From: a virus | Direction: 5' to 3' (one strand) | IMG/VR virus record: IMGVR_UViG_3300007354_000004 | Location: 17,156-81,155 of that record | DNA: 64,000 bases | Shown: positions 1-64,000 of the stretch, piece by piece | How positions within the stretch are numbered: position 1 is the first letter of the stretch | Layout of the letters: each line of letters begins with the position of its first letter | The notes under the pieces: model-generated | What the model was told of the DNA's origin: nothing | Seen by the model: the letters and a program-made list of their open reading frames with translations, nothing else | Database searches by the model: none | Position numbers and translations under genes: made by a program

Positions 1-6
1 AAGTAA

Positions 7-3000
7 ATGGCTAACACAAATGTCGGCATTAGGATCGTGGTTTTGGGCGCGGCAGAGGCGCACCGTCAGGTTGGCGCTCTCCGCAACGACCTCACCCGAT
101 TCGCCGCCACAATGGACGCTGCCAGCGCGGGATCCGCCGCTTTCGGTCGCAGTCTGGTTCGCGCTGGCGATGCAATGGTGTCCTTTGGTCGTACTCTGAC
201 CTTTGGCGTGACTGCTCCCATCTTAGCTTTAACAGGTACATTGGTCAAAGCCGGTATCGATTTTGAACAGGCTTTCGTTGGAGTCGCTAAGACAGTAGAC
301 GGCGTAGCCAAAGGCTTTAACGAAATTGCCACCGAGATGTACGGCACAACTACTGGTTTGAATGATCTACAAAAGCAAGCGGTATTTACCAACGAAGAGT
401 TTGGCAAGTTAACTGACTTTGGAGAAAAGCTGAGCGACCAGTTTATCGATCTCTCGCTTAACATTCCTATCGCTGCTACTGAGTTAGCGAGAATCGGTCA
501 GGTATCCGGTCAGTTAGGCGTGTCTGCGTCCCAGATTGAAGAATTTACTGAAACAATCGCTATGCTGTCGGTCACAACCGATCTTTCTAGCGAAGCCGCC
601 GCTTTCGCTATCGCTCGTGTGGCAAACATCATGGGCGTCGAATCCGAAAAGATGGCTGAATTTGCACAGCGGTTTGGTGCCTCTATCGTAGCTCTCGGTA
701 ACAATGCCGCTGCAACCGAGCCTGAAATTGTCAATTTGACTCTACGTTTGGCGGCGGCGGGTAGAATAGCGGGACTGACAACCCCCGATATTTTAGGGCT
801 TTCTACGTCGCTAGCAGAGATGGGCGTAAGAGCGGAACGCGGCGGTACTGCTGTTTCCCGCGTCATTTACGAGATGATCTTCGCTATTTCAGATGGTGGC
901 GATGCTCTGGACACGTTTGCGCAGATTGCCGGGTTGAGCGCTCAGGAATTTGCCACTCGCTTTAAGACAGATGCTTTAGGGACATTAGAGTTATTCTTAG
1001 CCCGACTAGCGGACGCGCAAGACGCCGGAAGGATCACCAAAGATACCCTCTTAGAATTGGGACTGTCAGGTATCCGCGTTCGTGAAGTTCTAAACCTGCT
1101 TGGCCCTAACATTGAATTGGTACGTAATAATGTTGCTCTGGCGAATGTGCAGTGGCAGGAACAAATCGCTCTGCAGGAAGAGTTCGTAAAACAGTCCAAG
1201 ACGATTAGAAACCAACTTCAACTGCTCAAAAACTCGTTTATGGCGCTAGGTGTCGAAGTCCTTAAAGACTTGCGAGACGACATTGAGAACATAATCACTG
1301 GTATACGAAATCTGATCCAGCGCTTCATTGATATAGATCCGGCTGTCCGAAAGAGTATTCTCCGCTTTGGATTGTTAATTGCCACTTTCGGTCCTGCTCT
1401 GCTGGTAATTGGTACATTGACTCAACTGGCAGGTAATGCGGCTATCGGCCTGACCAAGCTCAGCGGGGCGTTTCGTGGTCTGCTCACCCTACCCTTCACC
1501 CCCTTGTTGGGCATTTTTGGGTTATTCTTTGGGGGCGGGAAGGGTAAGGACAAGAAAGGCGGATTGTTGGGTGGGCTTGGCAAACTAATTCCAAAACCTC
1601 AGTCTTTTGCTAAAGATATTAAGGGAATTGTTGGATTATTTACGGGTATGCTTAGTAGTCTAGCGTCTCCACTCACTAAATCGTTTTCTTTTCTTATAAA
1701 TAAGGTTTTTATAGGGGGATTTAATACTCTATTCAGAGTTCCGTCTGCCTTAGTCAGCGTTTTTAGATATTTCGTTAAGCAAGCTCTTTATCTATTTATT
1801 GGTGTGGCGAATCCGGCAGTAGGCGCTATTGTTGGTAGATTTGCAAGTTTCATACTTACCCCGCTAAAGTGGATCACAGACCTTCTATTTGGTGGAGTTC
1901 ATAATGCTTTTAAGTTTGTGTTCGGTAATGTAGGAACTATTATAACTGGCACCGCTAAACGCATCCCAGTTTTTGGTGCTTCTATTGTTAATTTCATTCT
2001 AAAACCTCTTAAGGCTATTCCGTCCCTGATTGCAATAGCTGCAGCAGGTTTTACATTATTGTTTGCGCCAAAAGTTATCACGCAAGCGGTGAAGAACTGG
2101 GATAAGCTGCTGGCTGAATTCAAACTCTCCTTTACCAACTTCACCGAAGACATTAAACGAGAAGGCATCGAGCGAGCTTTACTTTTGTTTGTGTCAGGTG
2201 GCAGTTTAGGATCCGGTCGTCAGGGGGGTATTCTCGGTATTGCTAAGGCTTTGGGTGCCAGCGAAGAAAACGCTCGCAAATTTTCTTATGCTTTGGGTAC
2301 TGCAACCTCTCACGCCATTCAAATTTACAAAGCGACGGTTGCCTTTGTCAAGTTCTTGATCAACGGCGTTACTAACTCTCTGAAACTCGAAAAGTCGGTT
2401 GGCTCAACCAGCGACCGCATTATTGCTCTGACAACAGCAATTGCTCAGTTTTTGGGCGGGTTTTTCATTGGGTGGACCGAAAGTTTTGGCGACATGGCAG
2501 CGGCGTTTGATACGTTCATTCGCGCTGTTAAAGATGCTTTCTCTTCTTTCGGGGCACTGTTCACCGCTATTTTTGGCAGCGCCCAAAAGACACAGGATGA
2601 GTTTATCAGCCAGCTTGAGCCAGATTTCGAGAGTACCGCATCGAACATTGGTAAAACTGCCGGTGAAATTCTGGGGCAAATTGTATCGTTCAGCTTGCAG
2701 GGTTTCGCGCTCATTGCCAACATTGTAACGGTTGTTGTTGATGCTTTTACCAGTCTGGTTAACGCTTACAAAGAAGGCGGACTTAAGGGCGTCTTTGAAG
2801 AATTAGGTCCAACCCTTAAAACAATTTGGGATGGAATTATTCTAGCAGCAGGCACCTTATGGGATACTGTCAAACCCAGTCTTGAATCGTTTGTGTATAG
2901 CGCAGTAGATTGGTTGCAAACAGACGGAATGAGCTTACTTGCCGCAGGTATATCCAGTATCGGAAGCGTAGTCAAAGACGCTTTCGAGGACGCTCTATTC

Positions 3001-4131
3001 GGTAAAGAACAACGTAAATTCTTCATGACTACTCCTGCGGGAGTGACACGAGAAATACCCGACTACGGAGATGCACAGCGCAGAAAAGGTCTAAAACAAG
3101 CCGGTTTTGATCTGTCGTCTGATCTCGTGCGCGAGGGCGGTTTGGTTGAATCTCTAGGCGAATTAATTTCTCAGATGGTTGATTATATAACAGGTGAAGA
3201 CGTAAAAAATCGCATTAAAGACGGATTCAATTTCGCTTTTACTGGTGTGAGAGATCTTATTAGTAATGATCTATGGCCTCTCTTACAACCGTCTTTTCAA
3301 TCTGCATGGGATTCTTTAGATAGTTGGTTTGATACTTATCTTACTCCCCGCATTAAAGCTCGCGGAAAGTATTTAGGGCAGCAGTTCATTAACGAATATC
3401 TTAAAATATGGACTAACCCCGGTGGAGTTTTTGGAAAAATTATCGGTATTGACTGGAATGTATATGAGGCTTTAGGTTTAAGTGACGAACTAGGGCTAGA
3501 TAAAACTTTTCAAGAAATCTTGGATGAAGAACTTGGTAAGGTTACACCTATCTCGCCTCAAACCGAAAAGTCTATGTCAGATAACATTAATCAAACGACT
3601 GTACCTTTGGGTATGGCAATTATAGAGGGACTCAATTCTGGATTAGACACCAACACACCAACCCTAACCTCCACTCTCAATTCAATTGCCAGTAAAGCTA
3701 TCAGCACACTTAAAACTGCTTGGATGGCCTACTCGCCCTCCCGCATCTTTATGGCAATCGGTCAGGATGTCATGTTGGGTCTGATTTACGGTATGCAGTC
3801 CTATCAAACCTACTTGCAATCCGTTCTCAACTCGATCCTGTATCAGTTTGATATTTTCTCGATGGGAATCACCAACTCAACTACATCCGTTACAACACAG
3901 TTGATGAACTTCTACAATACAGCATCTACACTTCTGACCCTCATCAGCGGCGCAGTTTCGTCAGCTTTCTCCTTCCTAACAGGCACTGCCCCGGCAGCGG
4001 GATCTTCGGAAAGTAATGTAAATTATAATACCTACTCACCACAGTTTGTTGGTCCTCAGCCTTCTTCAACCTATATGCAGAACCAGCAAATGTACTCGCA
4101 GTATCTTTTGGCACAACAGGCGGTAGGCTGA
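7..4131 (+). CDS. tail tape measure protein
   Basis: At 1374 residues this is the longest gene here. It sets tail length and is later released through the tail tube. The N-terminal ~450 residues have the TP901-type layout: an alpha-helical region with a Gly/Ala-rich segment near 50-85, then helices rich in Ala, Glu and Leu. Residues ~450-900 hold several hydrophobic stretches, typical of the membrane-interacting middle of tape measures. The C-terminal ~200 residues are Ser/Thr/Gln-rich. Its stop overlaps the ATG of the Dit-like gene (TGATG), the usual order in siphoviruses. At roughly 1.5 angstrom per residue it predicts a tail of about 200 nm. The six bases upstream leave the ribosome site outside the window. 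Confidence 0.93.
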   Translation: MANTNVGIRIVVLGAAEAHRQVGALRNDLTRFAATMDAASAGSAAFGRSLVRAGDAMVSFGRTLTFGVTAPILALTGTLVKAGIDFEQAFVGVAKTVDGVAKGFNEIATEMYGTTTGLNDLQKQAVFTNEEFGKLTDFGEKLSDQFIDLSLNIPIAATELARIGQVSGQLGVSASQIEEFTETIAMLSVTTDLSSEAAAFAIARVANIMGVESEKMAEFAQRFGASIVALGNNAAATEPEIVNLTLRLAAAGRIAGLTTPDILGLSTSLAEMGVRAERGGTAVSRVIYEMIFAISDGGDALDTFAQIAGLSAQEFATRFKTDALGTLELFLARLADAQDAGRITKDTLLELGLSGIRVREVLNLLGPNIELVRNNVALANVQWQEQIALQEEFVKQSKTIRNQLQLLKNSFMALGVEVLKDLRDDIENIITGIRNLIQRFIDIDPAVRKSILRFGLLIATFGPALLVIGTLTQLAGNAAIGLTKLSGAFRGLLTLPFTPLLGIFGLFFGGGKGKDKKGGLLGGLGKLIPKPQSFAKDIKGIVGLFTGMLSSLASPLTKSFSFLINKVFIGGFNTLFRVPSALVSVFRYFVKQALYLFIGVANPAVGAIVGRFASFILTPLKWITDLLFGGVHNAFKFVFGNVGTIITGTAKRIPVFGASIVNFILKPLKAIPSLIAIAAAGFTLLFAPKVITQAVKNWDKLLAEFKLSFTNFTEDIKREGIERALLLFVSGGSLGSGRQGGILGIAKALGASEENARKFSYALGTATSHAIQIYKATVAFVKFLINGVTNSLKLEKSVGSTSDRIIALTTAIAQFLGGFFIGWTESFGDMAAAFDTFIRAVKDAFSSFGALFTAIFGSAQKTQDEFISQLEPDFESTASNIGKTAGEILGQIVSFSLQGFALIANIVTVVVDAFTSLVNAYKEGGLKGVFEELGPTLKTIWDGIILAAGTLWDTVKPSLESFVYSAVDWLQTDGMSLLAAGISSIGSVVKDAFEDALFGKEQRKFFMTTPAGVTREIPDYGDAQRRKGLKQAGFDLSSDLVREGGLVESLGELISQMVDYITGEDVKNRIKDGFNFAFTGVRDLISNDLWPLLQPSFQSAWDSLDSWFDTYLTPRIKARGKYLGQQFINEYLKIWTNPGGVFGKIIGIDWNVYEALGLSDELGLDKTFQEILDEELGKVTPISPQTEKSMSDNINQTTVPLGMAIIEGLNSGLDTNTPTLTSTLNSIASKAISTLKTAWMAYSPSRIFMAIGQDVMLGLIYGMQSYQTYLQSVLNSILYQFDIFSMGITNSTTSVTTQLMNFYNTASTLLTLISGAVSSAFSFLTGTAPAAGSSESNVNYNTYSPQFVGPQPSSTYMQNQQMYSQYLLAQQAVG

Positions 4132-5003
4132 TGATTCGCAAACCTGTTCGAGAGAAAGTTCAATACATCACACCTGACGGGGTGAAATTTAACTTACACG
4201 ATCCCCCCAATAAAGGGGTGTATAATCTCGATGGGGTTGGCTTGCCGCCTCGAACGTATCGTTCGGTGGCTGGTCCCTACCAACACGGGGAGCGAGTCAT
4301 CAGCGCCGCCTTAGATCCCCGCACTATTTCCTTTTCGTTTCGGCATAACGGATTCTCGCGCTCGGAGTTGTGGGATAATCGGGATACTTTAACTGATATC
4401 TTACGCATCAACCGCCCCAGCGATCCAGACACCCACGCGCCTTTTAACAACCCAGAGCCGGGCCAGCTTAAATTCTTTTATCTTCAAGATGGACAGCTTG
4501 TTGTTCGGGCCATCGATGTTTACCTGAATGGAGGCGTGACCTATCGGGATTCAGACGATATTTATGCTATTCAGGAAGATTTGACATTTACAGCTTATAA
4601 TCCTCTCTTTTACGATCCCACGCCTGTTGAGGTCGAGCTTAATGTAGGTAACAATACCATTACTTACGAAGGCAACTGGGAAGAATATCCGACAATTGTT
4701 GTAGATGGTGCTGTTCAAAACTTCGCTATTCAAAATACAGATACGCTGTATTATATGGATTTGCAGTATACATCTGGTGCAGCAGAAATTATGACTTTTG
4801 ATTTAAGTTACGGTATCAAAGATGTCTACAACGACTCCGGAGATTCCCTGCTCAGTTATCTTACTCTGAGTTCTAATCTCATCAACTTTAACCTTCAACC
4901 CCACCCGATTGTCGAAGACGGAGATAACGTCTTGCAGGTTACACTCGATTCTGGAACTCCAACTATTACGATGACTTATTATAATCGGTATCTGTCCTTA
5001 TGA
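4131..5003 (+). CDS. distal tail (Dit-like) protein
   Basis: A 290-residue protein directly after the tape measure gene, where siphoviruses encode the Dit hub protein that joins tail tube to baseplate. The N-terminal half (roughly 1-160) has the beta-rich pattern of the phage tail family; the C-terminal half is a beta-rich Asn/Thr/Tyr-containing domain compatible with a galectin-like Dit C-domain. Its end overlaps the next start by four bases (ATGA). The assignment rests on position, size and general pattern, not on a catalytic motif. Confidence 0.75.
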   Translation: MIRKPVREKVQYITPDGVKFNLHDPPNKGVYNLDGVGLPPRTYRSVAGPYQHGERVISAALDPRTISFSFRHNGFSRSELWDNRDTLTDILRINRPSDPDTHAPFNNPEPGQLKFFYLQDGQLVVRAIDVYLNGGVTYRDSDDIYAIQEDLTFTAYNPLFYDPTPVEVELNVGNNTITYEGNWEEYPTIVVDGAVQNFAIQNTDTLYYMDLQYTSGAAEIMTFDLSYGIKDVYNDSGDSLLSYLTLSSNLINFNLQPHPIVEDGDNVLQVTLDSGTPTITMTYYNRYLSL

Positions 5004-7387
5004 CTTACCCCTCAGACCTATATGAAGTTCGTCTCTACGACGAAGATTCAAATTTCGTCACTATTCTGCAGGGCTGGTCTGTCCTCGAATACTGGCAGCG
5101 GCTTAACGCGCCGTGGAACCATACCATTCGTTACGATCTTTCCTACGATGATCCCCGTCTCGAAACTTTGAGATCGATTGGTCCAGACTGGTTTTATTTA
5201 ATTTACAGGACAGATCCTGTGACACTGGACAAGGATAAAGTCTGGGAAGGATTTCACCAGACAACCGTCGATCAGGCGCGAGAGAATGGCGACATCATTT
5301 TAACTCTTTACGGTCAGGGCTATACTGAGTGGTTGAATCGTAGAGTCATTATTCCTCCCGTGGCGGACTGGGAAGTTCACGAAGTTACTGCTGCCGCAGG
5401 TACAGCTATCAAAGAGTACGTGGCTTTTAATATGCTCACGGGATCGGTACCCGATGCTGACCGCGCTATGCCAGGTTTTGCGGTTGCCGCCGCCCCAGAT
5501 GGAGGCAACACAGTCACTTATTCGCCCCGCTACACAAACCTTTTAACAGCGTGTCAGACGCTAGCCGAAGACGGAAATGTGAAATTCGGCATTGTCGGAG
5601 CAGACGATCCGCCCGTCACCTTTGCACTATACACCCGCGAGATTTGGGGGCTGGATCGACGCATCAACTCCACCAATCCCGACAAAGGCGATCCCATGCT
5701 CTTTGATTTCATGAAAAAGAACATGGACATTCCCATTCTATCCAAGAACTATTCCGAGCAAAGAACGGTTGTTTACGTCGCCGGTACGGGAGTAGGTATC
5801 AAGCGCAAGTTATTGGAACTCTCTAATCTCACGGCTTTAGCTGAGTCACCCCGCATCCGAAAAGAGGCTTACATTGACAGTCGCGGTGCTGAATCAAACG
5901 CCGAGATGCTCACAGTCGGTCGTTCTTATCTAGAAAAAAATGCCGCCAAGAAAAGTGTCACTTTTAATTTAAGACAGAACGAATCTACTCGCTGGATGCG
6001 CGACTTTAATCTGGGCGATATCGTCACTGCTAAATACTTTGACCATCTCGAATCAAAAGAAATTAAAGAAATTCACGTCACAGTCAATACGTCCAGAGAT
6101 ACAACCTTCATCGAGCGCATTGACGTAGAAATGGACGGTTTATCGGACGCAATGGTCGAATATCTGGCAGAATGGACTATCGACTATGAAGATCCATATC
6201 CGTTCGAGCCAGTTGTCGAAGTTGGTCCGTGGGCTTTACTGGACGGAACACAAAAAATTGCCGCCTTTAGAACAGATGGTTATTTGTATAGAACATCTAA
6301 CTTTACCGCCGCAAATCCTACATGGAATCAAACAGACATGGGAGTTGACGGACTTCCTGCTAATTTTGTGGTAGACGCTTTCTCGCCAGGATATGTAGGG
6401 GGCGGAACGGAGGTTAATGGGTGGCTATTTACTACCACAAAAATATATCGTGTCACCGATATTTTTGGCACTCCTGTTTTTACAGAACAACACACATTAA
6501 GTTCTTATTTCAAAGCGCCCCCCCTTAACTATCCTACTTATGGTGAATACCTAACCCAAGCTATGGCAGATGCTAGTTTCGGCATTCAGGGGCATGTGGT
6601 GTTGGCCTGGAAAACGTCCTCTTGGACCACACGTGTTGCCTATACGACTAACAGCGGGGCCGTTTGGACGGAGGTTGAGGTAGCGGGTGCTGCTGTAAGT
6701 GCCGTTCCGTGGCCGAGTTGTTACGTGTCGTCGAAAACAGCAGGGTTGGTGATTATTACAGGTGGTGAAACGGGCACGTCGGCAGGTAAAGGATACAGAA
6801 GCACCGATTATGGGGCAACGTGGTCCAAAATCACGTCGCATGGCCCCCGCTCTCCCCTGATGCTTTTGTCTAAACACGGTGGGGGGGAGATGCACATTCC
6901 TTTCCACGACAATGATGATGAAAATATTGTTTACTACAACGTGGTAAGCACGACGTCAAATTTTGACGACACAAAAATGTGGCGCACGTTGGCTGACGGA
7001 AGTTCCGGGGAAATTTCCCCACAGCCGGGCGGCATCATAGGAACGCGCCGTGTTTCTCCGTGGAGAACTCGTTGGGGAGTTGTAAGCTCTTTTCAAAATA
7101 GAAATTACATGGCCTTTTGTGGTCAAGGTAGTTGGACAACAGATCCCTGGTACCTTTACACCAGCGAAGATGCAGGATCTACGTGGACACTAAGACAGGG
7201 ACCAAATACAGGCTATCGCAGGGTTGCTATTGCGGGAGATACAACTACATCGCTTTATTTATGGGGTACTCAATACTCAATAGCCTATTCAAACGACTTT
7301 GGCGCAACTATTCAATCAAAAGCCGGAAACTTATCTGACTTTTACTCAGACACCAATAACGAATTCATAGGAATTTGCGGCGGTTAA
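5000..7387 (+). CDS. Gp37-like tail hub protein with Asp-box beta-propeller
   Basis: A 795-residue protein. Residues ~1-400 resemble the siphovirus ReqiPepy6 Gp37-like tail protein family, which forms the hub or spike base below Dit. Residues ~410-795 differ and carry repeated Asp boxes (S-x-D-x-G-x-T-W type), visible as STDYGATW, SEDAGSTW, SNDFGAT and TTNSGAVW. Such repeats build sialidase-like or BNR beta-propellers. The C-terminal half is therefore probably a glycan-binding or glycan-cleaving receptor module; no sialidase Arg triad could be assigned by eye. It follows the Dit-like gene with an ATGA overlap and precedes a small tail-appendage gene. Confidence 0.78.
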   Translation: MTYPSDLYEVRLYDEDSNFVTILQGWSVLEYWQRLNAPWNHTIRYDLSYDDPRLETLRSIGPDWFYLIYRTDPVTLDKDKVWEGFHQTTVDQARENGDIILTLYGQGYTEWLNRRVIIPPVADWEVHEVTAAAGTAIKEYVAFNMLTGSVPDADRAMPGFAVAAAPDGGNTVTYSPRYTNLLTACQTLAEDGNVKFGIVGADDPPVTFALYTREIWGLDRRINSTNPDKGDPMLFDFMKKNMDIPILSKNYSEQRTVVYVAGTGVGIKRKLLELSNLTALAESPRIRKEAYIDSRGAESNAEMLTVGRSYLEKNAAKKSVTFNLRQNESTRWMRDFNLGDIVTAKYFDHLESKEIKEIHVTVNTSRDTTFIERIDVEMDGLSDAMVEYLAEWTIDYEDPYPFEPVVEVGPWALLDGTQKIAAFRTDGYLYRTSNFTAANPTWNQTDMGVDGLPANFVVDAFSPGYVGGGTEVNGWLFTTTKIYRVTDIFGTPVFTEQHTLSSYFKAPPLNYPTYGEYLTQAMADASFGIQGHVVLAWKTSSWTTRVAYTTNSGAVWTEVEVAGAAVSAVPWPSCYVSSKTAGLVIITGGETGTSAGKGYRSTDYGATWSKITSHGPRSPLMLLSKHGGGEMHIPFHDNDDENIVYYNVVSTTSNFDDTKMWRTLADGSSGEISPQPGGIIGTRRVSPWRTRWGVVSSFQNRNYMAFCGQGSWTTDPWYLYTSEDAGSTWTLRQGPNTGYRRVAIAGDTTTSLYLWGTQYSIAYSNDFGATIQSKAGNLSDFYSDTNNEFIGICGG

Positions 7388-7388
7388 T

Positions 7389-7784
7389 ATGGAAGATCTT
7401 CGTAGAGTCTATCGAGATTTTGTTTCTCAATTCCGCGATCTAGATAGTCGCGTTAATAATCTGGAGGCGCAAGAGCCTTTAGTTTATTGGAGATTTGTGT
7501 CTATCACTTCCGCCGATTCGCCTTACTCTCCCGAACGAGAAACAATTATTTTAGCCGACGCATCTGGCGGAAACATTACCATAAATTTACCCGCCGCTGC
7601 CAACGATCCAGGTCGTATATTGGGATTCGTCAAAATAGACGCATCAGCAAACACCGTTACAATTGATGGAGACGGAACAGAATTAATCAACGGATCTCTC
7701 ACTAAAACAGCCACAACACAGTTCAATAAAATGCTAATCATCTGCGACGGATTTGACTGGTACGGTATAGCGGGTATGATTTAA
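7389..7784 (+). CDS. small tail appendage protein
   Basis: A 131-residue protein starting one base after the tail hub gene. The first ~30 residues are a charged helix likely to form a coiled coil; the rest is beta-rich with Gly/Asn/Thr turns, like short fibre or baseplate-decoration modules. It is the last gene of the left rightward block and its stop overlaps the stop of the opposite-strand gene by three bases. Function is inferred from position only. Confidence 0.6.
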   Translation: MEDLRRVYRDFVSQFRDLDSRVNNLEAQEPLVYWRFVSITSADSPYSPERETIILADASGGNITINLPAAANDPGRILGFVKIDASANTVTIDGDGTELINGSLTKTATTQFNKMLIICDGFDWYGIAGMI

Positions 7785-8014
7785 ACTTTAAAGCAAGCAT
7801 AAACCATACAATAAATAGCAAAAGCCAACTTCAAGAAGGGATGACGCGGCTCAGCTAACAGAGCTTCGTCCAACCCGTAAAGACAATATGATTCGCGGTC
7901 TACTGCTTCAATCTGAGTCTCTGGATCACGAAAAGCAGACAGGTAAATGTGAACGTGTCTGCGGTCGTCTAAGATATCTAACTTGGAGCTTCGAGGAAAA
8001 TTCCAGAATCCCAT
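7781..8014 (-). CDS. hypothetical protein, 77 aa
   Basis: The start is the ATG at 8014, preceded by AAAGGAGA and a consensus promoter at 8035-8063; an upstream in-frame ATG lies inside the promoter and is unlikely. The protein begins MGFWNFPRSS and is soluble and charged, with a hydrophobic C-terminus. No family recognised. It is the last gene of the long leftward block and converges on the tail operon. Confidence 0.7.
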   Translation of the reverse strand: MGFWNFPRSSKLDILDDRRHVHIYLSAFRDPETQIEAVDRESYCLYGLDEALLAEPRHPFLKLAFAIYCMVYACFKV

Positions 8015-8034
8015 GTACACTCTCCTTTGAGTAA

Positions 8035-8063
8035 AGTGTAACATGGGATTTAATGTTTGTCAA
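8035..8063 (-). promoter_or_regulatory. sigma70-type promoter
   Basis: On the minus strand TTGACA and TACACT are separated by 17 bases, placing the start of transcription just upstream of the gene starting at 8014. Confidence 0.75.
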
Positions 8064-8446
8064 GGGAGTTGAAACGGAAATACCTTGAAAGGTAAGTGAT
8101 AGTACCAGAATCTTACTTTGTCTCTGCCATAGAGTTCGTAGGATTTCTCGATACACCACGCTCTCGACGGAGCTTGAGGAATGTGCTCGTCTACCGAAAG
8201 AAGAAAGCAGTTATATTCGTGATAGATCAGAATATGCCACGAGATACTTTTAGGGACATTAGCACGAGTCAGAATACCCTCGTGCATGTGACACCCTTTA
8301 AGTTTCTCGCCCGACCAGTCTGACTTATACCCCCGCTTCTTGAGTAGTTCCTTTTTGAGATACTGCCGCCAGGTGTAAACATCCGTCATGCCGTAGGCGC
8401 TCGGATCTAAGGGCAAATTTGACATCTCGGATGGTTCTGACCACAT
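8060..8446 (-). CDS. HNH-like nuclease family protein
   Basis: A 128-residue protein from the ATG at 8446 (G-rich ribosome site); a GTG at 8488 is an alternative. It resembles a small HNH-like phage family with the pattern CxMHEGI, then H/EYNCFLL, then an EH pair and a C-terminal W-C-x-E-x-x-x-E-L-Y-G segment, all visible here. The CxxC zinc pairs of classical HNH proteins are not complete, so activity is uncertain. It overlaps the VRR-type nuclease gene upstream by ~120 bases, a long overlap for this genome. Confidence 0.5.
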   Translation of the reverse strand: MWSEPSEMSNLPLDPSAYGMTDVYTWRQYLKKELLKKRGYKSDWSGEKLKGCHMHEGILTRANVPKSISWHILIYHEYNCFLLSVDEHIPQAPSRAWCIEKSYELYGRDKVRFWYYHLPFKVFPFQLP

Positions 8447-8684
8447 AAACGGTGCCCCCCCAATTCTGTATAAAAGACTTTTGAGCACTGGTAAGTCTAC
8501 CTTTCTGCCCTTTGACTTCTAATAACAGATTTAAACCACAATAGCCCACCAGAAGATCCGGTACACCAGGATCGTCCAGATAGGCTATTGATGCTCCGCA
8601 TCGTCTTAAAAAATCCACGAGTCGCTTTTCGTTTTTGTCTCGCTTGGCCTTTCTATACACTGTATCCAACTTTCGCCGTCCCAT
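8325..8684 (-). CDS. VRR-NUC-type PD-(D/E)XK nuclease
   Basis: A 119-residue protein with the VRR-NUC core: an N-terminal helix with a conserved Glu (NEKRLVDFLRRCG), then G-V-P-D-L-L-V-G and L-L-L-E-V-K-G, which supply the D...ExK metal-binding site, followed by a helix with Q. These stand-alone domains cut branched DNA and are common beside phage replication genes. The last ~25 residues read less well and lie over the start of the HNH-like gene. The ribosome site is weak. Confidence 0.75.
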   Translation of the reverse strand: MGRRKLDTVYRKAKRDKNEKRLVDFLRRCGASIAYLDDPGVPDLLVGYCGLNLLLEVKGQKGRLTSAQKSFIQNWGGTVYVVRTIRDVKFALRSERLRHDGCLHLAAVSQKGTTQEAGV

Positions 8685-8830
8685 CTAACTTTCATGGGCA
8701 CGACAAACTCATCATGAATATGCCAGCAGTCGTCGTAATTTTCCCACACGTGCATTACATGGGTTTTATTGTGAGTCTTCTTTCCGTTTCGATCTACGAT
8801 ATAGACCACATCACCGCGATTGGGTTTCAT
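8606..8830 (-). CDS. hypothetical protein, 74 aa
   Basis: AAGGAGAAAA precedes two adjacent ATGs (8833 and 8830). The N-terminal half (M-K-P-N-R-G-D-V-V-Y-I-V) looks like a small beta-barrel with SH3-like turns. It overlaps the neighbouring nuclease start. No family recognised. Confidence 0.6.
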   Translation of the reverse strand: MKPNRGDVVYIVDRNGKKTHNKTHVMHVWENYDDCWHIHDEFVVPMKVRWDGESWIQCIERPSETKTKSDSWIF

Positions 8831-9176
8831 CATTTTTCTCCTTGAGTTCTGCTTTATATACATACAAAAGATAGTGCATGAGAGAAATACTTAAAAAAGA
8901 TAACAGAAGAGAGAGTAAAATTATATATCCCGCGTAATCATCTACTGATATAGATAATACTTCTCCAACAACTATCGGGGTTAGAGAAACAACCATAAAA
9001 CAAATACCAAACAGTATAGAACTAATTCCTATACTCGATTCTGTATCAGATGTCATCTCATCCAAAAAATCTAAAAGTGACTTAAACACATCTTTAACAT
9101 CATCTTTATCTGGCAACACGCGCAATTGCCAGTACAACCAACCCCGTAAAGAAAACACGCCTCGCTTAGGTTTCAT
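8811..9176 (-). CDS. two-helix membrane protein
   Basis: A 121-residue protein from ATG 9176, which overlaps the stop of the small upstream gene (ATGA). Two hydrophobic helices, near residues 50-75 and 82-105, follow an N-terminal cytoplasmic-type segment; the C-terminus is charged. Unknown function. Confidence 0.65.
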   Translation of the reverse strand: MKPKRGVFSLRGWLYWQLRVLPDKDDVKDVFKSLLDFLDEMTSDTESSIGISSILFGICFMVVSLTPIVVGEVLSISVDDYAGYIILLSLLLSFLSISLMHYLLYVYKAELKEKNDETQSR

Positions 9177-9313
9177 TGCGCCAACACTCCGTATATACCA
9201 CACAACACTAACCAGATTGCTATCTCATACTGACCAAATAACATAAGTGGAATAGACAATAGAAGTAAAATGTTCACCCTAATCGTGAATTGGCCCCACT
9301 TAAATGCTATCAT
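9173..9313 (-). CDS. 46-aa membrane protein
   Basis: A short gene with AAGGG upstream and ATGA coupling to the next gene. It begins MIAFKWGQF and contains two short hydrophobic runs, consistent with a membrane hairpin. The start overlaps the preceding gene's end by 14 bases, as is common in this operon. Confidence 0.6.
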   Translation of the reverse strand: MIAFKWGQFTIRVNILLLLSIPLMLFGQYEIAIWLVLCGIYGVLAQ

Positions 9314-9524
9314 TGTGAAATATAACCCTTCTATCTGATGTTAAATCGGCTTTTACTTCGTCAATCAAATACCATACAGCATATCTAACTTCATTCAGTG
9401 TAATATCCTTGTCAGGTTCTGTTGCACTTAATGCCCAATATAAATCACCTATAGTCCAACTCAAGCTCTCATCACAACTTAGCAAATCATAAACAAGATA
9501 CGCTATATCATCAATATCATTCAT
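9300..9524 (-). CDS. hypothetical protein, 74 aa
   Basis: A small acidic protein with helical pattern and no recognised family. It overlaps the upstream gene by eight bases. Confidence 0.6.
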   Translation of the reverse strand: MNDIDDIAYLVYDLLSCDESLSWTIGDLYWALSATEPDKDITLNEVRYAVWYLIDEVKADLTSDRRVIFHNDSI

Positions 9525-9798
9525 CTTCTAAAGCCTCTACAGCAGTATCTCGTAAAATAGTAACCGTATCAACTGGATCTGTCAAATAAAAACGATAAGC
9601 GATTTTTCTGAGTGCTGCTCGTGTATCTTGAATCTCAGATAACACGCAAATGATCTGATAAATCTCATCCAACACATAATCGTTGGGAGAGCGCGTTTCG
9701 AGAATGTTGTCAACCTCTTTTTCGTATCTCACTTTATATTCCTGCAGGAGAGATTCAATTTCCCCGTCTGTTAACCTATCAATTTTAAAAGTCCTCAT
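9517..9798 (-). CDS. hypothetical helical protein, 93 aa
   Basis: A charged, mostly helical protein rich in Glu, Arg and Tyr. It starts just left of the GC-rich island and has the lower GC of the genes to its left. Unknown function. Confidence 0.6.
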   Translation of the reverse strand: MRTFKIDRLTDGEIESLLQEYKVRYEKEVDNILETRSPNDYVLDEIYQIICVLSEIQDTRAALRKIAYRFYLTDPVDTVTILRDTAVEALEDE

Positions 9799-9845
9799 TA
9801 ACTGTCTTCTCCCGTTTACTTTTATCTAATCGAGCGGGCGCTGGG

Positions 9846-10238
9846 CTAGGGGGTGTCTTCCTCGTCATCATCCCTATAGTGTTCCTCAGCGTCACGGTAT
9901 TCCCTCGCCCCCGTTCGTATACACCCATTACGGAGACAGGTGGGGTCGATTTCCTCCCGCAGCCGCGCCAGTTCCGCGTCCTGCGCGCGGATGTGCGCCA
10001 GCAGCAGGCGGGCGTCATTGTCCCGGCGCGTGAGTTCGTCCACCATCCCGCGTGCCCATCCCGCGTCTGGTGCGGCCAGGATAAGCGGATTCGTCGGGTA
10101 GTTGTCCTGTGCCACATACCATGTGGTATCCGGCACAGACTGTACATCTGGCGCGAGTATCCGGTAGTTTGCCTCCGCCCGCGCCTCGATGTCGCGCAGG
10201 GCGTCCGGGGTCAGCGGTCGGTCGTCAGTCAGTGTCAT
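9846..10238 (-). CDS. hypothetical protein, GC-rich island
   Basis: AAGGAGG followed by CCCCCG fixes the start at 10238. The 130-residue protein has the layout of small phage proteins that begin with a D-I-E-A-R-A helix and end with a helix of the R-x-x-D-A-E-L-A-R-L-R-E type. Two Cys (T-C-L-R-N-G-C) lie near the end. The gene is visibly more GC-rich than the replication genes. Function unknown. Confidence 0.6.
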   Translation of the reverse strand: MTLTDDRPLTPDALRDIEARAEANYRILAPDVQSVPDTTWYVAQDNYPTNPLILAAPDAGWARGMVDELTRRDNDARLLLAHIRAQDAELARLREEIDPTCLRNGCIRTGAREYRDAEEHYRDDDEEDTP

Positions 10239-10566
10239 CGGGGGCCTCCTTGAATTTGCCAGATAGTGGGTGTTCTCCCGTAGGAGAAAGCGTATAGTAG
10301 TCACAAACTACCGTCCACAGGTCCTCTAGCGTATCAAAACTCAGGGGCTTCCCTGGCTCTCTGATACAAAAGACAGCCCAGCGTTCTCCCTCATCTACCC
10401 TGGCACACTTACACGTATGGCAGCAACGAGGAAGAGTGTCTCTGAAGTTCTTGGGTGGTTTTAGTCTCTTTGCCGCTGCTGTCTTCTTGATAATCCGCAG
10501 GTGTTTATCAGCCATCGCCTTACCGATGTCCTCTGGCGCGTCGTTGGTCCAGTCGGTGTCAGTCAT
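10225..10566 (-). CDS. small Cys-containing protein
   Basis: A 113-residue protein with AGGAGGCCCCC upstream, the same leader as its downstream neighbour. A CCHTCKC cluster near residue 48, a later C-I-R-E and C-D-Y-Y suggest metal binding. Unknown function. Confidence 0.6.
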   Translation of the reverse strand: MTDTDWTNDAPEDIGKAMADKHLRIIKKTAAAKRLKPPKNFRDTLPRCCHTCKCARVDEGERWAVFCIREPGKPLSFDTLEDLWTVVCDYYTLSPTGEHPLSGKFKEAPDDTD

Positions 10567-10843
10567 GGTCGGGGGCCTCCTGGGATACGGACGGGAAGAA
10601 CGTCGCGGCGCAATACTGGCCCGGTGACATCATCCACACATCGAAGGCGCGAGACTTGCCCAATGCTTCGTCATTTGCGCATTCGACCGCCTCAATGAAG
10701 TTGTCGAACAGCCAATCCATATCGGGGTCAATGTCTTCTGGTGGCTCTTCGCCATGCTCTACGACAATCCACAGTTCTGGAATGTCGTCGGCGTCGTATT
10801 CAACGAACTTGTAGCCTTTGCTAGTGTACTGGTACATACTCAT
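10559..10843 (-). CDS. hypothetical acidic protein, 94 aa
   Basis: The gene starts at ATG 10843 after GAAGGAGGGG. It is Asp/Glu-rich with several Trp and no recognised motif. Part of the GC-rich island; a hairpin element lies immediately upstream. Confidence 0.6.
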   Translation of the reverse strand: MSMYQYTSKGYKFVEYDADDIPELWIVVEHGEEPPEDIDPDMDWLFDNFIEAVECANDEALGKSRAFDVWMMSPGQYCAATFFPSVSQEAPDHD

Positions 10844-10866
10844 CGTTCATCCCCTCCTTCAGGGTA

Positions 10867-10883
10867 GGGCGCTGTGCGCGCCC
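10867..10883 (-). repeat. intergenic hairpin, copy A
   Basis: The minus strand reads GGGCGC-GCACA-GCGCCC, a perfect 6-bp stem between the stop of the upstream gene and the ribosome site of the downstream gene. It is one of three related copies (see 11114 and 11381), each next to a conserved AGGGTAGGG tract on the plus strand. Confidence 0.65.
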
Positions 10884-10884
10884 G

Positions 10885-11091
10885 CTATAGACCTTTGGGT
10901 ACACGCTTTTCTTCGTTGATGACTACGACAACGTCGTAGTCGTATCCGCGTATATGAGGCACGGGCAGAATTTGGAAATGTACAATTTCTCCATCTTGAG
11001 CGCACTCTTCCAAGAACTCCCGAACCGTCTCAAGATCAGGCGCATTGCGATAGACTACCGCGCGCTGTGCCGTATATACATATTCGTCCAT
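10885..11091 (-). CDS. hypothetical protein, 68 aa
   Basis: Starts after GAGAGGG. Begins MDEYVYTAQRAVV; beta-alpha pattern, no recognised family. It lies between hairpin copies A and B. Confidence 0.6.
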   Translation of the reverse strand: MDEYVYTAQRAVVYRNAPDLETVREFLEECAQDGEIVHFQILPVPHIRGYDYDVVVVINEEKRVPKGL

Positions 11092-11113
11092 TGTTCATTC
11101 CCTCTCAGGGTAG

Positions 11114-11128
11114 GGCGCTTGTCGCGCC
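11114..11128 (-). repeat. intergenic hairpin, copy B
   Basis: The minus strand reads GGCGC-GACAA-GCGCC. It has the same position relative to stop and ribosome site as the other copies. Confidence 0.65.
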
Positions 11129-11130
11129 TG

Positions 11131-11361
11131 CTAGTCGTACTCAACCTCACGGGTGTCTTGTTCCGATACCTCAAAGCGTACACCACAGCGACACGTCTTC
11201 ATGATGCGTCGGTCTGCCAGCGTGAAGTTGTCTCGGTACACTCGGCGCAGTTCATGGTCTTCTACGTAGCTATACGACATGGCGCACTCATGACTGCAAA
11301 ACCACTCTTCGTTCCAGGGGTCATACCACCGCCAATCGTCTTGTGGATATTTTACGCGCAT
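11131..11361 (-). CDS. putative zinc-binding protein, 76 aa
   Basis: GGGAGGGGAGAG precedes ATG 11361. Cys and His occur as FCSHEC and later CRCG, a plausible zinc site of treble-clef type. It sits directly downstream of the integrase gene, separated by hairpin copy C. Unknown function. Confidence 0.6.
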   Translation of the reverse strand: MRVKYPQDDWRWYDPWNEEWFCSHECAMSYSYVEDHELRRVYRDNFTLADRRIMKTCRCGVRFEVSEQDTREVEYD

Positions 11362-11380
11362 CTCTCCCCTCCCAGGACAG

Positions 11381-11395
11381 GGCGCTTGTCGCGCC
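11381..11395 (-). repeat. intergenic hairpin, copy C
   Basis: The minus strand reads GGCGC-GACAA-GCGCC, identical in stem and loop to copy B, directly after the integrase stop codon. No T-run follows, so it is not a typical terminator; it could be an attenuator, processing site or mRNA stabiliser. Confidence 0.65.
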
Positions 11396-12253
11396 TTATA
11401 TCTTAATGTAGTGTACTGCGCTCTCGCCTACACGCATAGGCTCCATATAAATCTCGGTCGTCTTGACCGACGAATGTCCTAACTGCTTCTGAATAGCGCG
11501 AATAGGAGCACCACCTTCATCTGCCAACTTAGCCGAAGTGCGGCGAAGATCGTGCGGTCGCACATCGTATTTCTTCATAATCTTATTGAGCGAGGTCTTG
11601 TTCAGCCTATCTCCCAGATTACCGTGCCGGTCAATCGACACCAGAATGTAATCCTTGTAGTTGTCTTCGCGCCACAACTGAAACAGCGGAACATAACGAT
11701 CTGGAATTTCGGGGTGGCGGATCTTATTGCCCTTGCCAACGACATTTGCCAACAACCACACCCCGTCTTGCTGAATGAGTTGTTCCCACTTAACTGATAC
11801 CGCCTCTTCTCGTCGCAAACCAACGATCATCATCAAGACAATTGCAACCTTGTCTCTCAGCAAATCGGCTTTTTCCAGTAAGGCATGGGCTTCATCTTCG
11901 TCCAACCACTCACGCCACGTCTCACCCGACTGGCGGACATTCGAGACGAGACGGATACCTTCATACATCTCGTGCGTGATCAACTCGTGAATGTAGGCGT
12001 AACGGAAAAACTCACGCACCGCCGACAGTTTCTTATTGACGGTTGCGGGAGCATACTCTTTCTTGAGTTCCATCTTATACGCCGTGAAAACTGACACGGG
12101 CGACTGAAACGGGTTGGCCTGCTTACGCGCAATCGAAAACCGCAAGAAACTGACAATCGAAGCGCGGTAGGATTCACGCGACAGCGGAGACAGGTTCTCC
12201 AACAAAGTATTCAAAATTTCTTCGACTACATTCCGCTCGTATAGGGTTAGCAT
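11396..12253 (-). CDS. int: tyrosine recombinase / phage integrase
   Basis: A 285-residue site-specific recombinase from ATG 12253, chosen because GGAAGG lies five bases upstream. An N-terminal SAM-like core-binding domain (~1-100) precedes the catalytic domain. Catalytic residues, numbered from this start, are Arg147 (GLRREE), a Lys near 174-177 (GKGNK), His234 and Arg237 (PHDLRRT), His260 (LGHSS) and the nucleophile Tyr269 (EIYM). All are present. It has its own consensus promoter. Such enzymes integrate a prophage or resolve genome multimers; no att core was identified. Confidence 0.93.
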   Translation of the reverse strand: MLTLYERNVVEEILNTLLENLSPLSRESYRASIVSFLRFSIARKQANPFQSPVSVFTAYKMELKKEYAPATVNKKLSAVREFFRYAYIHELITHEMYEGIRLVSNVRQSGETWREWLDEDEAHALLEKADLLRDKVAIVLMMIVGLRREEAVSVKWEQLIQQDGVWLLANVVGKGNKIRHPEIPDRYVPLFQLWREDNYKDYILVSIDRHGNLGDRLNKTSLNKIMKKYDVRPHDLRRTSAKLADEGGAPIRAIQKQLGHSSVKTTEIYMEPMRVGESAVHYIKI

Positions 12254-12275
12254 CTCATCCTTCCTTTCTAACATC

Positions 12276-12304
12276 ATTATATCAGGAAAGATTCGCAGTG
12301 TCAA
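12276..12304 (-). promoter_or_regulatory. perfect-consensus integrase promoter
   Basis: TTGACA and TATAAT are both perfect and 17 bases apart on the minus strand. The -35 hexamer overlaps the stop codon of the RelE-like gene. It lies ~22 bases upstream of the integrase start. Confidence 0.85.
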
Positions 12305-12627
12305 GTCTCCCAGCGTTGAAGTTGTCTTAACAAAAAATCCATATTGTCGTGAGACAGCAGATGCAAAAAACGGAGGGTGCCTTTAACGTCTACATCGAAC
12401 AACACCCGCCAGCCCTGATTGCCCACTGTAATATAGCCGATCCACAAATCAGGCACGTTATCGACTTTATGGGCATTAAAAGAATTGGGCAAATGACACC
12501 AACCGTTCGTCTGAATGGCTTCGCCCATGATTCGGATCTTGTTGTCTACTCGTTTCTTGACGTGATTAGGTGCTTCAGTATAATCATCATAAAACTCTTC
12601 AACCATGCTCACATCACGTATTTTCAT
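12301..12627 (-). CDS. RelE/HigB-fold toxin-like protein
   Basis: A 108-residue protein with the RelE-superfamily pattern: N-terminal helices (V-E-E-F-Y-D-D-Y, K-K-R-V-D-N-K-I-R-I-M), then S-F-N-A-H-K-V, a beta-hairpin ending W-I-G-Y-I, W-R-V-L-F-D-V and finally L-H-L-L-S-H-D. Members usually cut mRNA in the ribosomal A site and are paired with an antitoxin. No partner antitoxin is evident: the neighbours are an integrase and a methyltransferase. It could be an orphan or anti-host factor. The fold call is by pattern only. Confidence 0.65.
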   Translation of the reverse strand: MKIRDVSMVEEFYDDYTEAPNHVKKRVDNKIRIMGEAIQTNGWCHLPNSFNAHKVDNVPDLWIGYITVGNQGWRVLFDVDVKGTLRFLHLLSHDNMDFLLRQLQRWET

Positions 12628-13186
12628 GAAACTTATCTCTCTCGGCTTTGCCGGGTTTATTGAGTCGAGCGAACGTCATCTGCTGCCCGATATTCAACCC
12701 CCAGGTCAGCCACATAGTAGGAAACTGCGCACCGCCCCCGTTCCACCCCTTTTCGGGCATTTTGAAATCCACCCTCTGATCGTAAAAGATAATCTCTGCA
12801 CCATATTCCCGAATTAAGTTCTGTCCAGCGGCAGCACCCAATACCTCGATAGGAAGTAGTAAAGCAAACGGAAATTCCAACTCGTAACTTCGTCTCAACC
12901 AGTCGTATTTCGCGGAGAAGGGCGGGTTGGTGATCTGGATTTCGCACCCCTTCGGCACTGACATCGTGAAGAAATTATCGCCTGTCAGGAGATCGGTCGC
13001 TGTTACCCTAAAGCAGTCTTTTTCGAGCGCTCTAACCAGATACCCCTCACCTGCCGCTGACTCCCACACATGAGAAAATCTAGATAAAAAGGGACGCAGC
13101 GGATTTAGAGCATAAGGCGGTGTCTGACACCGATCCATCTTATGCGACTTAGAAATGTCACCTTTTCTGTTCGTTTTGGGCTTCAC
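12614..13186 (-). CDS. adenine-specific DNA methyltransferase (Dam-like)
   Basis: A 190-residue protein starting at GTG 13186, which overlaps the upstream stop (GTGA). The AdoMet-binding segment is W-E-S-A-A-G-E-G-Y-L near residue 42 and the catalytic motif TNPPFS is at 86-91, typical of N6-adenine methyltransferases. It is shorter than standard Dam, like many phage forms. It probably protects phage DNA from restriction; its target is unknown. Confidence 0.82.
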   Translation of the reverse strand: MKPKTNRKGDISKSHKMDRCQTPPYALNPLRPFLSRFSHVWESAAGEGYLVRALEKDCFRVTATDLLTGDNFFTMSVPKGCEIQITNPPFSAKYDWLRRSYELEFPFALLLPIEVLGAAAGQNLIREYGAEIIFYDQRVDFKMPEKGWNGGGAQFPTMWLTWGLNIGQQMTFARLNKPGKAERDKFHENT

Positions 13187-13980
13187 GAGATCCGTCTTTC
13201 TTCTGCTTTCTGGCGAGCGTCAAACTTCTCTTTCATCTGACGATAAATAATCTCTTCATCCAATGTCACACCGAGAAACTTCATCAGCCGATCTACCGCT
13301 CTAACCGCAATTTCATTCTTATCGTAATAAGGCTCCCAGTTAAACTCAGCCAGAATAACTTCATCCCCGTTATTTTTGGCAATCAGATAGGGACCAACCA
13401 CTTCGTAATGAATCTCAGGATCGATGCCTGCCTTTTTACTTGTCTCAGAGAATAACTCTTTCCTGAGTTCGGATACGTCCGAAGCGGGATCGGTCAGTAT
13501 CTCCCAGATTTTGGGGTTGTCGTTGATCTGCCCAGATTCGGCTACCGATCTCGCCAAAACGAGTTTAGAAATAGGTGTTTCCAGAGGGTTAAACTCAATA
13601 ATTTTACCTTCGACAACGGGCGGCTTGACATTTCCCAATACAAATGTCCTTGCCGCTCGCATGTGATTTTGAATGGTGGTCCAGGTCAGATCAGGACATC
13701 TCTTTTCCGCATAAAGACGAAACTGGTAATCATAACTTTTACGCACTTCAAACCCAAGATGATCCCAGATATCCTCAATCATACACAAAGCTGTTGCCCT
13801 CACTAATTTAAAGCCTTCGGAGAGAGCATCGCTCATCTGTGCAGCATTATTTAACAGCGAAAATCTTTCATCTACGTCTTCTTGAGATTGATATTTTTTG
13901 ACTTCTTCCAAAGCTTTATGGACAATTGCCTCACCCGTGAGTTGCCCCAGATTTTCAGACTGAACAGTTAGTGTTCCCAT
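13183..13980 (-). CDS. hypothetical protein of replication block
   Basis: A 265-residue, mostly helical charged protein between the DNA polymerase and methyltransferase genes. The N-terminal half contains a run of helices with W-T-T-I-Q-N-H-M-R-A-A, which could be DNA-binding. No family recognised. Its start overlaps the polymerase stop, so it is probably cotranslated. Confidence 0.65.
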   Translation of the reverse strand: MGTLTVQSENLGQLTGEAIVHKALEEVKKYQSQEDVDERFSLLNNAAQMSDALSEGFKLVRATALCMIEDIWDHLGFEVRKSYDYQFRLYAEKRCPDLTWTTIQNHMRAARTFVLGNVKPPVVEGKIIEFNPLETPISKLVLARSVAESGQINDNPKIWEILTDPASDVSELRKELFSETSKKAGIDPEIHYEVVGPYLIAKNNGDEVILAEFNWEPYYDKNEIAVRAVDRLMKFLGVTLDEEIIYRQMKEKFDARQKAEERRIS

Positions 13981-15710
13981 TTATCAGATACCACCCCTTC
14001 GACCGGAAACTGTACGGACGGACAGATCTCAGACCCCGCTTCCATCATGGCCTGTTTCATATCGGCAAAACAATCTTGAGCCTGTGATTCGTGACAGGAT
14101 AGAACTAATTCGTCATGTAACCCAATGATAAAGTGAGCGTCGTAACTCTTCTTCTGGATTATATCATAAATTTTAACTTCGGCTAATTTTGCCATATCCG
14201 CACCGGTTGTTTGAATGGGGTAGTTTCGAGATTCTTTCTTGAGACGCCACTGCATACGCGGGCTGGTGTCCTCAAAGTAAATCCTGCGCCCCATGACCGA
14301 CTGAGTATAGCCGTGTTGCATAACTCCCTTAATTTGATAATCGCCCCACTGTTTGGCTTTACGATAGGTATTGAAAATTTTCTTTTGTAGTTTCTCGGCT
14401 TCCTTTTCAGACAACCCCATGCGCGAAGCGAGATTAACGTGCCATACCCCATAGAAAGAGGCGAGCACTCCGATCTTCATAATCTGGCGGCGCGGATCTT
14501 TTTTGGTAATCTCTTCGCCCCACACGTCTTTACCGAAGGCAGAGTAAATATCACTTGAATTAGCAGCGGCGATCATCTTCTCGTCCTGAGAGACGTGCGC
14601 TAGAATTCGAGGCTCCTGTTGTGACCAGTCGGCTACCAACAACTTATGACCTGGGAGGGGCAGAAATAGCGATCTGAAATTTGGCCTCACACCGTCTGGT
14701 CGCGGAATTTGTTGCATGTTCGGATCCGAACACGAAAATCGTGCGGTAATTGGTCCTAATTGGTTCCAGTTAGGATGAATTCGACCTGTAATGGGATTAA
14801 TGAATTCGTCCCAGTGCCAGCCCAACATCTTGAACCACGTTTTGTACTCTAAAACCAGAGGAATAAGGGGGTGCTGATCCTGCCGCTCTTCCAGAGTACC
14901 GCGCTGTGTGTTATTAACTTTGACGCCAACTTTATGTAAAGCAGGCTTTAACTGCTGCCAGGCATTCCACTTAATCTCGTTGACGGGAATTTCTTCGGTA
15001 TATTTCTCGCCCTTTTTGGTGCGCTCAACTTCGATAATAAAGTCTTCACCTAAGATATCTACGATTTGAGATTGAATCTGATCCAACACAGCAGGAATTT
15101 GCGCTCGAATGGCCTCAAACTGTTCGATATCAATGCCGATGCCTGTTAAAGTCTTGTCCAGAGTCACCAGAACATCTTTGTTTTCGAGATCGACCACCCA
15201 CTCCATACCGCACAGACTGACTTCTTTCATCTGTTCGTCGCGAAGTTTAATTAAATGTTTGCAGTCGTTCTCGATATAGTGGAGTTGATCTTCACTTAAC
15301 CCCCCTCCCGTGAACGATTCCTGCAAGGACTTATCAACTAAAATTCCCAGTCTACGAGCGAGAACATCTTCTAATTTATTAGAGATGGACAGGCCGTTAT
15401 TCAGCACTCTCTCAACTAAAAGTGTATCATAAATATTCTGAGGCTTAACTTCGATATGGTGATCGACTTTCATCCTGAAACACAAGACAGTGAGATCGAA
15501 ATCTGCATAATGAATAACTTTCATAACAGACGGATCTTCAAGTAGGGGAGCCAGCCGCTCAAACCTCTCGGTTAATACCCAGACATCTTCTCCATCTGAT
15601 AAGCCGACAGCGGTAATCTGAGCCGAAAAACGATCTTTTCCGTCCGTCTCGATATCCAACCCTAAGACAGTTGGGAACAGAGGCAGCGTATTAAGATTCA
15701 ATTCCAACAC
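13968..15710 (-). CDS. polA: family A DNA polymerase (PolA)
   Basis: A 580-residue replicative polymerase with a 3'-5' exonuclease domain (~15-190; Exo I LDIET with Asp19 and Glu21) and a polymerase domain (~310-580). Motif A is DWSQQEPR at Asp361, motif B R408-x3-K412-x7-YG, motif C HDE at 532-534. The residue aligning with E. coli Phe762 is Leu416. There is no 5'-3' exonuclease domain, as usual in phages. It is grouped with helicase, primase and exonuclease genes on the same strand. Confidence 0.95.
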   Translation of the reverse strand: MLELNLNTLPLFPTVLGLDIETDGKDRFSAQITAVGLSDGEDVWVLTERFERLAPLLEDPSVMKVIHYADFDLTVLCFRMKVDHHIEVKPQNIYDTLLVERVLNNGLSISNKLEDVLARRLGILVDKSLQESFTGGGLSEDQLHYIENDCKHLIKLRDEQMKEVSLCGMEWVVDLENKDVLVTLDKTLTGIGIDIEQFEAIRAQIPAVLDQIQSQIVDILGEDFIIEVERTKKGEKYTEEIPVNEIKWNAWQQLKPALHKVGVKVNNTQRGTLEERQDQHPLIPLVLEYKTWFKMLGWHWDEFINPITGRIHPNWNQLGPITARFSCSDPNMQQIPRPDGVRPNFRSLFLPLPGHKLLVADWSQQEPRILAHVSQDEKMIAAANSSDIYSAFGKDVWGEEITKKDPRRQIMKIGVLASFYGVWHVNLASRMGLSEKEAEKLQKKIFNTYRKAKQWGDYQIKGVMQHGYTQSVMGRRIYFEDTSPRMQWRLKKESRNYPIQTTGADMAKLAEVKIYDIIQKKSYDAHFIIGLHDELVLSCHESQAQDCFADMKQAMMEAGSEICPSVQFPVEGVVSDKWEH

Positions 15711-15925
15711 TCCTTATACCACACACTCGCGCCCATATCATGAATAGAAAAGTAGAAATGATAGAGTTGGTTGGTCCTGAAATCCTGACAGATCAGGCTC
15801 ACGTAAGTATCAAAACTCTCAGTATTAATGCCTTTCTGCAGGATCACGAGTCGTTCCATCACACTTATAGGAACAGCGTATTGAGGCGGCTGGTTATAGA
15901 TTTCGGGAGCGGGATCAGCGAACAT
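15698..15925 (-). CDS. hypothetical protein, 75 aa
   Basis: A small protein between helicase and polymerase genes, overlapping both by 11-13 bases. Begins MFADPAPEIY; no recognised family. The coupling suggests a role in, or regulation with, replication. Confidence 0.65.
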   Translation of the reverse strand: MFADPAPEIYNQPPQYAVPISVMERLVILQKGINTESFDTYVSLICQDFRTNQLYHFYFSIHDMGASVWYKECWN

Positions 15926-17375
15926 AACGCCACTTTTCTACTAACCGTTTGGCTTCCGGCAACTCTAAAAGGTGCTCGAAAACCAGACTGTCTTCCTTTT
16001 TAGTGAATAACTCAGGATCGAAATAACGTGTATAGTTACCTTCCCATTTTAACGGGAATTGTCCGGTTTGTCCACCCCGATATTTCTGAATCTGAATCCA
16101 GGCGTGATAAGGATCCATTTCTTCGGGCGTATTGAAATCTACTCCGTTGGATTCCATCGCGGGATAGTTAATCACTTCCACGATAATGTTTGCCGCCATT
16201 GTCGCGCCGCGACTCCAGCGGAGTCCGTTCAATCCGGCAATATAATATTTGCCACGATTGTTTCCGTAGGTAGACTGCGATACCATCAGCACCGAACAAT
16301 CTAAGAGTCTCGCAATGGCGAAGTGATTACGCGCTACTTTTTCAATGCGCTGTTCTTTGTTCTCGGTTTCATCGGTAAAAAGCTCAGTGTAATCCGTTCC
16401 CAGCTGATAAAGAGGACCGTGCTCACTCGCGTGTAAGGACAAGGCTTGATATCTCAGGACATCGGTTGTCAGGAGATTCGAGTCATCGATGAACAAAGGC
16501 AGTGTCCCAACGAACTCGGTCCAGTCGATTAGCTTTTCGAGTTCCCACGTCTCTAAGGGAGTCTTACCACCAATTAATCTTGTGTAATCAATTCCAGCCA
16601 ACAGAGACGCGGCGCGAGAAATTAACTCTTCTTCGTCCATCTCCAAACTATTTAAAGCCACACAGCCTTGAACACCGTTAGATTTCAGCCCTATGGCTGT
16701 GCCCAATAAAACTAACAAAAGTAAGGAAGACTTGCCCGTGCCGGACATACCGTGTAATACAGAGAGTTGTCCGCGTGGAAATAACTGAGACGACAGGAAA
16801 GATGGCAGTCCAACAGGCAAGAGCACAAGCTGCTCTCCGGCATACTGTCGCTCCCATTTGTCGATAACAGACGGAATAATATCCGAAGTATGTTTATAGC
16901 CTTCATTGGTCTGTGTCTCAACCTGAAAGGTTTCAATAATATCGGCTAACCACTCGTTCAAAGAAGAAACCGACGAGACATGCGCCTCAAAGATATCTTC
17001 GCTGGTTCCCAACTTGGAGACTGCTGCGGCATTTTTAATCGTGCGATAAATTGTACCTGATTTATAAACGACATCGGCAAATTCCAGGAGAGTATTCGGA
17101 TCGAATTTGAAGATACCGTGTTTATTTTCCAGATCAGTAACTAGCTGGTGTAAATACTCTTCTCGATAACTGACCCCCGCAATCGTCGGATCGCTCCTGC
17201 TCTGCAAGAATGACTGGCTGATCTTGTCCCAGATTAGTGAGTGATCAATCCCAAAGCCTTTTTCATCATAAATAAATTTCGACGGAACGAGATCGGGAAT
17301 AACCAGCGCGGCGGCTTGCTTGCCGTGCTTGAGGACGGATCCAATTAAAATCTGTTCGGCCTGTTTTATGTCCAT
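15915..17375 (-). CDS. replicative DNA helicase (DnaB-like)
   Basis: A 486-residue protein. The N-terminal ~110 residues have the DnaB N-domain pattern (A-E-Q-I-L-I-G-S-V-L-K-H). The RecA-fold domain has Walker A GMSGTGKSS (209-217), an acidic N-S-L-E-M-D segment near 243 in the Walker-B-like position, and LMVSQST near 358 as sensor strand. It unwinds DNA at the fork and works with the primase and PolA encoded nearby. AGGGAACAC precedes the ATG. Confidence 0.9.
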   Translation of the reverse strand: MDIKQAEQILIGSVLKHGKQAAALVIPDLVPSKFIYDEKGFGIDHSLIWDKISQSFLQSRSDPTIAGVSYREEYLHQLVTDLENKHGIFKFDPNTLLEFADVVYKSGTIYRTIKNAAAVSKLGTSEDIFEAHVSSVSSLNEWLADIIETFQVETQTNEGYKHTSDIIPSVIDKWERQYAGEQLVLLPVGLPSFLSSQLFPRGQLSVLHGMSGTGKSSLLLLVLLGTAIGLKSNGVQGCVALNSLEMDEEELISRAASLLAGIDYTRLIGGKTPLETWELEKLIDWTEFVGTLPLFIDDSNLLTTDVLRYQALSLHASEHGPLYQLGTDYTELFTDETENKEQRIEKVARNHFAIARLLDCSVLMVSQSTYGNNRGKYYIAGLNGLRWSRGATMAANIIVEVINYPAMESNGVDFNTPEEMDPYHAWIQIQKYRGGQTGQFPLKWEGNYTRYFDPELFTKKEDSLVFEHLLELPEAKRLVEKWRYVR

Positions 17376-17545
17376 GTGTTCCCTAGAAAGTAGTCTGACC
17401 AGTATAGAATTAAGCCTTCGAGCGTATTAGAGTCAATAACACCCTCTAGACTGTCTATAAAGTCGAGCATATCAAAGTGTGTTGATGCAGTTTTCAGGTA
17501 TTCAACGAAACCCACCACCGGCACACCATTAGCCGAATACCTCAT
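17366..17545 (-). CDS. hypothetical protein, 59 aa
   Basis: Start is uncertain. ATG 17545 gives a short 17-base overlap with the upstream gene, in keeping with the operon; a GTG at 17638 with GGGAG upstream would give 90 residues but a 110-base overlap. Unknown function. Confidence 0.5.
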   Translation of the reverse strand: MRYSANGVPVVGFVEYLKTASTHFDMLDFIDSLEGVIDSNTLEGLILYWSDYFLGNTWT

Positions 17546-17768
17546 GTGCGCAATTGCAACCAGCCCCGCACCCATCTGAATCAGTCTCAGAATTTGGGCG
17601 CTTAAAGATTGCAACCGCTCGTGAGAGTTGCCATCCACTGATGTTTACTAACTCCCATCCCCGCTCACCCAAAACATGAATGTCATACTTTCCTTGCGGC
17701 TCATGCTGATCGGGTGAGACGTGAAAAATCTCTCGGTCGAATTCGCAAACCAGATATTCCCAGATCAT
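17529..17768 (-). CDS. DUF4177-like protein
   Basis: A 79-residue protein beginning MIWEYLVCEF, then L-G-E-R-G-W-E-L-V and a final I-F-K-R-P. That order (WEY...GWELV...FKRP) is the signature of DUF4177-type small proteins. GGAG precedes the ATG. The C-terminal tail has a CGAGCNC cluster. Function unknown. Confidence 0.65.
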   Translation of the reverse strand: MIWEYLVCEFDREIFHVSPDQHEPQGKYDIHVLGERGWELVNISGWQLSRAVAIFKRPNSETDSDGCGAGCNCAHEVFG

Positions 17769-17771
17769 AAA

Positions 17772-18143
17772 CTACTCCAACACCAAAATTAAATGCTCAC
17801 TGTCTTTAATCAGTTCAAGCCCGTACTTATAGAAAAAAGTCTCAAACGCTTCCAAAGTATCAAATTCCAGATAAAACACGGAATAGGGTATGTCTCTCCA
17901 CATATTATAATCGTCTTCACCGTGATTTTTCCCAAAATCAAACCAGCCAAAAGAGTATTCAATTTCCTTCTTCTTCTGTATTACCGGCTCGCCTTTTTCA
18001 TTCAACACAGCAACATATTTTATACTAGTTGTTTTTCTTTGCCTCTCTTGCCTCCACCACGTTTCTTCCTGAGCACCATACATAGATTCTTCTACAAAAT
18101 CATAGTCCCATATATCACTTTGTTCAGCCAGATAGACTCTCAT
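17772..18143 (-). CDS. hypothetical protein, 123 aa
   Basis: ATG 18143 is chosen because GTGGAG lies six bases upstream and the ATG overlaps the primase stop (ATGA). The protein is charged and aromatic-rich; no family recognised. Confidence 0.65.
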   Translation of the reverse strand: MRVYLAEQSDIWDYDFVEESMYGAQEETWWRQERQRKTTSIKYVAVLNEKGEPVIQKKKEIEYSFGWFDFGKNHGEDDYNMWRDIPYSVFYLEFDTLEAFETFFYKYGLELIKDSEHLILVLE

Positions 18144-19096
18144 GATATTCTCCACTTTAAAATTTCGGTCATAAACTCTTCTGGATCATGATACAGCCTG
18201 TATTCGCCGTAATCCGTGTGTTTAACAAACTCGCGCTCAATTACATCACACGGTAAATCTTTCACTGTTTTCTGTGCGGAAGATCTTTCGCTCTCAGTCG
18301 CATCGTAAACTACAAACAATCTCTTGACACCTTTCAGCATCTCAACCATGCGCGGCTTGGTTTTCTTAGTCGAGAACACCGATGCACCGTTCGGGCTTAC
18401 ACACGGAAACCCGTCCTGTATCGCTAAGAGAGCGTCAAATGTCCCAAAAACCAGGATACCCCAATCTTTCAAAGAGTGAATCCCTATCAGAGCGGGGCGG
18501 TTATGCCCCGGCAATCCAATGAACTTGGAATCGTGAGTGTATCTTGTAATGAACTCTGGACTTTCCTCTGTCAGCCTGAATTGAACGATGTCAATTTCGC
18601 TCTTCTGAGGAATACCCGACCAGAAAGGAATCGAGAAAGCGTTCCAGTCCGGTCGCCAACCCAATAACCAGCGATCAATAAAAGCATCCGTTAAGAGTCT
18701 CTTTTCATGAAGAATCATCCGATGCTCATGTGTCAGGCATGAGTGCCAATACTGAACCAACTCCTGAGAGACAGGTCCGCGATATTCACCCCGCCTTCTT
18801 GATTTAATTTTTACATTGGGCAGCGATTCTTTGTTGGTGTTGAGCCAGAACAGCGTATCGTTAAACTCTATCTGAAGGTAGTCTTTCAGAAAATCGAAGA
18901 CATCCCACCCCCGACCACAGGCAAAACAATAGGCAAACTCGGAATTAACTAACATAGACGGGTTTTTGTCTTCGTGAAAAGGGCACAGACATTTACTATT
19001 TTCATCAATGTCAATATCAAAATACGCGAAAACCTGCTGGATATTAATCTCCCGCTTCAAGACTTTGGGAGAAATGCTCTGATCAGCGAATCCCAT
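18140..19096 (-). CDS. DNA primase (DnaG-like, CHC2 + Toprim)
   Basis: A 318-residue primase. A CHC2-type zinc finger is visible (C38-P-F-H41 ... C57-F-A-C60). A central region is followed by a Toprim-like domain (V-F-G-T-F-D-A-L-L-A near 215, V-V-Y-D-A-T-E near 265). It makes RNA primers for fork replication. It is short because the C-terminal helicase-binding domain of cellular DnaG is missing. ATGA coupling to the next gene. Confidence 0.88.
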   Translation of the reverse strand: MGFADQSISPKVLKREINIQQVFAYFDIDIDENSKCLCPFHEDKNPSMLVNSEFAYCFACGRGWDVFDFLKDYLQIEFNDTLFWLNTNKESLPNVKIKSRRRGEYRGPVSQELVQYWHSCLTHEHRMILHEKRLLTDAFIDRWLLGWRPDWNAFSIPFWSGIPQKSEIDIVQFRLTEESPEFITRYTHDSKFIGLPGHNRPALIGIHSLKDWGILVFGTFDALLAIQDGFPCVSPNGASVFSTKKTKPRMVEMLKGVKRLFVVYDATESERSSAQKTVKDLPCDVIEREFVKHTDYGEYRLYHDPEEFMTEILKWRIS

Positions 19097-19436
19097 CCAT
19101 CATATCCTTCATATTTTTAGCGTAGACTTTGATCCACCGTATCCCGAACGGGTTTCTGCATCTAAGACTAGCATACAGGATCGCTCTCTTAATTGTCAAG
19201 GGATCAAACTCATTAAGCAGGCTTTTCAAGTGTTTTATATGCATATATTGATTGGACTGCAGCGATAAAATTGTTTTGCCATAGGCTTTAACCTGACACG
19301 CCATCAGATATTTAAACAACTCCCCCGGCGAGTCGCCAACCGGGGGATTGAAGCGCGAGGCGAGTGGATCGGTGATGTGCAAGGGGCGGGTGGGGGATGA
19401 ACGATAATTTACCCGCCCCAAGCTCTGCCGTTTCAT
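19083..19436 (-). CDS. hypothetical protein upstream of primase
   Basis: A 117-residue protein from ATG 19436, which overlaps the previous stop (ATGA). The first 40 residues are basic and Pro/Arg-rich, the rest helical (D-P-L-T-I-K-R-A-I-L-Y-A-S). The position is that of helicase loaders or primase accessory proteins in some phages, but no motif proves it. Confidence 0.6.
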   Translation of the reverse strand: MKRQSLGRVNYRSSPTRPLHITDPLASRFNPPVGDSPGELFKYLMACQVKAYGKTILSLQSNQYMHIKHLKSLLNEFDPLTIKRAILYASLRCRNPFGIRWIKVYAKNMKDMMDGIR

Positions 19437-20590
19437 GCGAAACCGCCACCCCAGACAACGCCCATGAGCGCCGCACACTCTTCTTCGGTGAATTCAGCCA
19501 GCGGTTTCGCTTTAGGCTCCAACTGAGCGTCGATCATCAACTTTGCCATGTGCTTATTTGCCCACTTCTTACCAGCATCCGTCAACTGGATATCCTCAAC
19601 CGTCTGGGGCGGATAAGACACGAAAGCCTTTGGCTCCCCTCCGTGAATCCATTCTACCAGAGCAAACAGATTCGGGGGAACGTCTGATTCATCCGTTTCA
19701 GGTTCTTGTGTTTCCGGCACTTCATCGACTGGGGCCAGCGAATCAAAGTCCAGTACCAGGCGGGGTTTCTTCGGCGGTCGGGGAGAGTTGTACGTGTAGT
19801 GTCCGATTGCGACTCGTTCCGATTCAATAGCAATGTTCAGAATTTCATCAATGGGATTTTCAGGATTCTTCCACCCGTAATCTCCCTCAAGCACTTCCGG
19901 CGCAAAAATGTCCGCCAGCTTTTCGACGCGACGAGCCGAATAAGACTTGGCACCCTTCTGTGTCATCAACAGGTTGGGTTTGCCTTCGTGTGTGCCATCA
20001 AATCCCTGCTTGAGATAGTAGATGAAACGGTATCCATCGTAGGGAGTCTCGTTACCTAGCATATTACCCACAATCTCGAACCAGAGTTTGAGTTGTTCGT
20101 GATCGCCAAACTGACCCTTTTGGAAAGTCAGCGGAACGCTACCATCCAGACTTTGAGCGTATACTAACTTAACCTGGTAGTATCCTTCGGGGGGAGTTGC
20201 CTCGTGAATGTAAGACACCCAACCCGAATCGCCCACTTCCGCCGTAACTGTGCTGTTTGATTTGTCAATCAGCGCTTCGGCTTTAACCAGAAACTCAGTC
20301 GTGTTCTTTTTCTTAGGCAGCGCGTGAATATCGCCGCCGAAAGCGCGGACCAGCAACGACATATCCAGCGGTGTGCCCGACCAGGCAGGACCTGTCTCGC
20401 CGTCTACCCGCCGAAGTTCACATTTAACAACCAGATCTTGCCGAAGTTCGTCGTACTCCCAGACAGGGTTGTCGTTTTCATCCCTAGAAATCCACTTGGT
20501 AATTCCGTTGATCTTATAGGTGCCTCTCGAACACCGTTCAAACTCTTCCATTGGATCAAGATTTTCGTCACCTAGAAAGCTGAATCCCAT
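19433..20590 (-). CDS. hypothetical replication-block protein, 385 aa
   Basis: AAGGATAAATAAC precedes the ATG. The N-terminal ~200 residues are beta-rich with many aromatic residues, compatible with a nucleic-acid-binding barrel. A Pro/Glu-rich linker (~280-310) leads to a small helical C-domain. This layout recalls single-strand-binding or recombination proteins with an acidic linker, but no family is recognised. Confidence 0.6.
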   Translation of the reverse strand: MGFSFLGDENLDPMEEFERCSRGTYKINGITKWISRDENDNPVWEYDELRQDLVVKCELRRVDGETGPAWSGTPLDMSLLVRAFGGDIHALPKKKNTTEFLVKAEALIDKSNSTVTAEVGDSGWVSYIHEATPPEGYYQVKLVYAQSLDGSVPLTFQKGQFGDHEQLKLWFEIVGNMLGNETPYDGYRFIYYLKQGFDGTHEGKPNLLMTQKGAKSYSARRVEKLADIFAPEVLEGDYGWKNPENPIDEILNIAIESERVAIGHYTYNSPRPPKKPRLVLDFDSLAPVDEVPETQEPETDESDVPPNLFALVEWIHGGEPKAFVSYPPQTVEDIQLTDAGKKWANKHMAKLMIDAQLEPKAKPLAEFTEEECAALMGVVWGGGFA

Positions 20591-20591
20591 G

Positions 20592-20903
20592 TTATTTATC
20601 CTTCATCTCCAACAACTCACGAATGGCGTGTTCTAGATTGTCCAGAGTGATCATTCCCTCTGGAACTTCATATTCGTCCTGAAAGGGAACAACGACCGAA
20701 GTTTCTTTGCCCCACGGCGTACTGTAGGTAATACTCCGCGTCTCTTCGTTAGCGCCCCGTTTGCTAACCTGCTTAATCCAAATTTTACTGACTACAAACT
20801 CGATACATCCATTATGGATAGATGACTCAGGTTTGGCGGCAACCTCATACCCGTAAACCTCAGCAGGCTCGAACTCGTCTTCAAAATCAAAATTATCAGC
20901 CAT
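20592..20903 (-). CDS. hypothetical protein, 103 aa
   Basis: The N-terminus is strongly acidic (F-D-F-E-D-E-F-E-P-A-E), then a beta-rich core. It overlaps its upstream neighbour by eight bases. An accessory role beside the following 385-residue protein is possible. Confidence 0.6.
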   Translation of the reverse strand: MADNFDFEDEFEPAEVYGYEVAAKPESSIHNGCIEFVVSKIWIKQVSKRGANEETRSITYSTPWGKETSVVVPFQDEYEVPEGMITLDNLEHAIRELLEMKDK

Positions 20904-21222
20904 TGATCAGTGCCTCAAACAAGTCTCTCTCGTTGACGGGCAGACGGTACATCTTATCCACGGCATCCTCACCTAACTCTTGACGAATAAATTGATAGGT
21001 GGTCCACAGCACATCCCGACCCCGAACGTGGTAATTACGATCCATTGCCGTAGGCTCAAAGTCAGGATCGAAATAGAATCGAGCAGTTGAGAAAGCGGCC
21101 TCTTTGTTCTTCTCTGAATACTTGAGCAGGACCATCAATGTAAACTGCCGGAGATCGGTAATGTCTCCGTGCCAGTCCATCGTATCTTTGAGATCCTGCC
21201 ACTTTGCTCCTTCGGTTTTCAT
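20896..21222 (-). CDS. hypothetical protein, 108 aa
   Basis: ATG 21222 follows GGAGAATAGC; an in-frame TTG at 21234 is within the exonuclease gene. Helical protein with R-G-R-D-V-L-W-T-T-Y. Unknown function. Confidence 0.6.
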   Translation of the reverse strand: MKTEGAKWQDLKDTMDWHGDITDLRQFTLMVLLKYSEKNKEAAFSTARFYFDPDFEPTAMDRNYHVRGRDVLWTTYQFIRQELGEDAVDKMYRLPVNERDLFEALING

Positions 21223-21223
21223 G

Positions 21224-21814
21224 CTATTCTCCAATCGCAGGAATATATTCTTCTGACATTTTCTTCATAACCTGCAGTGTCATACGCACATCGGCGCAAG
21301 CATCGTGAGCACCGTCTGTCACTATATTAAACCGACTTGCCGCATCTGTCAACTTTTTCCATCGAAAAGAACTAAACTTAGACTGCCACTCGCCATTGTA
21401 TTTGGCGTATTCGAGCATGGCACACTGCCACGTATTCGGAAAATGCTCCAGATCATACAAATCGCAGGTGTTATTCAGAATATTCCGATCAAATTCGGCA
21501 TTATAGGCAACAACGATCTTATCTCTTAGAATATCCTGAAGTTGCGGATATACATCGGCAAACGTGGGCGATTTAGCCACATCTTTCTCGGTAATGCCGT
21601 GTACTTTTGCTGCACCCGCTGAGATTTTACCTTTAGGCTTGATCAACTGATCCATCAAAGTATGACCATCTTTATCGATAATGCCCAACTGAATGATCTC
21701 GCCCCCATTTTCGATCTTGTCAGTTGTTTCCGTGTCGAGCACGACAAAATCCCGCTCTAGAATATCGCTGGCCCAATAAACAGAATCCAAATACGCCTGT
21801 CGCAGAAAATCCAT
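21224..21814 (-). CDS. DnaQ-like 3'-5' exonuclease (DEDDh)
   Basis: A 196-residue exonuclease. Exo I is VVLDTET (Asp27, Glu29), Exo II is VAYNAEFDRNIL and Exo III is the H-D-A-C-A-D segment, giving the DEDDh set. The family proofreads or trims 3' ends. Because PolA here has its own exonuclease domain, this free-standing copy may serve RNA/DNA turnover or recombination. AAAGGAAAAG precedes the ATG. Confidence 0.9.
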   Translation of the reverse strand: MDFLRQAYLDSVYWASDILERDFVVLDTETTDKIENGGEIIQLGIIDKDGHTLMDQLIKPKGKISAGAAKVHGITEKDVAKSPTFADVYPQLQDILRDKIVVAYNAEFDRNILNNTCDLYDLEHFPNTWQCAMLEYAKYNGEWQSKFSSFRWKKLTDAASRFNIVTDGAHDACADVRMTLQVMKKMSEEYIPAIGE

Positions 21815-21991
21815 CTACTTTTCCTTTACCTCAAATCCCATGCCCATCACAAATGACGCCAGATGAATTAATCTCAGCCCCAACCAGATGCGAAACCGCA
21901 ACCAACGCGACAACACTAAGAACATTTCCACATTTTTAGTTACCACCAGATCCACGTCTCCAAATTTTTTAACGATTATCTTCTTCGGCAT
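21815..21991 (-). CDS. hypothetical basic protein, 58 aa
   Basis: Starts at ATG 21991 inside the end of the upstream membrane-protein gene. It has a basic N-terminus (MPKKIIVKKF) and one amphipathic hydrophobic stretch. Unknown. Confidence 0.5.
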   Translation of the reverse strand: MPKKIIVKKFGDVDLVVTKNVEMFLVLSRWLRFRIWLGLRLIHLASFVMGMGFEVKEK

Positions 21992-22115
21992 GTGCTTTAG
22001 CCCACATCGCCCCCAAGAAAGCCGCAAACAAAGCGAACACGGCATTCCACCAGGGCATAATTAAAAAGCCGATAACGATATAAACCAGCAGAGTGAAAGC
22101 GAGTAGAGGAACCAC
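21969..22115 (-). CDS. 48-aa membrane protein, GTG start
   Basis: GTG 22115 is placed six bases after AAAGGA. Two hydrophobic helices and an acidic tail follow. It is the first protein gene after the RNA unit and may be translated from read-through of that transcript. Confidence 0.55.
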   Translation of the reverse strand: MVPLLAFTLLVYIVIGFLIMPWWNAVFALFAAFLGAMWAKAHAEEDNR

Positions 22116-22149
22116 GTTCAATCCTTTATGTAAAGTTTTGCCGCGTTTC

Positions 22150-22276
22150 TGGTCTGGGGCACACGGCAAAGCCCCATATCAAACCCAACGACAGACCAAG
22201 ATCGCTGGGGCGGATAACAAGGGAGCCCAGCGCCCCCGGTTGCGGCCTACTACTCCGACTAGCAGAGGTTCAGTCG
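22150..22276 (-). other. structured 3' tail of the RNA unit
   Basis: This stretch has no coding sense but holds several stems: CGACT/AGTCG (22256-22276), CGCTGGG/CCCAGCG (22203-22232), and a two-part stem TGGTCTG/CAGACCA with GGGGC/GCCCC inside it (22150-22198). It continues directly from the rRNA-like RNA, so it may be part of the same molecule or a separate 3' element. No T-run marks it as a simple terminator. Confidence 0.5.
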
Positions 22277-22281
22277 CAAAA

Positions 22282-22660
22282 GGTTGGTAGTGTGCTGTTA
22301 CGCCAAAGCCTCAGACGGCCACGTTGCTTGCATTGCTGCCAAGACCATCCCATATCCGATCCCGACAGGTTAATTCGCATTTCCTCCCGTACTATGCAAA
22401 CATACAAGCAACCCCTGGCTTGCTCTAGTTCATCGTTCTAGAGAAGGAAAAACATAGTACGGGTTCTCTATTAGGACGCCCTAGAGTGCTACCATTCCGT
22501 GTGGTATTCTGGTTTCGCAACATACCGATGGGACACGGCTACCGGGCACCACCCGTCTCATGCACCAGAACTTGAGATTACCCGACTGGTTAGATCGGCG
22601 CTCTCTTCCACTCGGCACTCTTTAAAGGATGGCTGCTTCTAAGCCAACCTCCTACCAACC
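22282..22660 (-). ncRNA. structured RNA with 23S rRNA GTPase-centre (helix 43/44) mimic
   Basis: About 379 nt closed by a perfect 9-bp helix between its ends (GGTTGGTAG at 22660-22652 with CTACCAACC at 22290-22282). Just inside, 22651-22615 matches E. coli 23S rRNA 1056-1092, including GGCTTAGAAGCAGCC with the A1067 loop and TTTAAAG. At 22303-22286 GCGTAACAGCACACT matches 1091-1105 with the A1095 loop. The U1058-A1080 pair is replaced by G-C, a compensatory change. Between the halves lie ~310 nt with further helices: CCGTGT/ACACGG (about 22529-22490) holding a GCGA-capped hairpin, an 11-bp CCCGTACTATG/CATAGTACGGG helix, CTCTAG/CTAGAG and CAAGC/GCTTG. The GTPase-associated centre binds L11 and contacts translation factors; the role of this copy is unknown. 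It begins three bases after tRNA-Thr. Confidence 0.85.
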
Positions 22661-22663
22661 AAA

Positions 22664-22734
22664 GCCCGCTCTCAGACTTGAACTGAGATTCCGCCAGTAC
22701 AAATGGCGCGTTTTGCCAGTTAAACTAAGCAGGC
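22664..22734 (-). tRNA. tRNA-Thr (TGT)
   Basis: A 71-nt complete cloverleaf: acceptor GCCTGCT/AGCGGGC, D stem GTTT/AAAC, anticodon stem CGCCA/TGGCG with loop TTTGTAC (anticodon TGT, reads ACA), T stem CTCAG/CTGAG with TTCAAGT. CCA is not encoded. It is spaced four bases from the RNA before it and three from the RNA after it, so it probably directs processing of both. Confidence 0.92.
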
Positions 22735-22738
22735 ATTT

Positions 22739-22825
22739 GGATCTGCGGGGAATTGAGCCCCGGTCCAGATTTACTCGCCAGCGATTAAACTGCTGACTTT
22801 CTCCCTGTCGAATACCTTCAGACCC
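22739..22825 (-). ncRNA. tmRNA/tRNA-like 87-nt RNA
   Basis: The acceptor stem GGGTCTG/CAGATCC pairs fully (one G-T) and a canonical T arm CGGGG-CTCAATT-CCCCG is present. The D region is not tRNA-like: U8 is replaced by A and no normal D stem forms. Instead it reads GGTATTCGACAGGG, close to the GGnTTCGACnGGG 5' signature of tmRNA. A TATTC/GAGTA helix, a GAC/GTC hairpin and a CAGC/GCTG hairpin with loop AGTTTAATC fill the middle. If read as an anticodon the loop centre is TTA (UAA codon). There is no room for a tag-coding domain. It could be a mini tmRNA-like RNA, a divergent type II tRNA, or a decoy. Confidence 0.6.
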
Positions 22826-22831
22826 GTACAT

Positions 22832-22860
22832 ACTATATCATGCTAATTATGCTTTGTCAA
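22832..22860 (-). promoter_or_regulatory. promoter of the RNA unit
   Basis: TTGACA, 17 bases, TATAGT on the minus strand. Six bases separate the -10 from G at 22825, the first base of the tmRNA/tRNA-like acceptor stem, so the RNA probably starts at or very near +1. Confidence 0.82.
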
Positions 22861-23028
22861 GTGCTTTTCGTTAATTTTCTGTTTGCATTTCCGACAGTAT
22901 ACACTTTTGTAACTCGCAAACAGATGGGGCGGCATATATTTCTGGCATCCGCTACACCACTGATAGCGCAGGACTGGCAAACTACCCACCCGAACGGGAA
23001 TTATTCTATGCTGATATCGGCCCCGCAC
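22843..23028 (-). CDS. small zinc-finger protein
   Basis: A 61-residue protein with CSGCQKYMP...YCRKCKQK, a CxxC...CxxC knuckle like those in front of phage HNH or endonuclease VII-like proteins. GTG 23028 is used; the ribosome site is weak. Its end overlaps the RNA-unit promoter. Confidence 0.55.
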   Translation of the reverse strand: MRGRYQHRIIPVRVGSLPVLRYQWCSGCQKYMPPHLFASYKSVYCRKCKQKINEKHLTKHN

Positions 23029-23125
23029 TGATCAGCCTATCATATAGATATGTATCTGGATCTGAAACGACGCACGTCGAACAGGCACTCAATGTTATTA
23101 GCAGCGTGAGCATCAGGAGTCGCAT
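23006..23125 (-). CDS. 39-aa lipoprotein
   Basis: AAGGA lies eight bases before ATG 23125. The peptide starts MRLLMLTLLITLSAC: one basic residue, a hydrophobic core and the lipobox L-S-A-C, so Cys15 would be lipidated after signal peptidase II cleavage. The 24-residue mature part (STCVVSDPDTYLYDR then a short tail) has no recognised motif. Phages use such peptides as superinfection-exclusion lipoproteins or Rz1-like spanins; no Rz gene is adjacent, so exclusion is the likelier guess. Confidence 0.65.
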   Translation of the reverse strand: MRLLMLTLLITLSACSTCVVSDPDTYLYDRLISAGPISA

Positions 23126-23127
23126 GT

Positions 23128-23757
23128 CTAAGATCCTTCAATCTCTTTTTTAAATTTATCTAACCCCTGCTGGGCTGCTTCTTTGAACTTTTTAAGGGTT
23201 AAATAGTATCCCGCGTTAACTCCCACTATTTCTAGATCAGCAGAAAAAAGCACATACTCTTTTTCTGTCGTATCTTTAACAATAATCGAATCAATGTCTC
23301 CTATACGTCCATTAACTATTTGATAATATACCTCTACGAGTTTATGCTGCGCGCCTGATTTAACGTGTATAGTTGATTTACCTATCATCTCGTTTCCCCC
23401 CAAACCCCATCGGAATTTAGGCAACTCTTTTGTTGAGATTATTTCCTTCTCAATGCCGGGCTTATCAAAGATATTATCTTTTACGGAAACTGTTTCACTG
23501 TTAATTTCACGTAAAAATTTTTGTTTTCCCTCAAGAGCCACTTTTCGGATAGAAACAAGATCAACAACGTAAACAGTGAAAGAGTTGGGACGAACCTGTA
23601 ATGCGTATCCTTCGCTATCACACGTTACCACAGCGGCATTAGCGTATACCGTAATATAGGTTATCTGCCTGAAACACCCCTGAACAGACTCATACTCAAC
23701 CTTAACCCTATATTTCTCATCTTCATTTGTAATTTCATATTCTGTATTAGATAACAT
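23128..23757 (-). CDS. hypothetical protein, 209 aa
   Basis: ATG 23757 follows GGGAGAAATAAT. A beta-rich protein with a basic helical C-terminus (L-K-K-F-K-E-A-A, K-F-K-K-E-I). No recognised family. Confidence 0.65.
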   Translation of the reverse strand: MLSNTEYEITNEDEKYRVKVEYESVQGCFRQITYITVYANAAVVTCDSEGYALQVRPNSFTVYVVDLVSIRKVALEGKQKFLREINSETVSVKDNIFDKPGIEKEIISTKELPKFRWGLGGNEMIGKSTIHVKSGAQHKLVEVYYQIVNGRIGDIDSIIVKDTTEKEYVLFSADLEIVGVNAGYYLTLKKFKEAAQQGLDKFKKEIEGS

Positions 23758-23758
23758 A

Positions 23759-24157
23759 TTATTTCTCCCAATGCGGCTTAAACCGCTCAATATCTACCAA
23801 TGTATGATAAAAGTCTCCGTCATGCAAGATGGCGCGATCATCCACGTAACACACTGCCGGAACCTTTACGTTTGTCACGTAATCAATCAGGTGATCTAAC
23901 TCGTACTTGATGAACCAGTCTTCCACCTTCGTATAAGGACGAGTGGCAGTTAAAATAATTACGGTTGAAAACCGAACGCGAATCTTTTCCAGGAACCATC
24001 TCGCGTTAGGGGCGGGGGGATGATCTTCTACCTTCCCGTTCCAACCTGTGTAAGAATCAATTACTCCATTGAAGTCAATACAGATGGCGGGCCAGTATGG
24101 AGAGTCCTCAGATGGAATACTGTCCCAAAAAGCTTGGGGATCAAATTTGAATCTCAT
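23759..24157 (-). CDS. HAD-superfamily phosphatase-like protein
   Basis: A 132-residue protein starting at ATG 24157 after GGAG. Motif I reads ICIDFNGVID (Asp28), motif II I-I-L-T-A-T-R, and a late C-Y-V-D-D-R-A-I gives the acidic motif IV. Small phage HAD proteins of this layout usually have DFDGV; here the second Asp (+2, the acid/base) is Asn30. The protein may be a weak phosphatase or a binding protein. Substrate unknown. Confidence 0.75.
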   Translation of the reverse strand: MRFKFDPQAFWDSIPSEDSPYWPAICIDFNGVIDSYTGWNGKVEDHPPAPNARWFLEKIRVRFSTVIILTATRPYTKVEDWFIKYELDHLIDYVTNVKVPAVCYVDDRAILHDGDFYHTLVDIERFKPHWEK

Positions 24158-24251
24158 AAAAATCTCCAATTTTTGACATTTCAGCCGCTGTCTCCACTTT
24201 AAATTTGAGAACCTGAAAAATAGGGCTTGAGTCTTCGGCTAGACATCTGAC

Positions 24252-24273
24252 AAAACCCCATAATTATAGGGGT
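24252..24273 (-). terminator. rho-independent terminator
   Basis: On the minus strand ACCCC-TATAATTAT-GGGGT is followed by TTTTG, downstream of the zinc-ribbon gene ending at 24317. Confidence 0.65.
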
Positions 24274-24316
24274 CGTTTTCCAGAAAAGGTCTAAACATAC
24301 ACAACCGTCACTTTTT

Positions 24317-24574
24317 TCAAAATAGAGGCACTTTTTGGACTTTTTTGACTCGGTATTTATAATGCGTCGTGCAACGGTATTTATAAGTCCAGATGTGCCC
24401 CACTTTGCGCGGTTTGACTCGCTTGACTTTAGCCTTGTGCCCTTTTGGGCTGTCTCCAGTGTAAACAAAGTCCAATGTCTCGTAATTAATAATAAACAGG
24501 GGCTTGTTTTTCTTACGGGCGCACCTGGGGCACAACTTATCACGAGACGCCTTTCCGCACAAGTAGCACTTCAT
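24317..24574 (-). CDS. zinc-ribbon protein, 85 aa
   Basis: Starts at ATG 24574, overlapping the upstream stop (ATGA). CYLCGK...LCPRCARKK gives two CxxC knuckles at the N-terminus; the rest is very basic (Lys/Arg/Tyr), so nucleic-acid binding is likely. Terminated by the hairpin at 24252. Confidence 0.65.
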   Translation of the reverse strand: MKCYLCGKASRDKLCPRCARKKNKPLFIINYETLDFVYTGDSPKGHKAKVKRVKPRKVGHIWTYKYRCTTHYKYRVKKVQKVPLF

Positions 24575-24804
24575 CGTGCGCCCTCTACTAGCGACCACTG
24601 CACATCGAAATCACACCGGCTATCCTCACATACGATCCCGCCCGTCATGCGCAGGTTGTTCTCAGACAGCAGACCGTAGAAAACATCTGTCATCGGAGTC
24701 TCGTCTGATGTACCGCCCGCCGCCAGAATAAACAGAACAACAAGGAGTCCAAAACCAACGTACACCAGAATAGGAACTACCAGATCACGAAAGAACGCTT
24801 TCAC
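24571..24804 (-). CDS. single-pass membrane protein, 77 aa
   Basis: GTG 24804 follows GGGAGAG. One transmembrane helix near residues 9-30; the C-terminal domain has two Cys (V-C-E-D-S-R-C-D) that could form a disulfide outside the membrane. Unknown function. Confidence 0.6.
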   Translation of the reverse strand: MKAFFRDLVVPILVYVGFGLLVVLFILAAGGTSDETPMTDVFYGLLSENNLRMTGGIVCEDSRCDFDVQWSLVEGAR

Positions 24805-24816
24805 GTTATACTCTCC

Positions 24817-24888
24817 CTATCCGAACAACAGAACGTAAAAGAACGCCAGAACCAGACACAAAGCCAGAAATGCCAGATAGTCTTTCAT
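24817..24888 (-). CDS. 23-aa membrane peptide
   Basis: A tiny gene coding a single hydrophobic helix (starts MKDYLAFLALCLVLAFF). It starts just downstream of the RNase H stop with a weak AGGT site. Hydrophobicity and tight spacing to both neighbours support it. Confidence 0.45.
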   Translation of the reverse strand: MKDYLAFLALCLVLAFFYVLLFG

Positions 24889-24890
24889 AC

Positions 24891-25307
24891 CTAATGCCCC
24901 AAAATCTTCTCGATAGTTTCTCGTGATACCCACTCTACCGATAAAGACATAAAACGACGCATCAATCTACGAGCCTCTTCCACTAAAGGAACCAAATGAG
25001 ACTGTTTGCATTTCCAGTTGCCGTTCAACCAATTGACAACTAGCTGACTGTCAGTATAATAAAGTACAGGATAAGAGATCACACTACTGTCGTCCCTAGA
25101 TAGCACATACTCTATTGCTGCAATAAACGTTTTAATTTCAGCAACATTGTTAGTAGCAGGATCTCCAAAATCTAATCGACCGCTGGCGTGTTGATAAATT
25201 GTCGCTCCACCTAAATGTGTCTGCACAATAAAAGATCCGTATGCTTTTGCATCTTTTGTGCCGTTCGATTCACACCCACCATCGCCGTAGACAATAATTT
25301 TATTCAT
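24891..25307 (-). CDS. ribonuclease HI
   Basis: A 138-residue RNase H fold enzyme that removes RNA from RNA-DNA hybrids. The catalytic carboxylates are visible: Asp9 (VYGDGG), Glu in NNVAEIKT and Asp in YYTDSQLV; the C-terminal W-V-S-R-E holds the outer residues. It is the first gene of the leftward replication block, directly behind the promoter at 25336-25363. Confidence 0.9.
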   Translation of the reverse strand: MNKIIVYGDGGCESNGTKDAKAYGSFIVQTHLGGATIYQHASGRLDFGDPATNNVAEIKTFIAAIEYVLSRDDSSVISYPVLYYTDSQLVVNWLNGNWKCKQSHLVPLVEEARRLMRRFMSLSVEWVSRETIEKILGH

Positions 25308-25335
25308 CTATGGTCCCTCGCAAATTGATAATTAC

Positions 25336-25363
25336 AGTATACAGGCTTTTTAAGGAATGTCAA
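25336..25363 (-). promoter_or_regulatory. leftward replication-block promoter
   Basis: TTGACA, 16 bases, TATACT on the minus strand, about 30 bases upstream of the RNase HI start. Confidence 0.78.
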
Positions 25364-25396
25364 GCGCATAAAGTATAAGAATCACATTAGAGGACG

Positions 25397-25447
25397 TCAA
25401 GAAAATATCAAGAAAAGGTTAAAACATATCAAGAAAGTGTCAAGATT
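25397..25447 (+). repeat. phased TCAAGAAA repeats between divergent promoters
   Basis: TCAAGAAA occurs at 25397, 25408 and 25429, with TCAAGATT at 25440. Spacings of 11, 21 and 11 bases put all copies on one face of the helix. They lie between a leftward and a rightward promoter, as expected for a regulator's operator or for origin iterons. Confidence 0.55.
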
Positions 25448-25458
25448 TCAAAAAGGTA

Positions 25459-25487
25459 TTGACAAACTTCTCTTATGGATGTATAGT
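25459..25487 (+). promoter_or_regulatory. rightward promoter
   Basis: TTGACA, 17 bases, TATAGT. It faces the three-gene rightward block; the leader is ~105 bases long and contains two hairpins. Confidence 0.75.
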
Positions 25488-25532
25488 AGAGTATTGACAT
25501 ACCCTGTACACTTGGGAGGTGGGACGGGGGAA

Positions 25533-25576
25533 ATAAACGCATTAGCGTTTATCTAATAGACGGGACCTTCGGTCCC
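25533..25576 (+). other. two strong leader hairpins
   Basis: ATAAACGC-ATTA-GCGTTTAT (25533-25552) and GGGACC-TTC-GGTCCC (25562-25576) lie in the 5' leader of the rightward genes. No T-run follows. They may be an attenuator, a small RNA or an origin structure. Confidence 0.55.
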
Positions 25577-25598
25577 TGACCCAACAATCTAACCCAAT

Positions 25599-25760
25599 AT
25601 GATTACCCTTTTAACTTTAATAACTATTCTAAATTTCCTGATCTTGCTGGTTTTACTCTTTACCAGCATTTGTTTTGTGATATACTATCGTTACATGCTC
25701 AAGAATACGAATCTAATATTTGACATTTTAGAGATAGTGATTAAGGATAAATTAGAATGA
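25599..25760 (+). CDS. 53-aa single-pass membrane protein
   Basis: Starts MITLLTLITILNFLILLVLL and carries one long transmembrane helix and a charged cytoplasmic tail. It ends in an ATGA overlap with the next gene. No clear Shine-Dalgarno is visible, so translation may depend on the hairpin leader. Confidence 0.55.
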   Translation: MITLLTLITILNFLILLVLLFTSICFVIYYRYMLKNTNLIFDILEIVIKDKLE

Positions 25761-25996
25761 GAGCAGATACAATTCAGATCATGGCTTATCTGGAACTTTT
25801 ACGGATGACTTGTGAGTTGAATCCAGAAGTTGCAGAAGATATGTTATCAGGTTGGATAGAAACCTTCGTTAAAGTCAGAAACAAATCTATTGAACTTACT
25901 GGTTTATACAATGACCTGATCCTTATCCTACAAAACAAGAATTTCAGTGGCGCTCAGGATATTCTCGTGAAAATTGACGAATTGACACATGAATAA
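25757..25996 (+). CDS. hypothetical helical protein, 79 aa
   Basis: A soluble, all-helical protein with no recognised family, coupled to both neighbours by overlaps. Confidence 0.65.
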   Translation: MRADTIQIMAYLELLRMTCELNPEVAEDMLSGWIETFVKVRNKSIELTGLYNDLILILQNKNFSGAQDILVKIDELTHE

Positions 25997-26789
25997 ACAA
26001 ACCTGGTGGATTACCACTAAAATTGCCGGTGTGATTCTCACGTCAATTGCCACCTACAATGTCTTCCACGCGGCATTTGAGCAATCTATTACCGAGCCTA
26101 TTTTCTTCATACCACGCGGCACGGCGATCTTCTTAGGTGTGTTTGTCGCCTTTGTGCTGGTCGATCTGCTGTACGTTATGCTGGTTACTTTCTTAGAAGC
26201 CGAGCGTAGCGAAGGCGAGGCTTTCTCTGCACGTTGGGGGCAGGTTGTCTCGCTCTGGGTGCTGTACATTTTCATTGTAGCCATCGGTTTTGCGGACGAA
26301 GGAATCATAGCCTTTGCACCCCGTATTGGTTTGGGGATCCTTGCCTTGAACGCTACTCTTAAATATATCTCTGAGTGGCAGAAGTGGCGTGACGAAACCT
26401 GGGAAGATCGATTCAATCGAGCGAGACACCGCCGAGCGCAAAAAGATTATATTGGGATGCTCGAATACGAGCGGAAGTTAAAGAATAAAGTCGCTCGATC
26501 TGCTCTGCTTGATTTGTCCGACCGCGAATTGAAGGATGAATATTATTCGCAGTACGCCGATCTGTTGCTGAATCGACCCACGTCGATTCCTGAAGGTCAA
26601 TACTATATAGCAGGCGGGGATTCACCTGAGTCTAAGGACATGGAGTCTTATGTTTACCAGGAAGGCGGCGGTTGGGTTTGGGAAGATCCCTATACCGGCG
26701 AGAAGCACAAAACAACAGCGACCGGCAAACCCTACTCCGAATCGGGAGCTAAGCGGGCGCTCGGTCGCTATCTGGCTAATCGAGAGTAA
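25989..26789 (+). CDS. multi-pass membrane protein with soluble tail
   Basis: A 266-residue protein. Hydrophobic segments near residues 10-25, 43-70 and 87-125 give three to four membrane helices. The C-terminal ~130 residues are soluble and charged, ending in a Trp/Gly/Tyr-rich segment (G-G-G-W-V-W-E-D-P-Y-T-G-E) and a basic helix. The last gene of the small rightward block; it converges with and overlaps the next leftward gene by 22 bases. A sensor or exclusion role is possible but unproven. Confidence 0.7.
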   Translation: MNKQTWWITTKIAGVILTSIATYNVFHAAFEQSITEPIFFIPRGTAIFLGVFVAFVLVDLLYVMLVTFLEAERSEGEAFSARWGQVVSLWVLYIFIVAIGFADEGIIAFAPRIGLGILALNATLKYISEWQKWRDETWEDRFNRARHRRAQKDYIGMLEYERKLKNKVARSALLDLSDRELKDEYYSQYADLLLNRPTSIPEGQYYIAGGDSPESKDMESYVYQEGGGWVWEDPYTGEKHKTTATGKPYSESGAKRALGRYLANRE

Positions 26790-27049
26790 GCGAGTCCAGG
26801 TTCCAGATTTAAATCAGGACTAGAGTCGCTGCCTTCTTCTGTAATGCGGGTGAGTTCGGCTAAAGCCCAGTCGATGATATCCTGATCAGTGTCTTCTAAA
26901 GTGATAACCCCGTGTTCGTAGAGTGTTTGGGCTACAGCGTAACGAGCGACGTTAACGGCGTCAAGTCCTTCCATATCGGGATTAAGTCTGAGTAGTAATT
27001 CAAAGGTTGCCAGCGCCAGTTTCAGAGCGTATTTAATGTCTTCATTCAT
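26768..27049 (-). CDS. hypothetical acidic protein, 93 aa
   Basis: AAAGGAAACCGC precedes the ATG. Helical and strongly acidic at the C-terminus. The upstream 16-base tract TCCTTTATGTAAAGTT also occurs near 22116, in front of the GTG-start membrane gene. Unknown function. Confidence 0.65.
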   Translation of the reverse strand: MNEDIKYALKLALATFELLLRLNPDMEGLDAVNVARYAVAQTLYEHGVITLEDTDQDIIDWALAELTRITEEGSDSSPDLNLEPGLAYSRLAR

Positions 27050-27069
27050 GCGGTTTCCTTTATGTAAAG

Positions 27070-27498
27070 TTATTCAAAAAATCCATAGACTTGATAGGGA
27101 TAGCCGTTACCTAAATTCACCCCCGATAGAATGTGTACTAAGGTGAGATCGGGAGAACCTAAAATTTCCCTGAGATATAACTCTTGAAAAGCCGCCGTGA
27201 ATACCTCTAACCCAGTCTCTTTGATTTTATTCCAGATACCGTCTATATCGTAGGGTAGACGATCAGAATAAACGTAGTGAGCGCCCTTGACTACTAGAAG
27301 GTCTATCGAGTTTCCTTCTAATTCGTACCCTTCTCTCAGAAAAATAGTTTGAGATGAGTCAAACAGCGGATTAGTGTAATGTGGTTTGAAGTATTCACGA
27401 GAAATAGATATATGCATGTCTTGTATTACAGGAATCATTCCGTACATCTCACCTAACATCATGTGCTTTTTAGTCCATTTCACGTTGCTATCTCCCAT
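27070..27498 (-). CDS. hypothetical protein, 142 aa
   Basis: Mixed alpha/beta protein beginning MGDSNVKWTK; no recognised motif. Its start lies within the end of the small membrane gene upstream, suggesting translational coupling. Confidence 0.65.
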   Translation of the reverse strand: MGDSNVKWTKKHMMLGEMYGMIPVIQDMHISISREYFKPHYTNPLFDSSQTIFLREGYELEGNSIDLLVVKGAHYVYSDRLPYDIDGIWNKIKETGLEVFTAAFQELYLREILGSPDLTLVHILSGVNLGNGYPYQVYGFFE

Positions 27499-27626
27499 TT
27501 GATTCGGATATAAAACAGGACAAAGGTTAAGATCATGAGAATTACCCCCTCAGCAGGACGGTACTGCAGAAGGGTTAATCCCCCCAATCCCCCGTACACG
27601 ACGCTCACATTCAACAGGCGTTTCAT
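27480..27626 (-). CDS. 48-aa membrane protein
   Basis: The start overlaps the upstream stop (ATGA). Two hydrophobic runs separated by Q-Y-R-P-A-E form a likely membrane hairpin. Unknown function. Confidence 0.55.
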   Translation of the reverse strand: MKRLLNVSVVYGGLGGLTLLQYRPAEGVILMILTFVLFYIRIKWEIAT

Positions 27627-27781
27627 TTGATTAACTGCACCTGCTTGCCCTTGCTGCGGATTTTACGTCCATCAGGTAGGGTAGCTTCAATCTCTCTACC
27701 TTCTTTCAGGGCTTGCAGAATATCTTTCACCTGTCGATCTGTGACTTTGACTTTCTCTCTTCCGATGATAAGTGTAGGCAC
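27623..27781 (-). CDS. 52-aa basic protein, GTG start
   Basis: The GTG shares a base with the upstream stop (TAGTG) and GAGGG lies nearby. Contains a helix-turn-strand order (V-T-D-R-Q-V-K-D-I-L-Q-A-L, then T-L-P-D-G-R-K-I-R) and is basic, so a small nucleic-acid-binding protein is possible. Confidence 0.55.
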   Translation of the reverse strand: MPTLIIGREKVKVTDRQVKDILQALKEGREIEATLPDGRKIRSKGKQVQLIK

Positions 27782-28086
27782 TATTTTTCCCTCGGTGTAT
27801 CGTCTTCATAACCCAAAAACAATTTCAGGTGGTTGATCAGTTCTTCTGGCGTAGGGTTATCCAGACGAGCGAGTAGATCAAGAAGTTCGGGATGTCGACG
27901 CAGTGTGATCCAGGCATCATCAAAAACCTCTAGCTTGGCGTGTGGCCCTTTAGTGTCTCCGATATCGTACCAGCGTATAGCAAACTCTGCGCCTTCTCCT
28001 TCGGGATCCTCAAAAGCGATCTCTTCCACAAAATCGTGGTTCAGATAGGGCTTATACCAGCACTCAGAATAAATGGTGTATTTCAT
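27781..28086 (-). CDS. hypothetical protein, 101 aa
   Basis: GGAGAGGATC precedes the ATG. Begins MKYTIYSECW; beta strands then helices; acidic. No family recognised. Confidence 0.65.
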   Translation of the reverse strand: MKYTIYSECWYKPYLNHDFVEEIAFEDPEGEGAEFAIRWYDIGDTKGPHAKLEVFDDAWITLRRHPELLDLLARLDNPTPEELINHLKLFLGYEDDTPREK

Positions 28087-28496
28087 GATCCTCTCCGATC
28101 CAAGTTATACAGGTTATCCGACCAGTCTACGATATGCAGTATAGACTCCCCGCCGCCCCAGTTATCGTAAGATATCCCATAAGCCAACGTACCATCCTGA
28201 GTGCGGAACCAGATCATGCGGGGCAACACTGCCATAATATCTTTTCTGGTGGTGTTATAATTCTCTCGCGCTTGATCTAGAAGACTCTGGTAATTCTTTA
28301 GTGTAGTCTGCCACCAATGCAGATCATCCAGATATTGATTGTACTCTTCATAGTCGAGCACAACTTTAGGTGGTTGTGGCTTTCGTTCATTGTGCTCATT
28401 GATATCCCGTTCGTATTGGGCGATATCTGCTTTCAGGCGATCAATCTTGTGGATACACTGATCAATCTCGTTCATCAATTCTGCTGTGAGTTTCAT
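28083..28496 (-). CDS. coiled-coil protein, 137 aa
   Basis: Residues 1-40 and 65-95 have heptad-like Ile/Leu spacing with many Asp/Arg/Lys; the C-terminal part is beta-rich with a Gly-Gly-Gly turn. AAAGGTATACA precedes the ATG. Unknown. Confidence 0.65.
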   Translation of the reverse strand: MKLTAELMNEIDQCIHKIDRLKADIAQYERDINEHNERKPQPPKVVLDYEEYNQYLDDLHWWQTTLKNYQSLLDQARENYNTTRKDIMAVLPRMIWFRTQDGTLAYGISYDNWGGGESILHIVDWSDNLYNLDRRGS

Positions 28497-28508
28497 TGTA
28501 TACCTTTC

Positions 28509-28527
28509 AGGGGGCAGTTAGCCCCCT
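28509..28527 (-). other. intergenic hairpin
   Basis: AGGGGGC-TAACT-GCCCCCT lies between a stop codon and the next ribosome site. Without a T-run it resembles the stop-hairpin-ribosome-site arrangement seen at 10.8-11.4 kb. Confidence 0.5.
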
Positions 28528-28531
28528 ATCT

Positions 28532-28795
28532 TTATCGAACGTGCAAGCGGTAAATTTCTTCTGATACTGCGTAGTACCCCTCACGCAGAATAATTCCCGC
28601 GTTGGCCTGATCTTCAAACTCGTTATATTCTCGTTCGCTGTAAAGGTGAGGCGCGTTTTTGAAAATACCCCGATCATACAGCCCGATCAGATATTCTCCT
28701 TCTTGAAGTTGATTCACCAGTTCATCGTAGGAGTTTCCATAAATCTCACGTCCTTTGCTGGCAACTTCGTTTGTTGGATTGAAATAGCGACCCAT
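28532..28795 (-). CDS. hypothetical protein, 87 aa
   Basis: Begins MGRYFNPTNEVASKG and contains a Y-D-R-G-I-F-K-N-A-P segment of a type I associate with recurrent small phage proteins of unknown function. AGGAGAAAC precedes the ATG, downstream of a strong promoter/operator module. Confidence 0.65.
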   Translation of the reverse strand: MGRYFNPTNEVASKGREIYGNSYDELVNQLQEGEYLIGLYDRGIFKNAPHLYSEREYNEFEDQANAGIILREGYYAVSEEIYRLHVR

Positions 28796-28818
28796 TGTTA
28801 AAGTTTCTCCTATAGCCT

Positions 28819-28878
28819 AAAACGATGCACGTCAATTTGTAGATAATCTAATTATACTATAAGCGGGCGGTTTGTCAA
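28819..28878 (-). promoter_or_regulatory. promoter with repeated operator-like element
   Basis: TTGACA (28873-28878), 16 bases, TATAAT (28851-28856), followed downstream by AAATTGACGTGCATCGTTTT. The same downstream element follows the promoter at 30407-30435 and three degenerate copies at 32.45-32.69 kb, so it is probably a shared operator or leader signal. Confidence 0.78.
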
Positions 28879-28880
28879 GT

Positions 28881-29483
28881 CTAGAACGAAAGATTCTTGA
28901 ACAGCCGGGCGAGCGCAGGAACGTCCTCATTTTCAAGACAATCTAAGTACGTGTTTCGGTTGCGCTGCGAGATCAGGATAAAGGGTAGGTTTAAATAAGT
29001 CGCGTTATGGTTGAGCACCATACGGGCGATCCGTCCGTTCCCGTCTGAATACGGGTGGATCTGAGTCAATTTCAAATGAATCTCTGCCAGAATTGTATAG
29101 GGATCCTCCCTGGAGGACAGCCACCATAGCATATCATGATACCAATTTCTCATTAACAGGGGAATATGATTGTAACGCGGCGGCACGAACGACGATCCCT
29201 TGATATACACGTCGCATGTTCTATAATATCCCCCGTACGGGAATAATTCGGCGTGTAAGTTCAGAAGATCGCCGGGGGTGGGGATGTATCCGGCTTCAGC
29301 CCAATCAACAATAGTTTTCATCGCGTAACAGTGCCGGGGGTTTGACTGTTCAAATTCCACAAGATCCGAAGCTTCGGCCAACGTGCACACCTTTACCTCT
29401 CTTTCGTGAATGAGCATCAGTTTATATAGTCTCTCATCTTCAGGCGTGATTCCTAGTTGTGCATATACGTTCTGCCATGACAT
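28881..29483 (-). CDS. Fic-domain protein (AMPylator type)
   Basis: A 200-residue protein from ATG 29483 (GAAAGG upstream). The Fic motif HPYSDGNGRIAR is at residues 143-154 and matches HxFx(D/E)GNGRxxR except Tyr for Phe. Such enzymes transfer AMP or other nucleotide parts to target proteins; the Doc type with HxFxxANK is different. No clear inhibitory (S/T)xxxE(G/N) helix or small antitoxin partner was found. Targets could be host translation, topoisomerase or GTPases. It ends where the promoter for the next leftward gene begins. Confidence 0.87.
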   Translation of the reverse strand: MSWQNVYAQLGITPEDERLYKLMLIHEREVKVCTLAEASDLVEFEQSNPRHCYAMKTIVDWAEAGYIPTPGDLLNLHAELFPYGGYYRTCDVYIKGSSFVPPRYNHIPLLMRNWYHDMLWWLSSREDPYTILAEIHLKLTQIHPYSDGNGRIARMVLNHNATYLNLPFILISQRNRNTYLDCLENEDVPALARLFKNLSF

Positions 29484-29531
29484 AATAGACCTTTCCACAA
29501 AGGACGAAAATAAATATAAGTATAAATTAGT

Positions 29532-29750
29532 CTAGCATATGTTTCGTCGGATTTTACCTACAGCGGCGCGGATGGATTTTTCAACGTCTTCCAGACTATC
29601 GGGATCTTTGCTCAGATAGTCTAGTGCCATTTCAATAGCGTTTGCGGCGCTTTCAATAGCCGCTTGGCGTTCCTCTGTCTCATGGGCATTCTTTTCATCT
29701 TCTGTTGCGATGCCAAGCAGAACTTTATGGCTATTCGTGAGTGTGGACAT
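29532..29750 (-). CDS. hypothetical helical protein, 72 aa
   Basis: AGGAGATCTAAAT precedes the ATG. Ala/Glu-rich helices, acidic. Unknown. Confidence 0.6.
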   Translation of the reverse strand: MSTLTNSHKVLLGIATEDEKNAHETEERQAAIESAANAIEMALDYLSKDPDSLEDVEKSIRAAVGKIRRNIC

Positions 29751-29752
29751 AT

Positions 29753-29947
29753 TTAGATCTCCTGTTTGCTTTTCTCTCTTGCTACTTTCTGGCGTAAATC
29801 TGCTAGTTCGTCCATTAGCGAGTCAATCGCCATACACCAGGCTGCTTGCTCTTCTGGCAGATGCTTAAATTCAGGAAATGCCGTAACAAAGCGCTTCAGG
29901 TTTTCTCGAACAGCGTAGTCCATAAATTTCTCGTGTTGGTTGTTCAT
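29753..29947 (-). CDS. hypothetical helical protein, 64 aa
   Basis: GGGGGTAAT before ATG 29947 decides the start. Helical, with a C-terminal coiled-coil-like helix (L-A-D-L-R-Q-K-V-A). Unknown. Confidence 0.6.
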   Translation of the reverse strand: MNNQHEKFMDYAVRENLKRFVTAFPEFKHLPEEQAAWCMAIDSLMDELADLRQKVAREKSKQEI

Positions 29948-29948
29948 A

Positions 29949-30365
29949 TTACCCCCAGGGTGCACTTTCGTATTCTGGCATATCTGCAATAATAGCCTCA
30001 GCCAGATCCGAGCAGAATTGATTTAGTGCTTTATACAGAGGCATATCAGGTACATTACCTTCTGAGCACTGATAGCGCAAACACTGAGCGGCTTTATAAA
30101 TTTCAACAGCGGGACGCACGTTGATTGACGTGTGGAATTGATAGGTATACTCTTCTGTGTCGTGAGAGTAACGCTGTTTGACCGCGCTAACGTTCATCTG
30201 AAACAGATCATTAGCCAGCCGTTCGTAGTCTTCAACAACATACGGGATATTGTACCCCAACTCACGAAAAAGATAGGTATGATCCCAGTAAACAGACTTG
30301 TTACCGAAGTTAAGGAAAGATACGATCTTGTTGATTGTTTCGTCTTTTACTACGTAGGCACTCAT
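29949..30365 (-). CDS. hypothetical protein, 138 aa
   Basis: AGGAGATAAAGC precedes the ATG. Helical/beta mix with several Tyr and Cys. First gene behind the promoter at 30407-30435. Unknown. Confidence 0.65.
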   Translation of the reverse strand: MSAYVVKDETINKIVSFLNFGNKSVYWDHTYLFRELGYNIPYVVEDYERLANDLFQMNVSAVKQRYSHDTEEYTYQFHTSINVRPAVEIYKAAQCLRYQCSEGNVPDMPLYKALNQFCSDLAEAIIADMPEYESAPWG

Positions 30366-30381
30366 TTTGCTTTATCTCCTG

Positions 30382-30435
30382 AATTCGACTCACGTCAATT
30401 TCTGTAATTATACTATAGGTCGGTCGGGAAGTCAA
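30382..30435 (-). promoter_or_regulatory. promoter with repeated operator-like element
   Basis: TTGACT (30430-30435), 17 bases, TATAAT (30407-30412), then AAATTGACGTGAGTCG downstream. Second functional-looking copy of the module at 28.8 kb. Confidence 0.78.
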
Positions 30436-30443
30436 GTCTGAGT

Positions 30444-30746
30444 CTAAGCTAATTTACGCCAGTCTTCAACTTGTTTCCTGAATGTGTCGCGCATCTGCGG
30501 AGTCCGACGCCGGTATACTTCGATCTCATAATCGTAATGTGTTTCAAGTTCGCGCTTAAGTTCGGCGTACTCTTCTGGCGTGGCTAATACGGTATCCTTG
30601 AGCAATCCCTGATAGTTTGCTGATCCATGCTGTCCTATGTGCATATAGGAGTCACAATATTTACCCTCCAAGTCTGAGGGAATTTCAGGAAAGAGCGCGA
30701 TAACTTCTCCATCTTTGAATTTGCGAAAGATCGTTTTAGTTTTCAT
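30444..30746 (-). CDS. hypothetical protein, 100 aa
   Basis: Begins MKTKTIFRKFKDGEVIALFP and contains C-D-S-Y-M-H-I-G-Q-H-G, a segment I recognise as recurring in small uncharacterised phage proteins. Charged helical C-terminus. Unknown function. Confidence 0.65.
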   Translation of the reverse strand: MKTKTIFRKFKDGEVIALFPEIPSDLEGKYCDSYMHIGQHGSANYQGLLKDTVLATPEEYAELKRELETHYDYEIEVYRRRTPQMRDTFRKQVEDWRKLA

Positions 30747-30753
30747 CTTGTGT

Positions 30754-31170
30754 TTAATCCCTTAGAGTTAATTTGCGGTACATAGCTGAATTTTTACGCC
30801 AGCCTTTGCGCACTGTTTTTGATACAATAGCGCCGTGCTCTTTGATGATGTATTTGAGCATTGACGGCGTAAAAGAGTGCATCCGATCTGAGTAGTAGGT
30901 ATCAAAAATAGAGTGGTACACATTAAGCACGTATCCATCGTTAAATTCAAATGTAGCAATTTTATTCCAGTCTGGTTTGAGTCTAACCTCAATTGCTACT
31001 CTTTGACTCGGATGATACCAGTCATCGGTTTGCCAAGCAGATCCGGTGTACCATATAGTAATATTTGCCTCTCCCTCTCTCCACTTAGATATTACTTGCG
31101 GATTTTGGGCCATTAGATCGTTGTAGGACTGTCGTCTTTCTGCGAATTTAAAAACGTCTGGTGTAAACAT
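30754..31170 (-). CDS. hypothetical protein, 138 aa
   Basis: GCAGGAGTCTAATC precedes the ATG. Beta-rich central part with many Tyr/Trp, basic C-terminus. Unknown. Confidence 0.65.
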   Translation of the reverse strand: MFTPDVFKFAERRQSYNDLMAQNPQVISKWREGEANITIWYTGSAWQTDDWYHPSQRVAIEVRLKPDWNKIATFEFNDGYVLNVYHSIFDTYYSDRMHSFTPSMLKYIIKEHGAIVSKTVRKGWRKNSAMYRKLTLRD

Positions 31171-31172
31171 GA

Positions 31173-31364
31173 TTAGACTCCTGCTACGATATACTGTGCT
31201 TCTCGTGGTGATTTACCGCTCTCAATAAGTTGAGCGAATTTGATCGCGTCTTTGCGTTTTCCAAAGCGCCAATAGCAATCAGGATTGACCATACCAGGTG
31301 AAGACAGATCGACAATCCACAATTTAGATCCGTGTTTGATCTCTGATTCACGAAAGATTTTCAT
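31173..31364 (-). CDS. hypothetical protein, 63 aa
   Basis: ATG 31364 has AAAGGACTAAGGACA upstream. Beta-alpha layout (K-L-W-I-V-D-L, then helix K-D-A-I-K-F-A-Q-L-I). Unknown. Confidence 0.6.
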   Translation of the reverse strand: MKIFRESEIKHGSKLWIVDLSSPGMVNPDCYWRFGKRKDAIKFAQLIESGKSPREAQYIVAGV

Positions 31365-31377
31365 TGTCCTTAGTCCT

Positions 31378-31983
31378 TTATAAGATAGAGTGTTCAATTG
31401 TCCAACTAATATCATCGGTAAGCGGTAATTCCCCTAATCCCATTTTACGTAGGTGATAGAAACGCTGTTGGAGATAAACATACAAACTAATGTGTAGGGC
31501 TTTCTGGTATTTTTCCGTCCAGTCTGTGCCGTTGATAATCTCGCACATTTCTTTAACTGAATATTTCTCATATATAGATTGATAGGTTTCGTTTTTGAAA
31601 TTATCAATGTGGTTTAGCATATAGTTAATGCAGACTGATTCCATACGGACGGGATCCGTGAAACAAGTACAGTTACTTGAGCGCATTAGTTCTAGCCAAA
31701 CAACACTATACCATTCTGTATCGACAGGGTTGCGGTATTCCCAAAAACTCGTATCATAAGCAATTCGCCTGTAAAACTCGTTTATCTGATGCTCTTCATA
31801 TTCTGCTGCAATTTTTGACAGACAAGGTACATCGTAAGTAATGATCTCAAAGTCTTTGATGTTGATCTCATACGCATTTGCCCACAGCATAAATTTCTGA
31901 GTCTCTTCTATAGGATCGGAAGATCTCATAATCCATTTGTCGGGCCATCTATGTGTGAAATTGATAACCCCGTAAAAATCCAT
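31378..31983 (-). CDS. hypothetical protein, 201 aa
   Basis: AAGGAGCAAAGCACG precedes the ATG. A helical, aromatic-rich acidic protein without recognised motif. First gene behind the promoter at 32027-32054. Confidence 0.65.
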   Translation of the reverse strand: MDFYGVINFTHRWPDKWIMRSSDPIEETQKFMLWANAYEINIKDFEIITYDVPCLSKIAAEYEEHQINEFYRRIAYDTSFWEYRNPVDTEWYSVVWLELMRSSNCTCFTDPVRMESVCINYMLNHIDNFKNETYQSIYEKYSVKEMCEIINGTDWTEKYQKALHISLYVYLQQRFYHLRKMGLGELPLTDDISWTIEHSIL

Positions 31984-32026
31984 CGTGCTTTGCTCCTTAT
32001 CCTCTGCTGACTAATGTCTATCTATA

Positions 32027-32054
32027 ATTATATAGCATTTTCGTTGCGTGTCAA
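32027..32054 (-). promoter_or_regulatory. strong promoter of the 26.8-32.0 kb cluster
   Basis: TTGACA, 16 bases, TATAAT on the minus strand, 44 bases upstream of the first gene of the cluster. The shared AAATTGACGTG element is absent here. Confidence 0.8.
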
Positions 32055-32451
32055 GTAGGAAAGTTTAACTCGCATAGTTTTAGTAGATATCTTCTAAATA
32101 ACCCTCCTGGCCGCTATAACGCTAAACGCGAATGTCCTTCAGACGCGCAAAATGGCACCTAGAAACGACGATAGGAAAAAGACATATAAACTAGCGCGGC
32201 ACTATAAAACAGGCACCCTGTAGGGCTGCATAAACGGTAAGCATAATTATAAGACACGATGTTTTGACGGTACATATAGTTATTGAGAGAAACAAATGTT
32301 AAAGCATGTTAAATAGCCTAAAAGAAACGACTGTAATTTAACTTATAAGAGAAACCCGATTATTAGTCAGACTTTTATATTTAAAAGATGGAAAAGTAGT
32401 TATTTAACCTGTTAGTTATACCTAACTTTAAAGTTATATTCGGATAAGTTG
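32055..32451. other. AT-rich non-coding stretch
   Basis: No open frame with a ribosome site was found on either strand. The sequence is AT-rich and carries scattered AAACGACGATA-like pieces related to the nearby repeats. Nothing further is supported. Confidence 0.5.
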
Positions 32452-32692
32452 AAAACGACGCACGTCAATTTGTATAAATTAGTTATATATAAGCGCGGAT
32501 TTTGGTGCGAGTCTAGATTTATAGTTTATATGCCTAAACTATAAATGAGGCACGCCAATTTGTAGATATGTATAATATACCTATACGCCGGTTTTTCGAG
32601 TCTAAGTCTAAATTTAGGGGTGTCTAAAACGACCCACGTCAATTTGCAAACGATCTTTATATATAGTAGGTGCGGATTTTTTCCAGAGTCTA
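32452..32692 (-). repeat. three degenerate promoter/operator modules in tandem
   Basis: Modules at 32452-32517, 32541-32606 and 32625-32692 each contain ACG-A-C/G-G-C-ACG(T/C)CAATTTG on the plus strand, an AT-rich -10-like block and an AGACTC end where active copies have AGACTTGACA. The -35 is lost in all three. They may be decoy operators or remnants of duplicated promoters. Confidence 0.6.
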
Positions 32693-32748
32693 AGGGCCGG
32701 ATTATGGGGATCTATCCAAATTTTTAGGCGGCCCAAAACCGAATATTT

Positions 32749-32801
32749 GTTCTATAGACCACCTGTTCTACAGAACGCTCGTTCTACGAACCTATGTTCT
32801 A
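32749..32801 (+). repeat. GTTCTA iterons, set A
   Basis: GTTCTA occurs four times at 32749, 32765, 32781 and 32796, spaced 16, 16 and 15 bases. A second set lies at 36926-36975, at the other end of the same gene cluster. Confidence 0.6.
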
Positions 32802-32815
32802 AACTTAGGGCAACC

Positions 32816-32838
32816 AAAAACCCGGTATAGGCCGGGCT
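32816..32838 (-). terminator. rho-independent terminator
   Basis: Minus strand CCCGG-CCTATA-CCGGG followed by TTTTT, 34 bases past the last gene of the 32.9-36.5 kb cluster. Confidence 0.7.
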
Positions 32839-32871
32839 TAAGACGAAACTTTGTACAAAGCAAATGCGTAA

Positions 32872-33075
32872 TTATGCGCGCTTATCCTCTAGAACATAGA
32901 TCCCGGCAATTTCCTCAATGTAATCTGCGAGATCTAATGCTTGAGTGTACCAGTATAAGCCATCATCGTATAGAGCGTTATACTTGTGCTGCAGCGTATC
33001 GATAGTTTTTAGTGCCTGGTGTAATCTCAACCATAGACCGATGATGATAGCAATTAACAGGATGTAAAGCATAGA
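32872..33075 (-). CDS. 67-aa membrane-anchored protein
   Basis: TTGGAGCGATCT fixes ATG 33075. One N-terminal transmembrane helix, then a helical soluble tail with Y-N-A-L-Y-D-D-G-L-Y-W-Y and an acidic end D-Y-I-E-E-I-A-G-I. The gene at 35000 has the same plan (helix, charged linker, E-E-I-T-G-I end) and is probably a paralogue. Confidence 0.6.
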   Translation of the reverse strand, partial: SMLYILLIAIIIGLWLRLHQALKTIDTLQHKYNALYDDGLYWYTQALDLADYIEEIAGIYVLEDKRA

Positions 33076-33146
33076 TCGCTCCAAACGTCCAAAAATAGGG
33101 CTAAAAACGACGATAAGTATATCATGATAGGTAATACCTGATAAGT

Positions 33147-33242
33147 CTAAAGGTGCATAGAATCGTCTTGTAGTGCCCATAGCATTCTAAACGATGCTAC
33201 AGTAAGAATAACGAGAATCAAGCATACAATGAACTTTTTCAC
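33147..33242 (-). CDS. 31-aa membrane peptide
   Basis: GTG 33242 with AGGAG eight bases upstream. MKKFIVCLILVILTVASF is a basic start plus hydrophobic helix, signal-anchor like. Confidence 0.5.
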   Translation of the reverse strand: MKKFIVCLILVILTVASFRMLWALQDDSMHL

Positions 33243-33253
33243 GGTTTGTACTC

Positions 33254-33448
33254 CTATGGCTTAATAAAATAGAGCCTGTCATCTGATGGATTATAGTATC
33301 GCGTACTGCGGCCGTTAGCGTATGTCCAGAACCTGGAAAAGATAGCGTTAGTCATTTTGATCGGTTTGCTGCGCTTACCCTGTCGGTATGGGGTAACGAT
33401 AGCGCCACCAGCGAACACGTATACGCGCCAACCATTATACATATTCAT
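33254..33448 (-). CDS. hypothetical basic protein, 64 aa
   Basis: AGGAATAAAAATC precedes the ATG. Basic, Tyr/Arg-rich beta protein. Unknown. Confidence 0.6.
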   Translation of the reverse strand: MNMYNGWRVYVFAGGAIVTPYRQGKRSKPIKMTNAIFSRFWTYANGRSTRYYNPSDDRLYFIKP

Positions 33449-33490
33449 GATTTTTATTCCTATCGATAGGGGATCCGAAGATCCCCGGCA

Positions 33491-34024
33491 TCAAACGAGC
33501 AGCTTATGGTTTTTCCAGATTAGATCTACTGGACGATCCATGTGTGGAATAGTTCCCCAAGCTAATCCCCAAATATGGCTATAATCTGTTCCAGATTCAT
33601 CTAGTAAAACAAACAAGAGAGCGTAGTCACAATTTAACCAATCTTCTGAGTCAATCCAGTTTGGATCCTCTTCTAGACTTGAGTCAAGGTATCCAATAGA
33701 GCATAGAGTAGCTAAAACGTCATAATCTCTATCAACTAATATTGCATCAGGAATAAAATAATCCAGATCCTTTACTGTGCGGATTAGCTCGGATTCTAGA
33801 CCATAACGAAAGACTAGACTCATGTAGATCTGTTTGCCATCATCTGAAAGCGTCTCGTATGACAGATTAGGCTTAGGATGAAAGCCCATACGCGACAATT
33901 GGAAACTAGTAGACATTTTGCGTCTTAGATTGCTAGGACGCTCTTGTAGGATGCCACTAACGTTAAAATCAGACTCTAGCAGGTAATGAGCTTCCATTAG
34001 ATCGAACGTATTATCTGTAATCAT
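33491..34024 (-). CDS. hypothetical protein, 177 aa
   Basis: AGGAGCAAAAATC precedes the ATG. Acidic alpha/beta protein; C-terminus Trp-rich. Unknown. Confidence 0.65.
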   Translation of the reverse strand: MITDNTFDLMEAHYLLESDFNVSGILQERPSNLRRKMSTSFQLSRMGFHPKPNLSYETLSDDGKQIYMSLVFRYGLESELIRTVKDLDYFIPDAILVDRDYDVLATLCSIGYLDSSLEEDPNWIDSEDWLNCDYALLFVLLDESGTDYSHIWGLAWGTIPHMDRPVDLIWKNHKLLV

Positions 34025-34105
34025 GATTTTTGCTCCTATAGTCTATCCTGACAAATATCAGGCTTTAAATAAAAATAAATTTAAGTATCAATAAGTAACT
34101 AAAGT

Positions 34106-34609
34106 CTATATTTCTTCAGACGTGAGAGATTTATAATTTCCCCATAGATCCCAGCCTAATTCCGCCGCTAATTGTCGTACTGGACCTTGAGACGTTTGCA
34201 TGTCGATCAATCCGCGTTTTTCGCCTACAATCTTCGCTGTGATTGAAGTGATATTGATCAATTCGCCATCGCGTACAACGTAGGCGCAAAGTAGAGTATG
34301 CACGAAGTTTTGATCGTATCGCGAATAGTGTCCCATGTTTTTGGCGTAGATTTTAGATCCTATTGGCAACATGTCTCGCAATTGATCGTAGACGTTATAC
34401 AAGTGAGTCTGTGGCGATGACAGGGCGTCATAATCGACGACAGTGTAAGTATGATATTTGTTGAGTCTAGGCTTTTTGTTGTCATAGATTGTGCCGCCAA
34501 GCGTGCGCCTAATCTCAAATGCCCTATCTTGATTGTCTGTGATCACTAATACCGTATCGTGCGAGCGTTTCGCTTTGATTGTGTATTGGCGCGTTAGTTT
34601 GTTTTTCAT
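34106..34609 (-). CDS. hypothetical protein, 167 aa
   Basis: AGGAGGATCCACCCA precedes the ATG. A basic N-terminal region (~1-50) with T-V-L-V-I-T-D-N and a beta-rich remainder. Unknown. Confidence 0.65.
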   Translation of the reverse strand: MKNKLTRQYTIKAKRSHDTVLVITDNQDRAFEIRRTLGGTIYDNKKPRLNKYHTYTVVDYDALSSPQTHLYNVYDQLRDMLPIGSKIYAKNMGHYSRYDQNFVHTLLCAYVVRDGELINITSITAKIVGEKRGLIDMQTSQGPVRQLAAELGWDLWGNYKSLTSEEI

Positions 34610-34629
34610 TGGGTGGATCCTCCTATGGT

Positions 34630-34923
34630 CTAGAAGTCTGAATTTTGCGATATGAATTGATCACGCTCTGCTTTGGTTGAGAACACCATAACACCGATAC
34701 TGATGTTATAAGCAGTATCGTCAAATTGATCGGGCCATGCGTAGTAATATCCATCCCAGGCATTGCCCGATACCTTATACCCGTCATCGCGGCAATCACG
34801 CGCCAAACTTGCGGCATAACTCAATGCCTCTTTTTTATTGGTGATGTATTCGACGTTATCGGGCATGTAGCAGCCGGTCAAGCCTTGTGTAACGCAATAG
34901 ACTAGCCAAGATTTTTTATTCAT
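34630..34923 (-). CDS. hypothetical protein, 97 aa
   Basis: The leader AGGAGCATAGAATC is shared with the genes at 35173 and 36015. Contains three Cys and many Tyr; no signal sequence. Unknown. Confidence 0.65.
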   Translation of the reverse strand: MNKKSWLVYCVTQGLTGCYMPDNVEYITNKKEALSYAASLARDCRDDGYKVSGNAWDGYYYAWPDQFDDTAYNISIGVMVFSTKAERDQFISQNSDF

Positions 34924-34999
34924 GATTCTATGCTCCTATCTAATTCTGGCAATATTGCCATTCTGAATAAAAAATAAGTCTAAGTAGTTTATTGGACGA

Positions 35000-35173
35000 T
35001 CAAAGAATATCGATACCAGTAATCTCCTCAAGCGTGCAAGCGATAAATGCGTAATCGTCCCATAATCTAGAGTATGCTACGCTCCAATCCTTGACGTGAG
35101 TTTCTCTGATTCTACGTTCACGCCAGAGTAGGGCAATGGTGATGATTAGTGCAATTGCGAGTATGGTTGTCAT
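35000..35173 (-). CDS. 57-aa membrane-anchored protein
   Basis: Begins MTTILAIALIITIALLW: one transmembrane helix, then a charged helix and the end T-L-E-E-I-T-G-I. Same plan as the gene at 32872. GGAGCATAGAATC precedes ATG 35173. Confidence 0.6.
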   Translation of the reverse strand: MTTILAIALIITIALLWRERRIRETHVKDWSVAYSRLWDDYAFIACTLEEITGIDIL

Positions 35174-35177
35174 GATT

Positions 35178-35264
35178 CTATGCTCCGACGTAGGGATCCT
35201 CAAGTTCGGGGATCCGCGCTTTCAGTGATTCCGGAAATGTGATGTTAAATTGTGATTCCAGCAT
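35178..35264 (-). CDS. possible 28-aa peptide
   Basis: A short frame starting MLESQFNITF between two well supported genes, with only a weak TTGGGA site. It fills an otherwise empty 130-base gap. Low certainty. Confidence 0.35.
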   Translation of the reverse strand: MLESQFNITFPESLKARIPELEDPYVGA

Positions 35265-35304
35265 TGCCAATCCCAACTTTAGATCGTGACGATTGGCAAA
35301 AGAA

Positions 35305-35724
35305 TTATTGATTGTTTAGGTAGCTTACGAACGTTTCCCGTAAACTATCCGCTAAACACAAAAGGGATTCTAATTGGTGACACAGATAACGTAGATCTTC
35401 GATATCTAGATAGTTTGGATTGTCATTAGAAAACCCAGCAACTAACCACCCGTTGGATCGACCGTCAATATAGACTTGTGATCTATTTGTCTGATTGTGC
35501 TCCTCAATTGCTATAGCGATTAGTTCCCATACGGTGTGATATGGATCGTTTAATAGCTGATAAGCGTGATCTTGTTGTTCTGGCGTCAAATTAAGCGCGT
35601 ACAGTTTGATACATACTGCACGATTGCCACTAGGTGAACGTTGATCAAAAGATCGTATGAATTCAACCATTTTAGAACGACTACGCTTATCCGTTTTATG
35701 TGTGTATGGATATCTGTGGTTCAT
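35305..35724 (-). CDS. hypothetical protein, 139 aa
   Basis: AGGAGCAATCTACA precedes the ATG. Basic N-terminus, helical middle, acidic helical C-terminus. Unknown. Confidence 0.65.
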   Translation of the reverse strand: MNHRYPYTHKTDKRSRSKMVEFIRSFDQRSPSGNRAVCIKLYALNLTPEQQDHAYQLLNDPYHTVWELIAIAIEEHNQTNRSQVYIDGRSNGWLVAGFSNDNPNYLDIEDLRYLCHQLESLLCLADSLRETFVSYLNNQ

Positions 35725-35742
35725 TGTAGATTGCTCCTATGC

Positions 35743-36015
35743 TTACAACGTGTCACTGGGCGAATAGGGGCGATTAACCACAAACCAAACCGGATCCCCA
35801 TTGATAGGGTAGTGCCAGATCTCGTTACTTTCCTCAAAATATACGAGTCGTGATCTATCTGGCATATTGAAAACTGCTCTGTGAGTGATCTCTACATTAT
35901 TTCCTGTAATGGTCCAGTCTTCAAAAATTCCGACTTGTTCAGACTGTGCGAAAGCCTGTTGAATCTTTCGCCCGAATTCTCGAATGCTGATATAGGTTGG
36001 TTCTGTGAGATTCAT
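35743..36015 (-). CDS. hypothetical protein, 90 aa
   Basis: Shared leader AGGAGCATAGAATC. Beta-rich C-terminal half with several Trp/Pro. Unknown. Confidence 0.65.
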   Translation of the reverse strand: MNLTEPTYISIREFGRKIQQAFAQSEQVGIFEDWTITGNNVEITHRAVFNMPDRSRLVYFEESNEIWHYPINGDPVWFVVNRPYSPSDTL

Positions 36016-36106
36016 GATTCTATGCTCCTACGCTAATTTGTCGATTGAGCCTAAGCTCACTGCTGCGCACTAACGCGGATTAATGCGCAGTGTGTGAGAC
36101 TAGATT

Positions 36107-36466
36107 CTAGCGTGCTTTGCCTGACCCATTGCAGTGAAAACATATACCGCCTGATACGTGCGAGTATTCGCGGATGTGTCCAGTTCCGCCGCACTTAGGA
36201 CATACATGCTTAGGATACACTTCCGCGTCTTCGGCATTGCCCAGATCATAACCATGTTGAGTGAGGTAGAAATACATGTACTGACCGCGCATAAGTGTTA
36301 CAATCAGACCGCGCGATTCTAATGCATCAAGCGTTTTACTGTTAGCATCCCATAAGGCATTAACAGTATCACGTTGCGCAAGTTTGGATTCCGGCGATTC
36401 GAATGTTGCACCATACTCACGTTTAGCGTTATCTAAGACTTGTTGCATACCGCGCGATAGCTTCAT
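36107..36466 (-). CDS. DnaJ-type zinc-finger protein, 119 aa
   Basis: GGAGGATCAAACC precedes the ATG. The C-terminus has CPKCGGTGHI...CFHCNGSGKA, two CxxCxGxG-like knuckles as in the DnaJ central domain. The first ~80 residues (M-Q-Q-V-L-D-N-A-K-R ... L-E-S-R-G-L-I) look like a winged-helix. A nucleic-acid-binding regulator is plausible; it is the first gene of the cluster. Confidence 0.7.
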   Translation of the reverse strand: MKLSRGMQQVLDNAKREYGATFESPESKLAQRDTVNALWDANSKTLDALESRGLIVTLMRGQYMYFYLTQHGYDLGNAEDAEVYPKHVCPKCGGTGHIREYSHVSGGICFHCNGSGKAR

Positions 36467-36667
36467 GGTTTGATCCTCCAGTGTGCTCGTTTGATGCTTT
36501 CATTATCTCACGTATAATTGTATCGTACCCTACGGATTCCCTACGCTTGCATTAAGATAGAGTTAAGGATCAATAGAGATAGAGCATGTCGATGAGCGTC
36601 AATATATAGGTTGTAAGATATCAGACATCTGATATCTGATGTGTGGGTAATGGTGGACGTTAAAAAT

Positions 36668-36857
36668 AGTACGCCATAGAACTATTCTATATGGAACTAT
36701 TCTATGGCGTATCATTTAACTATGGAGGGAAACGCGCATTCTCATTACAGAATATTACACTTGTAAGATCTTACAATTAGAATAAACGATGCACGCGCAT
36801 CATAAACGTTTTTGATGCGATAACATCAGATATTAGATAGTACGACATAGAACTATT
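36668..36857. repeat. 12-bp hairpin and 19-bp direct repeats
   Basis: TACGCCATAGAA (36670-36681) pairs with TTCTATGGCGTA (36700-36711). AGTACGCCATAGAACTATT at 36668 recurs at 36839 with one change. GAACTATTCTAT is also duplicated inside the hairpin. Confidence 0.6.
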
Positions 36858-36925
36858 TGATATCAAACTAATTCCGGCCTGGTATCTGAGGGAACAGAAT
36901 CACCAGACTGTCACCTTAAACAGAT

Positions 36926-36975
36926 GTTCTATCGCTCGTTTGTTCTAGCCACCTGGCAATCGAACTTCTGTTCTA
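36926..36975 (+). repeat. GTTCTA iterons, set B
   Basis: GTTCTA at 36926, 36942 and 36970 (spacings 16 and 28). Same core and 16-base period as set A at 32749. Confidence 0.55.
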
Positions 36976-37083
36976 TTAGCCGCCGCCTGACTCGCTCGGT
37001 CGCGCCGCCGACACTACGCATCTAACCTGATTTTGACGCGAGCACATTTTCTGAGACTGGTTTTTGCTATTTATAATTGTCTC

Positions 37084-37112
37084 TTGACTTCTCCTGCCTT
37101 TGATGGTACTCT
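37084..37112 (+). promoter_or_regulatory. rightward promoter
   Basis: TTGACT, 17 bases, TACTCT, just upstream of the methyltransferase start. It is one of several 17-spaced promoters on this strand. Confidence 0.7.
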
Positions 37113-37129
37113 CGTCTGTGGAGGCGCTT

Positions 37130-37825
37130 ATGATTCAATTAAACCGCATCTACAATCAAGATTGTCTGGATACAATGTCGCGCATTCCTGATGGGTTTGT
37201 GGATCTTACGATCACTTCTCCGCCCTATAACTTGGGCAATACTCATCACACAGGGAACAAGCGACATCAGCCTTATGACGATAATATGCCAGAAGACGAA
37301 TATCAGCAGTGGCAAATTAAAGTTTTGGAAGAGTTATATAGGATCACTAAACCAACCGGTAGTTTAATTTACAACCACAAGAACAGGATCAGAAAGGGTG
37401 TATCTATAACGCCCTATATCTGGTTATTACAGACTTCTTGGATTATTAAGCAGGAGATAGTTTGGTTTAATGGCAGTCAGAACTTTGACAAGATCCGCTT
37501 TTATCCTATGACTGAGCGGTTGTATTGGCTGGCAAAATCTCCAAAAACTAAATTGTTTAATGCAATTAGTCATCACGATTTATTTGATACAAAGGAGTGG
37601 AAAGCAGAAGGCACGAATAAGAATCATACACGTAGTTTTCCTTTGAAAATGGTTCAGGATGTATTGCTGTGTTTTCCTGATGCTAAGGTTATATATGATC
37701 CTTTTATGGGAAGTGGAACAGTGGCGGTAGCGTCTATTCTGTCAGGTAGAGATTATATTGGTAGTGAGATTTCTTCTGATTACTGTACATTATCTGAATC
37801 TGAAGTATTAGGTGTGTGGTCTTGA
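37130..37825 (+). CDS. DNA methyltransferase, N4/N6 beta class
   Basis: A 231-residue protein starting at ATG 37130 after GTGGAGG. The catalytic motif TSPPYN (29-34) comes first and the AdoMet motif DPFMGSGTV near residue 192 last, the beta-class order. TSPPY is frequent in N4-cytosine enzymes but also found in N6-adenine ones. No restriction nuclease is adjacent, so protection or regulation of phage DNA is likely. Confidence 0.87.
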   Translation: MIQLNRIYNQDCLDTMSRIPDGFVDLTITSPPYNLGNTHHTGNKRHQPYDDNMPEDEYQQWQIKVLEELYRITKPTGSLIYNHKNRIRKGVSITPYIWLLQTSWIIKQEIVWFNGSQNFDKIRFYPMTERLYWLAKSPKTKLFNAISHHDLFDTKEWKAEGTNKNHTRSFPLKMVQDVLLCFPDAKVIYDPFMGSGTVAVASILSGRDYIGSEISSDYCTLSESEVLGVWS

Positions 37826-37850
37826 TTTTTCGGGGATATACCTGTAAACT
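37822..37850 (+). promoter_or_regulatory. rightward promoter
   Basis: TTGATT, 17 bases, TAAACT, upstream of the gene starting at 37878. Confidence 0.55.
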
Positions 37851-37877
37851 ATATCTGAGCGAAATTTGGAGGTAACA

Positions 37878-38321
37878 GTGGCTAAATCGTTTTTCGGTGA
37901 GTGGTTCGAGAAAGCGCGCGAAAAGGCGCTGGGGCGTATTCACATTTATCCTGGTCTATGGGTATTCTCTAAAGATGCTCCCGATGAAGACGACGCCCAG
38001 TCACGTTTTACCCGCCCCGATGCCGATGGCGTCTCGATGGAATGCATCGGGCAAAAGGCCGTGTTCTGCGGTAATCAAGTGTGGCAGGATCAATATCCGC
38101 GTATTGCTAGGGGTAAAGTGTATAACTATGCTGTGCCCTGGTCAGTCTGTCGCAAGTGTCGGTTTTATCAGAAATCGGATGACGGAATCAAGTTCCCGCG
38201 ATGTTTGTGGAAAGCAAAGGCGCAGACAGTTAGTGAGGCTAACTCTGTCGCAGCGCAGTCTATTGTTGATGGCATTCAAAAGACCGCGGAGACAGTGGAT
38301 AAAATTTTTGGTGCTAAGTAG
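37878..38321 (+). CDS. hypothetical protein, 147 aa
   Basis: GTG 37878 follows TTGGAGGTAACA. Central CRKCRFY...FPRC could bind metal; the C-terminus is an Ala/Ser-rich helix. Unknown. Confidence 0.65.
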   Translation: MAKSFFGEWFEKAREKALGRIHIYPGLWVFSKDAPDEDDAQSRFTRPDADGVSMECIGQKAVFCGNQVWQDQYPRIARGKVYNYAVPWSVCRKCRFYQKSDDGIKFPRCLWKAKAQTVSEANSVAAQSIVDGIQKTAETVDKIFGAK

Positions 38322-38346
38322 ATAGGGGCTGGTTTTGTATAGTCTT

Positions 38347-38488
38347 CCCCTCAATAATTAAGATGTGCTTTTTAGGGGTGCATCTACGCGGTGACGAAAG
38401 TTGCCTCTGTTTGTCTGTTGAGGGGAAATAGAGTTAAGAAAGAATTAATGCTTTGGGACTAAAGTATCTAATCTTAATTATTGAGGGG
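38347..38488. repeat. perfect 18-bp inverted repeat with 106-bp centre
   Basis: CCCCTCAATAATTAAGAT (38347-38364) is exactly complementary to 38471-38488. A third TTGAGGGG lies at 38418-38425 inside. The element ends two bases before a promoter. It could fold as a long hairpin RNA or be a MITE-like insertion; no target duplication was recognised. Confidence 0.7.
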
Positions 38489-38490
38489 TC

Positions 38491-38519
38491 TTGACTTGTT
38501 TCCCGTTTAGGTATACACT
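38491..38519 (+). promoter_or_regulatory. rightward promoter
   Basis: TTGACT, 17 bases, TACACT (a TATACA 15 bases away is the alternative), upstream of the gene at 38544. Confidence 0.65.
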
Positions 38520-38543
38520 CGTATCAAATATGTGGAGATCACG

Positions 38544-38942
38544 ATGAAACACATTGTTATTTTTTCTCTTTTATCGGATCCAGAAGTGATTCCAGTAGCG
38601 GACAATTTTGATCGGTGGGAGGAACTAGCTAACGGTAACCCCTATGCGGAGAGTACCGAGGATCTTCCTTCCGAAATAACACTTCCCGAACTGCTAGATG
38701 TAAAAACAGAAGATGGAAAAGTAACCTTCTCTTGGCAGGGGTTTCAGGTCGAGCATAAAGGGTATTTTTATCCGGTAATTGTAGAGTATTTCAATAAAAA
38801 TGTTCGTTCAAGGCAGATTATAGGCTTGCGCTGTAAGTATAAAGTATGGGCTGAAATTGCTACGCTTTGGCTTGTGAATCAGATGCTTTTTATGCGTGAG
38901 GATAGTGTAGAGCGGTGGAAAACTCGTGTTATTGATGTCTAG
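38544..38942 (+). CDS. hypothetical protein, 132 aa
   Basis: The GGAGATCACG leader is shared with the next gene. Begins MKHIVIFSLLSD; acidic, beta-rich with a helical end. Unknown. Confidence 0.65.
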   Translation: MKHIVIFSLLSDPEVIPVADNFDRWEELANGNPYAESTEDLPSEITLPELLDVKTEDGKVTFSWQGFQVEHKGYFYPVIVEYFNKNVRSRQIIGLRCKYKVWAEIATLWLVNQMLFMREDSVERWKTRVIDV

Positions 38943-38951
38943 GAGATCACG

Positions 38952-39209
38952 ATGAGCACGTATACGGACGAACAATTACAGCAGTTAATTCCCTTCATAG
39001 AGAAACTTGCGGAGTACAACCCCGGCAGCGGGTATGATCTATCTAAAGCGTTGATATCTGAAATGCTGCACCTTCGGAGTTTGTTACGTGAAGTGTGTGA
39101 GGCGGCAGAGGTATATTCTGGTGCAGGATTAGAGTCGTGTAGGGTGTGCTTTCGTATTCCTCATGCTCCCGACTGCCCCGTTGGTATTGCAAAGAAGTTT
39201 TTAGGTTAG
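38952..39209 (+). CDS. hypothetical protein with Cys motif, 85 aa
   Basis: AGGAGATCACG precedes the ATG. Helical N-terminus, then CRVCFRIPHAPDCPV, a C-x2-C...H...C zinc-knuckle-like segment seen in small phage proteins. Unknown. Confidence 0.65.
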   Translation: MSTYTDEQLQQLIPFIEKLAEYNPGSGYDLSKALISEMLHLRSLLREVCEAAEVYSGAGLESCRVCFRIPHAPDCPVGIAKKFLG

Positions 39210-39216
39210 GAGACTT

Positions 39217-39609
39217 ATGCAAACCTTTTTACCCTACTCTAGTTTCGAGCGTAGTGCTGAGGCGTTAGATTATCGTCGTCTTGGAAAGCAGCGCGTAGAA
39301 GCCTACCAGATTTTATGTGCGCTGTCTGATTCTAAATATGGTTGGCAGAATCACCCCGCTGTGAGAGTGTGGTGCGGTTACGAAGCTGCGCTAATTGCCT
39401 ATTATTCGGCTGTCTGTCGGGAATGGATCAGTCGGGGGTATCGAAATACAATGCCCGTTTTGGTTCCACAAGCGAATTATAAAATTCCAAACTGGTTAGG
39501 CGATGAGCAGTTTCATTATGCGCACAGATCTAACCTGTACCGGAAAAATTCAGAATTTTACGTACAGTGGAGCGGCATTGATTTGGTGGATTATGTGTGG
39601 CCTGTATAG
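39217..39609 (+). CDS. pyrimidine-d d-glycosylase-like (MSMEG_6728/Pyr_excise) protein
   Basis: A 130-residue protein beginning MQTFLPYSSFERSAEALD followed by Y-R-R-L-G-K-Q-R-V-E-A-Y-Q-I-L, then N-H-P-A-V-R-V-W and L-G-D-E-Q-F-H-x-x-H-R-S-N-L. This is the signature of the MSMEG_6728 family, related to pyrimidine-dimer DNA glycosylases (endonuclease V type). It would repair UV damage or act on modified bases. GGAGACTT precedes the ATG. Confidence 0.8.
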   Translation: MQTFLPYSSFERSAEALDYRRLGKQRVEAYQILCALSDSKYGWQNHPAVRVWCGYEAALIAYYSAVCREWISRGYRNTMPVLVPQANYKIPNWLGDEQFHYAHRSNLYRKNSEFYVQWSGIDLVDYVWPV

Positions 39610-39619
39610 GAGAGTAAAG

Positions 39620-40051
39620 ATGACTAAGTATGGGACGGGTGATCGGGTTGTTTTGAAGAGGCACATTCTGTCTTATCTGGATGGTCCAACGGATCCACGA
39701 CCGGGCGCAACGGGAACTGTTGTTTGGGCAGAGGATATTCTTGAGGTTGAATTTGACGGTTATGGTGTGTATAGAGTACGCGATTATATGCTACGAAAAC
39801 TAACTTCTGATGAGATAATTCAGGAAATTACAGCACGAGCAGAAGCGTCTAGTGGGGGTGATTGGAGCGCCAGTATTAATTCGGACGGAGAGCTGATCAT
39901 TACTATCGATGATCCAGAACAGACCGCCATAATCTGGTGTGGTGATATGGAGACGTGTACGAGTAAAGACCTGAATAATCACAAGTTTCTAGCTAATGCT
40001 CGTAAAGACATCATGTTTTTATTGCAGTACATAAAGAATCAGCATGATTAA
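39620..40051 (+). CDS. hypothetical protein with KOW/SH3-like N-domain
   Basis: Starts at ATG 39620 (TAGGAGAGTAAAG). Residues 5-58 (G-D-R-V-V-L...G-A-T-G-T-V-V-W...E-V-E-F-D-G) look like an SH3/KOW barrel; the rest is acidic alpha/beta. ATGA-type overlap with the next gene. Unknown. Confidence 0.65.
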   Translation: MTKYGTGDRVVLKRHILSYLDGPTDPRPGATGTVVWAEDILEVEFDGYGVYRVRDYMLRKLTSDEIIQEITARAEASSGGDWSASINSDGELIITIDDPEQTAIIWCGDMETCTSKDLNNHKFLANARKDIMFLLQYIKNQHD

Positions 40052-40772
40052 TCGAGTTATGTGTGGGGATTGTCTCGCCCTACTGCCAGAAATTGAAGAC
40101 TCCAGCGTGGATATGGTCTTGTGTGATCTTCCTTACGGGACGACGCAATCTAAGCGAGATGTGGAGATCGATTTAGATTTATTGTGGGATCAATATCTGC
40201 GTGTTTGTAAGGAAAATGCGGCGATTGTCTTGTTTGCGCATAACCAGTTTACGTTTAAGTTGGCGTTGTCCAGATTTGATCTGTATAGATATAAGTATGT
40301 GTGGATCAAGAATAAATCCACCAATCACTTAAATTCTAGAAAGATGCCGCTGCGCGCTCATGAGGATATTCTAGTTTTCTATCGTAGCTTGCCTACTTAC
40401 AATCCTCAGTTTAGTTACGGACATAAGCCTATGAATTGGGCCAGAAAAAAGAGGTCGAGCAACGTTTATGGTGAGGAGAAACGAGTCGTGAATGACGCCG
40501 GAACAACTCGCAGGTATCCGAATGATGTTCTGTATTTTGACGTGGTGAATAATGACGATCCAGAAAGAATCTGTGAATTTCAGAAGCCGGTTGATCTGTG
40601 CGAATTTTTGATTAGAACCTATACCAATCTAGGCGATGTTGTACTGGATAACGCGATGGGATCCGGTTCTGTGTGTCTGGCTGCGCGAAATACAGGTAGA
40701 CTATCTATCGGAATTGAGATCGATCCTGTATTGTGCGAGAAAGCCTACCAGCGGTTGGCTGAGTTTATTTAG
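40044..40772 (+). CDS. DNA methyltransferase, N6-adenine type
   Basis: A 242-residue beta-class enzyme: D-L-P-Y-G-T-T near residue 29 is the catalytic DPPY-like motif and D-N-A-M-G-S-G-S-V near 205 the AdoMet motif. Second of three such genes in this region, different in sequence from the other two, so with distinct targets. Confidence 0.87.
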   Translation: MINRVMCGDCLALLPEIEDSSVDMVLCDLPYGTTQSKRDVEIDLDLLWDQYLRVCKENAAIVLFAHNQFTFKLALSRFDLYRYKYVWIKNKSTNHLNSRKMPLRAHEDILVFYRSLPTYNPQFSYGHKPMNWARKKRSSNVYGEEKRVVNDAGTTRRYPNDVLYFDVVNNDDPERICEFQKPVDLCEFLIRTYTNLGDVVLDNAMGSGSVCLAARNTGRLSIGIEIDPVLCEKAYQRLAEFI

Positions 40773-40805
40773 CACCTTTACACAAAGCAATAACATAATT
40801 GCACC

Positions 40806-40834
40806 TTGACATTCCACCTGTTCGGATGTATGCT
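40806..40834 (+). promoter_or_regulatory. rightward promoter
   Basis: TTGACA, 17 bases, TATGCT, 19 bases before the start at 40853. Confidence 0.7.
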
Positions 40835-40852
40835 TGTCTATGGAGAAATCAC

Positions 40853-41170
40853 GTGGCACATCTCGTTATGGATTTAATTGATATATTTTGTGATAAATAT
40901 CCCGAAGCATCTTGGGGCCCTGCTCATGTTGTATTGGACGATTATAATTTAGACGACGACACTATTGTGCGAAGTCAAAAGTTATTGAAAGAGGCGATCA
41001 TTACCCGTCTTGGATACACTGTAGAAAATCCGGATCCGACATCTGTGGCTTTAGAGTTTTACTCTGTAAAAGAAAACGGTTTATATCGGCACGGATTGTT
41101 AGAGTTAGCCGCAACACACGAGTTCTTAGATTTTTTGCTGACTATTCCAGAAGAAGATCGAGATTTTTGA
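40853..41170 (+). CDS. hypothetical protein, 105 aa
   Basis: GTG 40853 follows GGAGAAATCAC. Alpha/beta, acidic. Unknown. Confidence 0.65.
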   Translation: MAHLVMDLIDIFCDKYPEASWGPAHVVLDDYNLDDDTIVRSQKLLKEAIITRLGYTVENPDPTSVALEFYSVKENGLYRHGLLELAATHEFLDFLLTIPEEDRDF

Positions 41171-41182
41171 GGGTTAGAATCA

Positions 41183-41452
41183 ATGTCAGAGCAAAGAAAG
41201 AGATGGGATAAGGCTGTCAAGGCTAAACAGGAACGCGAGGACGAAAAAGTTATGGCAGTATCTTATCCATACGAGTTTTCGTTTACTGTATTTCAGCAGG
41301 TAAATGATTACGGACAAGTATATTATACTGCTGTTCCGTCCGATAATGTTACTCGTGACGGACAACACGCACTACCAGAACCCTTTGGGCATGGACTAAC
41401 ACCCTATGAGGCGCTAATTGCGTTGCTTGCCAAGTTACATAAGGGAGACTGA
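41183..41452 (+). CDS. hypothetical protein, 89 aa
   Basis: Charged N-terminal helix (R-K-R-W-D-K-A-V-K-A-K-Q-E-R-E) then a short beta domain ending G-L-T-P-Y-E-A-L-I-A-L-L. Unknown. Confidence 0.6.
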   Translation: MSEQRKRWDKAVKAKQEREDEKVMAVSYPYEFSFTVFQQVNDYGQVYYTAVPSDNVTRDGQHALPEPFGHGLTPYEALIALLAKLHKGD

Positions 41453-41453
41453 C

Positions 41454-41825
41454 ATGAATCTGACGATGGAACAAGTTCGAGAGATGGACAACACTGCGTT
41501 ACGTTTGTTAGTGGCGCAGTTGTTGGGTTGGACTGATATTTACGAACAGTTTGGTGAATGGGAAGACGAGCCTATGTTTGACTATCAAGGAGTACCGCCT
41601 GGGTGGACCAGCCGTACTGTGTTACCAGAATGGCCCGAATGTTTGGATGATGCAGTAGAGTTATTCAACGGTGAACAGGTTCATGCTTTTACTTTGTCAG
41701 GCTTATGTGATTTTGGGTGGTCGGCGGTAATTTGTGACCACAAAGACAGGGCGTATATCGAGCATGATCGTATGCCTGCTCGTGCTATCGTGTTAGCCTG
41801 GATCGCGTGGAGATTAAATCAATGA
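41454..41825 (+). CDS. Phage ABA-sandwich-like protein, copy 1
   Basis: ATG 41454 follows GGGAGACTGAC. The 123-residue protein begins with a helix (V-R-E-M-D-N-T-A-L-R-L-L-V-A-Q-L-L-G-W) and ends A-R-A-I-V-L-A-W-I-A-W-R-L, as small phage ABA-sandwich (BC1872-like) proteins do. The gene at 44336 is a paralogue. Function unknown. Confidence 0.65.
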   Translation: MNLTMEQVREMDNTALRLLVAQLLGWTDIYEQFGEWEDEPMFDYQGVPPGWTSRTVLPEWPECLDDAVELFNGEQVHAFTLSGLCDFGWSAVICDHKDRAYIEHDRMPARAIVLAWIAWRLNQ

Positions 41826-42019
41826 TCATACTTGAATTTTTGGTGGTGTGGTTTTTGCTCACTTTAACCGTTATGGTAATTGTTGCATGGGTAGGGCTTC
41901 TGCTTTCTATTATACTTCATGAGTGGATATATGTGCCGCTGGACGAGCTACCTTCTCTTGTGCTGTTTGGTCTGGTTGCGGTACTTCCGATAGCCATTTT
42001 AATTACTTTAAGGGGGTAA
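41822..42019 (+). CDS. two-helix membrane protein, 65 aa
   Basis: ATG 41822 overlaps the previous stop (ATGA). Hydrophobic helices near residues 3-33 and 45-62. Unknown. Confidence 0.6.
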   Translation: MIILEFLVVWFLLTLTVMVIVAWVGLLLSIILHEWIYVPLDELPSLVLFGLVAVLPIAILITLRG

Positions 42020-42023
42020 AAAT

Positions 42024-42413
42024 ATGAATGATATATACAATCTAATAAAGTGTTGGTTAGGTCTACACGATTGGCATATTAGGCATGAGACAGACTATGA
42101 GTACAAAAGTGGGTGGTTGATTGGTTTTACTAAATACGTGAAAAAGGAGTGTTTATGTTGTGGTAAAATTAAACGCGAAGACGAAGAGAAATACTGTACA
42201 TTTATTAATTTTGGAAAGAAGTTTGATCCGAATATTACACCTGCAGAAATTAACAGTCGGACGGGAGTTTTTACGTGGAGAAATTGGTTTTGGAGAAGGG
42301 AACTAGCAGAGCGCGGATATATACTAAATAAAAATGATGAAATGTGGTTTCCAACTTATATGTTGGAAATATTAAAAGACGAAGCGGCATATATAGAGGA
42401 CGAACTGTCATGA
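42024..42413 (+). CDS. Cys-cluster protein, 129 aa
   Basis: GGGGGTAAAAAT precedes the ATG. E-C-L-C-C-G-K-I-K...Y-C suggests a metal site; Trp-rich N-terminus. Unknown. Confidence 0.6.
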   Translation: MNDIYNLIKCWLGLHDWHIRHETDYEYKSGWLIGFTKYVKKECLCCGKIKREDEEKYCTFINFGKKFDPNITPAEINSRTGVFTWRNWFWRRELAERGYILNKNDEMWFPTYMLEILKDEAAYIEDELS

Positions 42414-42634
42414 GTAAGTTTTTCGGGTATTTTATGAGTAGTTTGTTTGAAATTACGCTCGGTTTTCTGATTTTAGCGGCGATTATCTTGCTTCTCGGTC
42501 TGTGTATGTTCTGGCCTATGCTCGTATGGGATCTGGACGATATCTGGCTTATACCTGCTGGGATTGTTAACAGTATTATTGGTGTGTCTTTGCTGTTTGC
42601 CTATATGGAAACGAAAGCTGACGAAGGGGGTTAA
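42410..42634 (+). CDS. two-helix membrane protein, 74 aa
   Basis: ATG 42410 overlaps the stop before it (ATGA). Hydrophobic helices near 12-35 and 45-65 separated by W-D-L-D-D-I-W. Unknown. Confidence 0.6.
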   Translation: MSKFFGYFMSSLFEITLGFLILAAIILLLGLCMFWPMLVWDLDDIWLIPAGIVNSIIGVSLLFAYMETKADEGG

Positions 42635-42635
42635 A

Positions 42636-42911
42636 GTGTATCTTTACCACTCTCACGATTCGTATGTAAGACTGCCGTATGATGTAGATCGCTTTATGCA
42701 GCATTTAGGATTTACTGATGCGCAAAAGCGGGATTTTCAGTGGTGGCTAACTAACCTGAGTACATTTGAGATTTTACGTGACGCAGAAGATTGGCTGAGT
42801 AAAAGAGTCAAGTATTTCGTTCGTTTTTGTATGGTAGAGGATCATTTGGAGATTATTTTCTATCGCAAGACTTTGATCACTCGGTTTGCTGTTTTGTTGG
42901 GGATGATGTAA
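42636..42911 (+). CDS. hypothetical protein, 91 aa
   Basis: GTG 42636 lies one base after the previous stop, with AAGGGGGT upstream. Helical and aromatic-rich. Its stop overlaps the next ATG (TAATG). Confidence 0.6.
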   Translation: MYLYHSHDSYVRLPYDVDRFMQHLGFTDAQKRDFQWWLTNLSTFEILRDAEDWLSKRVKYFVRFCMVEDHLEIIFYRKTLITRFAVLLGMM

Positions 42912-43108
42912 TGGATAGCTTCGATTATTATAGTCAAGACGGGCAGTATTGGGAAGATCGTCTGCAGCGCTGGTGTCCTAAGTGTAAGACGCTTATGGTG
43001 CGGTTTGATCGCCCTGCCCTGGATGCTGAGACAGGTGAACATCTAGGCAATTACCGAATATACAAATGCGAAAAGTGTGGATACGAAACTAATCCGAATA
43101 AGGAGTAA
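42911..43108 (+). CDS. zinc-ribbon protein, 65 aa
   Basis: WCPKCKTLM...YKCEKCGYE gives two CxxC knuckles. Small acidic N-terminus. Likely binds zinc and nucleic acid or protein. Confidence 0.65.
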   Translation: MDSFDYYSQDGQYWEDRLQRWCPKCKTLMVRFDRPALDAETGEHLGNYRIYKCEKCGYETNPNKE

Positions 43109-43113
43109 CGATA

Positions 43114-43347
43114 ATGATTATCAATAATAAAGTTTATGTTTTGTTTAGGGAGGATATTCTAAGTGATCCAACTCCTTTGGATTATGTTGTAGGGGTGTTT
43201 TCAACGTTAGAAAAAGCCCAACAAGAAGCAGCCTCCGATCTAGTGTGGACACATATCCCTGTAACGGGCTACTATTTCACTTGGGAAGGAACTTATGTTT
43301 TGTGGGTAATTGAGAGTTATACGCTAGATACTCTAAGGATAAAGTGA
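43114..43347 (+). CDS. hypothetical protein, 77 aa
   Basis: AAGGAGTAACGATA precedes the ATG. The layout F-S-T-L-E-K-A-Q-Q-E-A and a final beta strand recall small phage proteins that modify or bind host targets, but no family is certain. Confidence 0.6.
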   Translation: MIINNKVYVLFREDILSDPTPLDYVVGVFSTLEKAQQEAASDLVWTHIPVTGYYFTWEGTYVLWVIESYTLDTLRIK

Positions 43348-43565
43348 TGGCGCCCCCTAAACTGTATTGCGTAATTTGCGGAAAAGAAGCCACTGGAACA
43401 GCAGCACAGATTCTGGTGTGTGACGAACATCGGCGCATGTATGACGAAGAAGGTCGAAAGTACCTGCCGATGCATCAGCGCACGTTTTATCTTCAGTTGT
43501 TGGAAGCCGAAGAACAGGTGGAAAGTCTAAAAGAGAGTTCCGAGTGTATGTCGGAGGAAGACTAA
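43347..43565 (+). CDS. Cys/His protein, 72 aa
   Basis: YCVICGKEA...VCDEHRRMY is a CxxC...CxxH zinc-knuckle; the C-terminus is an acidic helix. Stop overlaps the next start (TAATG). Confidence 0.6.
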   Translation: MAPPKLYCVICGKEATGTAAQILVCDEHRRMYDEEGRKYLPMHQRTFYLQLLEAEEQVESLKESSECMSEED

Positions 43566-43828
43566 TGTCTTATCCCGATCTTGTTCGCAGACTGTGTAAA
43601 CTTTACAAACGAGAGCGCGAGATAACGGGGATCGAGTATCCCAGATTGGAAGGCTATCTGGCAGACATTATTGATCCAACCGCCCTACCTTACCTGCAGG
43701 GCGAGTATATGATCAATTTTAAAGATGATCATGTTTGTCATCTGCTACGGGTGTATTATGACGGTCCTACTTTTGAGATTGAAGGTACGCCTGGCATTGA
43801 AAATTTTATGTCATCTTTTGTGGAGTAA
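43565..43828 (+). CDS. hypothetical protein, 87 aa
   Basis: GGAGGAAGACTA precedes ATG 43565. Helix then beta strands. Unknown. Confidence 0.6.
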   Translation: MSYPDLVRRLCKLYKREREITGIEYPRLEGYLADIIDPTALPYLQGEYMINFKDDHVCHLLRVYYDGPTFEIEGTPGIENFMSSFVE

Positions 43829-43832
43829 AACA

Positions 43833-43985
43833 ATGAAATTTTCATTGATGGCTTCCGTAGTTTTTCTAACTCTTGCTGGTATCTCTCTTATTGGTGGAGA
43901 TATAGATAATGCTCGTTTTTGTACTACTATAATGATGCTTTGGTATATTGTCTTTCGTTTTGATGTTTTGGATGAGAAAGGCTAG
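43833..43985 (+). CDS. 50-aa membrane protein
   Basis: TGGAGTAAAACA precedes ATG 43833. Two hydrophobic segments. Last gene before a terminator. Confidence 0.55.
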   Translation: MKFSLMASVVFLTLAGISLIGGDIDNARFCTTIMMLWYIVFRFDVLDEKG

Positions 43986-44005
43986 TGTTATACTAAAAAT
44001 AGTAC

Positions 44006-44058
44006 ACCCGCCAAGCTGAGGTCTTCGGACACGCTCAAATGTGGCGGGTTTTGCTTTT
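44006..44058 (+). terminator. rho-independent terminator
   Basis: ACCCGCCA (44006-44013) pairs with TGGCGGGT (44042-44049), followed by TTTTGCTTTT. The loop is long (28 bases) and holds CTTCGG. It ends the 40.8-44.0 kb operon. Confidence 0.75.
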
Positions 44059-44063
44059 ATGTC

Positions 44064-44092
44064 TTGACATCTCGCGCATTTAGGTGTAGACT
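44064..44092 (+). promoter_or_regulatory. rightward promoter
   Basis: TTGACA, 17 bases, TAGACT, directly behind the terminator and 18 bases before the next gene. Confidence 0.72.
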
Positions 44093-44110
44093 ACTCTTAA
44101 AGGATGAGAG

Positions 44111-44269
44111 ATGAAACCAGATAATTCACCCGAACCCCCAGGCTATACGTTGTTATATGATAACCAATCGATCAATGTCTCGTGTGTGGTCTGGTCCATA
44201 ATTTGTATTTTATATCTGCTCGGTATGTTGACTTGTGTAATTGTATCAGATAGCGGGCTTGTAGCTTAG
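44111..44269 (+). CDS. 52-aa membrane protein overlapping a tRNA
   Basis: AAAGGATGAGAG precedes the ATG. A Pro-rich N-terminus leads to one hydrophobic helix. The last five codons, including the TAG stop, lie inside the tRNA-Arg gene, so the mRNA cannot survive tRNA 5' processing intact. Confidence 0.55.
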   Translation: MKPDNSPEPPGYTLLYDNQSINVSCVVWSIICILYLLGMLTCVIVSDSGLVA

Positions 44270-44326
44270 TGGAGAAAGCGCGTGTCTTCTAAACACGATA
44301 TCGCAGGTTCGAGTCCTGCCAAGCCT
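44255..44326 (+). tRNA. tRNA-Arg (TCT)
   Basis: 72 nt: acceptor GGGCTTG/CAAGCCT, D stem GCTT/AAGC, anticodon stem CGTGT/ACACG with loop CTTCTAA (anticodon TCT, reads AGA), T stem GCAGG/CCTGC with TTCGAGT. No encoded CCA. Confidence 0.93.
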
Positions 44327-44335
44327 ACCTACGAC

Positions 44336-44722
44336 ATGGATCAGATTCGTGAATACGACGATTTAACACTGAATCTGTTGGTGGCTCATCTGTTAGGCTG
44401 GACGAATTTATATATGCAGGTATCATTTGGTGATGAGTGGTCTATTCACGGTACTACGCCCGGTGGTTTAGAGCAGTCTGTGCCTAATTTTACAGAAGAT
44501 CTTTCATTGACACTTGATTTATTGAAGGATAACTTTTGGCAGTTATATTACCAAAGTGATAGATTTATGGGTCTGGTGACATCTGATATATCAGATTTAG
44601 AGTTTCATATGGAGTATGCAGATTCACCGCCTAGATCTTTAGTTTTGTCGTGGGTATCTTGGAAAATTTCGGAGATTCAGCGTTTAAATCCTATCAAGCC
44701 CTTAAGGAGACTGTATGGATAA
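44336..44722 (+). CDS. Phage ABA-sandwich-like protein, copy 2
   Basis: ATG 44336 lies ten bases after the tRNA and aligns with the start of its paralogue at 41454 (I-R-E-Y-D-D-L-T-L-N-L-L-V-A-H-L-L-G-W). Same overall length and a final S-L-V-L-S-W-V-S-W-K. No Shine-Dalgarno is visible, so expression may depend on tRNA processing. Confidence 0.62.
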   Translation: MDQIREYDDLTLNLLVAHLLGWTNLYMQVSFGDEWSIHGTTPGGLEQSVPNFTEDLSLTLDLLKDNFWQLYYQSDRFMGLVTSDISDLEFHMEYADSPPRSLVLSWVSWKISEIQRLNPIKPLRRLYG

Positions 44723-45830
44723 GTATCTCAATCAGGTTGTCTGTAAAAGTGCTATAGATTTGCTCAAAGATTTGCCCGATCAGTCTGTACATTGTATTAT
44801 AACTTCCCCGCCTTATTACGGATTGCGCTCGTATTTAGACGAGAATGATCCAAGTAAACCTGAAGAGGTTGGTGCCGAACAAACTCCCGAACAGTATGTT
44901 GAGAGATTAGTTGAAGTATTTCGTGAAGCAGGACGTGTATTACGAAATGACGGAACTCTGTGGTTGAATTTGGGAGATAGTTATGCGGGGGGCGGTAAGG
45001 CATCAGGCAGAACTTGGGAAAACGGCACAGTTCCAAATATGAGTCGTAAACAAGCCAGCAATAAAGGCTCTTTAATTAAAGGTCAGCCAGTACCAGACGG
45101 GTATAAATCTAAAGACCTGTTGGGTATTCCCTTTCGAGTAGCATTTGCTTTGCAGTCTGACGGGTGGTATTGGCGTTCGGTTATGCCGTGGATTAAACCT
45201 AATGCTATGCCAGAGAGTATAAAAGATCGTCCTACTTCTTCGCTGGAATATGTTTTTCTATTTTCTAAATCAAAGAAATATTATTATGACTATGAAAATA
45301 TTTTACGTCCTTATGCTGAGAGCAGTCTAAAAAGAATTAATCATTCAGGTTTTGATCTACAAACTGGGGGAGAGAAGGATTACGGATCAGATTCTTCGCG
45401 TTCTGCTAGAAAAACACTTGAGAATTTTAAGAAGAATATAGATAAAAATAAAGGTAGACGATACCGTAATACAGATGCCTATTACGATTCATTAGATATA
45501 ATGATTGAAGATACAGAAAATCAATTAAATTACTTAAAAGAAGTTCGAGAAAATAGGGGAACTTTGGTTGATAATCAGATTTTGGCGTTTGATATACACG
45601 TAGGACAGTCAAGTTTAGCACACTTTGCATCTTTTCCCCCAAAACTAATCAAACCGATGATTATAGCTGGTTGTTCGATTGGTGGTGTTGTTTTGGATTT
45701 CTTTTGTGGAACGGGTACTACAGGTTTAGTAGCAGTGCAGAGTGGTCGGCAGTTTATCTGTGGAGATCTGAATCCTGAGTATGTAGAGATGGCTCAAAAG
45801 AGAATTCTAGACGGGAGCGGAGGGAGTTAA
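44715..45830 (+). CDS. DNA methyltransferase, N4-cytosine type
   Basis: A 371-residue beta-class enzyme. TSPPYYGLR near residue 33 is the catalytic motif and F-F-C-G-T-G-T-T-G near 334 the AdoMet site; the long middle part is the target-recognition region. TSPPYYGLR is typical of N4-cytosine enzymes. AAGGAGACTGT precedes the ATG. Third beta-class methyltransferase of this region. Confidence 0.88.
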   Translation: MDKYLNQVVCKSAIDLLKDLPDQSVHCIITSPPYYGLRSYLDENDPSKPEEVGAEQTPEQYVERLVEVFREAGRVLRNDGTLWLNLGDSYAGGGKASGRTWENGTVPNMSRKQASNKGSLIKGQPVPDGYKSKDLLGIPFRVAFALQSDGWYWRSVMPWIKPNAMPESIKDRPTSSLEYVFLFSKSKKYYYDYENILRPYAESSLKRINHSGFDLQTGGEKDYGSDSSRSARKTLENFKKNIDKNKGRRYRNTDAYYDSLDIMIEDTENQLNYLKEVRENRGTLVDNQILAFDIHVGQSSLAHFASFPPKLIKPMIIAGCSIGGVVLDFFCGTGTTGLVAVQSGRQFICGDLNPEYVEMAQKRILDGSGGS

Positions 45831-45831
45831 A

Positions 45832-46095
45832 ATGGTAAACTACAAAGATATTCAAGTGGAAAACTCGCATTATATCAGCTTGTCCGCGTGGATGGGGCCG
45901 ATCAAAGACATTCACGGTTATATTTCAGAAGAGTTTGGCGATCCGGTGTTCAAGTTGCGTAAAATTATCTTTGAAGATGGCACTCAGATAGATGTCGAAG
46001 GCGAGCACGACTGTCCTTATCTGTGTGGCGAGACAGAGTTGTACAATGACGAAATAATGTGCAGTCTATTGGAGCAAGAAAATGAAGATCAGTAA
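45832..46095 (+). CDS. hypothetical acidic protein, 87 aa
   Basis: Starts two bases after the methyltransferase stop. Beta-rich, acidic, with C-P-Y-L-C. Overlaps the radical SAM gene start by 14 bases, so it may serve with it. Confidence 0.6.
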   Translation: MVNYKDIQVENSHYISLSAWMGPIKDIHGYISEEFGDPVFKLRKIIFEDGTQIDVEGEHDCPYLCGETELYNDEIMCSLLEQENEDQ

Positions 46096-47452
46096 CGTTC
46101 GGTTGGGGTTTGCAACTAATTCTTCAAGTTCACATAGTATTGTAGTTTTACCAAAAGGCGTGTCTGCTCCGTCTGGCTTTGATGTGGTTGAGGGAGAATA
46201 TGGTTGGGAGAATTTCGTTCTCAAAAATCAGCAGGATAAGTTGTCTTATCTGGCGGCAGCAGTTGGGTCTTCTTTGTTAGAGTTTTACGGGGAAGATCTG
46301 ACTGAAATTATTATGCGCGAGTGGTTTCGCGGGATTCCCTGGTCGAAGGGGTGGTATATCGATCATCAATCAGAAATTGAGATTCCTCATGATCCGATTA
46401 CCAAACAGGTGAGTCAGCTATTCGTTCAAGACTTCTCTCGATTTATGCGTCGGAAAGATGTGGTTGTTCTAGGGGGTAACGATAATAGCGATAGGCGCGA
46501 TTTTGAAGAATATTATCAATACGAAGTAGATTTGCCTAGAGGCTGGAATCTCAAGTGGTACGCACAAAAGTCGGGTGACTGGTGGACGATGTTTTGTGTT
46601 GAAACTGGCGCGAAGATGCGTTTTTCCTTTGAAGAAAACCCGCAAGATCTGTGGCGATCTGTTTATCCTGAGTTGATTGATTTTAAGATTACGGATTATT
46701 GTCCGTTTGACTGTCCGTTTTGCTATCAAGACAGCAGTCGGCAGGGTATTCATGCGTCTCTTGCAGATATTGAATCTTATCTGGAGATGATGAGTAACAG
46801 CGGCGTTTTTGAAATTGCGTTTGGCGGTGGCGAGCCTACGTTGCATCCTGACTTTGTGAAAATTCTACGTAAGACACATAGTTTAGGTATTGTGCCTAAT
46901 TTTACGACGAAGGTAACACCGGAACACTGGTCGTCTGATTTACTGCAGGCGGTGATGGAAGTTGTAGGTGGTGTGGCTGTGTCGGTAGGAAGCACCTGGG
47001 AAGCGGGTAAGTTAAAAGCGGCAGAAGTGTTGTATGGATTACGTGGGAAGATTTCGGCGCATTTTGTAGTTGGCGCGCATCCTGATTGGCGACTGGAAGA
47101 CGTAATTGAATCCTGTGCCGAGAACGAAATTCCGCTGACTTTGTTGGGGTTTAAGGAAGTTGGGCGCGGTACAGATCCAAAACCGCAAATAATTAATCCG
47201 TCTGTGTTGCATAAGGGTTGGCGACTGTCAGTGGATACGTCTTTTGTCGAGCAGTATGCAGATGTAATCGAAGAAGCGGGGATTCCCGATCTGCTGGTTG
47301 TGCCGGGCGAAGGTCGGTTTAGTATGTATATCGATGCAGTTGCACAACGGGCTGGAATTAGCAGTTATCATCCTGACCTGATTGAGTTTGAGCCTCAATA
47401 CTGGAACGATTTGACGGATATTTGGGTAATTTTAGATGAATACGTTAACTAG
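46082..47452 (+). CDS. radical SAM protein with N-terminal NSSSS motif
   Basis: A 456-residue protein. Residues 8-19 read L-G-F-A-T-N-S-S-S-S-H-S, like the GFxSNSSSSSF tag found at the start of many unexplained bacterial and phage proteins. After ~180 residues without recognised fold comes a radical SAM domain: C207-x3-C211-x2-C214 binds the 4Fe-4S cluster and FGGGEPT (247-253) binds AdoMet. Radical SAM enzymes make difficult C-H modifications on peptides, RNA or nucleotides. No SPASM-type Cys cluster is seen at the C-terminus. Substrate unknown; the N-terminal tag or the small neighbours are candidates. Confidence 0.85.
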   Translation: MKISNVRLGFATNSSSSHSIVVLPKGVSAPSGFDVVEGEYGWENFVLKNQQDKLSYLAAAVGSSLLEFYGEDLTEIIMREWFRGIPWSKGWYIDHQSEIEIPHDPITKQVSQLFVQDFSRFMRRKDVVVLGGNDNSDRRDFEEYYQYEVDLPRGWNLKWYAQKSGDWWTMFCVETGAKMRFSFEENPQDLWRSVYPELIDFKITDYCPFDCPFCYQDSSRQGIHASLADIESYLEMMSNSGVFEIAFGGGEPTLHPDFVKILRKTHSLGIVPNFTTKVTPEHWSSDLLQAVMEVVGGVAVSVGSTWEAGKLKAAEVLYGLRGKISAHFVVGAHPDWRLEDVIESCAENEIPLTLLGFKEVGRGTDPKPQIINPSVLHKGWRLSVDTSFVEQYADVIEEAGIPDLLVVPGEGRFSMYIDAVAQRAGISSYHPDLIEFEPQYWNDLTDIWVILDEYVN

Positions 47453-47663
47453 TGAGCAAAAGTACGAACTTTTACGCCAGATCTGTGTAGATTATGGTTT
47501 ATATAACTACATAAACGAAGATAGAGCCTGTTTGCCTTATGAGACACACGAGGTTGGCGCTGATTTAACTATTTTAGATCGTCTGGTTAGCAATAAAGAG
47601 TGGACTCCTTTTATATGGGAAGTGGTGAATGATCGCGTGAAATACAGATTGGGGATAAAATGA
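47436..47663 (+). CDS. hypothetical protein, 75 aa
   Basis: Helical, overlapping the radical SAM gene by 17 bases and the next gene by four. Unknown. Confidence 0.6.
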   Translation: MNTLTSEQKYELLRQICVDYGLYNYINEDRACLPYETHEVGADLTILDRLVSNKEWTPFIWEVVNDRVKYRLGIK

Positions 47664-47929
47664 TCGCTAAATACCGCAAGAAACCCGTTGTGATTGAGGC
47701 TGTTCAGTACATAGGTGATAACGCAGAAGAAATCTTTGAGTGGATGAATACAGTAAACACCTGTGCTGCTTATATAGATCCAGATGAAGATGACAGTCTC
47801 ATGATTCTTACGCTCGAAGGTGAAATGCAGTGTCGATTGGGTTGGTATGTTCTTCGGGGTGTCAGGGATGAGTTTTATCCTTGTGATCCAGAAATATTTA
47901 TTGAGACATACGAGAAGGTAGATGAATAA
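47660..47929 (+). CDS. widespread small phage protein, 89 aa
   Basis: Begins MIAKYRKKPVVIEAVQY and ends with G-W-Y-V-L-R-G-V-R-D-E-F-Y-P-C-D-P-E-I-F, a layout found in many phages and never assigned a function. ATGA coupling to the gene before. Confidence 0.7.
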   Translation: MIAKYRKKPVVIEAVQYIGDNAEEIFEWMNTVNTCAAYIDPDEDDSLMILTLEGEMQCRLGWYVLRGVRDEFYPCDPEIFIETYEKVDE

Positions 47930-48023
47930 GCCCGATTGTTGTCTGCTTTTCTGGTTAATTCACCTGTTTATTGGAATTTTAATGCCTGTTTTGTTCTATT
48001 TAGGATGTAAACGCGATGAATGA
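47922..48023 (+). CDS. 33-aa membrane peptide
   Basis: Overlaps the previous gene by eight bases and the next by eight. Starts MNKPDCCLLFWLIHLF and forms one hydrophobic helix with three Cys. Unknown. Confidence 0.5.
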   Translation: MNKPDCCLLFWLIHLFIGILMPVLFYLGCKRDE

Positions 48024-48183
48024 GGTTATTCTCTGGATCAGGAACTATTCGATTATCGTGGTAGAAGCGAAATCCAAACGCAGACTCAGGACGTTTCAGC
48101 GCGGATCCTATTCGAGTTTTAGAGAAATGCGTTGGGCAGCAGATCGTTGGCTGGACAAACGGGGTTATTATCGAGTTGCTTGA
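48016..48183 (+). CDS. 55-aa basic protein
   Basis: AGGATGTAAACGCG precedes the ATG. Strongly basic (Lys/Arg-rich middle, W-A-A-D-R-W-L-D-K-R-G-Y-Y). Possibly nucleic-acid binding. Confidence 0.55.
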   Translation: MNEVILWIRNYSIIVVEAKSKRRLRTFQRGSYSSFREMRWAADRWLDKRGYYRVA

Positions 48184-48203
48184 CAGAAAGGGTTAATTGG
48201 AGT

Positions 48204-48659
48204 ATGATTATCTTAGATCCAGAGGGCAACGAATACGAAGTTAAGAATCAGGTACAGTTTGCGGAAGAGCATGATCTTAGAGCGTCGTGTCTCAATCAGG
48301 TTTTGAACAGAAAGCGATATCATCATAAAGGCTGGCATTTGCCGGGATCGCTGGTTATTAAAATTCTGGTTGATCCGAGTGGTTACGAGCACAAGTTTTA
48401 CTCTCAAGCGGAGTTCTGCAGGGAGCACGATCTCAACCCTATCGTGATTTCTCAGGTGTTGAACGGTCAGGTTAAGCAGTATAGGGGCTGGCATTTACCG
48501 GAGAGGGACATTTATCACCGCTTTATTTCGCCCGAAGGCAAATGCTACAAAGTGCGTAACATTGCTGAGTTTGCCAGAGACATGAACTTAAACGTGAACG
48601 GGCTGTATCGTCTTGTTCGGAACTATATACACGAATATTGTGGATGGAGAAGCGCATAA
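48204..48659 (+). CDS. three IENR1/NUMOD-like DNA-binding repeats
   Basis: A 151-residue protein from ATG 48204 (TTGGAGT). It is three ~48-residue repeats, each with D/S-P-x-G-x-x-Y/H, a helix F-A/C-x-E/D-x-x-L, a second helix and G-W-H/R. This is the intron-encoded nuclease repeat normally attached to GIY-YIG or HNH homing endonucleases. No nuclease domain is present, so it may be a DNA-binding remnant or a regulator. Confidence 0.75.
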   Translation: MIILDPEGNEYEVKNQVQFAEEHDLRASCLNQVLNRKRYHHKGWHLPGSLVIKILVDPSGYEHKFYSQAEFCREHDLNPIVISQVLNGQVKQYRGWHLPERDIYHRFISPEGKCYKVRNIAEFARDMNLNVNGLYRLVRNYIHEYCGWRSA

Positions 48660-48925
48660 TGGGCTGGTGTTCAGGCACAGAGGTTTTTGATAAGGTTGCC
48701 GGTGCGGTTTTGAATTCTAAACTACCGGAAGCGGATCAGTATGATATTTTGTATATTTTGGCAGAATCTTTATCGGACATGGACTGGGACTGCCAATCAG
48801 AGAGCGGGTACTGGGATCATCCCCTTGTTCAGAAGGTATTTGAGGATCTGTATCCTGAGTGGTTTGACATTGACGATTATGATAGTTGGCACCCAGGACA
48901 TCCCGATAACTTTGGAGATAAATAG
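48659..48925 (+). CDS. widespread small phage protein, 88 aa
   Basis: Begins MGWCSGTEVFD and contains D-M-D-W-D-C-Q-S-E-S-x-Y-W-D-H-P-L-V, a conserved phage layout without known function. TAATG overlap with the gene before. Confidence 0.68.
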   Translation: MGWCSGTEVFDKVAGAVLNSKLPEADQYDILYILAESLSDMDWDCQSESGYWDHPLVQKVFEDLYPEWFDIDDYDSWHPGHPDNFGDK

Positions 48926-49074
48926 TGAATATTCAACCTTACACCAAAGAGCAGTTTGTCGAGCACGTTCAACAAGGCACAGATGTTTGTCTGGTATGTG
49001 GAAACGAACTTAAAGGAACGTGGACGGATTATAACGGACAGATCCGCTGTTGGACGTGCGGCGTAACTTATTAA
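48925..49074 (+). CDS. 49-aa zinc-ribbon protein
   Basis: GTG 48925 shares a base with the previous stop; GGAGATAAATA lies upstream. VCLVCGNE...RCWTCGVT gives two CxxC knuckles. Confidence 0.6.
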   Translation: MNIQPYTKEQFVEHVQQGTDVCLVCGNELKGTWTDYNGQIRCWTCGVTY

Positions 49075-49077
49075 ATC

Positions 49078-49365
49078 TTGGGGAGCCATCTCAAGCAGGA
49101 ATTTCTCGATCTGCACGGTCTGACTAAAGAGGACATTGCTCAGCAGTACTGCGATTGCTTTTGTGATATTCCTTTGTACAAAGTTATTTATGAGAGCACA
49201 GGGAAGAAACTCCCGTTGGGGGTGTTTATCTCAGACCGAAATGCCCCTAGCGATTTCGAGTGGCACACTTATCTGATGTGGTTGCGGGATCATAAAGATC
49301 TGGTGGAAGCGAATTACCCCGGCCAGTTTATCTGGGATACCATCGAGGCTTATTTTGAAGATTAG
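49078..49365 (+). CDS. hypothetical protein, 95 aa
   Basis: Start uncertain (TTG 49078, no clear ribosome site). Helical, with C-D-C-F-C-D near the N-terminus and many Trp/Tyr. Unknown. Confidence 0.5.
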   Translation: MGSHLKQEFLDLHGLTKEDIAQQYCDCFCDIPLYKVIYESTGKKLPLGVFISDRNAPSDFEWHTYLMWLRDHKDLVEANYPGQFIWDTIEAYFED

Positions 49366-49570
49366 CGATCTGCGCCAGTTTCCTTGCGATGTAAGACCTA
49401 AAGAGGGTTGTGAAATCCACTGTCCTGAGTGCAACGAGTGGTCTTCACATATAAAATGGAAGTATACGAAGATTGACTGTGATTTGTGTGGTTATCACCC
49501 CGCTATGCGTTGTCCGGTATGTAAAACTGTGTTTGATTCGGTGTTCTGTGATATGTTTGAGGTCCGCTGA
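49355..49570 (+). CDS. multi-zinc-ribbon protein, 71 aa
   Basis: TTG 49355 start. HCPECNEW...DCDLCGYHP...RCPVCKTV supplies three CxxC pairs, enough for one and a half ribbons. Unknown partner. Confidence 0.58.
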   Translation: MKISDLRQFPCDVRPKEGCEIHCPECNEWSSHIKWKYTKIDCDLCGYHPAMRCPVCKTVFDSVFCDMFEVR

Positions 49571-50235
49571 TGTTTCCTGACGTGACTATTGTAATGACGA
49601 CCTACTTTCCCGATGTGCATCGGAGATTCTTAGCGGAAAAAACGCTGCGCTCGTGGGTTGAAAATCTGAGATATAATGGTGATCTACATTTACATTGCGC
49701 GGATGATGGATCGAAGCATATCTGGCATCCTGAGTTAATCTGGAAAGGCTCGATTACACATTCCCGACAGGAAAGGCGGGGTGTTGGGGCAAGTTTGAAT
49801 CGAGGATTTGCGAAGGCTTTCGAGACATCGCCTTACGTATTATATGCGGTGGATGACTGGTGGCTGGCATATCCGATAGATTTCACGCACTGGGTAATGG
49901 TTTTGGAAGAGCGGGAAGATGTAGGTATGGTCCGCCTGGGACCGCCGCACCCTAATATTCGAGGTCATGTCGAAGCATTTACCGATTACTGGAACAGTTG
50001 GGGCTTGCGCTTAGACCGATACGGGTTTGCGTTTGGACATCGGCCCGCTCTTTATTCCCGACGAATGATCGAAACGTATGGGTGGTTTGAAGAAGGCGTT
50101 TCCGCTTTGGAGTGTGAGAGATTGTATGCTGAGAAGTTTGCTCGAACAGAGGGACCGGACATCATTCTTTCGCTGTCTTCGCCCTGGTATCACACTTCAA
50201 CTGAATCTTTGTCTGCGATTGAGCCGGAGGGTTAG
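49570..50235 (+). CDS. GT-A-type glycosyltransferase-like protein
   Basis: A 221-residue protein beginning P-D-V-T-I-V-M-T-T-Y, then C-A-D-D-G-S, G-V-G-A-S-L-N-R-G and A-V-D-D-W-W. These match the nucleotide-binding strand, first acidic site and DxD-like loop of family 2 glycosyltransferases. Possible roles are glycosylation of modified DNA bases, virion proteins or host surface. Sugar donor unknown. Confidence 0.75.
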   Translation: MFPDVTIVMTTYFPDVHRRFLAEKTLRSWVENLRYNGDLHLHCADDGSKHIWHPELIWKGSITHSRQERRGVGASLNRGFAKAFETSPYVLYAVDDWWLAYPIDFTHWVMVLEEREDVGMVRLGPPHPNIRGHVEAFTDYWNSWGLRLDRYGFAFGHRPALYSRRMIETYGWFEEGVSALECERLYAEKFARTEGPDIILSLSSPWYHTSTESLSAIEPEG

Positions 50236-50547
50236 ATGAGCGGTGGTAGTTTTGATTACGTTTGTTTCGCGGTAGACAGCGACGAAATCTTTTCTCGAAT
50301 AGGAGATCTGTATCGGATCGAAGAATATTTACGCGAGAACGAAAAGCACGATGCGGCGGACGAAGTTCTGATCTACATCAAAGACCTGCAGACGATTGAG
50401 CGTCGTTTTCTGGCTTTAGGTCGTCGTATGTATGATATACTACAGGCAACGGAATGGTGGGCGAGTTGTGACTGGGATGAAGAAGAGTTCGATAGAACCT
50501 GGAAAAAGTTTGTCTACGGAGAAGATCTGCCCGATGTGTCGGAGTAG
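50236..50547 (+). CDS. widespread small phage protein, 103 aa
   Basis: Begins MSGGSFDYVCF, a start recurring in many phage and plasmid proteins of unknown role; helical remainder. Begins right after the previous stop. Confidence 0.65.
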   Translation: MSGGSFDYVCFAVDSDEIFSRIGDLYRIEEYLRENEKHDAADEVLIYIKDLQTIERRFLALGRRMYDILQATEWWASCDWDEEEFDRTWKKFVYGEDLPDVSE

Positions 50548-50620
50548 ATTGATTCACTGGTACGGCGATAAATATCTGTGTTTAGGGTGTCGTCGGGTTG
50601 TGCGTCTGCCAGAGAAATAG
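50510..50620 (+). CDS. 36-aa zinc-ribbon peptide
   Basis: TTG 50510 after GGAAAAAG, in another frame over the end of the gene before. KICPMCRSR...YLCLGCRRV is a complete CxxC-x13-CxxC ribbon, which makes chance unlikely. Confidence 0.5.
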   Translation: MSTEKICPMCRSRLIHWYGDKYLCLGCRRVVRLPEK

Positions 50621-50630
50621 GATATAATAG

Positions 50631-50828
50631 ATGCAGAAAAAAGAAGTGGACATTTATCCCTGTCCGCGCTGTGGCAAATGTTTCGCCATTATAGATCCTC
50701 CCCAAAGGATAGACAAATCGCGCATTCGTATTTATTTGAACTGTGTAAAGTGTGGCTGGCGCGAAACCGTGATCCTGAGCCTTCATAACCTGAGATTGGA
50801 TACCATAGTGCATGTCAAGCATACCTGA
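50631..50828 (+). CDS. zinc-ribbon protein, 65 aa
   Basis: YPCPRCGKC...NCVKCGWR forms a ribbon; basic linker. Overlaps the phosphoesterase start by 17 bases. Confidence 0.62.
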   Translation: MQKKEVDIYPCPRCGKCFAIIDPPQRIDKSRIRIYLNCVKCGWRETVILSLHNLRLDTIVHVKHT

Positions 50829-51849
50829 ATACGTCAAGGACTACTTAGATCGTTTTCCTCAAACAACAGGCGCAGAATTATCCAGAGCACTCCATATACC
50901 GGGGAGATCGGCTCGCCGCTACGTAAAGAATTATAAATCATCCAAGAAATTTACATCGGTTGATGATCGCCGCGAAGTTCTCCGCGAGTATTTAGGCACT
51001 ACTTACTCCCCTGCTCCACCCAAAAGAAACTCTAAGGAGATCACGATTGCGGCGGTAGGTGATTTTCATGGTCAGCCCGATCCTCGAATTATCTCTGAGT
51101 TGGTAAAGTGTAACGCGGATATTTATGTATTTGGGGGCGATACATTCGACCAGGCTCAAGCCTCGCGCTGGCCGAGCGAGACAAAGAAGCAAGCCAATCG
51201 TAGAAAGCAAGAGTCCTGCAGGGACGAGATTGCTGAGATGCGAGCGGTGATTGAGACTTTGTTGGAAGAAACGGACGGCGAGATTCACATCTTGTTGGGC
51301 AACCACGATGTTCGGGTGTTGAAACGAATCTTGGAAGTTTTTCCCGATTGGGTGTTGAATTATTATAAAGATCCGATGGAACTACTGTGTGATGGATTGG
51401 AGGATCGCGTTCAGCTTGTTGGTAAGGACATCGATCTGCGCTTCCCTAATGGGGATATTTACGCGACGGGAATGCACAACGAGTTTGTGTATGTCCTGGG
51501 AGATGTTCTGTTCAGTCACATGAGCTTTTCGAGTAGTCGGACGGAGCCTGCTGTTTCCAAGTTGTACCGGATGTGGTTTACCGACTGGGAGCGATCTCTA
51601 AATCTGAGACATATTAATGTCATCGTGCATTTCCATGTCCACCAACGAACGATGATGAGCGTAGCCGGTGGGCACTTGTTGTTGATTGAGCCGGGCATGG
51701 GCGGTATGGCTGAAACCGAGAATTATAAATACGACTATAATGCCAAATGGCGACCTTCGGTGCGCGGTTTTCTGGTGTTCAAGCAAGTTGACGGGGTGAC
51801 GGATCCCGAATCGATTCAATTGGTGGCTCCCTACTTGACAAAATTTTAA
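50812..51849 (+). CDS. metallophosphoesterase with N-terminal HTH
   Basis: A 345-residue protein. Residues 1-45 form a helix-turn-helix (T-T-G-A-E-L-S-R-A-L-H-I-P-G-R-S). The calcineurin-like domain shows GDFHG near residue 83, FGGDTFD near 105, L-L-G-N-H-D-V near 161 and H-F-H-V-H near 270, the metal-binding set. Possible targets are cyclic nucleotides or nucleic acid ends. The same architecture occurs in other phages. Confidence 0.85.
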   Translation: MSSIPEYVKDYLDRFPQTTGAELSRALHIPGRSARRYVKNYKSSKKFTSVDDRREVLREYLGTTYSPAPPKRNSKEITIAAVGDFHGQPDPRIISELVKCNADIYVFGGDTFDQAQASRWPSETKKQANRRKQESCRDEIAEMRAVIETLLEETDGEIHILLGNHDVRVLKRILEVFPDWVLNYYKDPMELLCDGLEDRVQLVGKDIDLRFPNGDIYATGMHNEFVYVLGDVLFSHMSFSSSRTEPAVSKLYRMWFTDWERSLNLRHINVIVHFHVHQRTMMSVAGGHLLLIEPGMGGMAETENYKYDYNAKWRPSVRGFLVFKQVDGVTDPESIQLVAPYLTKF

Positions 51850-51858
51850 AGGTGGTGT

Positions 51859-52065
51859 ATGATGAAAGTAAGTGTAGATCGGATCAATGAAGTGTCGCGG
51901 TTGATCGATCAGGAATCAGAGAAGTTGCGCCGACATCATAAGTTCTCGCGGCGAAAAGTCGTCCAGTTTTGGGATGCAGTCTGGGAGTTTTTGAAGAGCA
52001 ACCCTGAATGGATGACCGAAGACGCTATAAAGGAAACCTATAAGGCATGGAAGATCAAGAAGTGA
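51859..52065 (+). CDS. hypothetical basic protein, 68 aa
   Basis: AGGTGGTGT precedes two adjacent ATGs (51859/51862). Basic, helical with R-R-H-H-K-F-S-R-R-K. Unknown. Confidence 0.6.
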   Translation: MMKVSVDRINEVSRLIDQESEKLRRHHKFSRRKVVQFWDAVWEFLKSNPEWMTEDAIKETYKAWKIKK

Positions 52066-52283
52066 AATACATTGCGACGATTAAAGTTTATTTTATGGGG
52101 CCGAATCGGGATTTCGCTGTGCAGGAAGATCGAATTGGGGAGCAGCAAGAGCAAATTCTGGATTTGGTGAAGCGGTTTTTCTTTCTGATGGAGAGCGTGT
52201 CGGATTTCGATCAAAAAGACTTTATTCCAACTAATTTTAGAGTATCAGTCGATAAGGAAATTGGAGATGAAGTATCTCACTAA
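52047..52283 (+). CDS. hypothetical protein, 78 aa
   Basis: Beta-alpha layout; overlaps both neighbours by 17-19 bases. Unknown. Confidence 0.6.
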   Translation: MEDQEVKYIATIKVYFMGPNRDFAVQEDRIGEQQEQILDLVKRFFFLMESVSDFDQKDFIPTNFRVSVDKEIGDEVSH

Positions 52284-52515
52284 GGCTTTGAACGACGCGA
52301 TTGACAACGATGAGTTTGGAGACTTGGTACGTGAAATTTCAGTATTTGTTTCTCAGGCAATTAGTAGTGATGAACACGGGCTTCCTACTGTTGGAGAGTT
52401 AATTTTAGATGATGAAGTATTTCAATACGCTGATTTCTTACCTTACCACCATATTTTTAGATCATATGATGCACTAGAGAATAGTATTAGACATCAGTTG
52501 GATTGGATGATATGA
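52267..52515 (+). CDS. hypothetical protein, tandem paralogue pair A-1
   Basis: ATG 52267 after AAGGAAATTGGAG. Shares with the next gene an N-terminal K-Y-L-x-K helix, a central helix and the end H-x-L-D-W, indicating tandem duplication. Unknown. Confidence 0.62.
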   Translation: MKYLTKALNDAIDNDEFGDLVREISVFVSQAISSDEHGLPTVGELILDDEVFQYADFLPYHHIFRSYDALENSIRHQLDWMI

Positions 52516-52739
52516 AATATAAATACCTTAACAAAATAATAAAAGAAGCATACCATAACGGTGAGTTTGAGATTATAGTGGATGAAATTACCGATATGAT
52601 CTGGAATCTGTCGCACGGTCTATTGACTGTCGAAGATCATACTAGTTCTAATATAGAACTAAAAGACGAGTACACGGTGATCAGCACACAAAAACAACTT
52701 AGATCTTGTGTTAAACACGAACTGGATTGGTACACATGA
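52512..52739 (+). CDS. hypothetical protein, tandem paralogue pair A-2
   Basis: Second copy of pair A, starting in an ATGA overlap. Strongly diverged, ends K-H-E-L-D-W-Y-T. Confidence 0.62.
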   Translation: MKYKYLNKIIKEAYHNGEFEIIVDEITDMIWNLSHGLLTVEDHTSSNIELKDEYTVISTQKQLRSCVKHELDWYT

Positions 52740-52978
52740 CAAACACACGCTGGCACGACCTAGACTGCGCGTATGCGGTTGATAGTTCGGAGTTTCCAGA
52801 CCAGAGTTTGCTCGAAGAAGCGCACTGGTTGGAGATGGAGTATCACGGCGATAATACCTTTTTTATTGAGATGCGATTGGTAGATTCTCAGGGACAGGAA
52901 ATTAATTTCTTTGTATCGAGATCAACCGCGAATAAGATCAACCGTTATCTGAGTGATAGATTAAGGAACGGACGATGA
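52736..52978 (+). CDS. hypothetical protein, 80 aa
   Basis: ATG 52736 in an ATGA overlap. Acidic N-terminus and a beta domain. Unknown. Confidence 0.6.
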   Translation: MTNTRWHDLDCAYAVDSSEFPDQSLLEEAHWLEMEYHGDNTFFIEMRLVDSQGQEINFFVSRSTANKINRYLSDRLRNGR

Positions 52979-53400
52979 CTAACTGGTGGAGCAAAGCTGA
53001 AAATGTTTATTTGGGTGCGGAGAGTGAAAAACGTAGAGTTCGCTCAGACGTATTAATAGATCTAGTTAAGCAAGTTTTTGATTGGAGTATAGATCCAAAT
53101 TCGGGTGTAATCCGTCTCACATATAAGAATGATAAGGCTATTTTTCTAACGGTTGTATCCGATTATTACGGAAAATTTTCTATTTTAAGAGCGTTTCGCG
53201 TAGACACTTATACAGGTATGAAGTGTAAGGCTTATGTGTCTGCTGCTTTTGATAACTCACACGATGCTGGATATGAGTTATCTCGCATAAAAGAGTGGAA
53301 AAGTTTTATTCCACACGGTCATGTGTTAGAAGATCTTCTACACTCTTATTCTGGTTTTGTAGGTTATACGTTTGTGGAAAGCGAAAACGATGATGACTAA
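52975..53400 (+). CDS. hypothetical protein, tandem paralogue pair B-1
   Basis: Begins MTNWWSKAE; a helix, then N-P/S-x-S-G-V-x-x-L-x-Y and E-D-L-L-H-S-Y-S-G-F-V-G-Y-T-F. The next gene repeats this order. Unknown. Confidence 0.62.
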   Translation: MTNWWSKAENVYLGAESEKRRVRSDVLIDLVKQVFDWSIDPNSGVIRLTYKNDKAIFLTVVSDYYGKFSILRAFRVDTYTGMKCKAYVSAAFDNSHDAGYELSRIKEWKSFIPHGHVLEDLLHSYSGFVGYTFVESENDDD

Positions 53401-53797
53401 CTGGTGGGATAAAGCGGTTAAAGAGTACACTGATAAGCTGGATGCTGAGCGTAAAGAGCGCGCAGAAACTTTACGAACTCAACTCCGAGATATATTGGGT
53501 ATGCAGACCAATCCCGATTCGGGTGTACTATGTTTGGAATACGAAAATAAGGTTGATCTGTATGCGACAGCAACCGCAGCGTGGAGAGAAAACGTCTTGT
53601 TTTTTCTGCGGTTTGATGAAACCTCTTATGGTATTACCGTATATTATTCTAAACTAATCCACAATACACTAGAAGCAGGAGAAACCCTTACTCACATGGA
53701 TGAGTGGCTTAAGGGTAGAATAACAGACGATATTTTGGAAGATTTGCTGTACTCATATCCGAGTTTCGCAGGGAAAACCTTTCTGGATGAGACTTAA
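53390..53797 (+). CDS. hypothetical protein, tandem paralogue pair B-2
   Basis: Begins MMTNWWDKAV and ends E-D-L-L-Y-S-Y-P-S-F-A-G-K-T-F, matching pair B-1. The start overlaps the previous stop. Recent duplication of a gene of unknown role. Confidence 0.62.
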   Translation: MMTNWWDKAVKEYTDKLDAERKERAETLRTQLRDILGMQTNPDSGVLCLEYENKVDLYATATAAWRENVLFFLRFDETSYGITVYYSKLIHNTLEAGETLTHMDEWLKGRITDDILEDLLYSYPSFAGKTFLDET

Positions 53798-53996
53798 GTT
53801 ATCGGACGCTGACCTGTTTGAAGATCCAACGACTCTGGTGGCGGAACAATCTGAGCTTGACGGCAAAGATATCGTGCAAATTGCTCTGTTCAGCGATCCG
53901 CAACTGGAGGGCGAAGGTATTTTTCTGACAGAAGATAAAGTGCTAAAGTTATACAAGTGGTTAGACCGAATTCTGGGAGGAATCAGGCATGAATGA
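53787..53996 (+). CDS. hypothetical acidic protein, 69 aa
   Basis: Acidic with a C-terminal helix; overlaps both neighbours. Located directly before the putative holin. Confidence 0.58.
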   Translation: MRLKLSDADLFEDPTTLVAEQSELDGKDIVQIALFSDPQLEGEGIFLTEDKVLKLYKWLDRILGGIRHE

Positions 53997-54309
53997 GAAG
54001 GTTGTTAAAACGTTGGAAAAGATTGGAACGGTGTTGGTGGATCGCCGCTTCTGGGTGGCATTTCTCGCTATCCTTTTGACTCTAGGCGGCGCGTTTGGCT
54101 TTTCGGAAGATCAGCTTCGACAAATCGAAGACGCTTTCGGGGAAGATGGCGAAGGTATTGCGCTGTTTTTCGAGCAGGTAATCAAGGTGATTGTAACAAT
54201 TATCGCTGCGGTGAAGGTCATTTCTTCGTGGACAGAACGACCGCCTTCCGGTCTGGATCACAAAGAGTTTCTTCTAGCGAGTCGTATCGAGAATCGATAT
54301 GGTAAGTAA
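53989..54309 (+). CDS. putative holin / small membrane protein
   Basis: A 106-residue protein with two hydrophobic helices (~20-40 and ~60-82) separated by an acidic loop, and a charged C-terminus. The two-helix plan, length and location just before the packaging genes fit a holin. No endolysin was recognised next to it, which lowers certainty. Confidence 0.5.
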   Translation: MNEKVVKTLEKIGTVLVDRRFWVAFLAILLTLGGAFGFSEDQLRQIEDAFGEDGEGIALFFEQVIKVIVTIIAAVKVISSWTERPPSGLDHKEFLLASRIENRYGK

Positions 54310-54460
54310 GTACCCTGTAGTTCTGCGTGGGTTTGAGAATAATCACGTGTTTCTCAGTTTTGAGGGTGATGATCGTATCTTTGCTATAACGCCCCTAGAC
54401 TTCTACTATCTCGGTCTGCAGATCGTCCGCGTGGACTGGATGGAAGCAAAAGAGACTTAG
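54299..54460 (+). CDS. 53-aa hypothetical protein
   Basis: Starts inside the end of the holin-like gene. Begins MVSKYPVVLRGFENN; beta-rich acidic protein. Last gene before the terminator at 54486. Confidence 0.52.
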   Translation: MVSKYPVVLRGFENNHVFLSFEGDDRIFAITPLDFYYLGLQIVRVDWMEAKET

Positions 54461-54485
54461 CCCACTTACTGCTTTCTACTTAGTG

Positions 54486-54508
54486 CCCCCTCACGGGGGT
54501 TTTTTGTT
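54486..54508 (+). terminator. rho-independent terminator
   Basis: CCCCC-TCAC-GGGGG followed by TTTTTTGTTTT. It separates the middle operon from the packaging genes. Confidence 0.88.
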
Positions 54509-54536
54509 TTCCCCTTCATCATAGTATGATACATAC

Positions 54537-55454
54537 ATGACAGCGATGAAAAAGTGTACCAAATGTGGTCGGCTTTTTCCGGCCACGCCTGAATATTTTG
54601 ATCGTGATCCCCATCTTAAATCCGGCTTATACCCCTCTTGTAAAGAATGTTCTGCCGCTAAAGCCAGACCAGGAACGCCCAAGCGCAGATTTATCGAAGG
54701 TAAAGGGGTGCGCTTTCTTAAGAATGGTAAGATGCGGTGTCACGCTACGTCTTGGAGAAAGATTAAGGAAAAAGCTGGACCGGAAGACAGGCTCTTAACC
54801 GAAGAAGAGATGTGGCCCGACTGTCAGTGCGGTAAAGCGGCTGTGCCGGGTCGATATGTGTGTCGTGTGCATGGAGGAACTTCCAGATACTCTATGAATA
54901 AAAGTATAACATCATATGTGAAGGGCAATTTAGCCGATAAAGTTTTATTCGCGCTGCAAGATCCTGAAATTCTGGACCAGCGTAAGAATATGGCTTTATT
55001 GGAGGCGCGTAACGCTCAACTGCTCGAAGAGTTAACCGCTGGTGGTTTGACACAGTACGAACACCTGCAGGCTTTGTATAAAGGTCTGTCTAAAATCGAA
55101 GGCGGCGACGTTCGGGATGGGGTGGATCTCATTCGCGGCACGCTCGATTCTCTCAAAGAGACAAAAGCCGCCTGGGATGAGTTGCGACAGAACATGCGGA
55201 CGATTAAAGATTTGCAGCAAGCCGAAGTTAAGCGCCAGAAAGAAATGCGTCTGACTCTGACTGCTGAACAAGTCATGGCAAAATTCGAGCGGCTGGTGGA
55301 TGCGGTGCTCGAAGGCGTTGAAAAGAACGTTAAAGATCCCGAAATTATAGAGGGTGTGTACCAGCATGTCTCAGGAGCACTCCGAGAATCTATTGGAACG
55401 CCTGGACTTGGCCTTCTCGCAGCGATTGAAGGCCAGAGTCGAGAAGATAACTGA
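54537..55454 (+). CDS. putative terminase small subunit with zinc finger
   Basis: A 305-residue protein directly upstream of the large terminase. Residues 6-38 hold C-T-K-C-G-R-L-F-P...C-K-E-C, the zinc knuckle also found before endonuclease VII/HNH domains. C-Q-C-G and C-R-V-H-G-G-T follow near residue 100. The C-terminal ~190 residues are helical with long coiled-coil-like helices (D-L-Q-Q-A-E-V-K-R-Q-K). Position and helical C-domain suggest packaging-site recognition; the zinc finger is an unusual addition. Confidence 0.6.
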   Translation: MTAMKKCTKCGRLFPATPEYFDRDPHLKSGLYPSCKECSAAKARPGTPKRRFIEGKGVRFLKNGKMRCHATSWRKIKEKAGPEDRLLTEEEMWPDCQCGKAAVPGRYVCRVHGGTSRYSMNKSITSYVKGNLADKVLFALQDPEILDQRKNMALLEARNAQLLEELTAGGLTQYEHLQALYKGLSKIEGGDVRDGVDLIRGTLDSLKETKAAWDELRQNMRTIKDLQQAEVKRQKEMRLTLTAEQVMAKFERLVDAVLEGVEKNVKDPEIIEGVYQHVSGALRESIGTPGLGLLAAIEGQSREDN

Positions 55455-56997
55455 AAAACCGTCCGAGTGGATTGAGCGGTATTTCTATGTGCCTGATCCC
55501 CGCGATCCTGTAACCGGAGAATTTCTATCTCCCGGCCCTATTCGGCTGTCTGAACATCAGAAACGAATTATCGATGAAGCACTCTCTAAAGATGAGCACG
55601 GTAAGCTTAAATATTCTTTGGTAATCTATTCTGCCCCTAAAAAATCTGGAAAGTCGGCTCTAGCATCGGCTGTGGCGATGTATATGGCGTATAGTCGTCC
55701 TTATTCTCAGGTTTATTGTTTGGCGAATGACAAAGAACAGTCTTCGGATCGTATATATGTTCCTATAAAGACTTGTTTTAAGTTGCACAACAATTTGAAT
55801 GGTCCATTCAAGGGTGAAAATCCAAATAAAACAGAAGTTTTTCTATCTAATGGGACTAGAATTAAAGCGTTACCGTGTGACGCGGTAGGTGAGGCCGGAT
55901 CTCAGCCTCTGTTAAGTGTGGTAAGTGAGGCGTGGGGTTGGACTTCGGACATTAAAAAACAACTCTGGAGCGAGATCTCCGTGCCACCGACCCTACAGGG
56001 GTACGCAATGCAGTGGGTTGAATCCTATGCGGGTGAAGTTGGAAAGTCCACAATTCTAGAGGGACTATATAAATTAGCTGTTAAAGAGGGCGAGCCTCAT
56101 CCCGACTTTTTAGACTTGGAATCGAGCGGGGATCCGGTTGTTTGGGTGAATGAATCGGCAGGTTTGTTCTGTTATTGGGATCACGAACCTAGAATGCCGT
56201 GGCAGACTCCAGAGTATTACGGGATTCAATCTAAGCGACTGAGTCCTTCCGAGTTTGCCAGAATTCACCGCAACGAGTGGGTAACGGCAACCGATGTTTT
56301 TGTTCAAGCCGAGTGGTGGCACTCTCTTAGTAAGAACTTAGGTCCAATTAGCCCTTACACGCCGGTTGTGATCGGTCTGGACGGAGCGATCTCGAATGAT
56401 TATGCTGCTTTGGTAGGTGTGACCAGAGATCCCGATAACAATGAACATACAGCGGTAAGATTCTGTTATATTTTTACTCCGAAACGAAGTGGTGGTACGA
56501 TTAAGATATCGGAAACTGTTGAGCCATTACTGAGATTGTTGTGTAAGAAGTACAATGTCGTATGTGTGGCTTATGACAAATACCAGTTAGAGGATATGGC
56601 TCAGCGGTTGCGCAAAGAGAGCCTGGTGTGGATGTACAATTTCTCGCAGCAAACGGAGAGATCGGTTGCTGATAAGTCGTTGTATGATAGCATTATTAAC
56701 CGGACGATCTGGTGGGATATTAATGGCGAAGGTTTGCCCTTCAACGGTGAGGTTCCGTCGCTCTACCAGCACATTACTCAGGCGGGAGCCAAGACGGACG
56801 GCGGTAAATTTCGGCTGGATAAACTCTCGGATGACGCCAAGATTGACGCGGCGGTGGCAACCTCGATGGCGCGGGAGATGTGCAAGCGGTTGATGATCAC
56901 CAATAAGGACAAAAAGACGGAGTCAATCGTTCGACAGCACACCAGAGGGAAAATGACGGATGATGAATTTATGCGAGCAGTAGCGGAGATCCGGTAA
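55366..56997 (+). CDS. terL: terminase large subunit
   Basis: A 543-residue packaging motor from ATG 55366, overlapping the upstream gene by 89 bases. The ATPase has the Walker A-like S-A-P-K-K-S-G-K-S near residue 92 and, further on, a hydrophobic strand ending V-S-E-A-W-G. The nuclease domain has V-I-G-L-D-G-A near 338 and later V-A-Y-D-K-Y and D-A-A-V-A. It cuts and pumps phage DNA into proheads through the portal encoded next. Confidence 0.92.
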   Translation: MSQEHSENLLERLDLAFSQRLKARVEKITEKPSEWIERYFYVPDPRDPVTGEFLSPGPIRLSEHQKRIIDEALSKDEHGKLKYSLVIYSAPKKSGKSALASAVAMYMAYSRPYSQVYCLANDKEQSSDRIYVPIKTCFKLHNNLNGPFKGENPNKTEVFLSNGTRIKALPCDAVGEAGSQPLLSVVSEAWGWTSDIKKQLWSEISVPPTLQGYAMQWVESYAGEVGKSTILEGLYKLAVKEGEPHPDFLDLESSGDPVVWVNESAGLFCYWDHEPRMPWQTPEYYGIQSKRLSPSEFARIHRNEWVTATDVFVQAEWWHSLSKNLGPISPYTPVVIGLDGAISNDYAALVGVTRDPDNNEHTAVRFCYIFTPKRSGGTIKISETVEPLLRLLCKKYNVVCVAYDKYQLEDMAQRLRKESLVWMYNFSQQTERSVADKSLYDSIINRTIWWDINGEGLPFNGEVPSLYQHITQAGAKTDGGKFRLDKLSDDAKIDAAVATSMAREMCKRLMITNKDKKTESIVRQHTRGKMTDDEFMRAVAEIR

Positions 56998-58436
56998 TGC
57001 CCTATTTAATCAAGGACGTATTAGATCGCTCGGTGGTCGAGAGTCCGAGCATAAAAACAGGGTTTGGGGTGCACCCCCTGATTATGTCAATCGCATCATT
57101 GGCGGATGAAGTACCCCCCTGGTCGGTGACTCCGCACGAGCGCGATAAGGTATTAAGAAATTTCTGGCATAAAGAGCCTGTTTTAGCCGGCGTAGTCACC
57201 GCTTCGGTTGCCAGAAATGCGTCGTTTGCCTGGGAAGTGGTGCCATCCGATCCGACCAAACCGAAACCTAAAAATACTCTGCGCGCCGTAACCAAGATGT
57301 TGAATATGTCAGATCGCGGTGCGGGTTGGGTGACGTTTCAGCAGAAAGTGTTGCTGGACATGTTCTGTCAAGACAACGGGGCGTTTATCGAAGTTATTCG
57401 TAGAGAAGATCGCCCCGATTCGCCTCCGATCAATCTTGCTCAACTCGATTCGGCGCGGTGTGTCAGGACGGGTGATCCGTATTATCCGGTCGAATACGAA
57501 GATATCTGGGGCAAGCGCACCGTTTTAAACTGGTGGAACGTGATCCCGATGTCTTTGTATCCCGCCCCGATTGAGGAAGCCTATGGGGTGCAATATTCAC
57601 CTTTGACCGTGGCGTTGATGGCGGCTCAGATTTTGAGAGATATCGCCATTTATAAACGAGAAAAAGTCTCAGGTGGCAATACCAGGGCGATTTACTTTGT
57701 AACCGGCGTTACGCAGGACGTGATCGATGATGCGAAAGCGTGGTCACGCGAGCAGAATATGAATCTCGGTTTGTATCGGTATTCCGATCCGATTGTCATC
57801 CCCGGTCTGGATCCGACCAACCCCGTTAAAGTAGACAAGATCGATATCGCGTCGTTGCCGGATAATTTTGACGAAGAATCAACCTATAAATGGTACATGG
57901 TCCAACTCGCTAATGCTTTCGGGATGGACTATCAGGAGTTCGCCCCCCTGCCGGGCGGGAATTTAGGATCGTCGCAGCAGTCTAAGATTCAACATCAAAA
58001 AACGCAGGGCAAAGGTCCGGCGCTGATTATGTCTAAGACTGAGCACGTCCTGAATAATAACGGAATTCTGCCTGAGACGGTCGAGTTTAGATATCTGGAA
58101 CACGATCTACAATCTCAGATTGACAAAGCAAATGCGGCCTTCATTCGGAGTAAAGATCGATCCATTCAGTTGACTTCGGGCTACTTAGATCCGGAAGGCG
58201 CTTTGGATATGGCGGTTTTGCATCGGGATATTCCCGAACACATTGCCGAAGGCGTTAAAGCAAGAGGCTTGGCGGAACAGTGGTATCTCAGCCGCATGAA
58301 TCGCCAGCCGCAAAATTCATCTCAACAAATTCTGAGTGGAATGCAGTCTCAGCAGGTGCGCAGTCATGGAACTAATCATACGACCGATTTACCCGAATCC
58401 GAGGGACTATCCGGCGAATCTCCTGCCGAAGATTGA
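56997..58436 (+). CDS. portal protein
   Basis: A 479-residue protein starting on the last base of the terminase stop. Alpha/beta core with R-N-A-S-F-A-W-E-V, A-Q-L-D-S-A-R and the W-W-N-V-I-P-M-S stretch, followed by a Gly/Asn/Gln-rich and a helical clip-and-stem region; the last 50 residues are disordered. Length, order after terminase and pattern support a portal. Confidence 0.87.
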   Translation: MPYLIKDVLDRSVVESPSIKTGFGVHPLIMSIASLADEVPPWSVTPHERDKVLRNFWHKEPVLAGVVTASVARNASFAWEVVPSDPTKPKPKNTLRAVTKMLNMSDRGAGWVTFQQKVLLDMFCQDNGAFIEVIRREDRPDSPPINLAQLDSARCVRTGDPYYPVEYEDIWGKRTVLNWWNVIPMSLYPAPIEEAYGVQYSPLTVALMAAQILRDIAIYKREKVSGGNTRAIYFVTGVTQDVIDDAKAWSREQNMNLGLYRYSDPIVIPGLDPTNPVKVDKIDIASLPDNFDEESTYKWYMVQLANAFGMDYQEFAPLPGGNLGSSQQSKIQHQKTQGKGPALIMSKTEHVLNNNGILPETVEFRYLEHDLQSQIDKANAAFIRSKDRSIQLTSGYLDPEGALDMAVLHRDIPEHIAEGVKARGLAEQWYLSRMNRQPQNSSQQILSGMQSQQVRSHGTNHTTDLPESEGLSGESPAED

Positions 58437-58887
58437 CGCGGGGATTATCGCGGCGCTGAACGGTCCTGTTAAAGTTCGAGTCAGAAACGCTCTGGCGGAT
58501 CGGACACGCAACTGGAAAAGTCCCCCGTCGATGGGGGCGCGGTATTACCGCCCCTCGAAGGATATTTTCGAGTTGCACGTCTTTCCGACCGGAACAGAAA
58601 AAGCGGTTAAGAAGTGGGTGTATGTGTCAAAGGGTACGCGATCCCACCCAATTTCAGCTATCCGAGCACCGATGTTGAAGTATCAGATGGGATACAAATC
58701 TCATACTAAACCCGGTAATAAATACGGATTACCTGGGGGTGGATCATACAGCGGTGAGTGGCGACGTGCGCCGCGTGTACAACACCCCGGCGTGGAAGCC
58801 AGAGATTTTGAAGGTCATGTGGTCGAGCAGGTGAGAAAGAAAGTGGTAGCCGATATTCAGTCGGCTATCTATGCAGCCTTGAGGTAG
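58366..58887 (+). CDS. putative minor head/neck protein
   Basis: A 173-residue protein from ATG 58366, within the disordered end of the portal gene. Basic with beta strands; the segment R-A-P-R-V-Q-H-P-G-V-E-A-R-D-F recalls HK97 gp10-type neck proteins (HPG, then A-R-x-F). It sits between portal and maturation protease. Confidence 0.58.
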   Translation: MELIIRPIYPNPRDYPANLLPKIDAGIIAALNGPVKVRVRNALADRTRNWKSPPSMGARYYRPSKDIFELHVFPTGTEKAVKKWVYVSKGTRSHPISAIRAPMLKYQMGYKSHTKPGNKYGLPGGGSYSGEWRRAPRVQHPGVEARDFEGHVVEQVRKKVVADIQSAIYAALR

Positions 58888-58891
58888 AGAG

Positions 58892-60403
58892 ATGCCATAT
58901 ACAATTGTGAAGCGGAACAATCGTTTTTGTGTGCATAAGAAAAACGCAGACGGATCGGTCGGTGAGCGGATTGCGTGTCACGATACTAAGCAAAGCGCCA
59001 TTGACCAGATTGGAGCAATTGAGTCTAACGAAAAAGCTATCAAAGAGCAAGATCTTGAAATCTTGATGGTTCAATCTGAGGCTCTACTGAATTTGATGTA
59101 TGCTTTGGTGTGGGCGGATCGACTTGATGATGCAACTCAGGTTGTGAGTCGAATTACCGAACGAAACGAGAAGATTCGTGGCTTGATTTATCTTGCTGAA
59201 AGATATGGATACCGCGACGATAAAGAGACTTCAACTCGTTATTACACTGAAGCCAGACAATTAATTGACACGATTGAAAACAAGACAGCAAGAGCATACA
59301 CTCTAGCAAGACTGGCGACAAGTATGGCGGATGTCGGATTTATCGATCAAGCTCTAGAGATTGCTTATAGTCTTACCGAGTTAGCGCAGAAGGACGCGGA
59401 TAAGCTCAAGTCTTATATCGAAAGTAAAATTCCCGATGCGTCAGTGAATAAGTCCTATGTGACGTTCAAGCAGGACGAGAACGGAGATTGGTGGTTCATT
59501 GGTCTGTACTCGAATAAATTTAAAGATCGGGAAGCGGAGATTATCTCTGAGGAAGCGCATCGGGAATATACCGAGTGGGCGCGAGATAAAGGTATCAAGC
59601 CGCAGATCACGCTTTTCCATATGCCCCGCGCTCAGCCTGGTTTCTGGTATTCGGTCATGCAGGCTTATGAGAAGGGCATGATCCGCACCGAGACTATCAA
59701 TACCATGCTGCGCGACTTCTACAAAGATTACGCGGTAGCTGAGGCGGAACGAGTCTTTTATGCTAACGGGTTTGTCGGTGTGGCGGGCAAAGTTTACAAA
59801 GGTCGTGAAGCGTGGATTAATAACCTGAGTAACTATCCTGACGAACTCGGTATGAGTCATGGTTTTATTCCCATAGAACTCGATGATAATATATATACGA
59901 AGTACCGATCTTTTGAAATGTCCATATTGCCGAAGAGTCGGGCGGCTAATATCTGGACCAAAGTCGATTTTGTGGAGGGCACAATGCCGTTGGATGCGAA
60001 AGATCAAGAGTTTCTGGACAGCATTCAGCAGGGTACGGCTGAGGAAGTCGATACTGCTACTGAAGAAACGCGCCAGCAACTCGAAGATAAGGGTGTTGAG
60101 TTTAAGGAAAACGAGACGCCTGAGATCACGGTTGATACCATGATCAACAAGCTGGTTGAAACGATGAAGTGGGACGAATTCGGTCAGGCTCTACACCAGC
60201 AACTGACTGAAATCAACTCGCGTTTCGATCAGATCGAAAACCGTTTGAAAGAAGTCGAACAAACAGAAGATGAGAAGGTAGCCAACCTTTACCAACCGAA
60301 CTGGCAGCAGTTTTTGCCGAAGAAAGAAGGTGAAGAGAAGAAAGTCGAAGAGCAGAAGCATTTCGATTTTCTGAGCGCGCTGCTGACGCCGAAGCAGAAC
60401 TAG
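58892..60403 (+). CDS. capsid maturation protease/scaffold fusion with helical-repeat insert
   Basis: A 503-residue protein before the major capsid gene. Residues 1-50 are the small N-terminal module (Y-T-I-V-K-R...I-A-C-H-D-T-K-Q-S-A) common in capsid-associated phage proteins. Residues ~55-195 are TPR-like helical repeats (L-A-R-L-A-T-S-M-A-D-V-G-F-I-D-Q-A-L). Residues ~205-375 resemble prohead proteases, with S-H-G-F-I-P-I and F-E-M-S-I-L-P-K-S-R-A-A-N. The C-terminal ~130 residues form an acidic coiled coil like a scaffold. The catalytic residues could not be fixed by eye. Confidence 0.62.
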   Translation: MPYTIVKRNNRFCVHKKNADGSVGERIACHDTKQSAIDQIGAIESNEKAIKEQDLEILMVQSEALLNLMYALVWADRLDDATQVVSRITERNEKIRGLIYLAERYGYRDDKETSTRYYTEARQLIDTIENKTARAYTLARLATSMADVGFIDQALEIAYSLTELAQKDADKLKSYIESKIPDASVNKSYVTFKQDENGDWWFIGLYSNKFKDREAEIISEEAHREYTEWARDKGIKPQITLFHMPRAQPGFWYSVMQAYEKGMIRTETINTMLRDFYKDYAVAEAERVFYANGFVGVAGKVYKGREAWINNLSNYPDELGMSHGFIPIELDDNIYTKYRSFEMSILPKSRAANIWTKVDFVEGTMPLDAKDQEFLDSIQQGTAEEVDTATEETRQQLEDKGVEFKENETPEITVDTMINKLVETMKWDEFGQALHQQLTEINSRFDQIENRLKEVEQTEDEKVANLYQPNWQQFLPKKEGEEKKVEEQKHFDFLSALLTPKQN

Positions 60404-60415
60404 GAGTCTATATCT

Positions 60416-61867
60416 ATGGATGAGCAACAGTTGATGCAGGCATTTGCAAAAATGCTGCGCAATGAGGTTGAGAAGCACGATCTCCCCTCTGGGTTTACGC
60501 TGACCACGAACTTCATGCACGGGGTCAACGGCGTCTTCGGCGGGGCGGGTATTTCTCAAGACATCTTTTCCACGCGCATTAAACCGCGTGGCATTTTGGG
60601 GATGTTGCCCGCTTTCGGTGCGCGTGACACACACCCCCTGGTTGGTTTTCTGACGGGCTTTACTTCGGGCGATGGCTCGGCCAGTTATCAGGATGCTCCG
60701 TGTGATGATCCTCCGACCGCTGGTAACATCAAAAGCTGTAAGATCGGGTCGGCTTTCGGTCGCTTCATGGCGGCTACCGATCCCCTGCAGATGGACCGCA
60801 TTGGTGAGATTATCAATCGCGGCGAATTCACCGACCTGCGGGTCGTGAACGATCCTATTCTGGATTCGAGCCTGATTGTTCCGAATGCCATGTCGCCGTC
60901 TGCTACGCGGGCGATCCGCCAAGAAGTTCTGGCGCGTTTCCTCGCGCTGGGCGCTTACTTTGAGCAGGTGCTCTGCCCGATGGTCTGGGAAGGCGACACA
61001 TCGAATAACTCGGACAATGACGGGTATCAGGAGTTCATGGGCTTCCAGAACCTTGTCAAGACCGGGCATGTCGATGTGACGACCAATGAGTCGTGTCCGT
61101 CGCTGGATGCGGATGTCAAAGATGCGAATTACACGAAGGTTGAAGATAACGCCGCGTGGATCTTCCATCTGATGACGACCATGTATCGCTACGTCCTGTT
61201 TAATGCTCAGCGCATGGGTTTCATGCCGGTGAACTGGGCATGGGTGATGCCGGATAGTCTGTTCCGTACCCTGACTGACTACTGGCCTTGCGTGTATGCG
61301 AGCTATCGCTGTAACGCGACGGATAATGATCTGTCGAACAGTACAGACGCTTTGCAAATGCGCCAGATGTCGGATCAGATGTACACCGGGCACTACCTCC
61401 TGATTGACGGTGTTCGCGTTCCGGTTGTGACCGATGACTGTATGCCAATCGATACTAACACGACCGACGCGAATGTGCCGAATCCGTGCATGGCTTCGGA
61501 TATTTATCTGATCCCCTTCACGGTGCAGGGTGGTCGTCCTGTGACCTACTTCGAGTATTTCGACTTCAACGGCCCGAACGGTGTTTCTGAAGCCGTTGCT
61601 GCGGGTTGGGCGTCGAGCGATATCATGGTTGCGGACGGCGGACGCTTCCTGATTACTAAGTCACGTACCTATACGTGTATGCAGTGGGAAGCTCTTACTA
61701 AACTGCGACTCCGACTCTTAACTCCTATGCTTTCCGGCAGGATCCAGAACGTACTCTACTGTCCGTTGCAAATGACGCGGCAGCCGTTCCCCGATAATCC
61801 ATATAATGTGGATGGCGGTAACGAGACCGGAACATATAATAGCCCCTATTACTCTGACCGTCAGTAG
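60416..61867 (+). CDS. major capsid protein
   Basis: A 483-residue protein, GC-richer and codon-biased relative to its neighbours, as expected for the most expressed virion gene. An N-terminal ~60-residue arm, a Gly-rich core and a helix with A-T-R-A-I-R-Q-E-V-L-A-R-F fit an HK97-like capsid subunit. Position after the protease and before a strong terminator supports the call. Confidence 0.85.
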   Translation: MDEQQLMQAFAKMLRNEVEKHDLPSGFTLTTNFMHGVNGVFGGAGISQDIFSTRIKPRGILGMLPAFGARDTHPLVGFLTGFTSGDGSASYQDAPCDDPPTAGNIKSCKIGSAFGRFMAATDPLQMDRIGEIINRGEFTDLRVVNDPILDSSLIVPNAMSPSATRAIRQEVLARFLALGAYFEQVLCPMVWEGDTSNNSDNDGYQEFMGFQNLVKTGHVDVTTNESCPSLDADVKDANYTKVEDNAAWIFHLMTTMYRYVLFNAQRMGFMPVNWAWVMPDSLFRTLTDYWPCVYASYRCNATDNDLSNSTDALQMRQMSDQMYTGHYLLIDGVRVPVVTDDCMPIDTNTTDANVPNPCMASDIYLIPFTVQGGRPVTYFEYFDFNGPNGVSEAVAAGWASSDIMVADGGRFLITKSRTYTCMQWEALTKLRLRLLTPMLSGRIQNVLYCPLQMTRQPFPDNPYNVDGGNETGTYNSPYYSDRQ

Positions 61868-61877
61868 TATCCTACTT

Positions 61878-61910
61878 GGGGAGGGTTAACGCCCTCCCCT
61901 TCTTGCTTTT
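61878..61910 (+). terminator. rho-independent terminator after capsid gene
   Basis: GGGGAGGG-TTAACG-CCCTCCCC followed by TTCTTGCTTTT. Confidence 0.85.
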
Positions 61911-61957
61911 ATGTCCTTTCCGTGTTATACTATAAGTTTATAGGAAAGGATTAATTT

Positions 61958-62767
61958 ATGGGTAAAATACACAATCTTCAAGGAAAACGTTTTGGTAAGT
62001 GGTTAGTGTTAGAGGAAATACCTTCTGACATGTATGAAAATACAAAGTGGAAGGTAAGATGTGATTGCGGTAAAGAAACAACAATAACAGGTAGAGCGTT
62101 AGTTTATCATAAGTCAACACACTGCGGATGTGAGCGAACTAAAAAACTAACAAAACACCCTCCGCAACAAGGAATTCCGGGCGGGAAAAACTTCAAAGAT
62201 GAAACTGGAAAAGTCTATGGAAAATTAACTGTTATACGTCCTACAAGACAAAACGCTAAGAAAGAATGGTATTGGGAATGCAAGTGTTCCTGCGGAGAAA
62301 CAGCTGAAGTTAGAGGATCACATTTACGAAGTGGAACAATAGTGTCTTGTGGGTGTGTACTTAAAGAACTTAGACAAAACCAAAATAAAACTCACGGGTT
62401 AACTTACACGCCTGAATATGTAAGAGCAAGAAACAGAAAAAGGGAACGAAAAGAAGCAATTCTAGATAAAAACTGGACTGGTGTAATGGAACATCAGTTA
62501 AGAACGTTATTTCAGCAGTGTGTTTTATGTGGAGTAACAGAGAAAGAACATCAAGAAAAATTCGGACAGCCTTTACATGTTGATCATGTACATCCTCTCA
62601 AAGATGGAAATGGCCTTTACTACGGAAATGCCACAATTTTATGTGCAGATTGCAACAAAAGAAAACACGCTAAGAAGTTAGAAGATTTGGACGAATGGAC
62701 GCGAAATCGTTTATTGCTTACAGCGGATTTATTTAAGGTTCTATTTGAACCTAAGGAGTCTCTCTAA
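61958..62767 (+). CDS. free-standing HNH endonuclease with two AP2-like zinc domains
   Basis: A 269-residue protein. Two N-terminal repeats (G-K-R-F-G-K-W...C-D-C-G-K-E...H-C-G-C, and G-K-V-Y-G-K-L...C-S-C-G-E...S-C-G-C) are the DNA-binding modules of phage homing endonucleases. The C-terminal HNH domain shows C-V-L-C, H-V-D-H-V-H-P and L-C-A-D-C-N-K. The gene is visibly AT-richer than the capsid genes around it and lies behind a terminator, as expected for a mobile insertion. Confidence 0.88.
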   Translation: MGKIHNLQGKRFGKWLVLEEIPSDMYENTKWKVRCDCGKETTITGRALVYHKSTHCGCERTKKLTKHPPQQGIPGGKNFKDETGKVYGKLTVIRPTRQNAKKEWYWECKCSCGETAEVRGSHLRSGTIVSCGCVLKELRQNQNKTHGLTYTPEYVRARNRKRERKEAILDKNWTGVMEHQLRTLFQQCVLCGVTEKEHQEKFGQPLHVDHVHPLKDGNGLYYGNATILCADCNKRKHAKKLEDLDEWTRNRLLLTADLFKVLFEPKESL

Positions 62768-63195
62768 TGGATAGGTGGGCTGGTCTGCTTAATTACGGCA
62801 GCAGCGAGAATCATACGATTACGCTCGCTATGTCGCGGATTGAAGACTGGGATTTCGCATCGGACGGGATCGGCTGTGACGCCAATGCGGATAATGGCAC
62901 GCTGGCGGCAAAGCATCCCGGCACGTATTTCATTGATTTTACAGCGTCGGTGAAGGCGGATGCTGCAGCGGATATCATCTTCGAGATCTACAGAAATGGT
63001 GAGCCTATTTATCTGGGCGCAGAAGTCACGATTGACGCGGCAGATGATATCGAGCAGGTATCGATTATTGGTGCGTATCGGTTGCGAGTTGGGGATGTTC
63101 TGGCGGTTTATGCTCGTGCGGATGGCGAGTATAGTGTTGATATTCCTTACGCTCAGTTTGGTATTATGAGCCTGTCGGGTAGACGTTGGTCGTAA
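62767..63195 (+). CDS. C1q/TNF-like jelly-roll virion protein
   Basis: A 142-residue protein. P-G-T-Y-F-I-D-F, I-Y-R-N-G-E-P-I and Y-R-L-R-V-G-D-V-L-A-V-Y are the spaced strands of the C1q/TNF jelly roll, which forms trimers. Its place after the capsid gene suggests a head decoration protein or fibre tip. Confidence 0.65.
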   Translation: MDRWAGLLNYGSSENHTITLAMSRIEDWDFASDGIGCDANADNGTLAAKHPGTYFIDFTASVKADAAADIIFEIYRNGEPIYLGAEVTIDAADDIEQVSIIGAYRLRVGDVLAVYARADGEYSVDIPYAQFGIMSLSGRRWS

Positions 63196-63213
63196 GACTA
63201 TTGTGAGGTTACT

Positions 63214-63528
63214 ATGTCTGTAGGAAATTTCGCCTTTGGGGGCGTTCAGCGCAGTTATTCATTTCCAGAAGCGGGTATTGGAAGACTCGGTAATTCGACT
63301 TCGGTAGTGCAGATGCCGTCTATCGAGTGTGAGCAGGTCTGTTTCTTTGCGCCGCCTGGAAATACGGGAGATGTATATATCGGTACTTCGGCGGCAATGG
63401 GCACCGCTCATGCGGTTGTGCTTGAGGCTGGAAACTGGAGTCCATATTTTCCCGTTGATAATCTCGATAAATTCTTTTACGTGTGTGAAGATGCTGCGTC
63501 TTACGTAGTTTATTCTCTGGTGCGTTAA
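63214..63528 (+). CDS. small virion-associated protein, 104 aa
   Basis: A beta-rich protein with G-N-T-G-D-V-Y-I-G-T-S-A-A-M-G-T, a pattern of small phage decoration or neck proteins. It starts 18 bases after the jelly-roll gene. Function inferred from location. Confidence 0.55.
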   Translation: MSVGNFAFGGVQRSYSFPEAGIGRLGNSTSVVQMPSIECEQVCFFAPPGNTGDVYIGTSAAMGTAHAVVLEAGNWSPYFPVDNLDKFFYVCEDAASYVVYSLVR

Positions 63529-63529
63529 C

Positions 63530-64000
63530 GTGTTTCAGCATGGCGGACACCTGACGAAAGATATATACGGTAAGAATCCGGGTGCGCCGGTGGGGGGCGG
63601 GGGGCCAACTGCCACGTTCACCGTCACGACCACCGGCGCACAAACGCTGTCAATCGACACGCTCAACGTGTCGGCGGGGGAGACGGTGGTCGTAAGTTGG
63701 GGTGACGGGAACAGCAACGCCTACACAGGCGACAATGCCACGATTACGCATAATTACGCGGGCGCGGGGGCGTGGACGGTCACGCTCAGTAACCCGACAG
63801 CGGTCACGGCATTCGAGATTGATGATACTAAGGTCACGCTCAACAGTGCTGACATCGCTGATATGGTCAACATCGTGACGTTCCGTGCGAATAATTTGAA
63901 AGCGGGCACGTTCGATAGTGCGGACGTCAGTGCGTGGCGTCCGTTGTACTTCTACCTATACTCAATGCCCGCAGGTTATGCGGGCACGTTCGATAGTGCG
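63530..64000 (+). CDS. PKD-domain surface protein (partial, runs off window)
   Basis: GTG 63530 starts a frame open to the window edge (157 codons). After a Gly/Pro-rich start, residues ~30-90 form a PKD-like Ig domain (V-S-W-G-D-G-N, then T-H-N-Y-A-G-A-G-A-W-T-V-T-L). Then come repeats with A-G-T-F-D-S-A, a bacterial surface-protein repeat type. GC-rich compared with the neighbours. Likely a fibre or capsid-surface adhesin. Confidence 0.65.
   Translation, partial: MFQHGGHLTKDIYGKNPGAPVGGGGPTATFTVTTTGAQTLSIDTLNVSAGETVVVSWGDGNSNAYTGDNATITHNYAGAGAWTVTLSNPTAVTAFEIDDTKVTLNSADIADMVNIVTFRANNLKAGTFDSADVSAWRPLYFYLYSMPAGYAGTFDSA

Follow-up and report, generated by a model that had tools for sequence, protein, structure and literature searches.

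The open reading frame at 58892-60403 on the + strand of this uncultivated virus record (81,155 bases, of which a 64,000-nucleotide part, the window, was analyzed) probably encodes the head maturation protease of a tailed phage. The predicted product is a distant member of the HK97 gp4/S78 type in which an N-terminal module, a helical insert, a protease domain and a coiled-coil scaffold tail follow one another, and whose N-terminal part would be cleared as a prodomain. The protease is an ordinary enzyme; the insert is an unusual, lineage-specific addition, single so far. The frame is open throughout and starts with ATG, giving a protein of 503 aa, and the choice of start is backed by the counterpart in a relative (L002), which begins with the same five residues, MPYTI. 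The protein is laid out as follows, in window coordinates:

58892..59035, + strand: N-terminal module (residues 1-48) of three strands plus one helix, with kin in L002 and L004 and weaker kin in L018, L028 and L048
59036..59446, + strand: helical insert, residues 49-185, a gap in L002 and L004, helical in AlphaFold2
59447..59962, + strand: protease domain, residues 186-357, of distant HK97 gp4/S78 type by alignments, profile-profile comparison and fold matches
59618..59620, + strand: His243, putative catalytic residue, in 23/23 proteins, aligned with H65 of HK97 gp4
59630..59725, + strand: in-core insertion of ~32 residues, 247-278, filled in the window protein, L002 and L004
59855..59857, + strand: Ser322 in GMSHGF, putative nucleophile, in 23/23 proteins, aligned with S114 (GMSVGF) of HK97 gp4
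59915..59917, + strand: Glu342, putative third catalytic residue, in 22/22 proteins reaching the site, aligned with E141 of HK97 gp4
60131..60316, + strand: predicted helical or coiled-coil tail, residues 414-475, probable scaffold part by model and heptads, with kin in L002

The gene sits in a head gene cluster with the order terminase, portal, a gene of 183 aa, protease and capsid. Its neighbors on either side of the protease, the portal and major capsid genes, are assigned by position and conservation only; a library search returned no significant match for the portal protein and none for the capsid protein. The neighboring head genes are:

55354..56997, + strand: terminase large subunit (phrog_9, 1e-35)
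56997..58436, + strand: probable portal protein, from its position, which relatives conserve
60416..61867, + strand: probable major capsid protein, from its position and its conservation in relatives

By eye, the capsid protein is without a long scaffold domain of its own. Soon after the capsid gene lies an HNH endonuclease gene (window 61958-62767; Pfam HNH, 1.7e-9). Elsewhere in the window, a predicted tRNA-Arg (44255-44329) overlaps the start of a mechanically called ORF (44282-44722), and genes for a DNA methyltransferase and a radical SAM protein lie close together (44715-47452).

Direct searches with the window protein found no relative in IMG/VR or among named phages, and relatives were reached through searches with the terminase, two small protease alignments, the portal and a protease-core alignment. 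The terminase search led to L002 (IMGVR_UViG_3300044712_000936) and the two-row protease alignment to L004 (IMGVR_UViG_3300044712_000751); both carry sample number 3300044712, the closest comparison thus being one with two contigs from one sample. The L002 counterpart, of 411 residues, is 54% identical in the first 48 residues and 43% identical from residue 182 onward (332 aligned columns). The contig of L004 stops beyond the serine motif and truncates its protein, and that of a third close relative (L009) breaks off within the portal gene, short of the protease. The resulting family set comprises 23 distinct proteins, one per record, the window protein included. L037, a truncated near-copy of L036, was left out, as were duplicates of records (L003, L005-L008, L022, L023, L026, L030-L032, L038, L042, L044, L045). 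An alignment of the first 11 cores, searched against 20 records, found a match in 12 of them; the other eight are mostly short contigs, two being over 50 kb. The records of L010 (G004, 54 kb) and L016 (G010, 58 kb) hold terminase relatives and yielded no family protease by profile. Scans of genome contigs with alignments A5 and A4 gave no match. Among named phages, the terminase had distant matches in 17 records (20-29% identity), and neither the capsid protein nor family cores L024, L021 and L028 had any. In another relative (L017:1428-3983), the terminase ORF looks by eye to be interrupted by an intein-like stretch.

Within the family, D212, P237, H243 and S322 are invariant in all 23 cores, and E342, counted by eye on the 23-core alignment, occurs in each of the 22 cores extending that far. 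Profile-profile comparison (hhalign) of the family cores with 10 HK97-like proteases scored 93.3% (E 2.8e-7, 131 columns), and control comparisons with the capsid and terminase alignments scored 1.4% and 0.2%, respectively. The same alignment places H243, S322 and E342 on H65, S114 and E141 of HK97 gp4, which we infer from conservation to be the catalytic residues of that enzyme. Neither Pfam Peptidase_S78 (PF04586) nor NCBIfam proheadase_HK97 (TIGR01543) matched the window protein or its core, while HK97 gp4, run as a positive control, matched both; kinship to the HK97 protease is therefore distant.

Whole-protein modeling with AlphaFold2 used an alignment of 11 sequences, none homologous over the insert, and gave a mean pLDDT of 65.7 and a pTM of 0.46. 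The N-terminal module reached pLDDT 92-94 up to residue 40, blocks of the protease domain (residues 191 to 350) ranged from 63 to 91, and the insert and tail were of low confidence. The in-core insertion is partly helical in this model; at the same site, L047 has a shorter, different stretch. A structure search of the PDB with the whole model gave no match reaching E 0.001 among the matches listed, and the only protease among the 50 listed was T4 gp21 (two chains, prob 0.96 and 0.90), the better of these at prob 0.96, E 0.033, TM by target 0.51 and rmsd 6.6 (PDB 5jbl). Four rows ranked above gp21 were ribosome or release-factor entries (prob 0.33-0.63). In a viral structure library, 16 matches had E 0.001 or better, comprising five prohead or head maturation proteases, nine unnamed proteins, one Dps and one uncharacterised protein. 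Most matches in this library had a large rmsd because the whole chain was aligned, and the cleanest was to a prohead protease (rmsd 3.9 over 171 columns, E 0.0017). Sequence searches of the PDB returned nothing, or only weak unrelated matches at E 0.26 and higher. The initial annotation had read the protein as a maturation protease and had proposed structure prediction as a check. The prediction supports a protease fold, through T4 gp21 and the viral-library prohead proteases, and together with gene position, the conserved H, S and E residues and the profile-profile score of 93% it upholds assignment to a distant HK97 gp4/S78-type serine protease.

Downstream of the protease domain, helices are predicted at low confidence for residues 414-424 and 427-467 (blocks at pLDDT 31-50), and residues 427-467 show a heptad pattern whose score was reached by 6 of 2000 shuffles. 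The coiled-coil scaffold suggested earlier for this region is plausible by prediction.

The insert itself is clearly delimited. Proteins P0002 (L002, 411 aa) and P0003 (L004) align with the window protein on both of its flanks and are without the segment: residues 49-185 are missing in L002, and L004 has ~15 residues in their place. The proposal that ~140 helical residues split the N-terminal module from the protease-like domain therefore holds, at ~137 residues (49-185) bounded by these alignments and predicted as helical in both AlphaFold2 runs. Searches with the insert in IMG/VR, named phages, plasmids and the 20 records recovered nothing but itself, no second copy was found in the 81 kb record, and among the 23 family proteins it occurs in the window protein alone. 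Since the counterparts in both closest relatives lack it, the insert is most simply a gain in the window lineage. In a tree of the cores, the window protein, L002 and L004 form a clade (support 100/99) within which L002 and L004 pair (91/51); one gain on the window branch would be the simplest account, and the alternative would be an older gain followed by loss in the ancestor of L002 and L004. Descent of the insert from the SFxELD-type region found before the protease in 12 relatives was also considered, and no relation was detected (hhalign 1.1%; as a control, L011, left out together with its neighbor L041, scored 95.3%). As for its function, the insert would most likely be a block used in docking or packing, placed on the prodomain side and outside the catalytic machinery.

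The region in which the insert lies is highly variable. With start codons picked mechanically, the stretch before the protease core ranges from 14 residues (L046) to 571 (L034, intein counted) across the 23 proteins, the second longest being 407 residues (L047), and the protease core thus needs no such region. A model of the window's N-terminal module, built from three of the six proteins concerned, scored above the inclusion threshold in 6 of 23 (window, L002, L004, L018, L028, L048). Pfam was run on 22 of the proteins, all but L019, and DUF6582 was above cut-off in six of them (L021, L033, L035, L036, L039, L040); L034 has a weak and interrupted match to its PHROG counterpart. The protease ORF of L025 (L025:11384-13132) carries an N-terminal HNH endonuclease domain in frame (phrog_3593, 5.3e-25), and the protease gene of L034 (L034:4288-7005) contains an intein with an HNH-like region (Pfam Intein_splicing PF14890, 3.1e-16) that splits the module before the protease. 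The absence of such an insert from standard prohead proteases, remarked on at first reading, stands for the 10 HK97-like proteases compared, and among the papers that literature searches listed, none was, by its title or the opening of its abstract, about a protease of this kind carrying a TPR or helical insert; the surprise is lessened within the family, where the region before the protease often varies. Given this variation, one HNH fusion and one intein included, and the presence of the insert in one virus only, it is possible, if somewhat unlikely, that the virus simply tolerates the insert, as a helical spacer without a special job in a freely varying region. Against such a spacer, the reading frame remains uninterrupted through the insert, and in one of five models the insert folds on its own at a mean pLDDT of 81.

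The fold of the insert is a single-sequence prediction. In the whole-protein model the insert is helical, with a mean pLDDT of 43-65 in 10-residue blocks; folded alone, it forms four long helices, the best of the five models having a pTM of 0.69 and the other four a mean pLDDT of 51-66. It was initially described as TPR-like, and we consider it possible but unlikely that it is a true TPR-type binding domain recruiting a specific partner, whether a phage internal protein or a host factor, into the prohead. In favor of such a domain, Pfam returned five matches for the insert alone, four of them TPR families and the fifth RPN7 (E 0.0068-0.11), NCBIfam returned a TPR-like regulator at 0.015, and none of 10 shuffles of the insert gave a TPR match (four single unrelated matches were seen). 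However, every Pfam match lay below its curated cut-off (the best, TPR_19, at 17.1 bits against a cut-off of 25), and pair scores among three candidate repeats were reached by 44%, 5.4% and 22% of shuffles. The model with four long helices shows no clear TPR hairpins, no row named TPR appeared among the 50 matches listed in the structure searches, both of those with the insert model included, and no partner was seen. Foldseek gave the insert model a best E of 0.26, with designed helical-repeat proteins at E 0.7-2.3 (prob 0.28 or less). A second structure search returned ion-channel helices, PhoU-like proteins and designed bundles at Z 9.4-11.3, values common among unrelated helical bundles, and one designed helical-repeat protein (Z 9.9, 80 residues). 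Thus, the helical part of the initial description stands, while the repeat label is weakly supported and the insert is possibly TPR-like. More speculatively still, and with rather low probability, the stretch before the protease may be a swappable slot for folded domains, here a TPR-like one, that sets prohead cargo or protease timing.

Composition hints at a foreign origin for the insert, with values that lie within the range of its neighbors: third-position GC of the insert is 0.39, whereas neighboring coding windows average 0.55 (SD 0.09, lowest 0.33), and the codon score is near the low end of those windows, which were scored on their own usage and so favored. While these values and the occurrence on one contig only might point to a chimera from metagenome assembly or to an intervening intron or intein, this is highly improbable: a single reading frame runs uninterrupted through both joins, Rfam gave no match at gathering scores, Pfam gave no intein match in the window protein (though it detects the intein of L034), and the 180-base stretches around the joins share no direct repeat of at least 9 bases.

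Like the protease gene described here, the gene of HK97 gp4 (Peptidase_S78 PF04586, TIGR01543) lies directly before the capsid gene, and the two proteins align at H, S, E and one D. The HK97 genome has the same order of terminase, portal, protease and capsid, but has no gene between portal and protease. At 225 aa, HK97 gp4 is far shorter than the 503-aa window protein, which has in addition an N-terminal module, the 137-residue helical insert, the ~32-residue in-core insertion and a coiled-coil tail. L002 and L004 share the N-terminal module and the in-core insertion (and, in L002, the tail), but not the 137-residue insert. HK97 and D3 rely on a maturation protease and on a scaffold domain located at the N-terminus of their capsid protein (PMC12749128). 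T4 gp21 (PDB 5jbl) matches the window model in fold and not in sequence, and its matched chain of 165 residues is without such an insert. An N-terminal region that blocks the active site is a known theme in T4 gp21: according to PMC9958956, this region blocks the catalytic center before activation, gp21 is implied to cleave itself, and once active it degrades the inner scaffold core.

We infer that the window protease may follow a comparable course. The coiled-coil tail would carry the protease into the growing prohead; once the shell is complete, the protease would become active and cut itself and its neighbors, and the N-terminal part, together with the insert, would be removed as a prodomain. 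Everything N-terminal to residue 186 would then act on the prodomain side, with the insert contributing extra volume or a surface for docking.

This group of capsid proteases escapes the curated Pfam and NCBIfam models compared here. Within it, nature offers a matched comparison between the capsid protease of the window virus, which has the insert, and those of L002 and L004, which lack it. Such a pair could reveal whether packaging or timing, or neither, depends on the region preceding the protease.
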